The translations under genes were made by a program, and so were the position numbers. The notes beneath the pieces were generated by a model, which worked only from the letters and a program-made list of their open reading frames with translations, was not told where the DNA came from and ran no database searches. A stretch of DNA of 48,321 nucleotides from Leptolyngbya sp. DLM2.Bin27. Its GTDB lineage: Bacteria > Cyanobacteriota > Cyanobacteriia > Phormidesmidales > Phormidesmidaceae. Each line of letters starts with the position of its first letter. Within the stretch, counting starts at the first letter, position 1. The stretch lies in NCBI GenBank assembly GCA_007694115.1, contig RECJ01000310.1, forward strand, positions 1 to 48,321, in the 5' to 3' direction. This document shows positions 1 through 48,321 of the stretch, piece by piece.

Positions 1-86
1 GTCGGGAGTCGGGGGGCGGGTGTCGGGTGTCGGGGGTGAGCAAAAAGGGCCAAACTACCCATCCACTCACCCACTCGCTCACCCAC
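1..86. repeat. C/G-rich heptanucleotide-type tandem repeats downstream of bcsB
   Basis: Positions 1-40 repeat a GTCGGGT/GTCGGGG unit. Positions 58-86 (running to about 97) repeat a CCCACTC/CCCACCT unit that reaches the bcsB stop codon at 87-89. The pattern resembles the short tandemly repeated repetitive (STRR) heptamers known from cyanobacteria, and a closely related C-rich array lies at 31113-31175. No gene is visible here; a bcsA gene would be expected further left. Confidence 0.6.
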
Positions 87-2402
87 CTACTCCCCAGTGC
101 TTCGCCGCATATACGCCTGGGTTCCGCCATAAAACAGCAGCGCTAGGGCCACCATCGCGGGCACAATAAACAGCCAGTTGTGGCGGGTGATCTGCCAAAT
201 CAGGGGTGCAGCGGCGGTGGTTAGCTGCACCTGGGGAGCCTGGTGCAGGGAGGCAAGACGGTAGTCGTGGCTGTTGTAGGGGTTGGGGTCGTTGACCTGG
301 GCGCTGACCAGCACCGTGTCGCCTTCGATTTGGTAAAAGAGGGGGTCGTGGCGCAGCAGATCGCCCACCTGGGCTAAGCCGCCGTCGTCGCGGCCACTGA
401 GAGCTAACACCACCCGCTCAGCATTCCAGGGCGACATCACCGATTTCATCACCCCTTCGCCGTCGGGCAGGGGCTGCACCTGGGTGTTGCCCCACTGGCG
501 AGTGCCGCTTCCCCGCAGCGCAAAGCCCTCCTCCGTCAGCAGCTCAGGCAGGGGAAAGCGGGGCTGGGAACCAATTGCCACCAGGTGATTTTCAGCTCGC
601 ACCGCCTCGGGCAGCTCGCCCTGCTGATAGACGGCCAGCTGTACTGAGTCGGCCATACTCAGGCGGCCCAGGCGCTCGGCCAGCTCTAGCAGCACGGTGA
701 TATCGGTCTCGGTGGGGGCGTCGGGCAGCACGACGGCAGTGGTGGAGAGATCTTGAGGAGCGGTAAAGGGGTAGCCGGTTTTCAGCAGATCTAGGTCGGG
801 CAGGTTAGTGACGGCGGTGCGGTTGAGGGTAAAGCTGGTGTCGCCGTGAATGGTGCCCCAAAGCTGCTGATCGGTGACTCGGGTGCACGATCGCCGCTCG
901 CGGGGGTCAAGGCGAAAGTTAATTTTTAGCCTTGAGGTGGGGGTAATGCGATCGCCCGGCAGATCGACCTCCAGGGTACGGCGGTTCGCGCCTCTCACCT
1001 CAGTCAGCCGTTCGCCTGTAATTGAAACCCCGTCTAGGGCCACATCGATCAGTGAGGTGAGGGGGTTGATCTGGGGGCCGTAGCTGTAGGAAAGGCGCAT
1101 TTTGCTGCCCCGCAGCAGCCGGTCGTCGGGCAGGGCTTTAAAGTCAACTTCGAGGGCCGGGGCTTGGGAGCCGCGCATGGTCACATCGTGGAGCGGTTCC
1201 CGGGTGGGGGTGGTGAGGTCAGTGAGCAAGAAGCTGTCGTCTTCAGGCAGATAGCCCGGCCAATGGCGAGGGGAGGGCGAGGGCACGGCCCCGGCCTGGT
1301 TGATCACCACGCCGTGGCCCGTGGCAATCTGCCGATCTTGAGGCTGAATCAAATACTGCACCGCCTTAGCCACCCCGGCCTCGCCGTTGCCAGTGACCAC
1401 CAGCACGGGGGAGCGTTGGCCAAACTCGAGATCTGGGCCGTCAGCGGCAGTAGCCCACATCAGCAGGCCAGCCTCGTCGGGCAGTGGGTTGCCCTGGGCA
1501 TCGACAAACTGGCCGTTCTCTAGGGCAAAAGGCAGGGTGAGATCGACCAGGCTGGGCTGCTGGTCTGGGGTGCCCAACACCACCAGCCGTTCTTCTGGCT
1601 CCAGATCGGCCAGGGTACTCACCAGGCGGCTGTTGAGGGGGCGATAGTGAGCGGTGCGGCCCAGGTAGGTCTGCAGCCGGGCCGTTGCGGTCAGCCAGGG
1701 GCTGTCAGGGGTAGTGGGCTGTAGGTAGGCCACTTGATTGGGCTGCAAGCTCAGCACGTCAAACAGCGGGTAGGGAAACTGGCTAAAGTCTGGGGTGACG
1801 GCCTGGGGCACGTAGTCAAATACCAGCTTTGAGTCGGGCAGTACCTCGGTCCACAGGGAGGGATCGTAGGGGTCTTGGGTGCAGGTGGGGGAGTTATTTT
1901 GCAGGGCCGCCACAATCAGGTCATTGTGGTCTTGCAGCAGGTTCGTAGGCACTTCCAGCACCGCATCGCCGATCTCACCCATGGGCTGGTTGAGGGGCAG
2001 GCTGCCAATGTTGGTGCCGTTGATCAGCACCGTCAGGTTAGATCGGGTGGCATAGAGGGCGGCGGAGTGGCGGTAGCGCAGCAGCAGCTTGACCGACTGG
2101 GCCTCCCAGTTGCGGGGGCGAGTAAATTGCAGCCGCTGCTCGTCGTAGATGCCGTTAAAGCTGAGACGATTACCCACTACCGGGCTGCGGCTAAACTCCA
2201 GCACATACTGGCCGGGGTCGCCGGGGGCAATTACCGGCGGGGCGGGCAAATCGGTGGGCAGAGTGATCTTAGCCCCGGCTGGGGTGACCTCATTGCTGGG
2301 GGGCTCCTGGGCCAGGAGAGGCTGTCCGGCCATCAGCACCAAGATCGCCAGGTAAAGGGCCAGCCTGCGGCGGGCTCGAGAAGAGAGGGTGAGGTGAGGC
2401 AT
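87..2402 (-). CDS. bcsB: Cellulose synthase regulatory subunit BcsB-like protein
   Basis: This is a 771-residue periplasmic protein anchored in the inner membrane. In known systems BcsB binds the nascent glucan and partners the catalytic subunit BcsA. An N-terminal signal sequence spans about residues 13-31 (LALYLAILVLMAG, then LLA-Q). A single C-terminal membrane helix lies at about 743-763 (WLFIVPAMVALALLFYGG), as in BcsB. The body shows the BcsB pattern of beta-rich carbohydrate-binding modules alternating with flavodoxin-like domains, including LTVLINGTNIGSLPL near residue 122 and the CTQDPYDPSLW region. It is the last gene of the barrel-TPR-bcsZ-bcsB run inside the window, and BcsA is not present here. 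Family assignment is good; whether the polymer is plain cellulose is inferred. Confidence 0.85.
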   Translation of the reverse strand: MPHLTLSSRARRRLALYLAILVLMAGQPLLAQEPPSNEVTPAGAKITLPTDLPAPPVIAPGDPGQYVLEFSRSPVVGNRLSFNGIYDEQRLQFTRPRNWEAQSVKLLLRYRHSAALYATRSNLTVLINGTNIGSLPLNQPMGEIGDAVLEVPTNLLQDHNDLIVAALQNNSPTCTQDPYDPSLWTEVLPDSKLVFDYVPQAVTPDFSQFPYPLFDVLSLQPNQVAYLQPTTPDSPWLTATARLQTYLGRTAHYRPLNSRLVSTLADLEPEERLVVLGTPDQQPSLVDLTLPFALENGQFVDAQGNPLPDEAGLLMWATAADGPDLEFGQRSPVLVVTGNGEAGVAKAVQYLIQPQDRQIATGHGVVINQAGAVPSPSPRHWPGYLPEDDSFLLTDLTTPTREPLHDVTMRGSQAPALEVDFKALPDDRLLRGSKMRLSYSYGPQINPLTSLIDVALDGVSITGERLTEVRGANRRTLEVDLPGDRITPTSRLKINFRLDPRERRSCTRVTDQQLWGTIHGDTSFTLNRTAVTNLPDLDLLKTGYPFTAPQDLSTTAVVLPDAPTETDITVLLELAERLGRLSMADSVQLAVYQQGELPEAVRAENHLVAIGSQPRFPLPELLTEEGFALRGSGTRQWGNTQVQPLPDGEGVMKSVMSPWNAERVVLALSGRDDGGLAQVGDLLRHDPLFYQIEGDTVLVSAQVNDPNPYNSHDYRLASLHQAPQVQLTTAAAPLIWQITRHNWLFIVPAMVALALLFYGGTQAYMRRSTGE

Positions 2403-2466
2403 AGCTAGTGGCTAAGTAGTGGCTCAGAATAGGGAATTTGTATAGGGGTGGAGATGGGGTGGATTG

Positions 2467-2486
2467 GGGCGCACCGCCGTGCGCCC
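2467..2486. repeat. Dispersed short hairpin GGGCGCAC-cgcc-GTGCGCCC
   Basis: A perfect 8-bp inverted repeat with a 4-nt loop lies in the 103-bp gap between bcsZ and bcsB. The same GGGCGCAC/GTGCGCCC arms occur at 15103-15122, and related hairpins at 26565-26583 and 31092-31113. There is no T-tract, so it looks like a REP-type element rather than a terminator. Confidence 0.6.
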
Positions 2487-2505
2487 GCACAGGGGGAGAG
2501 GCTAT

Positions 2506-3777
2506 TTAAGGCGTACAGAGGGGGGCGGCGGCGGCCAGCCGAGCGGGGGAAACCTCTAGGGGCAAGAGGCCAAACCAGGCGAGGTTTTGGGTGTAGTAGG
2601 CGATGTCGTTGTCCCAAAACCCTCCACTGTAGGCGGGTTCGAGCTTTTGTCTGAGGATCTGCTCAGCGATCGCAGCATCGACCCGCAGCAACGCCGGATA
2701 GAGCATGGCGTAGTGGGCGGTGGCTTCAAAACTCGACTCAGCGTCGCCGTCGAGGGTGAGGCGGGCAGGCAGGCGACCGTCCCGTTGCCAGCGGTTAATC
2801 AGTTCTGGCAGGCGGGCTTCGAGATAGGCCTGGGCGCGGGGTTCGTCAAACCAGGCGGCATCCTTAGCCACCCGCCACCACACCCGAATGGCATCAAAGC
2901 TGTAGCGACTTTGCAGGGAATGGTCGAGGGGCATCTGGCGGTAGGTGCCGGTGGCTGGGGTGTAGACCACCCAGTCGGGGGGGAGGCCAGTGGTCGAAAA
3001 CACAGACAGGGCGTCGAGCATGGCATAGCCGCTGTCGATCAGGCTCTGCCAGTCGTGGTCGGGGTCGACCTCGGCAAACAGGCGAAAGCTGGAGGGGGCA
3101 AAGTAGGAGGGGTTGAGAATAATCTGCGCTGGCTCTAGGCGAAAGGCCTCTGCCGGGCCGGGAATCAGCTGCCGGGTGCCGTCGGGCAGCTCTACCGTAC
3201 CGTATTGCCAAATGTCGGCCAGCAGGGCACGGGCTTCGTCGAGGTACTGGGGGCAGTTCCAGCGTTCGGCGGCCATGATCAGAGCGGCGGCGGCGTCGAT
3301 ATCGGCATCGGTGGCAAAGTTGGGGTCAATGGTGCCCCAACTGCCGTCGGGGCGCTGACCCCACTTCCAGGCCCAGAGCCGATCGCTGGGCTGCCCGTCG
3401 TCACCGACGCGGTAGAGGTTGGTTTTGGCCCAGTTGTAGGTGCGCTCAAAGGTGTCGGGGTCGTTGATGGCGACAGCCCGCAGCATGGCGTAGGCCTGAC
3501 CTTCAGAGACCGTGCGATCGCCATCTTCGCGGTCAATTACCCGACCGTCGGGCTGAATAAAGCGATCGCGGTAGGCCAGCCAGCTCTCTAGCAGCTGGTC
3601 GTTGTGCTCACTGGTCACCGGCAGTTCTAGGGCCATGTCGTTGCTGGTGAGGCAGCTGCAGGCGGTGGATGGAGTTTGGGTGCAGCCTGGCGTGGCCATG
3701 GCCAGCAGCAGCGTCAGGGGCAGCACCGATAACAACAGGCGGTTTTGCGCTCGTCTCAAGGGCAGGATTGGCAGCAT
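2506..3777 (-). CDS. bcsZ: Glycoside hydrolase family 8 endoglucanase (BcsZ-like)
   Basis: This 423-residue exported GH8 enzyme is predicted to cut beta-1,4-glucan in the periplasm during cellulose assembly. The N-terminus has a hydrophobic signal (about residues 13-29) followed by Cys32, but the TPGC context is a poor lipobox. GH8 landmarks are present: TVSEGQAYAM with Glu92 as the expected general acid, LWAWKWG at 134-140, TDADIDAAAALI at 157-168, LNPSYFAPSSFRLFAE at about 221-236, and RYSFDAIRVWWRV near 291-303, whose Asp295 is the likely base. The gene lies 76 bp after the TPR gene and 103 bp before bcsB on the same strand. Roles of the catalytic residues are transferred from the family. 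Confidence 0.87.
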   Translation of the reverse strand: MLPILPLRRAQNRLLLSVLPLTLLLAMATPGCTQTPSTACSCLTSNDMALELPVTSEHNDQLLESWLAYRDRFIQPDGRVIDREDGDRTVSEGQAYAMLRAVAINDPDTFERTYNWAKTNLYRVGDDGQPSDRLWAWKWGQRPDGSWGTIDPNFATDADIDAAAALIMAAERWNCPQYLDEARALLADIWQYGTVELPDGTRQLIPGPAEAFRLEPAQIILNPSYFAPSSFRLFAEVDPDHDWQSLIDSGYAMLDALSVFSTTGLPPDWVVYTPATGTYRQMPLDHSLQSRYSFDAIRVWWRVAKDAAWFDEPRAQAYLEARLPELINRWQRDGRLPARLTLDGDAESSFEATAHYAMLYPALLRVDAAIAEQILRQKLEPAYSGGFWDNDIAYYTQNLAWFGLLPLEVSPARLAAAAPLCTP

Positions 3778-3853
3778 GGTAGGTCACCGGGGAGAGAGGA
3801 TAGAACGGAAGGGGTCAGGAAAAATGGGATGGATGGGGAGGAGAGAGCGGGGG

Positions 3854-6163
3854 TTAGTAGCGCTCCCAGCTGGGCTGAAAGCCTCGGCGGCGCAGCAGCT
3901 CAAACTCCACATCCTGGGCGCGTTGCTCCAGGTTAATGGGGCCTGCCGCACCGTCGGGTATTTGCCGCAGCTGCTCTAGGGCGGCGAGTTTTTGGTCGTC
4001 GGCGATGTTGAGTTCGGCGATTGCGTAGCGGGCCTGCCAAAACTCAGGCTCTAGGGCCAGCACCTGGTCATAGAGGGCACGAGCGGCGGGCAAATTGCCC
4101 TGCTGAAACGTCACCCCGGCGAGGGCGCTGAGGGCACCTAGGTTGTCTGGCTCCTGGGCCAGCACCTGCCGGTAGGCGGCGGCGGCCAGGGGCAAGTCAG
4201 ACTGCCGCTGGGCCAGATCTCCCTGAAAGAAATACACGGTGATGTCGTCGGGGTGGGCGGCAATCAGCGATGCCATGGCGGTCTGGGCCTGGCTGGGGTC
4301 ACTCAGGGCTAGCAGTTCAATGGTGCGCCAGCGCAGCCACAGATCGTTGGGCTGCTGTGCCAGCAAGGTTTGGTAGATTGCCGATCTAGAGGGATCTGCC
4401 GGGAGCGCCCCGACTAGCTCCACTAGCTCTGGCGGAGCGTTGTCGATATCCTGGGACACCAGCCAATCCTCCAGGGTTTCTGAGGCCGTGGCGGCGGTGA
4501 TTTGCCCGGTGCGGTAGGCCAGCAGGGTGTAGCCCAAGGGATAGATCGGGTTGTCGGGTTCAGCGGCGATCGCAGCGCGATACACCGGCAGCGCGGCTGC
4601 GGGCTGGCCCTGCTGCGATCGCACCAAGGCCAGCCCGCGCAGGGCGGTGGCGGTGGCCTGGGAACCACTCTGGGCGGCAATGATGGCTTCATAGCGCTGG
4701 GCGCTGGCCTCCAGTTCGCCCAGCTGCCGCTCCAGATCGGCCAGCAGTAACTCAGTGCCCCAGTCGCCCTGGCCAGCGGTGGTGGTTCGGTAGTCGTTAA
4801 GCGCCGCTTTGGCCGCCGCCAGATCGCCCTGGCTGAGATGAATCTCGGCGATGCGATAGATCAGCAGCGGGGCATCTACCGCCGCCGCCACGGTTTGATA
4901 GACCGGCAGCAGCGCCGGGTCGGGGTTGACAATCCGCCCCAGCGCCGTGGCGATCGCCCGCTGCTCAGGGGCCGAGCTGGGCACTGGATTGAGCCGCGCC
5001 ATCAGCTGGTCGGCAACGGTGGCCGCCGGTACTTGCCCCAGACTGTGGGCCAGCAGGCGAGATTTTACCGCCAGACTGATCACCGTCGGGTTTTCGGTGG
5101 CAAGTTGATCAAACATCTCTAGGGCGATGGCGGCGGTGGGGGGCCATTCGCTGAGCACATCGGCTACCTCGACCCGCAGACCGTAGCTGGGGGCAGCGGT
5201 GGCGGCCAAGGCCTGCCGGTAGAGGTCGGTCGCCTGCTCAAACAGCGCCTCGTCTTGCTGACGGCGCGCGATCGCACTGTAGGCCCGAGCCAGGGGCAGG
5301 CGCGCTACTGGGTTGCCCACCAAGGGGCTCAACAACTCGAGGGCCTGGGCTGTTTGGCCATTGGCATCGTAGGCGTTGGCCAGCCCCGTGCGAATGCCCA
5401 GGGATAGATCGTCGGTGCGTGAGCTGGACCGTAGCTCAGGTTCTAAAAGGGCGATCGCCGCCGCCGCATTGCCGGTTGATTGCAGAGCCAGGGCGTAGGC
5501 GGTCAGGGCCTCGATCGGCAGGGTTCCCCTCTGGCGGTAGCGCTCAAACAGCGCTAGAGACCCGGCGAAGTCGCCGCTAAAGGCATAGATCTGCGCCGCC
5601 CCCAGCAGGGTCTGAGGCGAAGGGTCTTGCCCCAGCAGCAGGGTGTAGTCGGCCAGAGCTTCAGTAAAGTAGCCCTGGTAGCCGTAGAGCAGCGCCCGCT
5701 GGCTGCGGGCATTCAAATCTTGCGGATTTTGGCTCAGCAACTGGGTCAGTGCCGCAATTCCGTCCCGTTGCCACTCGGGCCGATAGCCCCCCAGTTCTCC
5801 CAGGGCGGCCAGGGCGGTAGCGTTCTCAGGGGCGATTTCGATCACCGCCTGGAATGCCTGCCAGGCCTCGGCGTCGCGGCCCGCCCGCTGGTAGGCCAGC
5901 GCCAGCCCCAGCCGCGCCTCGATCGAGTTGGGCTGACGAACCAGGGCAGCTCGAAAAGCGGCGATCGCATCGTCAACCCAGCCGCGCTCTAGCAGGCTAT
6001 AGCCCTGGCTCACCTGGGGCGATGGCTGGGCCAGCGCCGCCGGGCTAGCGACCACCTCTAGGCCCAAGACCAAGACACCCAACAACAGCGAGTTTCTCAA
6101 CCGAAACTGCTGCTTCAAGCCCCCCTGGTTTAGGGGAGTTGGGGAAATCATTCTCCAATTCAT
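3854..6163 (-). CDS. TPR-repeat periplasmic protein, BcsC scaffold-like
   Basis: The protein is 769 residues from the start chosen here: a signal sequence (SLLLGVLVLGLEVV, ending near ASPAALA) followed almost entirely by tetratricopeptide repeats, for example GYSLLERGWVDDAIAAFRAA and several A-L-Y/A-L-A helix pairs. This is how the periplasmic half of BcsC is built, but no outer-membrane barrel follows. I chose ATG 6163 because it overlaps the upstream stop codon as ATGA (stop 6162-6160) and has a GGAGG 8 nt upstream; the longer frame from 6190 starts inside the barrel gene. Translational coupling to the barrel gene is therefore likely. The TPR fold is clear; its role as a cellulose-export scaffold is inferred from the operon. 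Confidence 0.8.
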   Translation of the reverse strand: MNWRMISPTPLNQGGLKQQFRLRNSLLLGVLVLGLEVVASPAALAQPSPQVSQGYSLLERGWVDDAIAAFRAALVRQPNSIEARLGLALAYQRAGRDAEAWQAFQAVIEIAPENATALAALGELGGYRPEWQRDGIAALTQLLSQNPQDLNARSQRALLYGYQGYFTEALADYTLLLGQDPSPQTLLGAAQIYAFSGDFAGSLALFERYRQRGTLPIEALTAYALALQSTGNAAAAIALLEPELRSSSRTDDLSLGIRTGLANAYDANGQTAQALELLSPLVGNPVARLPLARAYSAIARRQQDEALFEQATDLYRQALAATAAPSYGLRVEVADVLSEWPPTAAIALEMFDQLATENPTVISLAVKSRLLAHSLGQVPAATVADQLMARLNPVPSSAPEQRAIATALGRIVNPDPALLPVYQTVAAAVDAPLLIYRIAEIHLSQGDLAAAKAALNDYRTTTAGQGDWGTELLLADLERQLGELEASAQRYEAIIAAQSGSQATATALRGLALVRSQQGQPAAALPVYRAAIAAEPDNPIYPLGYTLLAYRTGQITAATASETLEDWLVSQDIDNAPPELVELVGALPADPSRSAIYQTLLAQQPNDLWLRWRTIELLALSDPSQAQTAMASLIAAHPDDITVYFFQGDLAQRQSDLPLAAAAYRQVLAQEPDNLGALSALAGVTFQQGNLPAARALYDQVLALEPEFWQARYAIAELNIADDQKLAALEQLRQIPDGAAGPINLEQRAQDVEFELLRRRGFQPSWERY

Positions 6164-7632
6164 TCTGCTGCCCTCCGCAATGGATACCACCTCATGTCGT
6201 AGCGCACCCGAAAACCCAAATAAGTCTCGCTAAAGGCGTTGCGCTGCTGCACCGTCACCCCAGCCCGCAGGTTGTCGATCATCTGCACGTCGTAAAACAG
6301 CTCCCACACGTCGGGCACCGGGCCGCCGCTGGCCTGGCGCAGACTGTCGTTAGACAGCTGGCGGCCATAGCCCAGGCCCAGGCGATCGCCCGGCAAAAAC
6401 ACATCGAGCCCGTTGGCCCCAAAGCTAAAGGTCTGGCCGCTGGCCCCGAGGGTGTGGTTGGTATACCAGCCGTAGCGACCAAACAGGCCCAGCTTTAACC
6501 CCGGAATAAATGCCTCGGCGTTGAGGCCGTAGCCGGTTTCGCGATCGCCGGGCAGCGGGCCAAACTGGCCATTGCCCCGATCAAAGCTAAAAATCTCGGC
6601 AAAGCCGTCGCCGCGCCCCGCATCGGTCGAGGTGACGTAGGTGCCGCGCACAATGGCATTGCCCCACCGCACCCCCACCTCTCCGGCAAACGAGTCGAGG
6701 GCAAAGCTGCCCAGGCTGCGGTTGGCCGAGAACGTCGTCGCCGTCAGCGACACCGCATCCACGGGCGTCCAGTTCACCAGGGCACCGGGGCGCGAGGCCA
6801 TATTCACCGCGCTCAGGGCCGGGTTAGTTTGAAACACCGGGTTAAAAAAATGGGTCAGTGAATCTTTGGCAAAGCTGTTGCGGTCGAGGTAAGAGGTCAA
6901 ATCCATCAGCCCCACCGTAAACCGCAGCTCTGGCAGGTTGGCCGGGGAAGCGGTCAGATATAGCTCACTCAGGCTCAAGCCCGTCTGATTGCTATCGGTA
7001 AACGATGGCCCAGTGCTGAGGTCAACCGTGGCCCCCGCCAACACCGAGGGGCTGAGCACATAGATGCCCCCCGCCCGCAGCCGGGCCGATCCGTCGCCGC
7101 CCTGCTGTAGGTAAGCCGCCTGCACAAACACCTCAGAGCGCTCCGCTGGGGCCAGCGTCTCCCCCGGTGAACCGGGGGCCGGGGGGGGCGGGGTAACGGT
7201 TTCAGCCCGATCGGTGGGGCGATCGCAGGCCGCGTCCTCTGGGTCGAGGGTGCGATCGCAGTCTGCGATCGCACCCTCTGCGGTCAGGGCAGCGGCAGCG
7301 TCAACCCCAGCGGCGGGCAATCCACCATTGGCCCCAGCCTCCGGTTCCTGGGCCAAACTTTCCGCATGGGGCAACACAAGCCCCCCCTGGGACCTGCCCA
7401 GATCAGCGCCAGACTGCTCAGGGCTAGGCTGGTGCTGCGCCGACAGATTTTCTGCTGCCAGGTCTTCTAGCGTCAACTCAGCCGCTGGCACCGCTGCCGC
7501 TGCGGCACGCGCCTCACGCTGCCCAGTGCCCAGGCTAACGCCAGACAGCATCATAGCCAGCACAATCATCCTTGCTGTACCAGAGTTTAGTGCGAGCCTT
7601 CGCACCGCCCAAACACCCATAGAATCATCCAT
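6160..7632 (-). CDS. Outer-membrane beta-barrel protein in the cellulose operon
   Basis: This 490-residue protein has a signal sequence (about residues 21-43), then a low-complexity Ala/Pro/Glu linker to about residue 165. From SEVFVQAAYLQQ at 167 onward come alternating amphipathic beta-strands with many Gly, Tyr and Phe residues and turn-like loops, as in outer-membrane porins. It resembles carbohydrate-porin-type barrels more than a known enzyme. It is the first gene of the run and its TGA overlaps the ATG of the TPR gene. I infer that barrel plus TPR protein together replace one-piece BcsC. It could instead be a general porin. The start could also be the second in-frame ATG at 7620; neither has a strong ribosome binding site. 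Confidence 0.7.
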   Translation of the reverse strand: MDDSMGVWAVRRLALNSGTARMIVLAMMLSGVSLGTGQREARAAAAAVPAAELTLEDLAAENLSAQHQPSPEQSGADLGRSQGGLVLPHAESLAQEPEAGANGGLPAAGVDAAAALTAEGAIADCDRTLDPEDAACDRPTDRAETVTPPPPAPGSPGETLAPAERSEVFVQAAYLQQGGDGSARLRAGGIYVLSPSVLAGATVDLSTGPSFTDSNQTGLSLSELYLTASPANLPELRFTVGLMDLTSYLDRNSFAKDSLTHFFNPVFQTNPALSAVNMASRPGALVNWTPVDAVSLTATTFSANRSLGSFALDSFAGEVGVRWGNAIVRGTYVTSTDAGRGDGFAEIFSFDRGNGQFGPLPGDRETGYGLNAEAFIPGLKLGLFGRYGWYTNHTLGASGQTFSFGANGLDVFLPGDRLGLGYGRQLSNDSLRQASGGPVPDVWELFYDVQMIDNLRAGVTVQQRNAFSETYLGFRVRYDMRWYPLRRAAE

Positions 7633-8431
7633 AGGACACTCAAAATAGGGGATATAAATAGTCTCAAACCAGCCAGGCTAACTCCTTAAATCGTGATCCC
7701 TAAAAGAAAAAGCAAATATTGAACTTGATTTTAGCTAAAGAATATTCACTATCTACTGGCTAAAAACTAGCCTAGTCGTTATGGTGCTGCCTGTAGACTA
7801 ACAGTCCCAGGCTCAGATCATCCAGTAGCCAGGGCCAACTTAATGAATTAGCTGGTCGAGTAATAGGCCACTCATAGTGGCTATCAAAATTAGCTTAACC
7901 CGGGTTGCCAAGAGTTTTGGGCAGTAGGTGTCAGATTTAGAATTGGCCGACTTAGGCCGCATAATAATAGTGATCGGTCGCAAATGGGTGATGGAGTCGC
8001 AGTCAATTAAAATAAATTAATTTGCTCTAACTCTAGAATTAGAGTTCTCCCTATGGGGAAATTAAAATTTCCAAATAGACTTGATATATAGGGATAGATG
8101 AGCCAAAAAACTTCATAATAAAATTACATTAATAAAGTAATTTGAGCGCTAAAATCAGGCGTCTACTGATGCAATGTCGATGCAATAATAGCATCAAGAC
8201 GTTTTTGGTTCAGATCGAGTTGAGATCGGGGCTGGGCATAGGTAAGGGCGCTGCTTCATCACCCTTACTCAGAAAAATTTCCCGATCAGGATAAATTTCA
8301 AAAAAAAGATCGATAAAAAGATCGATCTCCAGATTTCTATGTGGAGTTGCTAAAGCTATGGCCATTTTGTAGAGGGTCATCTATCCCTGTGATTGCATGG
8401 AGATATCTAGGCTAGTACTCCTCGCTTGTCA
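7633..8431. promoter_or_regulatory. AT-rich 800-bp divergent control region
   Basis: No gene is visible between the divergent cellulose operon and the lipoprotein gene, and base composition drops sharply to AT-rich. Two palindromes stand out: AACTCTA-gaat-TAGAGTT at 8029-8046 and GGAAATT-aa-AATTTCC at 8057-8072. A direct repeat AAAGATCGAT occurs at 8305-8314 and 8317-8326 with a 12-bp period. These are plausible regulator sites. The promoters themselves could not be fixed with confidence. Confidence 0.45.
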
Positions 8432-9154
8432 ATGACTATGTCACTGCCCCAAATTTTACTGGTGCTTGTCTTACTCACCTGCCTGGGCTGCCAGGCGGCG
8501 CTGCCCCCAGGGTCGCCGCCAATTCCAGAGGCAACCATGCTTACCCTAGAGGCGACCGCCCTGGGCAACGGAGAGTTTGATCTGGCGGGCACCACCAACC
8601 TGCCCCCCAATACGCCCCTGGCCGCCATTGCCCTGCGATACTTAGACCCCGAAACTGCGGTTGTGGCCGAGGCCGATGCTCTATACTCGGTGCTGGCCTA
8701 CCAGCCCGTCACCGTAGGCGAAGGTCAGTGGTCGGCCCGATTGGTAATCTGGCAAGTCGGGGCCGATGGCCGCTACCAAGAACCCTGGCAGGCCCAGACC
8801 GAAGCGCTCAATTTAGCCGCCCAACCCCAGGAAACCGTCCAGTTTGCCATTGCCCTAGCGCCCAACCACCTCGGGGCCCTGGGCGATGTGCTGGCCTCAA
8901 CGGGGCGGCGGCGCGTGGCCGGGGTCCTGCGAGTGACCTCTGGCGGAGAGCCGTTTCTATGGGCCGCTCAGTCGCTGCCCGTGGGTCTACCCCAGGGGCA
9001 GACCACTCCTCCCCCAGACTGGCTAGCGCGCACCAATGGCGGCTGGGGGGCTCGCTATCTGATGGTGCCAGAGCCACCTTTGCCCTATGTCCTCACCCCA
9101 GAGGATACGCGCCAAACTACCGCGCCCCTCACGCCGGCAGAGGTGCTGCGCTAG
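8432..9154 (+). CDS. Predicted lipoprotein of unknown function
   Basis: This protein of about 240 residues has a lipoprotein signal: a short hydrophobic stretch LPQILLVLVLLTCLGC ending in a good lipobox (TCLGC), so it should be lipid-anchored at the cell envelope. The remainder is beta-rich with Pro/Ala/Gln, including LEATALGNGEFDLAGTTNLP, which resembles an immunoglobulin-like or carbohydrate-binding fold. No enzyme motif was recognised. Starts at TTG 8426, ATG 8432 and ATG 8438 are all possible and none has a clear ribosome binding site. It is divergent from the cellulose operon and convergent with the glycoside hydrolase gene at 9370. A cellulose-related role is only a neighbourhood guess. 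Confidence 0.6.
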   Translation: MTMSLPQILLVLVLLTCLGCQAALPPGSPPIPEATMLTLEATALGNGEFDLAGTTNLPPNTPLAAIALRYLDPETAVVAEADALYSVLAYQPVTVGEGQWSARLVIWQVGADGRYQEPWQAQTEALNLAAQPQETVQFAIALAPNHLGALGDVLASTGRRRVAGVLRVTSGGEPFLWAAQSLPVGLPQGQTTPPPDWLARTNGGWGARYLMVPEPPLPYVLTPEDTRQTTAPLTPAEVLR

Positions 9155-9200
9155 GGGCCAAGGCCCCCAGGGCGCTAGTCCATTCAGGCAGCAGTAAGAG

Positions 9201-9218
9201 AGCAGAAGGCAGAAAGGG
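9201..9218. repeat. Short GCAGAAGGCAGAA heptad repeat
   Basis: The sequence AGCAGAAGGCAGAAAGGG is a short version of the GGCAGAA heptads found at 23091-23152 and 26362-26398. It lies in the gap between two convergent genes. Confidence 0.5.
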
Positions 9219-9289
9219 AGTTCCAGACCATGCAAGGGTTTCTGGGTGAGCTAGTGCAACGTCAAACTTAAAACTTAGGGTTCGCGTCG

Positions 9290-9316
9290 GTTGGGTGCAA
9301 CGAAGGGCAACCCAAC
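9290..9316. terminator. GTTGGGT/ACCCAAC hairpin between convergent genes
   Basis: A 7-bp perfect inverted repeat (GTTGGGT 9290-9296, ACCCAAC 9310-9316) lies between the lipoprotein gene and the convergent hydrolase gene. There is no T-tract on either side, so it may be a dispersed intergenic hairpin rather than a true intrinsic terminator. Similar GTTGGGT...ACCCAAC hairpins are common between cyanobacterial genes. Confidence 0.35.
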
Positions 9317-9369
9317 AGCGGGTTGGCCGATTGGCCATCGGGGGTACAGAATTCGGATTTGGTATTAGA

Positions 9370-11835
9370 TCAGCGATCGGGCACCGTTTCCAGCCGCTCT
9401 AGCAGCACGGCCTGACTGTCGGCCAGCTCAAAAGCGGACAAAGCGGCCTGGGAATTTTCTAGCGCTACCCCTGGCGATCGCACCGCCACGCGCCAGCTAT
9501 CGTCGCCGTCGAGCTGGAGCCAGTCAGCTAAAGTCACCGTCAGCGGGTCGCCGCCCATGTGGGCCACCATGGCCACCTGCACCCTACTGCCAGCCTCGGC
9601 GGGGGAGCTGCGCAGCCCGTAAAATACGGTCTGCGCGTCGGTGTGGATACGGTTGAAGCGATCTAGAGTAGATAGGTTTTGGCGTAGCCAGGGGTGGGCG
9701 CGGCGGAAGCGGCGCAGGGCCAGGTTGTAGGCGACTCTGTCTGGGTTTAAGTTCTCTTGCTGTAGCCACACGTTGCAGATGTCGTGGGCGTCTTCCATGA
9801 AGGTTTTGGCCAGGGTTTTGAGGGTGGCTACCTCCATGGCAGGCAGCGGGGTGGTGGCCTGGTCGGCCAGGGTTTGGCAGCGGTGGGCCACGGCATCTAG
9901 GTCGTAGTCGGTTTCCTCAATGGCGTCGTAGAGGCTCTGCATAAACTGGCGTAGCTCCCCCAGCTTGGTAAAGCCCATCGCCTTCAGGCGGGGAAATAGC
10001 TCGGGCCAGTCAAAGGTTTCAGGGATGATCTGCCAGTCTAAAAAGCCTACCGCCTCCTCGGCCACCACCTTGACCCCGTAGCGATCGTCGGTGTTGCGTA
10101 AAAAGCCCCAGGGGGCGTGCATGGTGCAGTTGATAAAATCCATCGGCAGACCGGGGCTAAAGCCGTAGGTCATCAGGGCAATCGCCGGGTTGTCGTAGGC
10201 GCTGTTGAGCACCTGGGGCAGGCCGTCACCCAGGTTCCAGTTGATGTCGAGGCTGGGGTCTACCTGGGTGCCCCGGCGCAGGGTATCGTGGTTGCCGCAG
10301 CCGGTGATCCAGCATTCGCCCTGGTGCATTTGCTCCGTGACGCGCCGCCACTTGCGGTCCCAAAACTGGCGCAGGCTGGGGGTGTTGTGGGCAAAGATCA
10401 GCGGCCCCCACTGAAAGGCGTCAGGCTTAAACTCCACAATGTCGCGGTAGGTGGAGACCTCTTCCCAGTTTTCGGCGGGCCAGGGGCGACCGTCTTCAAA
10501 GATCGAGAACAGGCGGCGCTGGCTGTTGCCGACGGTTTGCAGCACCTCCGCCATGGCGCTGAGGTAGACATCGTCGTACTCCACCTCGCCCGACAGCGGG
10601 TTAAAGAATTTGAAGTCCTGCGCCCCATCAACGCGGATGCCGTCGACGCCGGTGTTGTTTTTGCGCCGCTGCATTTCGAGCAAGATCGCCCGCACCGTAG
10701 GGTTTTGGTGGTTGACATCCTGGCCGTACATGTTGGGGCCTTTCATAAATCGACCGTTGAGCAGGTCGATCGCCTGGTTATCGGCGTGGCCGTAGACAAT
10801 GTCAAAGATCACCTGGATCGGCCCGGTGGGGAAGTTGTGCAGGGTGGCGATAAATTCTACTAGCTCGTCGGGGCGCAGGGTCTCGAGCACCGAGGGGTTG
10901 GTGGCCGAGGAGCCAAAAATCACAATGTCGTAGCCCCAGTTTTGGGTGTTGGGTTTTTTGAGGCTGATTTTGACCGTACCGGGGTCGCGATCCACCGTCT
11001 CGGTGTCGTGGTCTACATCGGCCATGTCGTCGTCTTGCAGGGTAAAGAAGCCGTGGCCCAGGTGGTGTTTGCCCAAATATTCCACCGTGGGCTCGATGGG
11101 CAGCAGCTGCACGGCGTCGTAGCCGACAAAGTTTTGCTCGGCGGTGGTCAGGGGCTGCTGGGCCTTGAGTTTGGCGGCAATGCCTTGATATACCGCTGTC
11201 AGCCCGCTCAGGTAGCCGTTGGGCGAGGCCGTGTTGACGTGGAGCTGGAGAATGTTGCTGGGGGGGTGCACCTGAATCACGCCCTGATCGTCAGCGTCGC
11301 CCAGGGCAAAGTAGTCGAGGTCGGCGCGATCGCGCTCTAGCCCCGACATGTCGTACAGCTCCGCCGGGGCGTAGACGCCGTAGGGCAGCGAGTAGGCCAG
11401 GCAGTCGCCCACCACTTCTACGTCATCGCTGTTCACATCGAGATAGCGCAGCCAATAGAATGAACCCATGCGATCGCGCGTTCCCGCCTGCATGCCCGCC
11501 AGTACCCCCCAAAAGTACTCGCCCTGCTTCTCCAGCTCCACTGTGTCGCGGCGAAAGCGCACTGTCTGCCGAGACTGGACAGGGGCAATTGCTTCCTGGG
11601 GGGTAAAGACCTCCAGGTAAATGTTCTTGGGCTGCACCATATCAGCCCCTAGCTCTGGTATCCAAAAGCCGATCTCGGTGAGGCCGTCCGCCCGGTAGTG
11701 GGCTCCCAGGCGGGTGGCCAGGGTCTGGGCCTTGTGAAACAGAGTTGCGTCAGACTGGTGAACCTGCTCAGCCCAGTCTAACAGGGCTTGGGTTTCGGTT
11801 TCTAGCAGGTGAATGGAGGCAGCGGTGGCGACCAT
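9370..11835 (-). CDS. gghA: GH13-family hydrolase, glucosylglycerol hydrolase (GghA) type
   Basis: This 821-residue alpha-amylase-superfamily enzyme carries the GH13 motifs: region I as DIVYGH (345-350), region II as GIRVDGAQD with nucleophile Asp403, region III as FSIFEDGRPW with acid Glu447, and region IV as GCGNHDTLRR (Asn515-His516-Asp517). Length and the long N-terminal part match the cyanobacterial glucosylglycerol hydrolase (Slr1670/GghA) group, which splits the osmolyte glucosylglycerol into glucose and glycerol. The family is certain; the substrate is inferred from recall of overall similarity. The gene begins 20 bp after glgB, with AAGGA before its ATG, so the two are probably co-transcribed. 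Confidence 0.72.
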   Translation of the reverse strand: MVATAASIHLLETETQALLDWAEQVHQSDATLFHKAQTLATRLGAHYRADGLTEIGFWIPELGADMVQPKNIYLEVFTPQEAIAPVQSRQTVRFRRDTVELEKQGEYFWGVLAGMQAGTRDRMGSFYWLRYLDVNSDDVEVVGDCLAYSLPYGVYAPAELYDMSGLERDRADLDYFALGDADDQGVIQVHPPSNILQLHVNTASPNGYLSGLTAVYQGIAAKLKAQQPLTTAEQNFVGYDAVQLLPIEPTVEYLGKHHLGHGFFTLQDDDMADVDHDTETVDRDPGTVKISLKKPNTQNWGYDIVIFGSSATNPSVLETLRPDELVEFIATLHNFPTGPIQVIFDIVYGHADNQAIDLLNGRFMKGPNMYGQDVNHQNPTVRAILLEMQRRKNNTGVDGIRVDGAQDFKFFNPLSGEVEYDDVYLSAMAEVLQTVGNSQRRLFSIFEDGRPWPAENWEEVSTYRDIVEFKPDAFQWGPLIFAHNTPSLRQFWDRKWRRVTEQMHQGECWITGCGNHDTLRRGTQVDPSLDINWNLGDGLPQVLNSAYDNPAIALMTYGFSPGLPMDFINCTMHAPWGFLRNTDDRYGVKVVAEEAVGFLDWQIIPETFDWPELFPRLKAMGFTKLGELRQFMQSLYDAIEETDYDLDAVAHRCQTLADQATTPLPAMEVATLKTLAKTFMEDAHDICNVWLQQENLNPDRVAYNLALRRFRRAHPWLRQNLSTLDRFNRIHTDAQTVFYGLRSSPAEAGSRVQVAMVAHMGGDPLTVTLADWLQLDGDDSWRVAVRSPGVALENSQAALSAFELADSQAVLLERLETVPDR

Positions 11836-11855
11836 GGGGGTAGTTTCCTTTTTCG

Positions 11856-14108
11856 CTAAACGTTCGCTAGCTTCAACACCACCACCCCCAGGGGTGGTAG
11901 CGTCAAACTCAGAGCCTGGGGCCAGCGGGGGTGATCCCAGCCGTGGGTGTGCTGACCACCGCCGTTACCCACACCGCTGCCGCCGTAGATCACGGCGTCG
12001 CTGTTGAGCCGCTCTGTGTAGTAGCCGGGCTGAGGCACGCCCACCCAATAGTCGTAGCGGGGGGTGGTGGTGAAGTTGCACACCGTCACCACAAACTCAT
12101 CGGAGTGTTGGTCACGGCGAATAAACGACACCACGCTGTTGCCCGCATCGTTGCAGTCGATCCACTCGAAGCCATGGGTGGAAAAGTCGTCGGTATATAG
12201 GGCCGGTTCTTGCTGATAGAGCCGGTTGAGGTCGGCGACAAACTGTTTTAGCTGCTGGTGGGGTGCCTGGGTGAGCAGTCCCCAGTCGAGATCCAGCCAG
12301 CTGTTCCACTCGGTAGTTTGGCCAAACTCCATGCCCATGAACAGGGTCTTCTTGCCTGGGTGGGTGAACATGTAGGCGTAGAGGGCGCGCAGGTTGGCCA
12401 TCTTTTGCCACTCGTCCCCCGGCATTTTTTGGTAAAGACTGCCCTTGCCGTGCACCACCTCGTCATGGGAGAGCGCCAGCATAAAGTTTTCGCTAAAGGC
12501 ATACCAAATCGAAAAGGTAATGCTGTTCTGGTGGTAGCGCCGATGGTCGGGGGCTTCGCTGAAGTAGTGGAGCATGTCGTGCATCCAGCCCATGTTCCAC
12601 TTAAAGTTAAAGCCCAGCCCACCGATATAGGTAGGCCGTGACACGTTGGGCCAGGCCGTTGACTCTTCTGCAATCGAGAGCACACCGGGGTAGTAGCCAA
12701 AAATTAGGGTGTTGAGCTGGCTGAGCAGATCGACGGCTTCTAGATTCTCGCGGCCACCAAACTGGTTGGGCACCCATTCGCCATCCTTGCGATCGTAGTC
12801 GAGGTAGAGCATGGAGGCCACCGCATCCACCCGAATGCCGTCGATATGGTACTTCTCAAACCAAAACAGGGCGTTGGCAATTAAAAAGTTGCGTACCTCG
12901 TTGCGGGAATAGTTGAACACTAGGGTGCCCCACTCCCTATGCTCGCCCTTGCGGGGGTCGGCATGTTCGTAGAGGTGGGTGCCGTCAAAAAAGGCCAGCC
13001 CGTGGGCGTCTTTAGGAAAATGGCCCGGCACCCAGTCGACAATTACGCCAATGCCCTGGGCGTGGCACTGGTCGACGAAATACATAAAATCCTGCGGGGT
13101 GCCAAAGCGCGACGTGGGGGCAAAATGCCCGGCCACCTGGTAGCCCCAGGAGCCATCGAAGGGGTGCTCGGCTACGGGCAGCACCTCAATGTGGGTATGG
13201 CCCAACTCCTTCACGTAGGGAATCAGCCGATCCGCCAGCTCCCGATAGGTGAGAAACCGCGCCTCGGGCTTTTGGCTCACCCGCACCGCCGTCCCAGCTG
13301 CTGGGGGGTTATCCATGCCCTCATGCAGCCAAGACCCCAAATGCATTTCGTACACCGAAATCGGCTGCTCTTGGGGCTCACTGTGACGACGCTGCTCCAT
13401 CCAGTCCTGGTCGTGCCACTGGTAGCTCAAGTCGGTCACCACCGACGCCGTATCGGGCCGCACCTGCTGCTGATAGCCGTAGGGGTCAGACTTGAGGTAG
13501 ACATGCCCCGCCTGGTTTTTGATCTCAAATTTGTACAGCTCGCCGATGCCTAGCTCAGGGATAAATAAATCCCAGACCCCCCCCTGGAGCAGGCGCATCT
13601 GGTGCTTGCGCCCATCCCACTGGTTAAACTGGCCCACCACAGAGACGTTGCGGGCATTGGGTGCCCAAACGGCAAAATAGACCCCCTCGACCCCCTCGAC
13701 CTCAACGTGGTGGGCACCCATCTTCTCGTAGATGACGTGGTGGTTGCCTTCGCCAAAGAGGTAGATGTCATACTCGCTCAGCAGCGGTGACTTAAAGGCA
13801 TAGGGGTCACGGATCACCCGCTCGTGGCCGTTTTCTGTAAACTTAAGCAAATAATTTTTGTCCGGCTGGCCCGCCATCTCACATTCAAAAAAGTGTTGAT
13901 GATGCACCGACACCATGGCATATTCTTGCTGATCTTCGGGCCTGATTACCCAGGCGGCGTCGGCGTCGGGCAAGTAGGCCCGAATCACCCAGCTAGAGTG
14001 ACCATTAGCCTGATCTAGGGCATGGGAACCCAATATCTCAAACGGGTTACTGTGCCGATTCTCTACAACGCGGTAAACCTGGTCGGAGGAAAGGGTTGCA
14101 GAAGACAT
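11856..14108 (-). CDS. glgB: 1,4-alpha-glucan branching enzyme GlgB
   Basis: This is a 750-residue glycogen branching enzyme, which makes alpha-1,6 branches in glycogen. Visible parts in order are an N-terminal glycogen-binding segment (NPFEILGSH near residue 21), a CBM48-type module (YFAVWAPNARNVSVVGQFN near 144), and the GH13 barrel with DGSWGYQVAGHFAPTSRFG (318-336), nucleophile Asp428 in GIRVDAVASM, acid Glu in IAEEST (479-484) and the LSHDEVVHGKGSL block. The C-terminal beta domain is complete. I chose ATG 14108 (MSSATLSSDQVYRVV) because this is where other cyanobacterial GlgB proteins begin; a longer frame runs to 14186 and would enter the hairpin at 14163-14218. Confidence 0.95.
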   Translation of the reverse strand: MSSATLSSDQVYRVVENRHSNPFEILGSHALDQANGHSSWVIRAYLPDADAAWVIRPEDQQEYAMVSVHHQHFFECEMAGQPDKNYLLKFTENGHERVIRDPYAFKSPLLSEYDIYLFGEGNHHVIYEKMGAHHVEVEGVEGVYFAVWAPNARNVSVVGQFNQWDGRKHQMRLLQGGVWDLFIPELGIGELYKFEIKNQAGHVYLKSDPYGYQQQVRPDTASVVTDLSYQWHDQDWMEQRRHSEPQEQPISVYEMHLGSWLHEGMDNPPAAGTAVRVSQKPEARFLTYRELADRLIPYVKELGHTHIEVLPVAEHPFDGSWGYQVAGHFAPTSRFGTPQDFMYFVDQCHAQGIGVIVDWVPGHFPKDAHGLAFFDGTHLYEHADPRKGEHREWGTLVFNYSRNEVRNFLIANALFWFEKYHIDGIRVDAVASMLYLDYDRKDGEWVPNQFGGRENLEAVDLLSQLNTLIFGYYPGVLSIAEESTAWPNVSRPTYIGGLGFNFKWNMGWMHDMLHYFSEAPDHRRYHQNSITFSIWYAFSENFMLALSHDEVVHGKGSLYQKMPGDEWQKMANLRALYAYMFTHPGKKTLFMGMEFGQTTEWNSWLDLDWGLLTQAPHQQLKQFVADLNRLYQQEPALYTDDFSTHGFEWIDCNDAGNSVVSFIRRDQHSDEFVVTVCNFTTTPRYDYWVGVPQPGYYTERLNSDAVIYGGSGVGNGGGQHTHGWDHPRWPQALSLTLPPLGVVVLKLANV

Positions 14109-14162
14109 AAAAACTTGGTGTAACTGTTGGTCTGTAGCTGTTGGTCTGTAGCTGTCCCCAAT

Positions 14163-14218
14163 GGGCCTGCGGCTAGCGAGTAGCAACCTCAGGGCTGCTA
14201 CTCGCTAGCCGCAGGCCC
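14163..14218. promoter_or_regulatory. Perfect 23-bp stem hairpin upstream of glgB
   Basis: Arm 14163-14185 (begins GGGCCTGCGGCTAGCG) and arm 14196-14218 are exact reverse complements with a 10-nt loop. It sits 55 bp upstream of the glgB start and has no T-tract on either strand. It could be a leader structure in the glgB mRNA or a mobile palindromic repeat. Confidence 0.6.
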
Positions 14219-14283
14219 TGGCCACATGCAGGCCATCGCTAAGGGCCAACCTAAAAAACATTTGCCGCGCCACGCATCTATCT

Positions 14284-14353
14284 ATGGGCAGAGGTCTAGG
14301 GGCAGAGGTCTGTGGGCAGAGGTCTAGGGGCAGAGGTCTATGGGTAAAGGTCT
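14284..14353. repeat. 14-bp direct tandem repeat, five units
   Basis: Five head-to-tail 14-mers of the form (A/G)(T/G)GGGCAGAGGTCT cover 14284-14353, and a degraded sixth follows to 14367. Units alternate ATGGG/AGGGG/GTGGG, giving a 28-bp higher order. It lies upstream of glgB in a non-coding stretch. An open frame of 150 codons on the plus strand crosses it but shows no protein-like features. Confidence 0.75.
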
Positions 14354-14531
14354 ACAGACAGATATGTGTACCCTCCAGCTGTGGATCTCTGCCCAGCACT
14401 CTGAAGCGGCAATCAACCCACCGATTCGCTAACGCGAAAACCCTTAATTATGATGTGGAATTACCTTTCTGCCTTCATTTTGCCTTAATGTACCAGGGGA
14501 AATCTCCAGCTGGACTTGGTATAAATCATCA

Positions 14532-14570
14532 AAAACCGGGTGCATCATATTGTCTGGTGCACCCGGTTTT
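14532..14570 (-). terminator. Intrinsic terminator of the small lipoprotein gene
   Basis: AAAACCGGGTGCA (14532-14544) and TGCACCCGGTTTT (14558-14570) form a 13-bp stem with a 13-nt loop. On the minus strand the stem ends in CCCGGTTTTT, a U-tract. It lies 41 bp after the stop codon of the gene at 14611-14787. The stem is also terminator-like on the plus strand. Confidence 0.75.
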
Positions 14571-14610
14571 GAACGGCATTAACCTATATCTGTTGAGCGT
14601 TCTAATCTCG

Positions 14611-14787
14611 CTACGGGGTGCCTGGGGTACCAGGGGTGCCGCCGGGTTCTTCGGGAGTTACCGGATCTACCGGATCTACTGGATCAGCAGGAGTATCTCC
14701 AGGCGGGGGTGCTCCCGGATCACAGGCAACGCTTAACACCGATATGCCTGCAACTAGGGGCAGGGCAAGTAACCATTTGGACTTCAT
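14611..14787 (-). CDS. Small Pro/Asp-rich lipoprotein, 58 residues
   Basis: The frame runs ATG 14787 to TAG 14611. It encodes MKSKWLLALPLVAGISVLSV, then AC, a textbook lipoprotein signal with lipobox LSVAC-like and the modified Cys near residue 22. The mature part is only about 37 residues, with repeats DPVDPVDPVTP and GTPGTPGTP, so it should be an extended, unstructured tether at the membrane. AAGGA lies about 10 nt before the start and a strong terminator follows at 14532-14570. Together these support a real, single-gene transcription unit. The function is unknown and I recognise no family. Confidence 0.7.
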   Translation of the reverse strand: MKSKWLLALPLVAGISVLSVACDPGAPPPGDTPADPVDPVDPVTPEEPGGTPGTPGTP

Positions 14788-15160
14788 TGGAAATACTTCC
14801 TTATTACGTCACTACGATCTCGGGTCTGATCCGAGTCCCTCAATCTGAATTGTTTGAGAGATCAAAGCGCCAGATGTAAAGCATAAAAACCCATTGAGCT
14901 GCTGGATGAAAACATCTCAATTGAGCACGATGCCGATAATATAAAATGATTTTGGCAAGAATGTGGCTTTTTTGGCTAAAAAATGCCAAATCTTGGCAAT
15001 TTATCCCTTTGGACATACTCCTTAAGGGTGAGAATTAGGGGTGTTTGTCCTGGGGCAATGCTGTAGATGGGGGTTGCTGAACGGCAGGATGAACTTGGGT
15101 ACGGGCGCACAACTGTGCGCCCCTGCGGGAACCTCAGTTGGGGTTAGGTTAGGGGCGAGT
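14788..15160. other. Intergenic region with hairpins, no gene seen
   Basis: No coding frame is supported. It should contain the promoter of the small lipoprotein gene. A T/A hairpin TGGCTTTTTT-ggct-AAAAAATGCCA lies at 14964-14988 within a TTGGCAA-rich stretch. A dispersed GGGCGCAC-aact-GTGCGCCC hairpin lies at 15103-15122, close to the end of the kinase-like gene. Confidence 0.5.
15103..15122. repeat. Dispersed short hairpin GGGCGCAC-aact-GTGCGCCC
   Basis: An 8-bp perfect stem with a 4-nt loop; both arms are identical to those at 2467-2486. It lies 38 bp beyond the 3' end of the kinase-like gene and has no T-tract. Confidence 0.6.
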
Positions 15161-16825
15161 TTACAAGGTTTTGGTTTCTAGCGGCAAAAACACCGTCAGC
15201 ACCTCACCGGCCTGGGCCCGCTGCCGCACGATCAGCTTGCCGCCTAGGGCCTGAAACAGGTTTTTGGTGGCATTGAGGTTGAGGCTGAGGCCGCCGGTTT
15301 CGGGCTGAAACATCAGCAGCTGCCCCAAGGCCTTAAACGGTGACGAGAAGGGATCTACCTCGGGCTGGGACTCGCTGCCTTCGGGTGGCAATGACTGAAA
15401 TTGCAGCTTGAGCTGGTGGCCGGCCAGGGTGACGGCCAGCTCGATATGGCTATAGGGGGGCAGGCTGTGGGTAAAGCGGTCAATCAGCCCGGTGAGTACC
15501 TGGGTGAGCATGGCTGGGTCGGTGTTGACCATGGGCAGGCAGGGGGGCACGTTTACCGTCAAACTTAGGTTGCGGCGGCTGGCCTGCTGCTGCCAGCGGG
15601 GGATAGCATCGTCAAACAGCTGGTTGAGGGAAATAGCCGACAGGGGCGATCGCGGCCTGGCCGCCCGGTCGGTCTCTAGCTCGACGGCGCGAAAGATCAG
15701 GCTGAAACGATCGATCTGCTGGGTGCATTCGCGGTCGATCTGGCGCAGGCGTTTGGCGGCTTCTTCGCTGGTGTCTTTGCGTTTGAGCAGCGATCGCGTC
15801 AGGGTGCGAATGGTGGTCAGGGGCGTGCGAATCTCGTGGGCCATCGCCTTAAGCAACTCGGTGTCGGAGCTGTCTGCCGGCGGATCTGACACTACGGCAG
15901 GGGCGACCCCGGCCTTGACTTGAGGCGCAAAGCTGGGGTTAGCATCGGTTTGAAAAGCAGCCAGGGTCGGGCGGGCGGGCAGCGCCAGCCGTGCCGAGGC
16001 CGATGGCTGAGGCTCACCATAGGGCTCTAGTTGACTGGGGCGCAGCTGATCCATCAGCAGATGGCTGTAGCGAGTCACCAGGCGATAGTCGGGGGCTACC
16101 GGGGGAAACTGATCGATCAATCGGTCTAGGGTCTGCCGCAGTGGGGGACGACTGGCGACGATGCGATCGCGCAGCTGTTGCCAAGCCTGGCCCACCACCT
16201 CTGGGTCAAAGGAAAACTGAAACTGCGGTAGCCCATGACCATTTTGCCCCAGCAACAGCAGCAGGCTAAAGCGCTGGGTCAACAGCAGACAAAAGCGTTC
16301 CCCCAAGAGCGGGTCGTTACTGGCCAGGGGCACCATCTGCAAATCGCAGGCCGGCCCTTTAGCCGACCCTCTAGCCGACCCTCTGGCCTGACCGGGCAGC
16401 AGCGGGCGCGTGACCGATAGAATTTGCTCCAGCGGTTCGGGCACCAGCAGCCAGTGAGACAGTCGCTGCCCCATGAGACGGTCGGGCAGCACTGGAAATG
16501 GCCCGGAGAGTACGCCACCCATCAGGGGCAGCAGCCCGCTAGCGCCCGGTGTCCCTGGGCTAGCAGCTTGAGGCAGTTCTAGCAGCAGTTTGATCAGAGC
16601 GGCGAGCCCCCCCAGCCATTCTTGCTCAGCTTGGATGTAGGCCTGGGGCGAGGCCCCCGATCTCCCGCCTAGAAAGCCTAGAGCTGTCTCATTCCTCCAG
16701 CCAGCAGTCTCTGCCCCTAGGCTAGAGGCCGAGGGCTGCTCATTGAGCAGGGGACTGAGGGGTAGAAACGAGTTCACCAAGGAGTATCTGTCTCTAAATA
16801 GTTTGCTGCGGTATCGGTACCACAT
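15161..16825 (-). CDS. Histidine-kinase-like protein with degenerate ATPase domain
   Basis: This 554-residue protein has no transmembrane segment. The first 270 residues form an unrecognised sensor-like region, followed by a Pro/Ala linker. A HisKA dimerisation helix then follows with the H-box ELLKAMAHEIRTPLTTIR (His330). The HATPase_c domain is poor: where an N-box Asn is expected the sequence is LTGLIDRFTHSLPP (about 444-456), no DxGxG motif is visible, and only a late GGLSLNLNATKNLF (511-524) resembles a G-box. ATP binding is doubtful, so it may be a scaffold, pseudo-kinase or phosphotransfer partner. Upstream lies a ComFB-like gene in the same direction (113-bp gap). No response regulator is adjacent. 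Confidence 0.75.
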   Translation of the reverse strand: MWYRYRSKLFRDRYSLVNSFLPLSPLLNEQPSASSLGAETAGWRNETALGFLGGRSGASPQAYIQAEQEWLGGLAALIKLLLELPQAASPGTPGASGLLPLMGGVLSGPFPVLPDRLMGQRLSHWLLVPEPLEQILSVTRPLLPGQARGSARGSAKGPACDLQMVPLASNDPLLGERFCLLLTQRFSLLLLLGQNGHGLPQFQFSFDPEVVGQAWQQLRDRIVASRPPLRQTLDRLIDQFPPVAPDYRLVTRYSHLLMDQLRPSQLEPYGEPQPSASARLALPARPTLAAFQTDANPSFAPQVKAGVAPAVVSDPPADSSDTELLKAMAHEIRTPLTTIRTLTRSLLKRKDTSEEAAKRLRQIDRECTQQIDRFSLIFRAVELETDRAARPRSPLSAISLNQLFDDAIPRWQQQASRRNLSLTVNVPPCLPMVNTDPAMLTQVLTGLIDRFTHSLPPYSHIELAVTLAGHQLKLQFQSLPPEGSESQPEVDPFSSPFKALGQLLMFQPETGGLSLNLNATKNLFQALGGKLIVRQRAQAGEVLTVFLPLETKTL

Positions 16826-16938
16826 TCAGCCGGTTGCCCAAGGCAGACAACTGGGCCGCTATTACGAGACTACGTCCTCAGCGAAAATTGATCTATGGGT
16901 AGAACCGAACGGAAACCCGGCCATGCCCCACCGACTTC

Positions 16939-17295
16939 CTAGCCAAACCAGTTGGAGGGAATTGGCCCAGCCTCAGCCCGCAGAGCATCTGGGCGATACC
17001 GCCAAACCTCGGTGCGCCCCAGCAGAGCATCGATGCCCTGATGAATCAGCTGATTAATCTGCTCGTGCTGGTCGGAGGAGTAACAACGGTCAGGGGACTC
17101 AAGGCCGCAGGCGGTGCCACCTTCCATGGCGACGTAGACTACCGGCAGCCGAGCCAGTACGTAGGTGGTTAGTTTTTGTCGTAGCTCAGGGACAGCGAAA
17201 ATCTGGCGATATTCGTATAGCGGATAGGCAGCCAGGATATCGTCAATCTTGTCTGTTACGATCGGTAAAGTTAGGTTGACAATGGCTTGAGTCAT
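16939..17295 (-). CDS. ComFB-like (late competence) small protein
   Basis: This 118-residue soluble protein has an N-terminal helix (IVNLTLPIVTDKIDDILAAY), the stretch ELRQKLTTYVLARLPVVYVA with MEGG following, then a helix QINQLIHQGIDALLG. The order helix, then K-L-x-x-Y-x-L-x-x-LP-x-x-Y-x, then a terminal helix fits the ComFB family. Cyanobacterial members of that family have been reported as cyclic-di-nucleotide receptors. Extra Cys residues (Cys63, Cys71) lie in the middle loop. It is followed by the kinase-like gene. The assignment is by pattern, not by search, and the ligand is unknown. Confidence 0.55.
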   Translation of the reverse strand: MTQAIVNLTLPIVTDKIDDILAAYPLYEYRQIFAVPELRQKLTTYVLARLPVVYVAMEGGTACGLESPDRCYSSDQHEQINQLIHQGIDALLGRTEVWRYRPDALRAEAGPIPSNWFG

Positions 17296-17809
17296 GCGAG
17301 TTCATCTCCAGGGTTGTTGGGCGGCAAAGTCAGAAATTATGGCAATCTATTCAGACCAGGAATTGATCTAAACAAGCGAATAACAGGCTTGAAGCAATGT
17401 TTAAAAGGAAAAACAGTTTTCAGAGAGTAGATGAACCCACGTCAGAAATCACCTTTGAGTTGGCTGTGAGTTGACCGCTAATGCCAGAGGCTAGGCCCAG
17501 GCTCAACCTCGAAGCGCAACCTCTTGAAGCGCAACCTCTTGCCAACGACCTTAGGTATTCCCTATCGATAACCTTAGTATTCTCTACAGGAGAGCCCCAA
17601 GAACTAGGGCTCTATCTAAGTTTTAGAAAGAAATTATTTTTCTCTTGCAGACGCCTACGAAAACTATGTAAAGTGAAGCGTTTCTCAACCGTTGTTGTTG
17701 CTAGCAGGAGTGGTATTCTCCCATTCATTACGTTGTGTGATCTTGCGTTGTGTGATCTGCTGGGTGGGGTTGACCTCGCTCAATCGCCGATGGGGTAGGA
17801 GGTTTAGGG
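17296..17809. other. Intergenic region with two small tandem duplications
   Basis: This is the divergent control region between the ComFB-like gene and the gene at 17810. It holds a tandem 15-mer GAAGCGCAACCTCTT (two copies around 17509-17538) and a duplicated CGTTGTGTGATCT (two copies around 17731-17758). A 105-codon plus-strand frame crosses it but has no protein-like features, and I do not call it. Confidence 0.45.
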
Positions 17810-18439
17810 ATGGAACGGGTCGTTTTATTGGTCTGCGGGGGCATGCACCCGCCCAGCTACACCGGATCGATCTTGGCCACCATCGCTCGGGATCAGCGGT
17901 TGAGTCACCTGGTTTCGGTGGTCTGTGCGCCCCAGCATTCCCTAGATGTGCTGTCGCCCTTTGCCCTGCGGCAGGCTCTAGAAGCTGATTTAAATCCCCT
18001 GGGTTGCCCCTCACCCCACGGGGCCGCAGCGGTTGGAACCGATGCGATCGCGCTGATTGTTTGGGCGTTTAGTGCCGGCTGTGTCGGGGCTGCCCCCTTG
18101 GTGACCTACTGGCAGCGCCACCGGGGGCCTGTGCTGGCTCTCTTTATGGTAGATGGCTGGGGGGTACCTCGCCCCCCTGGGGTGCCCGTGCATCGCCTCA
18201 GCCATGACTGGTTTACCAACGACACCTCTGGCTGGCTGGGCGCTGGCGATGAGGACTTCTACGCGGACCCAGCGGTGCCCCACCTGACCCTGTGGCAGCA
18301 GCCCCAGGCAGTAGCGGGCTGGGCCATGACACCGGGGAACCCCAGGCAAGGCATGACTGCGGCTGAATTTCTCTGTGGGCGATCGCGTGGCTATGTGGAG
18401 CGCTACCAGAGGCGATCGCCACTAGAGGTGATCCCATAG
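17810..18439 (+). CDS. Conserved hypothetical cytoplasmic protein
   Basis: The protein has 209 residues with no signal peptide or membrane helix. It opens with a Rossmann-like beta strand and loop (ERVVLLVCGGMHPPSYTGSI) and continues with alternating alpha/beta segments such as DAIALIVWAFSAGCVGAAPL and GPVLALFMVDGWGVP, so an alpha/beta fold is likely. Two Cys-containing segments (Cys9, Cys39) are present. The start is well supported by AGGAGG about 9 nt upstream. It precedes ilvB by 218 bp on the same strand, but there is no sign of an operon. No family was recognised. Confidence 0.7.
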   Translation: MERVVLLVCGGMHPPSYTGSILATIARDQRLSHLVSVVCAPQHSLDVLSPFALRQALEADLNPLGCPSPHGAAAVGTDAIALIVWAFSAGCVGAAPLVTYWQRHRGPVLALFMVDGWGVPRPPGVPVHRLSHDWFTNDTSGWLGAGDEDFYADPAVPHLTLWQQPQAVAGWAMTPGNPRQGMTAAEFLCGRSRGYVERYQRRSPLEVIP

Positions 18440-18526
18440 CTAAATATCAGCAGCCCATAACCCGTCGCCCAAAGTGAACGCTCTATCCCTAAAAGACCCT
18501 GGCCTCTACTGCTAATATGAGGGGAA

Positions 18527-18569
18527 ATGTTTCTCACATAACAGCTTTTGTGAGCTACTTCTGAAACAT
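18527..18569 (+). promoter_or_regulatory. Nested inverted repeat upstream of ilvB
   Basis: Outer arms ATGTTTC (18527-18533) and GAAACAT (18563-18569) enclose inner arms CTCACA (18533-18538) and TGTGAG (18549-18554). A second hairpin, GAAGAAAT (18624-18631) with ATTTCTTC (18643-18650), covers the purine-rich stretch just before the ilvB start. Either could be a regulator site or mRNA structure; there is no direct evidence of function. Confidence 0.35.
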
Positions 18570-18657
18570 CATTCCTGTACAGCAGCGGCGATGGGTCGGC
18601 TCATCGTCTGTGTAGCCTGAAGGGAAGAAATGGTTTATCTTGATTTCTTCTTAAGCA

Positions 18658-20553
18658 ATGCACTCTAGCTCAACCCCAGCACCCGCCGCCATGACGACTC
18701 CCGTTGCCGCTCCAATTGTTGCTCCTAACAGTATTCTTGTGCGCCGCGCCTCCGGAGCTTTTGCCCTGATCGACAGCCTCAGACGCCATGGCGTAGAGCA
18801 TATCTTTGGCTACCCTGGCGGAGCCATTTTGCCCATTTATGACGAGCTGTACCGGGCCGAGGCCGCTGGGGGTATCAGCCACATTTTAGTGCGCCACGAG
18901 CAGGGGGGTGCCCATGCCGCCGACGGCTACGCCCGCGCCACGGGCAAGGTGGGGGTTTGCTTTGGCACCTCTGGGCCGGGGGCCACTAACCTCGTCACCG
19001 GCATTGCCACCGCCCAAATGGACTCGGTGCCCATGGTGGTGATTACTGGGCAGGTGCCCAGCCATGCGATCGGCAGCGACGCCTTTCAAGAAACTGATAT
19101 TTTTGGCATCACCCTGCCCCTGGTGAAGCATTCCTATGTGGCGCGGCGGCCCGACCAAATTCCTCAGATGGTGGCGGAGGCGTTTTACATTGCCCAGACC
19201 GGTCGCCCTGGCCCGGTGCTGATTGACATTCCTAAAGATATTGGCCTGGCCGAGTTTGACTATGTGCCCGTGGAGCCAGGGCGGGTCAATTTGCCGGGCT
19301 ACAAGCCCACCATCAAGGGCAACCCTCGCCAGATCAACCACGCCCTGCGGCTGATTCGCCAGAGTGAACGACCCCTGCTCTATGTCGGCGGCGGTGCGAT
19401 TACGGCCAATGCCCACGCCGAGGTGCTGCGGCTGGCCGAGTATTTCCAGATTCCGGTGACCACCACGCTGATGGGCAAGGGGTCCTTTGACGAGCATCAC
19501 CCCCTGGGGCTGGGCATGCTGGGCATGCACGGCACGGCCTACGCCAACTTTGCCGTCAGCGAGTGCGATCTGCTGATTGCTGTGGGTGCCCGCTTTGACG
19601 ATCGCGTCACCGGCAAACTCGACGAGTTTGCCTCCCGCGCCCAGGTGATCCACATAGACATTGACCCGGCGGAGGTGGGCAAAAATCGCAGCCCCCAGGT
19701 GCCGATTGTGGGCGATGTCAAGCAGGTGCTGACCACTTTGCTGGGCCGCATTGACGAAGATAGCCAGCTGCCGCCCCCCAACCAGACTCGGGCGTGGCGC
19801 GATCGCATCGACCGCTGGCGGCGTGACTATCCATTGGTGGTGCCCACCTACCCCGACGAGCTGTCGCCCCAGGAGGTGATTTTTGAGCTGGCCAAACAGG
19901 CTCCCCACGCCTACTACACCACCGACGTGGGCCAGCACCAGATGTGGTCGGCCCAGTTCTTAAAAAATGGCCCCCGCCAGTGGGTCTCAAGCGCGGGGCT
20001 CGGCACCATGGGCTTTGGCATGCCTGCGGCCATGGGCGTGCAGGTGGCGCTGCCCCACGAAACGGTAATCTGCATCAGCGGCGACGCCAGCTTCCAGATG
20101 AACCTGCAAGAACTCGGCACCCTGGCCCAGTACGGCATTCCGGTGAAGACTGTGATTGTCAATAACGGCTGGCAGGGCATGGTGCGCCAGTGGCAGCAGG
20201 CCTTCCACGGCGAGCGCTACTCCTCTTCTAACATGGAAGTGGGCATGCCCGACTTTGTGCTGCTGGCTGAGGCCTACGGGATTAAGGGCATGGTGGTGCG
20301 CGATCGCAACGACCTCAGCCTCGCCGTCGCCACCATGCTGGCCCACGCTGGCCCTGTGTTGCTCGACGTGCGCGTGCGCCGCGACGAAAACTGCTACCCC
20401 ATGGTGGCCCCCGGCAAGGGCAACCACCAAATGTTAGGTCTACCTGAAGTCCATGGCACTCGCTCTGGCGATAGCCCCGACCCCTGCGTCAGCTGCGGGC
20501 ACCAAAACCCCTCTACCAGCAACTTTTGCTCAGAGTGTGGCACCAAGCTGTAG
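18658..20553 (+). CDS. ilvB: Acetolactate synthase large subunit with C-terminal zinc ribbon
   Basis: This is the ThDP-dependent first common enzyme of valine, leucine and isoleucine synthesis (2 pyruvate to acetolactate). The 631 residues show the catalytic Glu81 in [20 protein letters not shown] (78-97), a central FAD/Rossmann-like domain, and the ThDP motif starting GDASFQMN and ending NNG near the C-terminal third. After the usual end (about residue 595) comes an added tail with Cys610, Cys613, Cys624 and Cys627 (CVSCGHQNP...FCSECGTKL), a classic small zinc ribbon. No regulatory subunit (ilvN) is adjacent. ATG 18658 is taken as start; ATG 18691 is also possible since the first 25 residues are low-complexity. 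Confidence 0.95.
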
Positions 20554-20678
20554 ACCAGTTCGGATTTGGTATGACACCCAACATCCGGCCCCGGCCCCGG
20601 CTTTTTAATCGTCCCGTGGCTCAAATTTTTCAGAATGCAGTATCCTAGCCTCAGTTTCCTAACTGGTGTGGGTCGTCT

Positions 20679-21212
20679 ATGTCCGCTGCGCTGAAATCCT
20701 ATGTGCCTCGTCCTGTGCCGTCTCGGCCACCGACAGCGACAGGCCGGGCCACATTACGCCCCCGATCCACCACCCTGCCGGCAGAGAGTCGGCCTCGGGT
20801 TTCGCCGCCCGTAGCGCTGCCCACCGCACCGGGGCTAGAGTCGCCGGGGCTGCGGCTGATGTCTCAGCTGCACCTGGTGTCGTCTGCCCTGGCGGTCTCC
20901 CTGGTGGCCCTTACCCTGGTGAGCTATGGCACGTCGGTCTATATCAGCCGTCAGCTCAGCCAAGCCAATCAGCAGCTCAACCGCCTACAGCGCAGCGAAC
21001 AGCAGCTCACCACGGCCAACGCAGTCCTCAAAAACCATTTGGCCCAGCAGGTGGAAAGTGAAGCCATGGGGTTTCAGCCGCCCCAGCCGGGCAGCGTTAT
21101 TTTCCTAAAGCCTTCTCCCCAGACAGCCGTTGTGGCTCTGCCTAGCCAGGTGTCTCACCCGGTGATGCGTCGGTTTGCCCTACCCAAGGTTGATGTACCG
21201 CTGGGGTACTGA
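20679..21212 (+). CDS. FtsL-like bitopic membrane protein upstream of ftsI
   Basis: The protein has 177 residues: a Pro/Arg-rich cytoplasmic N-terminus, one membrane helix (HLVSSALAVSLVALTLVSYG, about residues 66-85), then a heptad coiled coil rich in Gln and Leu (SRQLSQANQQLNRLQRSEQQ), and a short periplasmic tail. This is the FtsL/DivIC layout, and the gene sits 31 bp upstream of ftsI on the same strand, as ftsL does in many bacteria. No sequence-level match to FtsL is claimed. The start codon follows a weak ribosome binding site. It is probably a divisome partner of FtsI; that is an inference from architecture and position. Confidence 0.65.
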   Translation: MSAALKSYVPRPVPSRPPTATGRATLRPRSTTLPAESRPRVSPPVALPTAPGLESPGLRLMSQLHLVSSALAVSLVALTLVSYGTSVYISRQLSQANQQLNRLQRSEQQLTTANAVLKNHLAQQVESEAMGFQPPQPGSVIFLKPSPQTAVVALPSQVSHPVMRRFALPKVDVPLGY

Positions 21213-21243
21213 GCACTAGCCCAACCATTTACCTGACTTCTCT

Positions 21244-23091
21244 ATGGCTAGTTCTGCCTATTCTGCCCGCCGCCGTCGCCGTACCCAGCGAACTCGCTCC
21301 CCGGCAGCCGTTGTCTCTAACCCAACGTCAACTCAGCTGCGGGTGCTGCTGGTCTGGGCCATGCTGGTGCTGTCGCTAGTGATCATTGGCGGTCGTTTAG
21401 CTTGGCTCCAGCTGGTTCAGGGCAGCAGTCTGACCAGTCTGGCTCAGCAGCAGCGGCTCTCGACCCCGGTGCAGCGACAGGTGCGCCACTCCATTGTCGA
21501 TCGCCAGGGCAATATGCTGGCGGTCGACCAGGTGGTGTATACCCTTTACGCCCACCCCCGGCTGTTTAACCGGTCGACCCCCGAGGTGGCGGCGGCACTC
21601 AGCCCCCTACTAGAGCGGTCTACGTCAGCTCTAGTAGGCCAGTTTAGCCAGCAACCCACCGGCATTCGTGTTGTCGATGGCCTGTCTGAAGAAACCCACG
21701 ACCGCATTCGAGCCCTGCGCCTAGATGGTCTAGAACTCTACCCTCACCAGCAGCGCTTTTATCCCCAGCACAAGCTATTTGCCCCGATTGTGGGCTTTAT
21801 CAATGTTGATGGGCAGCCCCAGGCGGGCGTCGAAGTCACCTACCAAGAGCAGCTCTCCATGGCTCCAGCCGTGGAAACAGCAGCCGCTGAAGCCGAGATC
21901 ACTGCCGACCCAGAAGTCTATGGGCCACCCGATAGTCTCTTGGCCGAAAACGCCGATCCCCTAGACGAGGCCAACCTAGAGACCACCGAACACCCACCCG
22001 ACCTCTGGCACCAGGGCAGCGCTACGCTACACCTCACCCTCGACAGTCGGCTACAGCGCGCCGCCCAGCAGCAGTTGCAGGCAGTGGTTGATCAGCGCCG
22101 CGCCAAGCGGGGCACCGTGCTGGTGATGGATGCCCGAAACGGTGAAATGCTGGCCTTGGCCAGTTTGCCCACCTACGACCCCAACCAGTATTTCAGAGCC
22201 GACCTCAGCGATCTACGCAGCTGGGCCATCAGCGATCTCTACGAGCCGGGGTCTACCTTTAAGCCCATCAATATTGCGATCGCCCTAGAGGCTGGGCTGA
22301 TTGGCCCCGATGAAATGGTTAACGACAGCGGCCAGATCCAGTTTGGCCAGTGGAAAATTAGAAACCATGATTTCGCCTCGGTAGGTGGGCGAGGGGCACT
22401 TTCAATTACCGACGTGCTGAAATATTCCAGCAACGTGGGCATGGTGCGAATTATGCAAAAAATGCCGGCCTCCGACTACTTTGCCTGGCTCCAGCGCCTC
22501 AGCCTCGACTTGCCCAGCGGCATTGATCTGCCCGCCGAGGCCTCTGGGCAAATCAAAGACCGCGATCAATTTGTCAACAGCCGGGTAGAGTCGGCCACCA
22601 CCTCCTTTGGCCAAGGCTTTTCGCTATCGCCGATCAAAATGGTGCAACTGCTGGGCACCCTGGCCAACGGCGGCAAACTGGTGACCCCCCACGTGGTCAG
22701 CGCCATGGTCGCCGACGATAGCGGCGCAGTCTGGACTCCCCCCCGCCCTGAGCCGCAATCGGTGTTCTCGCCCCAAACCACCCAGCAGGTGCTGACCATG
22801 ATGGAAGCGGCAGTAGACACCAGCACTGGTGACGCTGCCAATCTCAGCGGCTACCGCATCGGCGGTAAGACCGGCACCGCTCAAAAGGCGGTATTGGGGG
22901 GCTATGGCCGAGGCCGAGTCACCAGCTTTGTGGGTATTTTGCCCATTGAGGCCCCCCGCTACGTGGTGCTAGCCGTGATTGATGAACCCCAGGGAGATGA
23001 TGCCTACGGCTCGACCGTAGCTGCGCCCCTGGTCAAAAAGGTGATCGAGTCTCTTGTGGTGTTAGAAGGGTTACCCCCGAGTCAGCCCTAG
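21244..23091 (+). CDS. ftsI: Septal peptidoglycan transpeptidase FtsI (class B PBP)
   Basis: This 615-residue class B penicillin-binding protein cross-links septal peptidoglycan. It has a basic N-terminus, one membrane helix (about 34-52), a pedestal/dimerisation domain containing RHSIVDRQGNMLAVD, then the transpeptidase domain with STFK (Ser337, Lys340), SSN (395-397) and KTG (542-544). All three active-site motifs are intact, and no PASTA domains are visible. Residues about 205-256 are an acidic Ala/Glu/Pro-rich insert between the pedestal and transpeptidase domains. It directly follows the FtsL-like gene. A GGCAGAA heptad array starts at its stop codon. Confidence 0.93.
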   Translation: MASSAYSARRRRRTQRTRSPAAVVSNPTSTQLRVLLVWAMLVLSLVIIGGRLAWLQLVQGSSLTSLAQQQRLSTPVQRQVRHSIVDRQGNMLAVDQVVYTLYAHPRLFNRSTPEVAAALSPLLERSTSALVGQFSQQPTGIRVVDGLSEETHDRIRALRLDGLELYPHQQRFYPQHKLFAPIVGFINVDGQPQAGVEVTYQEQLSMAPAVETAAAEAEITADPEVYGPPDSLLAENADPLDEANLETTEHPPDLWHQGSATLHLTLDSRLQRAAQQQLQAVVDQRRAKRGTVLVMDARNGEMLALASLPTYDPNQYFRADLSDLRSWAISDLYEPGSTFKPINIAIALEAGLIGPDEMVNDSGQIQFGQWKIRNHDFASVGGRGALSITDVLKYSSNVGMVRIMQKMPASDYFAWLQRLSLDLPSGIDLPAEASGQIKDRDQFVNSRVESATTSFGQGFSLSPIKMVQLLGTLANGGKLVTPHVVSAMVADDSGAVWTPPRPEPQSVFSPQTTQQVLTMMEAAVDTSTGDAANLSGYRIGGKTGTAQKAVLGGYGRGRVTSFVGILPIEAPRYVVLAVIDEPQGDDAYGSTVAAPLVKKVIESLVVLEGLPPSQP

Positions 23092-23152
23092 TACAGGAAG
23101 GCAGAAAGCAGAAGGCAGAAGGCGGAAAGGCGGAAAGGCGGAAAGGCGGAAT
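23091..23152. repeat. GGCAGAA/GGCGGAA heptad array starting at the ftsI stop codon
   Basis: Right after CCTAG comes TACAGGAAGGCAGAA, then repeated GCAGAAG and GGCGGAA heptads to about 23152. The junction CCTAGTACAGGAAGGCAGAA is identical to that at the psbY stop codon (26358-26377). This is an STRR-like dispersed repeat. Confidence 0.75.
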
Positions 23153-23189
23153 CCCTTACTGGTGATGAATTTCCCGTAGGGTTTTACGC

Positions 23190-24170
23190 TTAAAACTCAG
23201 GTTCTGAGACAGAGCCGCCGAGATTTTCAACAATGGCTTGGGTGTTAGCCACCATCATCTTGAGGTAGCTGTCGCCGTCGCTGCCCGGTGCCCCGATGGA
23301 GTCAGAATACAGCTCTTGGGCTGCCAGAGTGACTCCCGCCTCTTCGGCCACGGTGCGAATCAGCTGAGGGTTGATCGTGGTTTCGGCAAAGATGGCGGGT
23401 ACCCCTAACGTCTGAATGGAGGCCACCAGCTGCTGCACGGTGCGGGCGCTAGGCTGCTCTTCGGTGCTGAGCCCAATTAGGGTACCCACGACATTGAGCC
23501 CGTAGGCCGCAGCGTAGTACTGAAAAGCGTCATGGGTGGTGACTAGCTGCCGCTGGTTGGGGGGAATTGTGGCGGTTTGGGCCTGAATCCAATCGTGGAG
23601 CTGATTGAGGTCGGCGATGTAGGCCTCGGCATTTTGGGTAAATAGGTCGGCCTGGTCGGGGGCTAGCTCAATCAGTTCGTCGCGAATGGTTTCGACCATC
23701 GGCACTACGTTGCTGACATCGCCCCACACGTGGGGATCGGGCACAGTGCTGCCGTCCTCCTCTAGCTCTAGGGGGGCGATTACTTCACCCACTGCCACCC
23801 GGCGAGCACTGACCCCGGCGGCGTTGATTAGGCGAATCAGGTTGGGCTCTAGATCGTAGCCATTGTAGAGAATCAGGTCGGCCTGCTCAAAGGCAATGCT
23901 ATCGGCGGGTACAGGCTCGTAGATGTGGGGGTCGTCTCCGGGCTGCAAGATGCCGTTGAGGTCGATCTCGTCGCCGCCTACCTGGGCAGCCCAGTCGGCA
24001 ATCAGGGTGCTGGTAGCCACTACGGTCGGGCGATCTACTGCGGTGCTGTCAGGGGCCAATGCCCCCCTTTCGGCGGAGTCACAGCTCGCCAATCCTAGCC
24101 CTGCGGCCAATACCATAGCGGCCCAGCCACCATACCTTGAAAGCTGGTTGTTTAATTTCATCGGCTGCAT
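23190..24170 (-). CDS. Mn/Zn ABC transporter substrate-binding lipoprotein (TroA/MntC cluster)
   Basis: This 326-residue protein has a lipoprotein signal (AAGLGLASC, Cys30), so it is membrane-tethered. It shows the cluster A-I metal-binding residues: His82 in GDDPHIYEP, His147 in VPDPHVWGD, His213 in VTTHDAFQYY and an Asp in LYSDSIGAPG. His at the third position is the TroA/ZnuA pattern, where strict Mn proteins such as MntC and PsaA carry Glu. The His-rich loop typical of ZnuA is missing and replaced by an acidic ELEEDG stretch. The metal could therefore be Mn or Zn. It is divergent from the ATPase/permease pair. The start could also be ATG 24161. Confidence 0.85.
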   Translation of the reverse strand: MQPMKLNNQLSRYGGWAAMVLAAGLGLASCDSAERGALAPDSTAVDRPTVVATSTLIADWAAQVGGDEIDLNGILQPGDDPHIYEPVPADSIAFEQADLILYNGYDLEPNLIRLINAAGVSARRVAVGEVIAPLELEEDGSTVPDPHVWGDVSNVVPMVETIRDELIELAPDQADLFTQNAEAYIADLNQLHDWIQAQTATIPPNQRQLVTTHDAFQYYAAAYGLNVVGTLIGLSTEEQPSARTVQQLVASIQTLGVPAIFAETTINPQLIRTVAEEAGVTLAAQELYSDSIGAPGSDGDSYLKMMVANTQAIVENLGGSVSEPEF

Positions 24171-24225
24171 TTCATAATCGTTTCATTTTTACGATACAAT
24201 AAATTTCATAATCGTTTCATTTTTA
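24169..24225. promoter_or_regulatory. Two 23-bp direct repeats, likely operator of the metal-uptake genes
   Basis: Identical 23-mers beginning ATTTCATAATCGTTTCAT occur at 24169-24191 and 24203-24225, start-to-start distance 34 bp (about three helical turns). On the minus strand each contains ATGAAA-N5-ATGAAA, two half-sites 11 bp apart, the layout bound by OmpR-family response regulators. They lie in the divergent promoter region, the first touching the upstream-most start codon of the binding-protein gene. Confidence 0.7.
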
Positions 24226-24322
24226 GTTCTCGGGCAGCAACCGAGAACGGGTGACGTAGATTTCTCCCCGACGTGCCGCCCCACTGGCCCAGGCGAAGCG
24301 GGCAATTATTTGTGCTGGAATT

Positions 24323-25069
24323 ATGGCTATGGCAACTGCTACTAAACTGACTGTTGACCACCTCAGTGTGAACTACCGCGACGTGCAGGCGCTGCGCAAT
24401 ATCAACCTCACCCTGCGGCCAGGGAAGGTGGTGGGGATCTTTGGCCCCAACGGCGCGGGCAAAAGTACTTTGATCAAGGCGATGCTGGGGCTGATGCCCT
24501 TGGTCATGGGGCGAGTTACCTACGGTGACGATTCCCTGGCCCACCAGCTCGACCGGGTGGCCTACGTGCCCCAGCGATCGCAGATCGATTGGACCTTTCC
24601 CGCCACCGTGTGGGATGTCGTCATGATGGGTCGGGTGAAAAAAACCGGCTGGTTTAAGCGGTTTTCGGCCCCCAGCCGCCAGATCGCCCGCGACTCCCTA
24701 GAGCGAGTGGGGATGTCAGAGTTTTGCGATCGCCCCATTGGTGCCCTCTCGGGGGGCCAGCAGCAGCGGGTGTTTTTAGCCCGTGCCCTGGCCCAGCAGG
24801 CCGAGGTTTTCTGTTTTGATGAGCCCTTTGTGGGGGTCGATCAAAAGACCGAGACCGTCATCTTTAAGATTTTCCATGAGCTGGCAGCAGCGGGCAACCT
24901 CGTGTTGGTCGTCAACCACGACTTGGGCGAGTCGATCACCAACTTTGACCAGCTGATTTTGCTCAACAAAGAACTGATCGCCGCTGGGCCGCGAGACTGG
25001 GTACTGACCCGCGACAACATGACCCGCGCCTACGGCGGCCACGTGGGCTTCTTTGGCCATGTCGCTTGA
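24323..25069 (+). CDS. Mn/Zn ABC transporter ATP-binding protein
   Basis: The 248-residue ABC ATPase of the metal importer is complete. The Walker A is GPNGAGKST (41-49), the signature is LSGGQQQRV (142-150), the Walker B is VFCFDEP (162-168), and the switch His is in VVNHD (196-200). The Q-loop segment is YVPQRSQIDWTFP, which resembles manganese/zinc-type ATPases. It overlaps the permease gene by 11 bp, so the two are translated together, and faces the binding-protein gene across the repeats at 24169-24225. The start could be ATG 24323 or 24329. Confidence 0.9.
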   Translation: MAMATATKLTVDHLSVNYRDVQALRNINLTLRPGKVVGIFGPNGAGKSTLIKAMLGLMPLVMGRVTYGDDSLAHQLDRVAYVPQRSQIDWTFPATVWDVVMMGRVKKTGWFKRFSAPSRQIARDSLERVGMSEFCDRPIGALSGGQQQRVFLARALAQQAEVFCFDEPFVGVDQKTETVIFKIFHELAAAGNLVLVVNHDLGESITNFDQLILLNKELIAAGPRDWVLTRDNMTRAYGGHVGFFGHVA

Positions 25070-25982
25070 TCTGGTGCCCCACCTAGCGGTGCTCAACTGG
25101 TTTTTCGAGCCGCTCCAGTTTGCCTTTATGCAGCGATCGCTGGCGGTTGCGATTATGGTGGGCGTGATCTGCTCGGTGGTGGGTAGCTATCTGATGGTGC
25201 AGCGCCTAGCCCTGCTGGGCGACGCCATCAGCCATTCGGTGTTGCCGGGGTTAGCGATCGCCTTTTTGCTCGGCGTCAATATCTTTATTGGGGCCTTCAT
25301 CGCCGGGGTGATCAGCACGGTGATGATTGGGTGGATTCACACGCGATCGCCGATCAAAGAAGATGCCGCCATGGGCATTGTGTTCTCGGCCTTCTTTGCC
25401 CTGGGCATTACGCTAATCACCACCATTCAGCGCGATAACAAAATCGACCTCAACCACTTTCTCTTCGGCAACATTCTCGGCGTTACCGCTGGGGATGTGC
25501 GCGACACGGCGATCATTGCCGTTTTGGTGCTGCTGGCGGTGGTGCTGCTCTATAAAGAGCTGTTGTTTTATAGTTTTGACCCCCTCGGGGCCCAGGCCAG
25601 TGGCCTACCCACGGGCTGGCTTAATGCTGGGCTGATGGTGCTGATCGCCCTGACCGTGGTGGCCAGTATGAAGGTAGTGGGGGTGATCTTGGTGTTGTCG
25701 CTGTTGATTGCGCCGGGCGCGACGGCCTACCTGCTGGTGCCGCGCCTGCATCAGGTGATGGTGCTGGGGGCTGCAATCGGCGTTTTTTCCAGTATTAGCG
25801 GCATGTATCTAAGCTACTACGTCAACCTGCCCTCTGGCCCAGCCATCGTGCTGGTGGTGTCGGCCCTGTTTGCCTTGGCTTTTTTGTTGAGCCCCCGCCA
25901 CGGCGTGCTGGTTGGCCCTGGGCGAGTGCGCCCTGGGCGGCAGCTACAGCGTATTTTTGGATCCAATGCCAAGCTAAAGTAA
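25059..25982 (+). CDS. Mn/Zn ABC transporter permease
   Basis: This integral membrane permease of about 307 residues belongs to the ABC-3 family, with eight or nine hydrophobic segments. It carries the family stretch YLMVQRLALLGDAISHSVLPG near residue 45, where the EAA-like loop contacts the ATPase. ATG 25059 is preferred over the in-frame TTG 25053; it overlaps the end of the ATPase gene by 11 bp. It should form the membrane channel of the importer with the products of 24323 and 23190. No downstream gene is coupled to it. Confidence 0.9.
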   Translation: MSLDLVPHLAVLNWFFEPLQFAFMQRSLAVAIMVGVICSVVGSYLMVQRLALLGDAISHSVLPGLAIAFLLGVNIFIGAFIAGVISTVMIGWIHTRSPIKEDAAMGIVFSAFFALGITLITTIQRDNKIDLNHFLFGNILGVTAGDVRDTAIIAVLVLLAVVLLYKELLFYSFDPLGAQASGLPTGWLNAGLMVLIALTVVASMKVVGVILVLSLLIAPGATAYLLVPRLHQVMVLGAAIGVFSSISGMYLSYYVNLPSGPAIVLVVSALFALAFLLSPRHGVLVGPGRVRPGRQLQRIFGSNAKLK

Positions 25983-26242
25983 ATTAGCGCGATAGAAGAG
26001 CGTATTTGACGCTGGTGTCGCCATAGCTAGACCTAGAGATCACGTCGTCAACCGCAGCACGACGAAAGCAGTAAACTGCCTTTTCTTCTTTGCCGCGTAG
26101 GGTGATAGATGAAAGGGCTGAGCCATTGGCTGGTCTGAGGGCAGCCAATTAATCTTTCTACCTAGAATTGCCCCATGTGGTGTACATTATGAGAAAATTG
26201 TGACAAGTATTTAAGCAAAACGATCTTAGGAGGCTATGCCCT

Positions 26243-26362
26243 ATGGACTGGCGTGTTGTTGTTGTTCTACTGCCGATTGCTGTGGCTGCAAGCTGGGCTG
26301 TGTTTAATATTGGTCGGGCTGCCCTGGGTCAATTGCAAGACTTTCTCAACCGGGAAGCCTAG
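26243..26362 (+). CDS. psbY: Photosystem II protein Y (PsbY)
   Basis: The 39-residue frame begins [20 protein letters not shown] and ends [10 protein letters not shown]. It has one membrane helix with a short basic/acidic tail, and the MDWRVxVV start and QLQDxLxREA end are the PsbY signature. PsbY is a peripheral single-helix subunit of photosystem II near cytochrome b559. A strong AGGAGG lies 9 nt upstream of ATG 26243. The gene stands alone, with the metal permease gene well upstream and convergent rdgB downstream. A GGCAGAA heptad array begins directly at its stop codon. Confidence 0.9.
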
Positions 26363-26398
26363 TACAGGAAGGCAGAAGGCAGAAGGATGAAGGCAGAA
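26362..26398. repeat. GGCAGAA heptad array starting at the psbY stop codon
   Basis: GTACAGGAAGGCAGAAGGCA, then GAAGGATGAAGGCAG and GGCAGAA units, cover about 26362-26407. The left edge CCTAGTACAGGAAGGCAGAA is identical to the array after ftsI. Confidence 0.75.
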
Positions 26399-26564
26399 GG
26401 CAGAAAGGGGATTCTCTGTATTCCAGGCACTACGCCTTTCAGGAAGAGAGGGGCTATTTCTGCCTTCGACTACTAGGTCTTAGCAAGCGGGTCTGGCTGG
26501 CGCTTGGGTAAGTCCGACCAAACTCGAATTGCATCCTCCCGATTCTTAAAAGGTTAAACCGTAG

Positions 26565-26583
26565 GGGTGCAGGGCCTGCGCCC
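26565..26583. repeat. Dispersed short hairpin GGGTGCA-gggcc-TGCGCCC
   Basis: A 7-bp stem with one G-T pair is preceded by GTAGG. It belongs with the hairpins at 2467, 15103 and 31092 and lies between psbY and rdgB, just past the rdgB stop codon. Confidence 0.5.
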
Positions 26584-26630
26584 TCAGGAAGCAACAAAAT
26601 TCTGCGGTATTTTTGTTGTCAGAATTGACC

Positions 26631-27215
26631 TCAGTCGATCGATAGTTTGGCGAGGGCCGGTAGCAGTTGACTAAAGGCAATACCTCGGTGGCTGTTGGCA
26701 TCTTTTTCAGCCGAAGACATCTCCGCAAAGCTTCGGTTGAGGGTGGGCACGTAGAAAATGGGGTCATAGCCAAAGCCGCCGGATCCACGGGGAGCCGTCA
26801 AAATTTCGCCGGGGCAAATACCTTCGGTTTCGAGCATGATTTCGCCATTGGGGTTGGCCAGGGCCAGGGCACAGACAAACTGGGCGCTGCGATCGCACCC
26901 ACCAGAGTCAGCCAGTTCCTGTAGCAGGCGATCGATTCTGGCCTGGTCGCTATCGGCGTAGCGGGCTGAGTAGATACCAGGGGCACCGCCGAGGGTATGA
27001 ACCTCTAGGCCAGAGTCATCTGCGATCGCCCACTGCCCCAGGGCCTGGGCTACCCCTGCGGCCTTGAGGCGAGCATTGGCCAAAAACGTGGTGCCGGTTT
27101 CTTCAATATCTAGGTCGCCGGGCTTGAGCTGCAGCTGCCAGCCGAGGGGATCTAGATAACCCTGCATTTCTTTGAGCTTGCCGGGGTTCCCGGTGGCGAC
27201 AATAACCGTGGGCAT
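26631..27215 (-). CDS. rdgB: XTP/dITP diphosphatase (RdgB/HAM1 family)
   Basis: This 194-residue house-cleaning enzyme hydrolyses deaminated purine triphosphates (XTP, ITP, dITP) to the monophosphate. It begins MPTVIVATGNPGKLKEMQGY, the family's nucleotide-binding start, and carries ADDSGLEVHTLGGAPGIYSA with the catalytic Asp, GGFGYDPIFYVP and the final SHRGIAF. The chosen ATG 27215 gives the usual family length; a longer frame to 27287 adds 24 unrelated residues. It is convergent with psbY and divergent from the ABC exporter gene at 27363. Confidence 0.93.
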   Translation of the reverse strand: MPTVIVATGNPGKLKEMQGYLDPLGWQLQLKPGDLDIEETGTTFLANARLKAAGVAQALGQWAIADDSGLEVHTLGGAPGIYSARYADSDQARIDRLLQELADSGGCDRSAQFVCALALANPNGEIMLETEGICPGEILTAPRGSGGFGYDPIFYVPTLNRSFAEMSSAEKDANSHRGIAFSQLLPALAKLSID

Positions 27216-27362
27216 GGGTGGTAAACAGTCCGTCAAAGCTAGGCTACAGGTAGATTGTAGTGCCTGGCCTAGCTGAGAAAGTGGCACCGGCTCAAATTAC
27301 AGATCGAGTCTAAACCTGGTAGCGTGGTTGAACAGTTATTGTCAATGCAAAGGTTTTAGCCC

Positions 27363-29117
27363 TTGACCCCCGAGCGCTCCTCCCAAGGCTCCAACTATTG
27401 GACGCTGGCTCCCTACGTGCGGCGCGAGTGGCGCACCATTGCGCAAGCGCTGGCTGGCACCATTGTCTTTGTTTCCTACTGGCCGATTTTGGCCTGGCTG
27501 TCGGGAAACATTCTAGAGCAGCTGGCGGCGGGCAACGTGCCTGTGGTGGCTCGGTTTATCACAATTACCATGGTGGGGTTTGGCCTGCAAAAAATTGGCC
27601 AGTACCTGCAAGACTCGCTGATGGCAAAGGCCGCTTTAGAGGTGGCTTTTAACCTGCGCAAAGACGTCTATACCCACATTCATCGGCTCAGCCTGACCTA
27701 CTTTGAGCGCAGTCAAACCGGCGATTTGTCGTACCGGCTAACCGAAGATATTGACCGCATTGGCGAGGTGGTACAAAAGCTGTTCCACGATTTTTTGCCG
27801 TCGGTCTTGCAGCTGGTGGTGGTGCTGGGCTATATGGTCTACCTCAACTGGCAGCTCACCCTGACCGCCCTGGTGCTGGTACCGATTCTGGCCGTGATGG
27901 CGGGGTGGTTTGGGGAGCAGATGCTGAAGTCGTCGCGGCGCAGCCAAAACCTGGTGTCTGACCTGTCGTCGCTGGTGACTGAGGTGTTTAGCGGCATTCG
28001 CCTGGTGCGGGCCTTTGCCGCCGAAGACTACGAGGTGGAGCGCTTTAGCCAAGAGGCGGAGAAAAATCGCCAGGCCAAGTACAAGGCCGCCTGGCTGCAA
28101 TCGGTGCAATACCCGGTGGTGGGCTTTACCTACGCCCTGGTGGTAATGCTGATTTTGCTGGTGGGCACCTGGCAGATTTCCCAGGGCAATCTGACCGGGG
28201 CCTCGTTTGGTAGCTATGTGGTCGCGGCGCTGATGCTGATTGACCCGGTCAACCACGTGATTGTCAACTATGGCGAGTTTAAGCAGGGCGAAGCCTCGGT
28301 AGATCGGGTGATTGAGCTGCTCGATATTGAGCCAGCGGTGCGGGAGCTGCCCACCGCTATCGATCTACCCCAGGTGACCGGAAGAGTTGAGTATCGCAAC
28401 GTCACCTTTGGCTACGAGGCCCATGAGCCGGTGCTGAGCAACCTAGATCTGCTGGCCCTACCCGGCGAGCAAATTGCCCTAGTGGGGTCTTCGGGGGCGG
28501 GCAAGTCTACCCTGGTGAACCTGCTGCCCCGGTTTTATGACCCCCAGGTGGGCGAGATTTTAATTGACAATGTAGAAATTTCTACGGTTACGCTGCGCAG
28601 CCTGCGGCGGCAGATTGGCATTGTGCCCCAAGAAACCACGCTGTTTTCGGGCACCATTGCCCAAAATATTGCCTTTGGCCAAAACGAGTTTGATCTTGAG
28701 GCGGTGGAGGCGGCGGCCCGGATCGCCAATGCCCACGACTTTATCAGCCAGTTTTCCCAGGGCTACCACACCTGGATGGGGGAGCGGGGCGTAAACCTGT
28801 CGGGCGGGCAGCGGCAGCGGGTGGCGATTGCCCGGGCTGTGCTGCTCAACCCCCGCATTCTCATTCTCGATGAGGCCACCTCGGCCCTCGATGCCGAGTC
28901 TGAGGCGCTGGTGCAGGAGGCGCTAGAGCGGCTGATGAGCGATCGCACCGTATTCATCATTGCCCATCGCCTGGCTACCGTGCGTAAGGCCGACCGGATT
29001 TTGGTGATGGAAAAGGGCCAGGTGATTGAAGCCGGCACCCACAGTGAGCTGCTGGCCCAAAAGAGCCGCTATGCCCAGTTCTACGCCCAGCAGTTTGCGG
29101 GCGACAGCGCCAGTTAG
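27363..29117 (+). CDS. ABC half-exporter (MsbA-like, TM and ATPase fused)
   Basis: This 584-residue protein has a six-helix type I exporter membrane domain (about 28-310) fused to an ATPase: Walker A GSSGAGKS (375-382), signature LSGGQRQR, Walker B ILILDEATSALD and switch His in IIAHRL. Such proteins dimerise and export lipids, peptides or drugs; the substrate cannot be read from sequence. No ATG fits before the first membrane helix, and an in-frame TAG lies at 27357-27359, so translation probably starts at TTG 27363, with GTG 27417 as the alternative. It is followed 67 bp later by the D27-like gene on the same strand. Confidence 0.88.
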   Translation: MTPERSSQGSNYWTLAPYVRREWRTIAQALAGTIVFVSYWPILAWLSGNILEQLAAGNVPVVARFITITMVGFGLQKIGQYLQDSLMAKAALEVAFNLRKDVYTHIHRLSLTYFERSQTGDLSYRLTEDIDRIGEVVQKLFHDFLPSVLQLVVVLGYMVYLNWQLTLTALVLVPILAVMAGWFGEQMLKSSRRSQNLVSDLSSLVTEVFSGIRLVRAFAAEDYEVERFSQEAEKNRQAKYKAAWLQSVQYPVVGFTYALVVMLILLVGTWQISQGNLTGASFGSYVVAALMLIDPVNHVIVNYGEFKQGEASVDRVIELLDIEPAVRELPTAIDLPQVTGRVEYRNVTFGYEAHEPVLSNLDLLALPGEQIALVGSSGAGKSTLVNLLPRFYDPQVGEILIDNVEISTVTLRSLRRQIGIVPQETTLFSGTIAQNIAFGQNEFDLEAVEAAARIANAHDFISQFSQGYHTWMGERGVNLSGGQRQRVAIARAVLLNPRILILDEATSALDAESEALVQEALERLMSDRTVFIIAHRLATVRKADRILVMEKGQVIEAGTHSELLAQKSRYAQFYAQQFAGDSAS

Positions 29118-29184
29118 CCTACCCGTTTTGTAACTGCTATCGCCCAGGGTCTACCCTGGAGTGAGTCCCTCATCCTAGTTTGCT

Positions 29185-29865
29185 ATGGCGTCACCCCCGG
29201 TTGCGGGCCTTGGCCCCACTTCAGAAAAAGCGGTCTATCACGATGGCGTGGGCGGTCGTCTGTTCATCTGGCTGTTTAGCCGCAAAATGGCCCAGGCCGT
29301 GGGCAGCGACACGGCCCGCAGCGGCTACGACGGCTTTGTCGATCTATCGACCCAGATCATGCAGGGCCGCAATGCCCAGCAGCAGCAGGCGATGGTCGCC
29401 GTGGTGCTCAAGTCCCTGGTGCCCTCCCCGGTGCTCTGGGTAATTCGCAACCTATTCTCACCGACCCGGCTGGTGTGCGAACTCAACGCCTGGTTTGCCA
29501 CCCGGCTGTTTGAGTGGCTGGTCGGCCCCTGCGAGGTCAAAACCGTAGAGTTTACCGACGGCCAGGGCCAGGTGCGACAACAGCGCAGCGGGGTTCACAT
29601 CAAAAAGTGCCGCTACCTCGACGAAAGCCGCTGCGTTGGTATGTGCGTCAACATGTGCAAGCTGCCCACCCAGCGTTTTTTCACTGAAGATTTTGGCATC
29701 CCGCTCACCATGGTGCCCAACTTTGAAGACTTTAGCTGCGAGATGGTCTTTGGCCAGCCGCCGCCGCCCCTAGAGACCGAGGCTGCCTATAACCAGCCCT
29801 GCCTGGCGGATCACTGCTCCCTGGCGACCCGCGATCCGCAGCCTTGCCCGAAAGTTAGGAACTGA
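29185..29865 (+). CDS. D27-like carotenoid isomerase family protein (DUF4033)
   Basis: This is a 226-residue protein. The C-terminal half carries the Cys-rich D27 signature: HIKKCRYLDESRCVGMCVNM, CKLPTQRFF, GIPLTMVPNFEDFSCEMVFG and a final CLADHCS segment, which in plant D27 binds iron. Plant D27 isomerises all-trans to 9-cis beta-carotene; cyanobacterial homologues may act on carotenoids or related polyenes. The N-terminal half is helical with an amphipathic or hydrophobic stretch (VVLKSLVPSPVLWVIRNLF), perhaps a membrane-associating part. The family is confident and the reaction is inferred. It follows the ABC half-exporter and may be co-transcribed with it. Confidence 0.85.
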   Translation: MASPPVAGLGPTSEKAVYHDGVGGRLFIWLFSRKMAQAVGSDTARSGYDGFVDLSTQIMQGRNAQQQQAMVAVVLKSLVPSPVLWVIRNLFSPTRLVCELNAWFATRLFEWLVGPCEVKTVEFTDGQGQVRQQRSGVHIKKCRYLDESRCVGMCVNMCKLPTQRFFTEDFGIPLTMVPNFEDFSCEMVFGQPPPPLETEAAYNQPCLADHCSLATRDPQPCPKVRN

Positions 29866-30033
29866 GCGCTTCAGCCAGGGTCTGCTCATATTCTTGAAGC
29901 GCTGCCAGTAATGAGTGGGGGATCGGCAGGACGGGGGCCGGATTAGATGGGGCCACTTAAACGCATCTGGCAAAATAATCGCTACTGTAGTCAGCAGTAC
30001 AATATCCACTGGTTTGCTGGCGGTTCTACACCC

Positions 30034-31041
30034 ATGATCGAAGTTGAGCACCTGAGTAAAACCTACGGGTCGACCACGGCCATTCAAGACATCACCTTTG
30101 GGGCGCAGCCGGGGGAAATCTTGGGCTTTTTGGGGCCTAACGGCGCGGGTAAAACTACTACCATGCGGATTTTGGCGGGTTACCTGCCCGCCTCGGCAGG
30201 TACGGCCCGAGTGGCCGGCTACGACGTGCATACCGACTCAATGGCGGTGCGACAGAGTATTGGCTACCTGCCGGAGTCGCCGCCGCTGTACCCCGAGATG
30301 ACGGTACAGGGGTTTCTCTCCTTTGTGGCCAAAATCAAAGGAGTGCCCTCAGACCTCCGCCAGCGCCGAGCTGAGATTGCGATGGATCACTGCGGTCTGT
30401 TCGACAAGCGCAAGGTGCTGATTCGCAAGCTGTCGAAGGGCTATCGGCAGCGGGTGGGCATTGCCCAGGCGATTATCCACGACCCGCCCGTGATCATTCT
30501 CGATGAGCCGACGGTGGGGCTTGACCCACGCCAGATCAACGAGGTGCGCCAGCTGATCAAGGGCCTGGCGGGCAACCACACGATCATTCTCTCCACCCAT
30601 ATTTTGCCGGAGGTGAGCATGACCTGCGATCGCATCACCATCATCAACCGGGGCCAGGTGGTGGCCACCGACACCCCCGACAACCTCACCGCCCGCCTCT
30701 CCGGCGAAGCCGCCTACGAGCTAGAGATTAAAGGCGATATTGACACCGCCCAGCGCCTGCTGGCCGACCTGGCCCCTGTGCGCCAGGTGGCGCTGCTGGG
30801 GCCAGAGCACCTGCCCGAACACCACTACCGCCTGCGGGTGAGTGCAGAGAGCGATCGCACCTTAGGCGCTGTCATTGCCACCGCCCTGGTCAATGCTGGC
30901 CTCGAACTCCACGAGCTGCGCCGCCAGCAGGCTACCCTCGAAGATGTCTTCCTCAACCTCACTACCACTGAGATCGCTGAGATCGCGACCTTACCTGAGC
31001 CTCTAGTCGCTGAAGCTGCCGTAGAACCCCCAGCCGCCTAA
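30034..31041 (+). CDS. ABC transporter ATPase, GldA type
   Basis: The 335-residue ATPase starts at MIEVEHLSKTYGSTTAIQDI; 29 further codons upstream are not protein-like. Walker A is GPNGAGKTTTM, the signature is LSKGYRQRVG, and Walker B is VIILDEPTVGLD, with STHIL as the switch. The C-terminal quarter is a non-catalytic extension ending in an Ala/Pro/Glu tail. Signature form and gene order match the GldA-GldF-GldG transporters, which in Bacteroidota are linked to gliding motility and are also widespread elsewhere. In cyanobacteria the role is not established. It is followed by the GldF-like permease after a repeat-rich gap. Confidence 0.85.
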   Translation: MIEVEHLSKTYGSTTAIQDITFGAQPGEILGFLGPNGAGKTTTMRILAGYLPASAGTARVAGYDVHTDSMAVRQSIGYLPESPPLYPEMTVQGFLSFVAKIKGVPSDLRQRRAEIAMDHCGLFDKRKVLIRKLSKGYRQRVGIAQAIIHDPPVIILDEPTVGLDPRQINEVRQLIKGLAGNHTIILSTHILPEVSMTCDRITIINRGQVVATDTPDNLTARLSGEAAYELEIKGDIDTAQRLLADLAPVRQVALLGPEHLPEHHYRLRVSAESDRTLGAVIATALVNAGLELHELRRQQATLEDVFLNLTTTEIAEIATLPEPLVAEAAVEPPAA

Positions 31042-31091
31042 CCCTTTGGGATTTTGGATTTACGATTGCACTCCCTGTCCGAAATCCCCCA

Positions 31092-31113
31092 GGGCAGACA
31101 CGTGGGTCTGCCC
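31092..31113. repeat. Dispersed short hairpin GGGCAGAC-acgtgg-GTCTGCCC
   Basis: An 8-bp perfect stem with a 6-nt loop, ending in CCCCTACC, lies in the gap between the GldA- and GldF-like genes. It belongs with the hairpins at 2467, 15103 and 26565 by position and arm style. Confidence 0.55.
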
Positions 31114-31175
31114 CTACCCCTTCACCCACCCACTCCCCCACCCACTCCCCTACCCATCCACCCACCCACTCCCCC
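31113..31175. repeat. C-rich heptad array abutting a start codon
   Basis: Repeated CCCACTC/CCCACCC units (CACCCAC, CCACTCC, CCCACCC and so on) run directly into ATG 31176. The array resembles that at 58-97. It replaces the ribosome binding site of the GldF-like gene: no purine-rich motif lies in the 60 bases before the ATG. Confidence 0.7.
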
Positions 31176-31988
31176 ATGTCCCTCCTGCTCAAAAATATCC
31201 TCGCCATCTACCAGCGCGAGCTGCAAAGCTACTTTGCCTCGCCCTTGCCCTACATCATCGCCGCCGTCTTTTGGCTGCTGGGGGGCTTTTTTCTCGTGGC
31301 GCTGTTGCTGGGGCCCCAGGGCATTTTGGCCCAGGCAGCCATGGCCGACCAGGCCGTGCAGATGGGGCTACCTCCCGCTCCCCCCTTCGACGTAGCCTAC
31401 GAGTTTAACAAGGCCTATGTGGGGCTGCTGGGGTCGCTGTCGCTGTTTGTGCTGCCCATGCTCTCCATGGGGCTCTATGCCGATGAGCGCAAGCAGGGCA
31501 CCCTAGAGCTGCTGGCCACATCGCCCGTGACCAACTGGGCCGTGGCCCTGGGCAAGCTGTTGGCGGTGGTGAGTTTTTACATTGCCATGGTGCTACCGCT
31601 AATGATCTGCCAGGCGGTGGCCCTGGGGGCGGCGACGCCGCCGACGGGGTCGGGGGTGTTTTTGATCTCTCACCTGGGGTTGGTGCTGATGGCCACCAGC
31701 ATCTTGGCCCTGGGCATGTTTGTGTCGTCGCTGACTGAGAGCACGGTGCTGGCGGCGATTATGACCTTTGCGCTGATTTTGCTGCTGTGGCTGGTGGATG
31801 CGATCGCCCAAGGTTTGCCGGGGGTGCTGGGCCAGGGGCTGGCTCACCTCTCCTTACTCAAGCACTTCACCGACTTCACCGAAGGCATCTTTGATACCGG
31901 TGGTTTAGTGCTGTTTTTATCATTTGTGGTGCTGGGCCTCTACCTTACCGCTCAGTCCATCGAAACCCTTCGGTTCCAGCGGTCATAG
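31176..31988 (+). CDS. ABC transporter permease, GldF type
   Basis: This 270-residue integral membrane protein opens with NILAIYQRELQSYFASPLPY, the amphipathic start typical of ABC-2/GldF permeases, and has about six membrane helices. A motif DERKQGTLELLATSPVTNW sits between helices two and three, as in ABC-2 permeases. It pairs with the ATPase at 30034 and precedes the GldG-like gene by 22 bp. No ribosome binding site is visible because the C-rich array ends at the ATG, so it may be translated by re-initiation or directly. Confidence 0.83.
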   Translation: MSLLLKNILAIYQRELQSYFASPLPYIIAAVFWLLGGFFLVALLLGPQGILAQAAMADQAVQMGLPPAPPFDVAYEFNKAYVGLLGSLSLFVLPMLSMGLYADERKQGTLELLATSPVTNWAVALGKLLAVVSFYIAMVLPLMICQAVALGAATPPTGSGVFLISHLGLVLMATSILALGMFVSSLTESTVLAAIMTFALILLLWLVDAIAQGLPGVLGQGLAHLSLLKHFTDFTEGIFDTGGLVLFLSFVVLGLYLTAQSIETLRFQRS

Positions 31989-32010
31989 CAGCAGGTTTTG
32001 AGAACAGATT

Positions 32011-33576
32011 ATGGCGATAAAATCCTTTGCGGTCTATCAAAAATACTTGAAATACCTGGCCCTGCCGGGTCTGGCCCTGGTGACAGCGGGCCTGCTGGTG
32101 GGGGTGCTGGCGGGGTGGACCCTGCTGCCTGCAGGCCTGCTGGTGGGCGGTATTGGCCTGGTGCTGATCGGCCTGGTGCTGGGCAACTACGGGCAGGGTC
32201 GGTTTTGGGCGCAGCGATCCACCGAGGCCGGGGCCAATGCCCTGGTGTCGGCCCTGGCGGTGTTGGCGATCTTGGGCCTAGTCAACTTTTTGGCCGTGCG
32301 CTACGCCAGCCGGGTAGACCTGACCGAAAACCAGATCTTCACCCTCGCACCTCAGTCGCAGCAGGTGGTGCAGTCCCTCGAAAACCCCACCCGCATCGTC
32401 ATCTTTGACCCGGTGCCCAACCCCCAAGATCGCCAGCTGCTCGAAAGCTACCGCCAGGCTGGAGCACAGTTTAACTTTACCTACATCAACCCCTACAACG
32501 ACCCTCGCCAGGCCCAGGCGTTTGGTGCCACCCAGACGGGCATGGTGTTTCTCGAGAGTGGAGAAAGCCGCCGCTTTTTACAAAATGTCGGCCCCAGCGA
32601 GCGGCTCTCCGAGCGATCGATCACCAACGCCCTCGATCAGGTAATCAGCGATCGCACCCTCACCGTCTACTTCACCCAGGGGCACCAAGAATTTGCCTTT
32701 GACGGCAGTGAACCTGGCTTTCTCCAGGCCGCCACCGCCCTCGAAGACAAGAGCGCCCTAGTTCAGCCCCTCAATCTTGCCCAAACGGGTCAGGTGCCCG
32801 ACGACGCCAGTTTGGTCGTAGTTGCAGGGCCTGCCGTCGAGTTCTTTGAGGCTGAGGTCGAGGCTCTAGACGCTTATTTGAACAGGGGCGGCAGCCTGTT
32901 GCTGCTGATCGACCCCAACACCAGCCCTGGGCTAGACAGTCTGCTCGACCCCTGGGGCGTCACCCTCGACGACCGCATCGTGCTCGATACCTCCGGCCAG
33001 GGGCAGCTGGTCGGTCTTGGCCCCGCCGCCCCCCTGGTCACCGACTACGGCGATCACCCGATCACCCGAGACTTTCGCAACGGGCGATCGTTCTTTCCCC
33101 TGGTGCGCCCGATCAATCTTGAAGAAGTTGCCGGAGTCACCGTCGTGCCCCTGCTCCAGAGCAACCCTCAGAGCCGCGCCGATGCCCTCTCCGCCGAAGG
33201 AGAACTACAGTTTGACGAAAATGCTCCGCCCTCCGGCCCCTACACCCTCGGCGTAGCCCTTAGTCGCCCCGTAGCGGGGGCCGCTGCCCCAGAGGATGAG
33301 CCCGCCCCAGAATCGCGCCTAGTCGTCATTGGCAACGCCACCTTTGCCACCGACGGCCTATTTGAGCAGCAACTCAACGGCGATGTGTTTCTCAACTCGG
33401 TGAGCTGGCTGGGGCAGCAGACCGACGCCACCCTCTCGATTCGCCCACGCGAAGTCACCAATCGCCGGATCACCATGACGGTGCAGCAGCAGATTGGCCT
33501 CGGTGTATTTTCTCTGCTAGTGCTGCCGCTGATTGGCTTTGGCCTGGCTGTGGTGATGTGGCTGCGGCGGCGCTAA
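32011..33576 (+). CDS. GldG-like ABC accessory protein (substrate-binding-like)
   Basis: The 521-residue membrane protein has two N-terminal helices (about 13-60) with a third near 75-95. A large extracytoplasmic part begins VDLTENQIFTLAPQSQQVVQ, the GldG/ABC-type uncharacterised transport (PF09822) landmark. The C-terminus has one more helix (IGLGVFSLLVLPLIGFGLAVVMW) and a short RRR tail. It is the third gene of the GldA-F-G-like unit and should work with the ATPase and permease at the cell membrane. The substrate is unknown; the family assignment is good. Confidence 0.83.
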   Translation: MAIKSFAVYQKYLKYLALPGLALVTAGLLVGVLAGWTLLPAGLLVGGIGLVLIGLVLGNYGQGRFWAQRSTEAGANALVSALAVLAILGLVNFLAVRYASRVDLTENQIFTLAPQSQQVVQSLENPTRIVIFDPVPNPQDRQLLESYRQAGAQFNFTYINPYNDPRQAQAFGATQTGMVFLESGESRRFLQNVGPSERLSERSITNALDQVISDRTLTVYFTQGHQEFAFDGSEPGFLQAATALEDKSALVQPLNLAQTGQVPDDASLVVVAGPAVEFFEAEVEALDAYLNRGGSLLLLIDPNTSPGLDSLLDPWGVTLDDRIVLDTSGQGQLVGLGPAAPLVTDYGDHPITRDFRNGRSFFPLVRPINLEEVAGVTVVPLLQSNPQSRADALSAEGELQFDENAPPSGPYTLGVALSRPVAGAAAPEDEPAPESRLVVIGNATFATDGLFEQQLNGDVFLNSVSWLGQQTDATLSIRPREVTNRRITMTVQQQIGLGVFSLLVLPLIGFGLAVVMWLRRR

Positions 33577-33631
33577 ATGGAGTAATTGCGCTTCCCTGGC
33601 CTATGGCGACCACAATTCGCTACTATGGTGA

Positions 33632-33655
33632 AGTCCAAGCTTCCGGGCTTGGGCT
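33632..33655 (+). promoter_or_regulatory. Hairpin in the rimP leader
   Basis: AGTCCAAGC (33632-33640) pairs with GCTTGGGCT (33647-33655), 9 bp with one G-T pair and a 6-nt loop. It lies between the GldG-like gene and rimP, upstream of a second, terminator-like hairpin. Confidence 0.45.
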
Positions 33656-33678
33656 CCTTTAGCAGAAATGTTTTGGGA

Positions 33679-33702
33679 GGTGGGCCGAGAGCCCACTTTT
33701 TT
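33679..33702 (+). terminator. Terminator-like hairpin just before rimP (possible attenuator)
   Basis: GTGGGC (33680-33685), loop CGAGA, GCCCAC (33691-33696), then six T. It ends only 23 bp before the rimP ATG, leaving no room for a promoter after it. Either rimP is read through it, which would make it an attenuator of the rimP-nusA-rnpM-infB operon, or the operon starts elsewhere. Confidence 0.65.
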
Positions 33703-33725
33703 ATTGGCATTATTTCAGACGTCCC

Positions 33726-34196
33726 ATGGTACATCCCCTGATTCCCCAGTTACTTGAGTTGGCGGCCCCCGTTGCCAAAGAACTGGGGCTAGAAGTGGTT
33801 GAAGCGGTGTTTCAGACCAACCAGTCGCCCCCAGTGCTGCGCATCGACGTGCGCAGCCTCGAAAACGAAGATACGGGGCTGAACGACTGCGAAAAAATGA
33901 GTCAGGCCCTCGAAGCTGTGCTCGACACCAGCGACATCATCCCCGACGCCTACGTGCTGGAGGTGTCGAGCCCGGGGGTATCGGCGGCATTGGAAACCGA
34001 TCGCGATTTTGTGGTGTTCAAAGGGTTCATGGTGGAGGTTAATCTGTCTGCGCCCCACAAAGACAAGCGCCAATGGGTCGGTCAACTGGTGCGGCGAGAC
34101 GAAACGGCTCTGGTCTTGAGCCAAAAAGGCAAGACTATTACCCTACCCCGAGAGTTGGTAGCCACGGTGCAGCTCAGTGACCAAAGCCCCGATTAG
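33726..34196 (+). CDS. rimP: Ribosome maturation factor RimP
   Basis: This 156-residue cytoplasmic factor is needed for assembly of the 30S subunit. The N-terminal alpha/beta domain holds ELGLEVVEAVFQ and NDCEKMSQALEAVLD, followed by DAYVLEVSSPGVSAALETDRDF, the conserved RimP stretch. The C-terminal SH3-like domain spans about residues 95-155. It begins the conserved rimP-nusA-rnpM-infB cluster, with a 68-nt gap before nusA. The terminator-like hairpin at 33679-33702 sits directly upstream. Confidence 0.95.
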   Translation: MVHPLIPQLLELAAPVAKELGLEVVEAVFQTNQSPPVLRIDVRSLENEDTGLNDCEKMSQALEAVLDTSDIIPDAYVLEVSSPGVSAALETDRDFVVFKGFMVEVNLSAPHKDKRQWVGQLVRRDETALVLSQKGKTITLPRELVATVQLSDQSPD

Positions 34197-34264
34197 CGCC
34201 CTCGGCGCTCAAAACTCCATCAATGATTGAGAGATTAAGATTTAGCCCCTAGAGGTGAGTGATT

Positions 34265-35776
34265 ATGTCGCTAGTTAGTCTGCCAAACCTGCAGGAAATG
34301 ATTGATGTCATTAGCCGCGAACGCAATTTGCCTAAGCACGCGGTCGAAAATGCCATCCGCGAAGCCCTGCTCAAGGGCTACGAGCGCTACCGCCGCACCC
34401 GAGAGATCGACACCCATTTCGAAGAAGAATACTTTGACAACTTCGATATCGAGCTAGACGTAGACGACTACGACGACCAGGGCTTTCGGGTGCTGGCGAC
34501 TAAAACCATCGTCGAAGAAGTCACCAGTCAAGACCATGAGATTGCCCTAGCCGAGGTGCGCGAAGTCGCCCCCGAGGCCCAGGCCGGTGACACCGTAGTG
34601 CTCGATGTCACCCCCGACCAGCGCGATTTTGGCCGCATGGCCGCTATTCAGACCAAGCAGGTACTGGCCCAAAAGCTGCGCGACCAGCAGCGCAAGCTCG
34701 TCCAAGAAGAATTTCAGGATCTAGAGGGTTCGATTCTTTCGGCGCGGGTGCTGCGGTTTGAGCGCCAGTCAGTCATTATGGCGGTCAGCAGCAGTGTCGG
34801 CCAGCCCGAGGTCGAAGCCGAGCTGCTCAAGCGCGATCAGCTGCCCAACGACAACTACCGAGCCAACGCCACCTTCCGGGTGGCCCTCAAGAAGGTATCC
34901 GAAGGCTCCCATCGGGGGCCGCAGCTGCTGGTATCGCGAGCCGATGCGGCCCTGGTGGTAGAGTTATTCACCAACGAAGTGCCTGAAATCGAAGACGAAA
35001 TCGTGCGCATCGTGGCGGTGGCCCGAGAAGCCAATCCCCCCTCCCGTTCCGTTGGCCCCCGCACCAAAATTGCGGTAGATACCCTAGAGCGCGATGTCGA
35101 TCCGGTGGGAGCCTGCATTGGGGCACGGGGATCGCGCATTCAGGTGGTGGTCAACGAGCTGCGGGGCGAAAAAATTGACGTGATTCGCTGGTCGCCCGAC
35201 CCGGCCACCTACATCTCCAATGCCCTTAGCCCAGCTCGGGTAGACGAGGTGCGTCTAGTTAGCCCCGACGATCGCCAGGCTCACGTGCTGGTGCCTGAAG
35301 ACCAGCTCAGCCTGGCGATTGGCAAAGAAGGTCAAAATGTGCGGCTTGCGGCCCGCTTGACCGGTTGGAAAATCGACATCAAAGACTCCGGCAAGTACGA
35401 CTATGAGGCCGAAGATCGCAAGATAGCCGATCTGCTAGCCGCCCGTGAAGCCGCCGCCCGCGAGGCAGCAGAACTGGCGGCAGAGGAGGCAGAAGCCGCT
35501 GCCTGGAGGGCCGCCGCAGCGGCGGAACGGGCGGCGGAACGGGCGGCGGCAGAGGCGGCAGAGGCGGCAGAGGCTGGCCTGGAGGCTGCTACTGTGGTCG
35601 ACGACGCTGCCGAGGAAGCCGCCCCTGTAGTCGGGGAAGTCGCCCCTGTAGCCGAGCCAGTTAACCCCTTGGCTGAGGCAGCTGTCGACCTAGGAGACGA
35701 GCCGCCAGTAGAGCTGACCGAACCAGCGGCTGCGGAGGTAGAGTCACCGTTGACCGAGCCGTCGGAGGAGGAATAG
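34265..35776 (+). CDS. nusA: Transcription termination/antitermination factor NusA with Ala-rich tail
   Basis: About 503 residues. The N-terminal RNA-polymerase-binding domain runs to about 130, followed by the S1 domain (GSILSARVLRFERQSVIMAV) and two KH domains, including DPVGACIGARGSRIQVVVNE and SLAIGKEGQNVRLAARLTGW. After the core (about residue 390) comes a tail of over 100 residues made mostly of Ala and Glu, including REAAELAAEEAEAAAW and AERAAERAAAEAAEA, with repeated GCGGAACGGGCG-type bases. Many cyanobacterial NusA proteins end near the second KH domain, so this tail is unusual. ATG 34265 is chosen over GTG 34259 because AGAGGTGA lies 6 nt before it. Confidence 0.94.
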   Translation: MSLVSLPNLQEMIDVISRERNLPKHAVENAIREALLKGYERYRRTREIDTHFEEEYFDNFDIELDVDDYDDQGFRVLATKTIVEEVTSQDHEIALAEVREVAPEAQAGDTVVLDVTPDQRDFGRMAAIQTKQVLAQKLRDQQRKLVQEEFQDLEGSILSARVLRFERQSVIMAVSSSVGQPEVEAELLKRDQLPNDNYRANATFRVALKKVSEGSHRGPQLLVSRADAALVVELFTNEVPEIEDEIVRIVAVAREANPPSRSVGPRTKIAVDTLERDVDPVGACIGARGSRIQVVVNELRGEKIDVIRWSPDPATYISNALSPARVDEVRLVSPDDRQAHVLVPEDQLSLAIGKEGQNVRLAARLTGWKIDIKDSGKYDYEAEDRKIADLLAAREAAAREAAELAAEEAEAAAWRAAAAAERAAERAAAEAAEAAEAGLEAATVVDDAAEEAAPVVGEVAPVAEPVNPLAEAAVDLGDEPPVELTEPAAAEVESPLTEPSEEE

Positions 35777-35790
35777 CGGGAGGTCGCCCC

Positions 35791-36060
35791 ATGGAAACCA
35801 ACCATCGACGGTGCGTCAGCTGTCGGCAGATTGCGCCTAAGGCTGAGTTTTGGCGAGTGGTGCGGGTCTATCCAGATCGCAGCATCCGCCTAGACGAGGG
35901 CATGGGGCGATCGGCCTACCTCTGCCCCCAGACTGACTGTTTACGCCAGGCTCAGAAAAAGAAGCGCCTGAGCCGCGCGCTCAAGGCCAATGTACCCGAG
36001 GCCATCTACCAAAGCCTTTGGCAGCGACTGGAGACCACAGCAGTGAGTGAAAATACCTGA
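35791..36060 (+). CDS. rnpM: RNase P modulator RnpM (YlxR family)
   Basis: This 89-residue basic protein (DUF448) opens with the family signature RRCVSCRQ and has GRSAYLCP in the middle, both of which shape the YlxR fold. Its location between nusA and infB is conserved in many bacteria. In Bacillus the homologue RnpM binds and inhibits RNase P; I infer the same activity only from the family. It starts 14 bp after the nusA stop codon, so it is clearly in the operon. The C-terminal part is Lys/Arg/Leu-rich (KKKRLSRALKANVP). Confidence 0.92.
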   Translation: METNHRRCVSCRQIAPKAEFWRVVRVYPDRSIRLDEGMGRSAYLCPQTDCLRQAQKKKRLSRALKANVPEAIYQSLWQRLETTAVSENT

Positions 36061-36381
36061 CTTGCCCCCTCGATCACCCAAAATTTAAGAAAAAGCTGCC
36101 CAGTTGGCAGCCTCAACCAAGAATTTTTGCAAATGATCTTTTCTGAAGGGCCTTCCCTCTGAGATCCTGTTCATTAGGGATACAACTGATTAAACTCATA
36201 GTATGGGTACTCAAGGCAGCTCAACCGTCGGTTGACCTGTTTAGAGCCCATGGACACCTGACCTTGGTTTACAATGCCCTGTTAGGGCTAACGTCGTATC
36301 CGTCAGAATGGTTTGATGTCGTTTTGTTGGACGAAGCAGGTTGGTTTATGTAACAAGCTTGACTAGCGTAGGGAGATGTGG
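36061..36381. other. Intergenic leader before infB
   Basis: A 321-base gap with no gene separates rnpM from infB. A short stem GCTGCC-cagtt-GGCAGC lies near 36095-36111. A TTGACC at 36232-36237 and TACAAT at 36270-36275 are 32 bp apart, too far for one promoter. A hairpin GCCCTGTTAGGGC follows TACAAT. The length suggests infB may have its own promoter, but I cannot fix it. Confidence 0.4.
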
Positions 36382-39300
36382 ATGAACGGCAAAGTGAGAA
36401 TTTACGAGTTATCGAAGGAATTGAGTTTGGATAACAAGGACATCTTGGCGATCGCCAGTCGTCTAGACATTGCCGTGAAGAGTCACAGCAGCACCATCGC
36501 TGAGTCAGAAGCTGACCAAATTCGGGCAGCCGCTCGTCAGTCGCGCAGCAGCAGCAGCGGCCTCAATCGGCCCGATCGCCCCCGGCCTCCGGCTCCGGTT
36601 AAAACCGTGGCCCGACCCGAGCGCAAGCAGCAGATTTTAGAAATTCGTCGTCATCGGGTTACGCCTAAAACTGAGACGGCTTCTGCCCCTACCGCCCCTG
36701 CCCCAGCGCCCCAGGGAACAGCCTCCGTACCGCCCAGCGGCAGCGATCTATCTAGGCCGCCCAGTCGGCCTGGGGTGTCCTCGGCTAGCGACCAGGGTGA
36801 CCTCAAACCTCGGCCTCCCGCTGCCCCAAATCGCCCTGAGCCGGCATCGTCGGCTGCTCCCGGCTCGCCCACCCCCCCCGATGCCCCATCGCCGATTGCT
36901 CCCCAGCCGCCGGTAGAGCCACCGATTAAAGCCCGCCCTGAACTGGTGGGGCCAGTCTCCCGTGAGCAGGTCAATATTGGCGATCACGCTGAGCCGCCGA
37001 TCGAAGCAGCCCGCCCCCCCCGACCTGTGATTCGGCGGCCTGAAAGCCGTTCTAGGGAAGATCGCGTCACCGAGAGTCGGTCTGCAGACGGCAACGGCAC
37101 ACCACGTCCCACTATCCCAATTCGGGAAATTGATGCCGACGAAGATGTTCCTCGGCTCAAGCCCAAGCCCAAGCTACGGCGGCCCAGCACCGATGCTGAC
37201 ACAGCCAGAAATGAAGCGGAACGCGCCGAAACTCCGGCTGCCAGTGATTCTATTTCAGTGCTCGGAGTGGGTGGTCTCGATGAGACTCACCTCCGTCGGC
37301 CTTCCCCACCCCGCCATCGCCGAGACGAGCGCGAGGATGAAGACGACGATCAAAAGATGCGCGAGAAGGCCAGCAAGGCCGGCAAGACCAAGCGTCGGGG
37401 TCAAGGTGTATTAGGCGAAGACGACGAAGATATCGACGCCCTAGTCGATGAGCTAGAAGCAGGCGATGAGCAGCCCTCAGAAGCTATGCAGCTCAGCGTT
37501 TCCCTAGCTCGGCCGCCCAAGCCCAAGAGCGCTGGCGGAGCCAGGCCATCGTCACCGACGATGAAGAGCCACAAACCCCAGCACCGCGACAGCAGCAGCA
37601 GCAGTGGGGGCGGTCGCGGTCGTCGCGGTCGTCGCGGTGAGGCTCAGCCTACCCAAGAGCGGCCTGAGTTTATCGTGCTCTCGGAAGGTCTGACGGTGCA
37701 TGAGCTGGCCGAACAGATTTTGGTGCCTGAAACCGAGCTGATCAAATCGCTATTCTTCAAGGGCATCGCCGCCAACATCAACCAAACCCTCGACATTGAA
37801 ACCGCCAAGATGGTGGCTGAAGAGTTTGAGGTGATGGTCGAAACCAGCGAAGTCGAATCTGAGGCGAAGAAAGTCACTGAAATGCTGGACGAGGCCGACC
37901 TCGACAGCCTCCAGCGGCGACCACCCGTGGTCACGATCATGGGCCACGTTGACCACGGTAAAACCACCCTGCTCGACTCGATCCGCAAAACTAAGGTGGC
38001 CCAGGGCGAGGCTGGGGGCATCACCCAGCACATTGGCGCTTACCACGTCGATGTGGAGCACGATGGGGTTTCCCACCAAATTGTCTTCCTAGACACTCCG
38101 GGACACGAGGCCTTTACCGCTATGCGAGCCCGGGGCACTCGGGTGACCGACATCGCCATTCTGGTGGTGGCGGCCGACGACGGCGTGCGGCCCCAAACCA
38201 TTGAGGCCATCAGCCACGCCAAGGCGGCTGAGGTGCCTTTAATTGTGGCCATCAACAAGGTTGATAAAGAAACCGCCAACCCCGACCGCGTCAAGCAAGA
38301 GCTGATGGAGCACGGCCTAGTGCCCGAAGAGTGGGGCGGCGACACCATCATGGTGCCGGTGAGTGCCCTGGCGGGCGACAACCTAGACAGCCTGTTAGAG
38401 ATGATTGTGCTGGTGGCGGAGGTCGGCGATCTGCAGGCCAACCCAGACCGTCTAGCTCGGGGTACGGTGATCGAGGCCAACCTCGACAAGGCCCGTGGCC
38501 CTGTGGCTACCCTGCTGGTGCAAAATGGCACCCTGCGGGTGGGCGATTCGCTGGTGGCTGGCCCGATCTTGGGTAAGGTCAAAGCGATGCTTGATGACCG
38601 CCTCCAGCGGGTTCAGGTGGCTAGCCCCTCCTTTGCCGTTGAGGTGCTGGGGCTCAACGATGTCCCTGCCGCTGGCGATGAGTTTGAGGTCTATGCCGAC
38701 GAGAAAACCGCTCGGGCGGTGGCCGATAAGCGTATGCTCGACCAGCGTCAGTCGCGCTTGCAGCAGTCGATGGCCTCTCGCCGGGTGACGCTAAACACCA
38801 TTTCGGCCCAGGTGCAGGAGGGCGATCTCAAAGATCTCAACCTGTTGCTCAAGGCCGACGTGCAGGGGTCGATCGAAGCTATTCTGGCGGCGCTCCAGCA
38901 GCTGCCCCAGAACGAGGTGCAAATTCGGGTGTTGCTGGCCGCTCCTGGCGAGATCAGCGAAACCGACGTGGATTTGGCAGCGGCCAGTGGTGCGGTCATT
39001 ATTGGCTTCAACACCACCCTGGCACCGGGGGCGCGACAGTCTGCCGACCGCCAGGGTGTCGATGTGCGTGACTATGAGGTGATCTACAACCTGCTCGACG
39101 ATATTCAGGGGGCCATGGAAGGCCTACTCGACCCCGAAATGGTGGAAGAGACCCTGGGCCAAGTCGAAGTGCGGGCGGTCTTCCCGGTGCGCAAGGGGGC
39201 TGTGGCCGGCTGCTATGTGCTCTCGGGTAAGGTGACGCGCAACTGTAACCTGCGCGTCGTGCGCAAGGGCGAGGTAGTGTACACCGGTAAGCTCGACTCC

Positions 39301-39447
39301 CTCAAGCGGATGAAAGAAGATGCCAAGGATGTGGCCTCTGGCTTTGAGTGCGGCATCGGCATCGACAACTTCAGCGACTGGAAGGAGGGCGATATCATCG
39401 ACGCCTTCAAGATGGTCACGAAGCGTCGTACCCTGGCAATGACCTAA
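36382..39447 (+). CDS. infB: Translation initiation factor IF-2
   Basis: This GTPase of about 1021 residues brings initiator tRNA to the 30S subunit. It begins [20 protein letters not shown], the IF2-N motif. A long Pro/Arg/Ser-rich linker carries an Arg-Gly run ([11 protein letters not shown]), then comes the G domain with [21 protein letters not shown] and NKVD, and the domain 2-4 tail ending [14 protein letters not shown] chose ATG 36382 because GGGAG ends 6 nt before it; the earlier ATG 36376 directly abuts that motif. It is the last recognised gene of the rimP operon. Confidence 0.95.
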
Positions 39448-39505
39448 GGGTATGACCGCCAAGCAGGCCCCGGCAAAGCACATGTAGCAAGCAATGGAGT
39501 CAACT

Positions 39506-40516
39506 ATGGAATCCTGGCGCTGCGATCCATACCTGTGGATACACCTAGTCGGCGTGGCTACGGTGCCCCTGTGGATCGACCTGTGCCTGCTGGGGCTGGC
39601 GGTGGCCACCCCAACCCTGCCGGGGCTAGAGCTGGGGTTGATTGTTGCTCTGGGGGTATTGCCGGTGCTGGTCATGCAGCTGCGCCGCCCCTTCTACATC
39701 TTTAGCCTGCCGGGGTTGGCCTTGCGCCCTGGGGCTTTAAAGGACGATCAGCTGCGGTTGCTGACTCAGTTTCGGCGGTGGCGGGTACGGCTAGGAGCGC
39801 TGCTGGTGCCGGTGCCGCTGGTGTGGGTCTTGGTGAAACTCTATCCCCTGGCCTTTTTAGCCCGCGAGTTTAGCCCTTTTGGCGGCTGGGGGCGGCTGGG
39901 GGGAATTGCGATCGCAGTTCTAGGCTTTTTTCTGGCCAACCTATTTCTCCAGGTGCCGGTGGCAGTACTACAGGTGATGGCTACCCCAGATCGTCGAATG
40001 CAGACCGTTGCCCCCTACCCCGCCGACCAAATTGCCGCTAGTTTTACCTGGTTTGGGTTGTCAGTGGGCAAAATTTTGCCTGACCTATTGCTTGTAGCTA
40101 CTACCCGGCCCGTAGTTGAGCCCCTGGCCGAAAACTTGGCCGATCTCGATTCTATGGTTGATACCAGTCAAACACTGCCCTCCCTAAGCCCGCTTCAGTC
40201 GATGTCCGCTCTACCTGGGCCACCTTCAGAGGCAGCAGCGGTGCCAGAGAAGCCAGAGGAAACGCCGTCGGAGGAAATCGCAGCGACTGTTTCGCCCAAT
40301 GCGGCGGTGCGGCATTTCGATCTAGCGGAGCCTGAGACTGTCTGGGGGCAGGTTCCGCTAGCTGATGACTCAGAAATCCACAGGCTGGACGAAGGTCGGC
40401 CAGAGTCATTGATCTGGTCACACCAATCAGATCAGATAGACAGCTCGTCTCAACACGAAGTATCGGGGCAAGACGGCAGAACAGCCACATTACCTCCCGT
40501 ACCTGTGGATATCTAG
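39506..40516 (+). CDS. Low-complexity-tail membrane protein (cyanobacterial family)
   Basis: About 336 residues. The N-terminal half is a membrane domain starting MESWRCDPYLWIHLVGVATV with four to five helices. The C-terminal half is soluble and low-complexity, rich in Pro, Glu, Ala and Ser (for example PEKPEETPSEEIAATVS). This fits a cyanobacteria-restricted group known as low-complexity tail membrane proteins, whose function is not known. ATG 39506 is preferred over 39494 because it matches that family's start and has GGAG 6 nt upstream. It follows infB by 58 bp and may be read from the same transcript. Confidence 0.78.
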   Translation: MESWRCDPYLWIHLVGVATVPLWIDLCLLGLAVATPTLPGLELGLIVALGVLPVLVMQLRRPFYIFSLPGLALRPGALKDDQLRLLTQFRRWRVRLGALLVPVPLVWVLVKLYPLAFLAREFSPFGGWGRLGGIAIAVLGFFLANLFLQVPVAVLQVMATPDRRMQTVAPYPADQIAASFTWFGLSVGKILPDLLLVATTRPVVEPLAENLADLDSMVDTSQTLPSLSPLQSMSALPGPPSEAAAVPEKPEETPSEEIAATVSPNAAVRHFDLAEPETVWGQVPLADDSEIHRLDEGRPESLIWSHQSDQIDSSSQHEVSGQDGRTATLPPVPVDI

Positions 40517-40729
40517 ACCTAAGCCTCTAGCTACTTAATAAACCATAGATTTTTTTCAATCCTATGTACTGTGGTTTTGGTCACAACGGCGGTGAGGCGG
40601 TTGCGCTATGTTGGATAAGTAGTCATTCACTGCTCCAAGATGTTCTCTTAGCTCGAATGTGTTTGAGCAGATCTAATGCTTGGAATGACAGAGAATTTAG
40701 CGTTTATCTGAGATTTCTTTGAGGCAGCT

Positions 40730-40930
40730 ATGGCCGTAACTCGCTCTGTAAACTCCACCCAGCTTTCTGACCACGCCCGCATTTGGTACAGCCTCAAAAA
40801 TGCGATCGCCGGTAGTTCTGGCTTTAAAAGCTGGAAAGGTGAACTACCGGTCGCTGAAGTTGAGACCGCCCCCCTTGATCAGCTAGTGCGCCGCTACCTG
40901 CGCGAAACCCTAGAGACCCTAGCCTACTAG
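40730..40930 (+). CDS. Small conserved hypothetical protein, 66 residues
   Basis: The short soluble frame starts MAVTRSVNSTQLSDHARIWY and ends LVRRYLRETLETLAY. It has an even mix of charged and aromatic residues, typical cyanobacterial codon use, and a helical C-terminus. Its composition differs from random frames nearby, so I call it real. It lies alone between the tail protein and pnp. Function is unknown and no family was recognised. Confidence 0.65.
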   Translation: MAVTRSVNSTQLSDHARIWYSLKNAIAGSSGFKSWKGELPVAEVETAPLDQLVRRYLRETLETLAY

Positions 40931-41437
40931 CGCCCTGCGCAACTTGATCCTATGCAAGTTGGTAGTATTGCCGATACCAAGCTACCCATCGCTCTATGCC
41001 CACCTCTATGGAGGTGCGTGGGGCAAACTCAGCAGCAACCACCAGGTGCCTGACATCGGCTTGGGTACTTTAACGCCCCCGACTGCGGGGGGCTAGGGTC
41101 GTCTGGGCCGGTTTTCCCCAGGCTGTTTTTCTCAACCGCATGAAGCGCCGCAGCGCCGCCGACCGGTAGTTGCCAATAGCGTAGATTTTGTCAGAAACCT
41201 GGCTGTCACCATCGGAGGGAGTTTGGCATCTCAGAGGACAGCCTCTTGACCATTTGGGCGCGGGTCTGGGTTACTCGGTCAAAACAGCCCCCTTGGTGGG
41301 CTTGAGACGCTCAAAAGCTTAAGTCTTTTGCCTATTTTTACCGACCGTGGCCTCGGCGAGAAGCCATTGCCACCATCGGTGCTAGGATCATGCAAAAGTA
41401 ACACAAAGAATGGCAAAGAGAAAGGACGTAGTCGTAC
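40931..41437. other. Intergenic region upstream of pnp, no gene supported
   Basis: This 507-base gap should contain the pnp promoter and leader; no known RNA element is recognised. A 31-codon in-frame stretch ending in a TAG at 41167-41169 (AVFLNRMKRRSAADR) may be a gene remnant but has no start codon that fits. No ribosomal protein S15 gene, a common neighbour of pnp, is present. Confidence 0.4.
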
Positions 41438-43591
41438 ATGCAAGAATTTGAAAAAACAATATCCTTCGGTGGCCGTGATATTCACCTGAGAGGTGGGCTG
41501 CTGGCTCCCCAGGCCGGAGGTGCTGTGCTGGTGCAGTCGGGAGAAACAGCGGTTCTGGTGACCGCAACCCGCTCAGCCGGTCGGCAGGGCATCGACTTTT
41601 TGCCCCTGCTGGTAGATTACGAAGAGCGCCTCTACGCCGCCGGGCGCATTCCCGGCGGGTTTTTGCGTCGAGAAGGGCGACCCCCGGAGCGGGCTACCCT
41701 AACCTGTCGTCTGATTGACCGCCCCATGCGACCGCTGTTTCCCCAGTGGCTGCGCGACGACATTCAGATTGTCGCCACTACCCTGGCCATGGACGAGCAA
41801 GTGCCCCCCGATGTGCTGGCGGCAACCGGCGCTTCGATCGCAGTGCTGCTGGCCAAAATTCCCTTCAGTGGCCCCATGGCGGCGGTGCGCGTGGGCCTAG
41901 TCGGCGATGACTTTGTGATCAACCCCACCTACAGAGAAGTGGAAACCGGCGATTTAGACCTGGTGGTGGCTGGTTCTCCCGACGGTGTGATCATGGTAGA
42001 AGCCGGGGCCAACCAGCTGCCCGAAGCCGATGTGATTGAGGCCATCGACTTTGGCTACGAGGTGGTGCAAGACCTGATTCAGGCCCAGCTCGATCTGATC
42101 AAAGAGCTGGGTATTGAGGTGGTGACGGAGCAAGAGCCCGAAACCGACCCCACCCTGGCCACCTTTATCGAAGAGAAAACCGCCGACGCCATCAAAGAGG
42201 TGCTGAAGCAGTTTAGTCTGACCAAGCCCGAGCGTGACGAAAAGCTAGATGCGATCAAAGCTGAGCTGGCCACGGCCATTGAGGCCCTAGACGACGACAA
42301 CCCGGTCAAGGTCGCGGTGGCCGAAAACGGCAAAGCCCTGGGCAACACCTACAAATCGGTGACCAAAAAGCTGATGCGGCAGCAGATCGTCGATGAAAAA
42401 GTGCGGGTCGATGGCCGCCAGCTCGACCAGGTGCGGCCGATCTCCTGCCAGGTGGGCCTACTGCCCAAGCGGGTACATGGCACCGGGCTGTTTCAGCGGG
42501 GCCTCACCCAGGTGATGTCGGTCACTACCCTGGGCACCCCCGGTGATGCTCAGACGATGGATGACCTCCACCCTGACGAAGAGAAGCGCTACCTGCACCA
42601 CTACAACTTTCCCCCCTACTCGGTGGGCGAAACGCGGCCCATGCGATCGCCTGGTCGTCGCGAGATTGGCCACGGTGCCCTAGCTGAGCGGGCCATGGTG
42701 CCGGTGCTGCCCGCCAAAGAAGACTTTCCCTACGTGATTCGGGTGGTGTCGGAGGTGCTGTCCTCCAACGGCTCCACCTCCATGGGGTCGGTGTGCGGCT
42801 CTACCCTGTCGCTGATGGATGCCGGGGTGCCAATCACCAAGCCCGTCAGCGGTGCCGCTATGGGTCTGATCAAAGAAGGCGATGAAGTGCGCATTCTCAC
42901 CGATATTCAGGGCATCGAAGACTTCCTGGGCGATATGGACTTCAAGGTAGCCGGTACCGACACCGGCATTACCGCCCTGCAAATGGATATGAAAATTACC
43001 GGTCTGCCCATGACGGTGATTGCCGAGGCCATCAACCAGGCCAAGCCCGCCCGGCTGCATATTCTAGAGAAAATGCTGGCCGCCATCGACAAGCCTAGAA
43101 CCGAGCTATCGCCCTACGCCCCCCGCCTGATCAGCTTCAAGATTGACCCCGAGATGATCGGCATGGTGATTGGCCCTGGCGGCAAGAAAATCAAGGCGAT
43201 CACCGAACAAACCGGCGCTAAAGTCGATATCAACGACGATGGCACCGTGACGGTCTCGGCGATCGAAGGTGAAAAAGCTCTTCAGGCCAAAGCCCTGATC
43301 GAGTCTATTGTCTTCAAGCCCTCCGCTGGCGACGTGTTTGTGGGCAAGGTGACCCGCGTGATCCCCATTGGGGCCTTTGTGGAGTTTATGCCCGGCCAGG
43401 AGGGTATGGTTCACATCTCGCAGCTGGCTGACTATCGAGTAGCCAAGGTCGAAGATGAGGTCAACGTGGATGACGAGGTGATCGTCAAAGTGCGTGAAAT
43501 TGACGGTCGAGGTCGCATTAACCTGACCCGCCTCAACATTCACCCCGACGAGGCGGCTGCCGCTCGTAACGCCGCTGGCGCGCGAGCATAG
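41438..43591 (+). CDS. pnp: Polyribonucleotide nucleotidyltransferase (PNPase)
   Basis: This 717-residue phosphorolytic 3'-to-5' exoribonuclease and RNA-tailing enzyme is complete. It has two RNase PH domains (first with [12 protein letters not shown], second with [13 protein letters not shown] and [16 protein letters not shown]), an alpha-helical linker, the KH domain ([20 protein letters not shown]) and the S1 domain ([20 protein letters not shown]). AAAGGA lies about 11 nt before the start. Two hairpins follow the stop codon (43654-43686 and 43689-43748) and should terminate transcription. In cyanobacteria, which often lack a separate poly(A) polymerase, PNPase also adds heteropolymeric tails. 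Confidence 0.96.
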
Positions 43592-43653
43592 GCTAGCCAA
43601 ACGGAGCCCCCCCATAGACAACGTGGGCTAAGGTTCTCCGTACATATCCTCAG

Positions 43654-43686
43654 ACGGCCCGGTGCGTGAAACTGGGCTGTTTGTTA
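43654..43686 (+). terminator. First terminator-like hairpin after pnp
   Basis: ACGGCCC (43654-43660) pairs with GGGCTGT (43674-43680), 7 bp with one G-T pair and a 13-nt loop, followed by TTGTT. It lies 63 bp after the pnp stop codon. Confidence 0.6.
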
Positions 43687-43688
43687 GA

Positions 43689-43748
43689 ACCGGACGATGG
43701 CTAACCGATTAAAACAGGTGAGGCCATCGTCCAGTTTTCGTGCCTAGC
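43689..43748 (+). terminator. Second terminator-like hairpin after pnp
   Basis: GGACGATGGC (43692-43701) and GCCATCGTCC (43733-43742) are a perfect 10-bp stem, extended through AAC and GTT after one mismatch, with a 31-nt loop and TTTT at the end. Both hairpins suit transcription from pnp, not from the opposite, convergent gene. Confidence 0.65.
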
Positions 43749-43777
43749 CTCCTTACCGCTGCATCTTGACGGCGATC

Positions 43778-44782
43778 CTAGGTTTGCTGGCGGGGGTTCC
43801 AGCGCGATCGCTGTTCTTCGATGTGCATCGTTGCCTCATTCTTTTTGAGATGCCGGGGGCTGCTTTCAAACGACAGCGATGAAGGCAGGGCCTCTGGCCC
43901 ATAGGCCGCTCGCACAAACGCCGCCACATCAACATAGGATGGCGAAAAAACCGCGTCTTCTGACGAGGGCAAAGCGAGGTACGACCTCAGCGCGGCGGAA
44001 AACAACCCTGATCCATCGTCAAAAAAGCGCTCTGTGGTGGCTCCGTATTGGTCATAGGGGTAAAACGACAGATCTGCCGGGGCCTGGGCCGCCACCCAAG
44101 AGGCATAGGCCCAGTATTCGCTAAAAGTGCCAAACTCATTGGCCGATCGCATCATCAGCAACAGCCAGTGGCTATTGGTTTGGTAGTGGCTGTTGAGCTG
44201 GCGCTTAAAGGTGGCCAGGTGCTCTTGCTTAAACCACATGTGGTGCGGAATAAACGTGCCCTCCGGGTCGGTGCAGGGCTCGACCTCCAGCACTGAGCGA
44301 ATCCACTTGGCCCAGGTTGCCACAATGGCGGCATTGCCCCACTGGTTGTGCTGAAGCAAGGCAAATCGATGCTGGAGGCTAGACTGCTGCTCTTCAACTA
44401 GGGGCCAGGTGGCCACGGGCAGTAAATCACTGTCCCAAACCACATACCATTCGCTGAGATCGGCAATGCCTTCTGCTGCGCCCAGCTTGAGCAACTGCTG
44501 GTAGAACCAGCCCGGCGTATAGAGCGATGTGCCCAGATCTAGCTCGGCACAAATGGCGTCTTTGGTAAAGCCGCAGCCCTCAAAAAACGATTCTTCGCCG
44601 TGGGTAAACAGGCTGGCAACCTGCCAGGTGCTCGCTTTGTCTTGCAGGGCCTGGGCCTCCTGCTCTGGGGCAATGATATGAATGGCCCTGGGGGCGTAGT
44701 GGGTCGTAATGCCCTCTAGCACTGCCTGGGTATTCCAGCGGCAGCGGTAGAGCGGAATGACCACATCAAACTGGTTTGCCAT
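43778..44782 (-). CDS. DUF6492/glycosyltransferase-like protein
   Basis: The 334-residue soluble protein begins with a beta strand (FDVVIPLYRCRWNTQAVLEG) and has YVVWDSDLLPVATW at about 113-126, where WDSD resembles the DxD metal/nucleotide-sugar motif of GT-A glycosyltransferases. The rest is rich in Trp and Tyr, including HHMWFKQEHL and SEYWAYASW, as in the DUF6492 group of glycosyltransferase-like proteins. It starts 19 bp after the cyclase-like gene and is surely co-transcribed with it. I infer sugar transfer onto the cyclase product; acceptor and donor are unknown. The fold assignment is moderate. Confidence 0.65.
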   Translation of the reverse strand: MANQFDVVIPLYRCRWNTQAVLEGITTHYAPRAIHIIAPEQEAQALQDKASTWQVASLFTHGEESFFEGCGFTKDAICAELDLGTSLYTPGWFYQQLLKLGAAEGIADLSEWYVVWDSDLLPVATWPLVEEQQSSLQHRFALLQHNQWGNAAIVATWAKWIRSVLEVEPCTDPEGTFIPHHMWFKQEHLATFKRQLNSHYQTNSHWLLLMMRSANEFGTFSEYWAYASWVAAQAPADLSFYPYDQYGATTERFFDDGSGLFSAALRSYLALPSSEDAVFSPSYVDVAAFVRAAYGPEALPSSLSFESSPRHLKKNEATMHIEEQRSRWNPRQQT

Positions 44783-44801
44783 GGCTTGAGCAAAACTCTC
44801 T

Positions 44802-46571
44802 CTATACGGTTGACAGGGTTTGGGTCGGGTTGTGGTAGGTCGAGTCTAGCCCCACCGGAATGTGGGCCACCGTAGAGGGATCTTCGAGCCCGACATCGCT
44901 ACAGAGGGGATCGATGCCAATGCCCCGTCTGGGGTAGGTGGCGCAAATGTCTTGGTAGGCGGCGATCGCTTCATTTAGCTGATCCCGAGTTAGATCGTTG
45001 AGATACCCACATTGCCCAATGTCACCCTTAGGCAGGGGCACCACTAGATTGCCGCCGCGCTTCTGGACGATTTTTTCTTGGGCGGCCCACAGCGTGTCTT
45101 GATTCAGCAAAATGTCGTGCCAGAGGCTGAGCCCAAAGGAGTCGATCAGCCGCAGAATGCGGTGAAACGCTGCAGCGCTAATCCAGTTTAGGCGATGGCT
45201 GAGGTAGGCCCCAAACCCCATGCCAATGGCTACCGCGTGGCCGTGCAATAGCCCAGCTTCGATCTCAAACCCCGGCGACCAGGTGTGGCCGTAGGCGTGG
45301 GGGCGGCACTGATGGGTCTCGTAGAGGTTGTCGTATTCGGCCTCTACGTAGCTGCGCATGGCGGCACCCAAGATTTGCTGAGATAGCTGGCTGATGCTGT
45401 CGCCGGGGTGGCAGTGCATGGTGCCAAACCGTGAGGTGACGAGCTCGGGGCCAGCTTGCTCTAGGTAGCCAAACAACGCGGCATTTTTAACCACAGCCAT
45501 TTTGATGATCTCGGCAATGCCGTGGCGCAGCCAGCCTTCGTGCAGGGTCTTAAAAAATGAGCGATCGGTAATCGATAAAATGGGTGCGTGGTAAGCCCCA
45601 AAGAGATTTTTGTAGCCAAAGCCATCGCAGCAGGTGCGAGGGGATGGGCCAGCATCAATCCCCGCCACTACGGAGGTAGAGATCATCACATAGGGGGTGT
45701 TGCGGTGATACAGGGCGCAGGCCAGACCGCCGGTATCGGTCAGCACCCCACCACCGATAATCAGCACGGGCTCATGGCGGGCTACCCCAAGCTGCTTAAA
45801 GTCACCGAGCATGCGCTCTACGGTGTGGATGCCTTTGTCGACTTCCATAGCCCGATAGACCAGCTTCTCTAACTGAATGCCGTGGTGGCAAAAGTAATGC
45901 TCAATCTGCTCACCGTAGTAGCTGTCGACGTTTTGATCGACCAGGCAGACGCAGCGCCCGAGGGTTAGGTAGGTGTCTTTTAAGACAGGCTGCTCAGGAT
46001 CGAGCACGTTCTCTAGCACTTTAATCGAGGTGAATGTGCTCGAACTCATCACCGCTTCAATGGTCTGATCGTCGGCTGTGCTCACCACATGGCCATGGCT
46101 TTCGCGATAGCTAGAGGTGGGATAGATGGCGTGGGGGTTGGTCTCAACTAAACGCAGGGCCAGCTCTTGGTAAAATGCCTGCTCTTGACTGGCCAACAGC
46201 TGCCTTAACAACTTATGGCCACCCAGGTCAGAGGCTTGAACTCGGCTGGCAAAAGCTGACCAATAGACCCCAGCGGCGACGTTAAAGGCCGCAATCAACT
46301 CGGCTAGTAGGGCAAAGAAACTCGCCTGAGACAAATTCAGACAGCTACGCAAACGGCGACAGGCAGCCAAGCCCTGAATTGCCCCTAGGGCAGCAAATTC
46401 TTGCCCTAGTTTGGGTGAAAAGACCTGGCAATCAACGAAGCAAAGCAGAAGATCTTTGAATGCAGGGTGGCGATAAATGGCTTCAACGGCATGGTCTAAG
46501 TCTGGGTAGACCAAAAGCTGGCTGTCATAGGTTTCGATAAAAGCCGCAACCGCCGAGGTAGTTTTCGTCAT
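44802..46571 (-). CDS. Sugar-phosphate cyclase (DHQ synthase/SH7P cyclase superfamily) with extra N-terminal domain
   Basis: This is a 589-residue protein. Residues about 185-560 show the cyclase fold: GGGVLTDTGGLACALYHR (273-290) for NAD, GIAEIIKMAV with metal ligand Glu354, HAYGHTWSPGFE with His429, and LLHGHAVAIGMGF with His443. TWSP and HGHAV recall sedoheptulose-7-phosphate cyclases, which make C7 cyclitols (valiolone or deoxygadusol types). The loop that in most relatives carries an active-site Lys reads IDAGPSPRTCCDGFGYKNLF here (305-324). About 170 extra helical residues precede the core; typical cyclases are about 400 residues. It is followed by the glycosyltransferase-like gene. The product is unknown. 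Confidence 0.82.
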   Translation of the reverse strand: MTKTTSAVAAFIETYDSQLLVYPDLDHAVEAIYRHPAFKDLLLCFVDCQVFSPKLGQEFAALGAIQGLAACRRLRSCLNLSQASFFALLAELIAAFNVAAGVYWSAFASRVQASDLGGHKLLRQLLASQEQAFYQELALRLVETNPHAIYPTSSYRESHGHVVSTADDQTIEAVMSSSTFTSIKVLENVLDPEQPVLKDTYLTLGRCVCLVDQNVDSYYGEQIEHYFCHHGIQLEKLVYRAMEVDKGIHTVERMLGDFKQLGVARHEPVLIIGGGVLTDTGGLACALYHRNTPYVMISTSVVAGIDAGPSPRTCCDGFGYKNLFGAYHAPILSITDRSFFKTLHEGWLRHGIAEIIKMAVVKNAALFGYLEQAGPELVTSRFGTMHCHPGDSISQLSQQILGAAMRSYVEAEYDNLYETHQCRPHAYGHTWSPGFEIEAGLLHGHAVAIGMGFGAYLSHRLNWISAAAFHRILRLIDSFGLSLWHDILLNQDTLWAAQEKIVQKRGGNLVVPLPKGDIGQCGYLNDLTRDQLNEAIAAYQDICATYPRRGIGIDPLCSDVGLEDPSTVAHIPVGLDSTYHNPTQTLSTV

Positions 46572-47084
46572 TATTGAGTTCCCGCAAAAGACGTGAGTGC
46601 AGTCTCAGCCAGGGTGTTAGAGCCAGAGAAAAGCGCCAAGATCACTGTCTGCTCAATCTAGTAACCGAGCAGCATTGACCGCGCCCTGGAATCGAGGTTT
46701 CCAAGGAATCCCAGTTGAACCTAGAGTTACTTTACTGGGGAGAATGCTAGGTCTTCCCAAGTAGTCAATGGTTTACCCTGTTTTTTGCGCTTTTCCTGGT
46801 CGAAACCCTTTCCTCAGGTAACTTAACATGGGTGTCAAGAAAAATCAGTGGTCAGGAGACCCAGCCATCGCGACGGTCAGCTCAGTGCTGGGGCGAACAG
46901 CGCAAACGGGGCGACAGGTCTAAAATAAGGGCAATGGTGCATAAGTCAGTGATTTAAAGACTGAAATGCCCTGTTAGTGGGCTATGGCGCGGCCTAGAGA
47001 TAGGCGGGGATATCTCGGCCAAGCTGCTTGCTATCATCTCTTCGCTCACCTTCCTTGCCCCTGATTTTTCTCACCTCACCTATC
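46572..47084. other. Divergent intergenic region, no gene seen
   Basis: This 513-base gap lies between the cyclase gene (minus) and the flavoprotein gene (plus). It must hold promoters for both. No coding frame, strong hairpin or repeat was seen. Confidence 0.45.
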
Positions 47085-48321
47085 ATGCTTGACCCTCGCA
47101 TTCCCGCTGGCCCGCTAAACCAAAAATGGAGTGACTTTAAAGATCACTGTCGCCTGGTCAGCCCCAAAAATAAGGCCAAGCACACCATCTTGGTGGTGGG
47201 CACTGGGCTAGCCGGGGCCTCGGCGGCGGCGACCTTGGCGGAATTGGGCTACAACGTCAAGAGCTTCTGCATTCAAGATTCGCCCCGGCGCGCCCACAGC
47301 ATTGCCGCCCAGGGAGGCATCAATGCGACGAAAAATTACCCCAATGACGGCGACAGCGTGTGGCGGCTGTTCTACGACACCATCAAAGGCGGCGACTACC
47401 GCTCTCGCGAGGCCAATGTGCACCGACTGGCGGAGATCAGCAGCGGCATTATCGACCAGTGCGTGGCCCAGGGCGTGCCCTTTGCGCGGGAATACGGCGG
47501 CCTGCTCGACAACCGATCCTTTGGCGGTGCCCAGGTGTCGCGCACGTTTTATGCCAAGGGGCAGACCGGGCAGCAGCTGCTCCTGGGAGCCTACAGCGCC
47601 ATGATGCGGATGGTGCAGGCGGGCAAGATTGAGGTGTACAATCGCCGCGAAATGCTGGAGCTGGTGGTGGCCGATGGCAAGGCCCGGGGCATAGTGGTGC
47701 GCAACCTGGTGACGGGCGAGTTTGAGCGCTACGCCGGAGATGCGGTGCTGCTGTGTACGGGGGGCTACGGCAATGTCTATTACCTCTCGACCAACGCGAA
47801 AAACTCGAACGTGACGGCGGCCTGGCGCTGCCATCGGCGGGGGGCCTATTTTGCCAACCCCTGCTATACGCAGATTCACCCCACCTGCATTCCGGTGTCG
47901 GGTGACTATCAATCTAAACTCACCCTGATGAGCGAGGGTCTGCGCAACGACGGGCGGGTGTGGGTGCCGCTAAAGCCGGGGGATACCCGCCATCCTGACG
48001 ACATTCCCGATGATGAACGCGACTATTATCTAGAGACTCGCTACCCGGCCTTTGGCAACCTAGTGCCCCGCGATGTGGCCTCGCGCAACTCAAAGGCCAT
48101 GACCGACGAAGGGCGCGGCGTGGGGGATACCGGGCTGGCGGTATATCTAGATTTTCGTGACGCCATTAATAGCCAGGGCCGCGACACCATCGCCGCCCGC
48201 TACGGCAACCTGTTTGACATGTACCAGCGGATCTCGGGAGAAAACCCCTACGAGACGCCGATGCGGATCTACCCCGCCGTGCACTACACCATGGGCGGGC
48301 TGTGGGTTGACTACCACCTGA
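47085..48321 (+). CDS. sdhA: Succinate dehydrogenase/fumarate reductase flavoprotein subunit, partial
   Basis: The gene begins at ATG 47085 and continues past the window edge; 412 codons are seen. It has the FAD dinucleotide fold [20 protein letters not shown] (35-54) and [20 protein letters not shown] (71-90), where His71 is the residue that links FAD covalently. [20 protein letters not shown] follows, and the visible part ends near [10 protein letters not shown], part of the substrate site. These stretches fit the group found in Bacillus, Bacteroidota and Actinobacteria rather than the E. coli type. The enzyme oxidises succinate and passes electrons to quinone. Partner subunits are not in the window. 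Confidence 0.9.

Follow-up and report, generated by a model that had tools for sequence, protein, structure and literature searches.

An ATG-initiated open reading frame on the minus strand (44802-46571) of the 48,321-nucleotide Leptolyngbya sp. DLM2.Bin27 stretch that we analysed (the window) encodes a 589-aa protein. The reading frame, Pfam, alignment, a tree and an AlphaFold2 model (pLDDT 86.8) together identified it as an N-extended, PSPRTC-type sugar phosphate cyclase resembling DDGS/MysA (desmethyl-4-deoxygadusol synthase), which forms the ring of mycosporine sunscreens. Its core matched Pfam DHQ_synthase (E 1.2e-17) and DHQS_C, and both Pfam and NCBIfam label it 3-dehydroquinate synthase (DHQS). 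Around 30 full-length homologues carry both the unusual active-site loop and the N-terminal extension, and comparison with close relatives gave dN/dS values of 0.07-0.10, so the protein is neither a chance reading frame nor an artefact. We looked for phage carriage of the cyclase and found none. The cyclase gene is followed on the same strand, after 19 bases, by a gene for a 334-aa DUF6492 protein (43778..44782, minus strand; family match and predicted fold), a partner missed in the earlier reading; the two genes are presumably co-transcribed. Elsewhere in the window, a 340-aa reading frame lacking a Pfam match (39494-40516, plus strand) sits between infB and a polynucleotide phosphorylase-type gene.

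Residues 1-150 of the cyclase (46122..46571, minus strand) were confidently predicted to be all-helical (pLDDT ~92). The helical extension originally predicted thus stands, but its proposed length of 170 residues shrinks to ~150, because the structural match to DDGS begins near residue 157. Profile searches returned no family match for this domain, and both fold searches of the whole cyclase produced match lists filled by the cyclase core. EboA was considered as a source and rejected, giving neither an HMM nor a profile-profile match; an EboA match is also absent from the window genome. The domain was likewise rejected as a free-standing family: besides chance-looking matches at E 0.001-0.01 it occurred only fused to PSPRTC-type cyclases, with the exception of one 113-aa copy in Cf. 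Phormidesmis sp. LEGE 11477 (L115:9127-9468, minus strand). That copy, from which the cyclase core is missing, lies 128 bases upstream of a DUF6492 gene (7970-8998, minus strand) and may represent either decay or a free-standing N-domain. The extension probably acts as a structural or interaction module.

Alignment placed the active-site loop, IDAGPSPRTCCDG, at residues 305-317 (45621..45659, minus strand; I305-DAGPSPRTCCDG-317). It bore out the original description of an altered, lysine-less loop, as the superfamily lysine is replaced by Arg312: where DDGS carries the lysine of IDA(S/G)VAIKVAVN, the window cyclase has this arginine within GPSPRTC. The loop asparagine is replaced by Asp316, a change restricted to branch 1 of the family (see below), and the K321-N322 pair following the loop is retained. 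Residues 313-319 were modelled with low confidence. The metal ligands proposed earlier, Glu354, His429 and His443, aligned with the invariant E/H/H of DHQS, DDGS and EEVS.

For the remaining active-site positions we compared what we take to be the fingerprint residues of EEVS (Asp281/His360) versus DDGS (Ala268/Thr347), and the presumed DHQS residues His275 and Asn268; both sets were consistent with the 4p53 and 5tpr alignments. DDGS position 268 (Asp281 in EEVS) is matched by A426, and together with W431, E412 and H445 this residue is in the DDGS state and differs from EEVS, while Pro433 is in the sedoheptulose 7-phosphate cyclase state and differs from DHQS. Thr347 of DDGS is not matched; Lys504 occupies this position across the PSPRTC clade, where it is fixed along with Arg312 and the two-proline loop. 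Since the exchanges of lysine for Arg312 and of Thr347 for Lys504 set the protein apart from DDGS, identity of their products is not guaranteed.

The best PDB match was 5tpr (DDGS, Ava_3858; 35% identity, Z 50.7 over 396 residues), followed by ValA (34% identity, Z 44.0). With DDGS (MysA) the window cyclase shares the fold, the E/H/H ligands, A426, Trp431, the HGHAV motif and Pro433, and its relatives are grouped with MysB and MysC. In contrast, identity is only 35-40%, PSPRTC stands in place of VAIKVA with arginine for lysine, Lys504 in place of Thr347, and both the ~150-residue helical N-domain and the DUF6492 partner are additional. A maximum-likelihood tree of the cores that included DHQS, DDGS and EEVS united branches 1 and 2 (support 100/100) and placed this PSPRTC clade as sister to DDGS/MysA (100/99), separated from it by a long branch and apart from EEVS and DHQS; the tree holds no EVS or EboD rows and some outgroup rows are on long branches. 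The window cyclase therefore falls inside neither the ordinary DHQS nor the DDGS clade, and because the loop lysine, Thr347 and the clade placement of DDGS are all missing we did not class it as a DDGS. EEVS has the same sedoheptulose 7-phosphate cyclase fold and likewise Pro433 where DHQS has histidine, but membership was ruled out by Ala426 and Lys504 at the Asp281 and His360 positions and by the tree. Arg312 (for the GGK-loop lysine), Pro433 (His275), Ala426 (Asn268) and the tree ruled out DHQS in the same way. The idea of a distinct cyclase class consequently gains a well-supported clade outside DHQS and Ava_3858-type DDGS, with an altered loop and a fused helical domain. Its supposed closeness to 2-epi-valiolone synthases was not upheld, DDGS being nearest by sequence, fold and a tree without an EVS row. 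The window cyclase, a member of the sister clade, most likely works like DDGS. Our literature search found neither a clade member with a published product nor a paper on an N-extended MysA.

Among 386 cyanobacterial genomes searched, 43 contained a match at E ≤ 1e-60, and these cyclases sort into three sets: branch 1, which carries both the extension and CCDGFGYKN (67-76% identity); branch 2, which has no extension and whose loop reads, for example, CTNG..FKN (43-45%); and Ava_3858-type DDGS with VAIKVAVN (37-40%). PSPRTC-type cyclases were present in 18 of the 386. A GTDB scan yielded 27 named branch-1 loci, mostly from Leptolyngbyaceae, Nodosilineaceae and Pleurocapsales, the nearest relatives being Nodosilinea and Shackletoniella (90-93%). 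An N-extended cyclase (53% identity) within a mycosporine-type operon was also seen in a proteobacterial MAG, Methylococcaceae bacterium TMED69 (L074); no other was found among 398 Pseudomonadota genomes sampled.

Gene order ties the clade to mycosporine synthesis. All 11 branch-2 loci that were read adjoin genes for an O-methyltransferase and for an ATP-grasp protein resembling MysC, and nine of them also MysD. The branch-1 cyclase lies inside a MysB and MysC operon at four loci (L068, L071, L073 and L074). Eight further genomes (G368, G121, G070, G391, G394, G401, G402 and G403) keep mysB-mysC at a separate locus that lacks an adjacent cyclase gene, and no DDGS-type cyclase other than the N-extended protein was detected in any of them. 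No Ava_3858-type DDGS was detected in genomes that combine mysB-mysC with a PSPRTC cyclase. MysB and MysC from branch-2 and the four branch-1 loci are 46-100% identical to the L038 copies and orthologous to those of DDGS-type operons; the proteins of G284 (DDGS type) are 63-68% identical to the L038 copies. The product, left open in the original prediction, is thus less open than proposed, given close relatives that either belong to mycosporine operons or provide the sole DDGS-type cyclase where mysB-mysC is present. MysB and MysC were not found in the window genome, and since this assembly is 86% complete their absence rests mainly on the relatives described below.

Inspection by eye of these operons revealed additional genes. 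Several branch-1 mycosporine operons have a second methyltransferase-like gene (FDLMLTFVKSQC...) after mysC (L068:14123-15175, L071:14239-15327, L118:7194-8252, L121:5768-6868, L122:8940-9992 and L123:560-1636). A small HAD-hydrolase-like gene accompanies mysB-mysC-mysD at L073:7539-9016, L074:13136-13846 and L120:3735-5241, followed in two of the three cases by a dioxygenase-like gene.

DUF6492 is encoded directly downstream of the cyclase in 22 of 32 distinct branch-1 genomes, the window included. Eighteen of these 22 lack MysC, three possess it, and one has a MysC fragment together with a branch-2 cyclase; the distribution of MysB mirrors that of MysC, so that the same fraction (18/22) is without both. 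The other ten comprise one genome with an unlinked DUF6492 gene and a mycosporine operon, eight with MysC only, and one whose locus is cut by a contig end. Apart from this last genome, every one of the 32 carries DUF6492 or MysC. Isolates that have the cyclase-DUF6492 pair but neither mysB nor mysC include Nodosilinea sp. LEGE 07298, whose cyclase is 93% identical to that of the window, Xenococcus sp. PCC 7305 and ESFC-1. In the 386-genome sample DUF6492 orthologues were found in five genomes, all with a PSPRTC cyclase, although four of the five co-occurrences are adjacent gene pairs and hence not independent. The DUF6492 gene of G320 is unlinked and the cyclase there belongs to branch 2; in G408 DUF6492 is preceded by a 113-aa N-domain copy, the intact cyclase being part of the mycosporine operon. 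Both arrangements suggest that the product of a mycosporine cyclase is usable by DUF6492. Cyanothece sp. SIO2G6 (G395, L058) has a branch-1 cyclase with DUF6492, a branch-2 cyclase and, at the edge of a contig, a fragment of MysC.

The DUF6492 model predicted, at moderate confidence (pLDDT 75.9), a GT-A-like nucleotide-sugar fold. Its matches included CpsY (Z 13.1), GlcNAc-1-phosphotransferase (Z 12.6), XXYLT1 and LARGE1; sugar-nucleotide pyrophosphorylases have a similar fold too, at lower Z. A DxD motif, D117-S-D119, is invariant across 23 rows. With the predicted fold and its best matches, this makes transfer of a sugar or sugar phosphate the most likely function. Glycosyltransferases of mycosporine amino acids are known: MysG, of family GT4, glycosylates the finished compounds, and MysJ is a second such glycosyltransferase (PMC11378024). 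DUF6492 would resemble them in a putative sugar transfer within a mycosporine-type pathway, but its family is a different one, for which a GT-A-like fold is predicted, and it is mostly found where MysB and MysC are missing. We found no paper on DUF6492.

On balance we favour a pathway in which the DDGS-like cyclase converts sedoheptulose 7-phosphate to a product, probably desmethyl-4-deoxygadusol, that is then modified by the DUF6492 protein, probably through addition of a sugar. The cyclase, with NAD+ as cofactor and with E354, H429 and H443 binding a divalent metal, would oxidize the substrate, eliminate phosphate, reduce the intermediate and close the ring; Arg312 stands in the loop where a phosphate-binding lysine is usual. 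A dehydration as in DDGS would follow, yielding desmethyl-4-deoxygadusol or a closely similar C7 cyclitol. The DUF6492 protein, and not MysB/MysC, would take the following step in the window genome and in most of its relatives, with a nucleotide sugar probably donating a sugar (or sugar phosphate) to the cyclitol. Elsewhere, cyclases of this kind would supply the mycosporine pathway, and no alignment column distinguishes those linked to mycosporine genes from the DUF6492-only ones.

A less likely alternative is that PSPRTC cyclases convert sedoheptulose 7-phosphate to a C7 cyclitol other than desmethyl-4-deoxygadusol, on which the downstream enzymes of the operon act. Arg312, Lys504, the two-proline loop, Asp316 (in branch 1 only) and the long branch to DDGS are consistent with this, yet branch 2 and four branch-1 loci are embedded in mycosporine operons with orthologous MysB and MysC, and genomes combining mysB-mysC with a PSPRTC cyclase show no Ava_3858-type DDGS. 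It is improbable that the window cyclase forms a valiolone-type product: ValA as second-best structural match and the fit of a pseudosugar to a glycosyltransferase partner argue for it, whereas the EEVS residues Asp281 and His360 are replaced by Ala426 and Lys504 and EEVS is excluded by the tree, which has no EVS row.

Enzymatically dead cyclases, serving as a binding or scaffold partner wherever DUF6492 is linked, appear similarly improbable. The poorly modelled loop and the L115 genome, which retains just the 113-aa N-domain beside DUF6492, would agree with such a role, but neither the metal ligands nor the other catalytic positions are lost, and dN/dS is as low as given above. Moreover, no alignment column splits the DUF6492-only from the mycosporine-linked members, and of 33 selected active-site positions 30 are identical throughout both groups. 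A divergent DHQS of the shikimate pathway, as the Pfam and NCBIfam names imply, is hardly credible given scores far under the aroB cut-offs, a separate ordinary DHQS in the genome (G000:C203) and the replacement of His275 and Asn268 by Pro433 and Ala426.

Under the favoured pathway of a DDGS-like cyclase followed by DUF6492, the pairing suggests a sugar-linked, sunscreen-like product. More tentatively, cyclase and DUF6492 may constitute a two-gene replacement for the mycosporine amino acid pathway, in which a cyclase with arginine in place of lysine leads to an undescribed glycosylated or sugar-phosphate-linked cyclohexenone sunscreen. General libraries file the core under 3-dehydroquinate synthase and assign no function to DUF6492, and such pathways are therefore easily overlooked. 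The clade would represent a second lineage of mycosporine-type cyclases that annotation keyed to the usual lysine loop would overlook. What makes it most interesting is its association with DUF6492 where the amino acid ligases are absent: in most branch-1 genomes DUF6492 would be the partner enzyme that replaces them.
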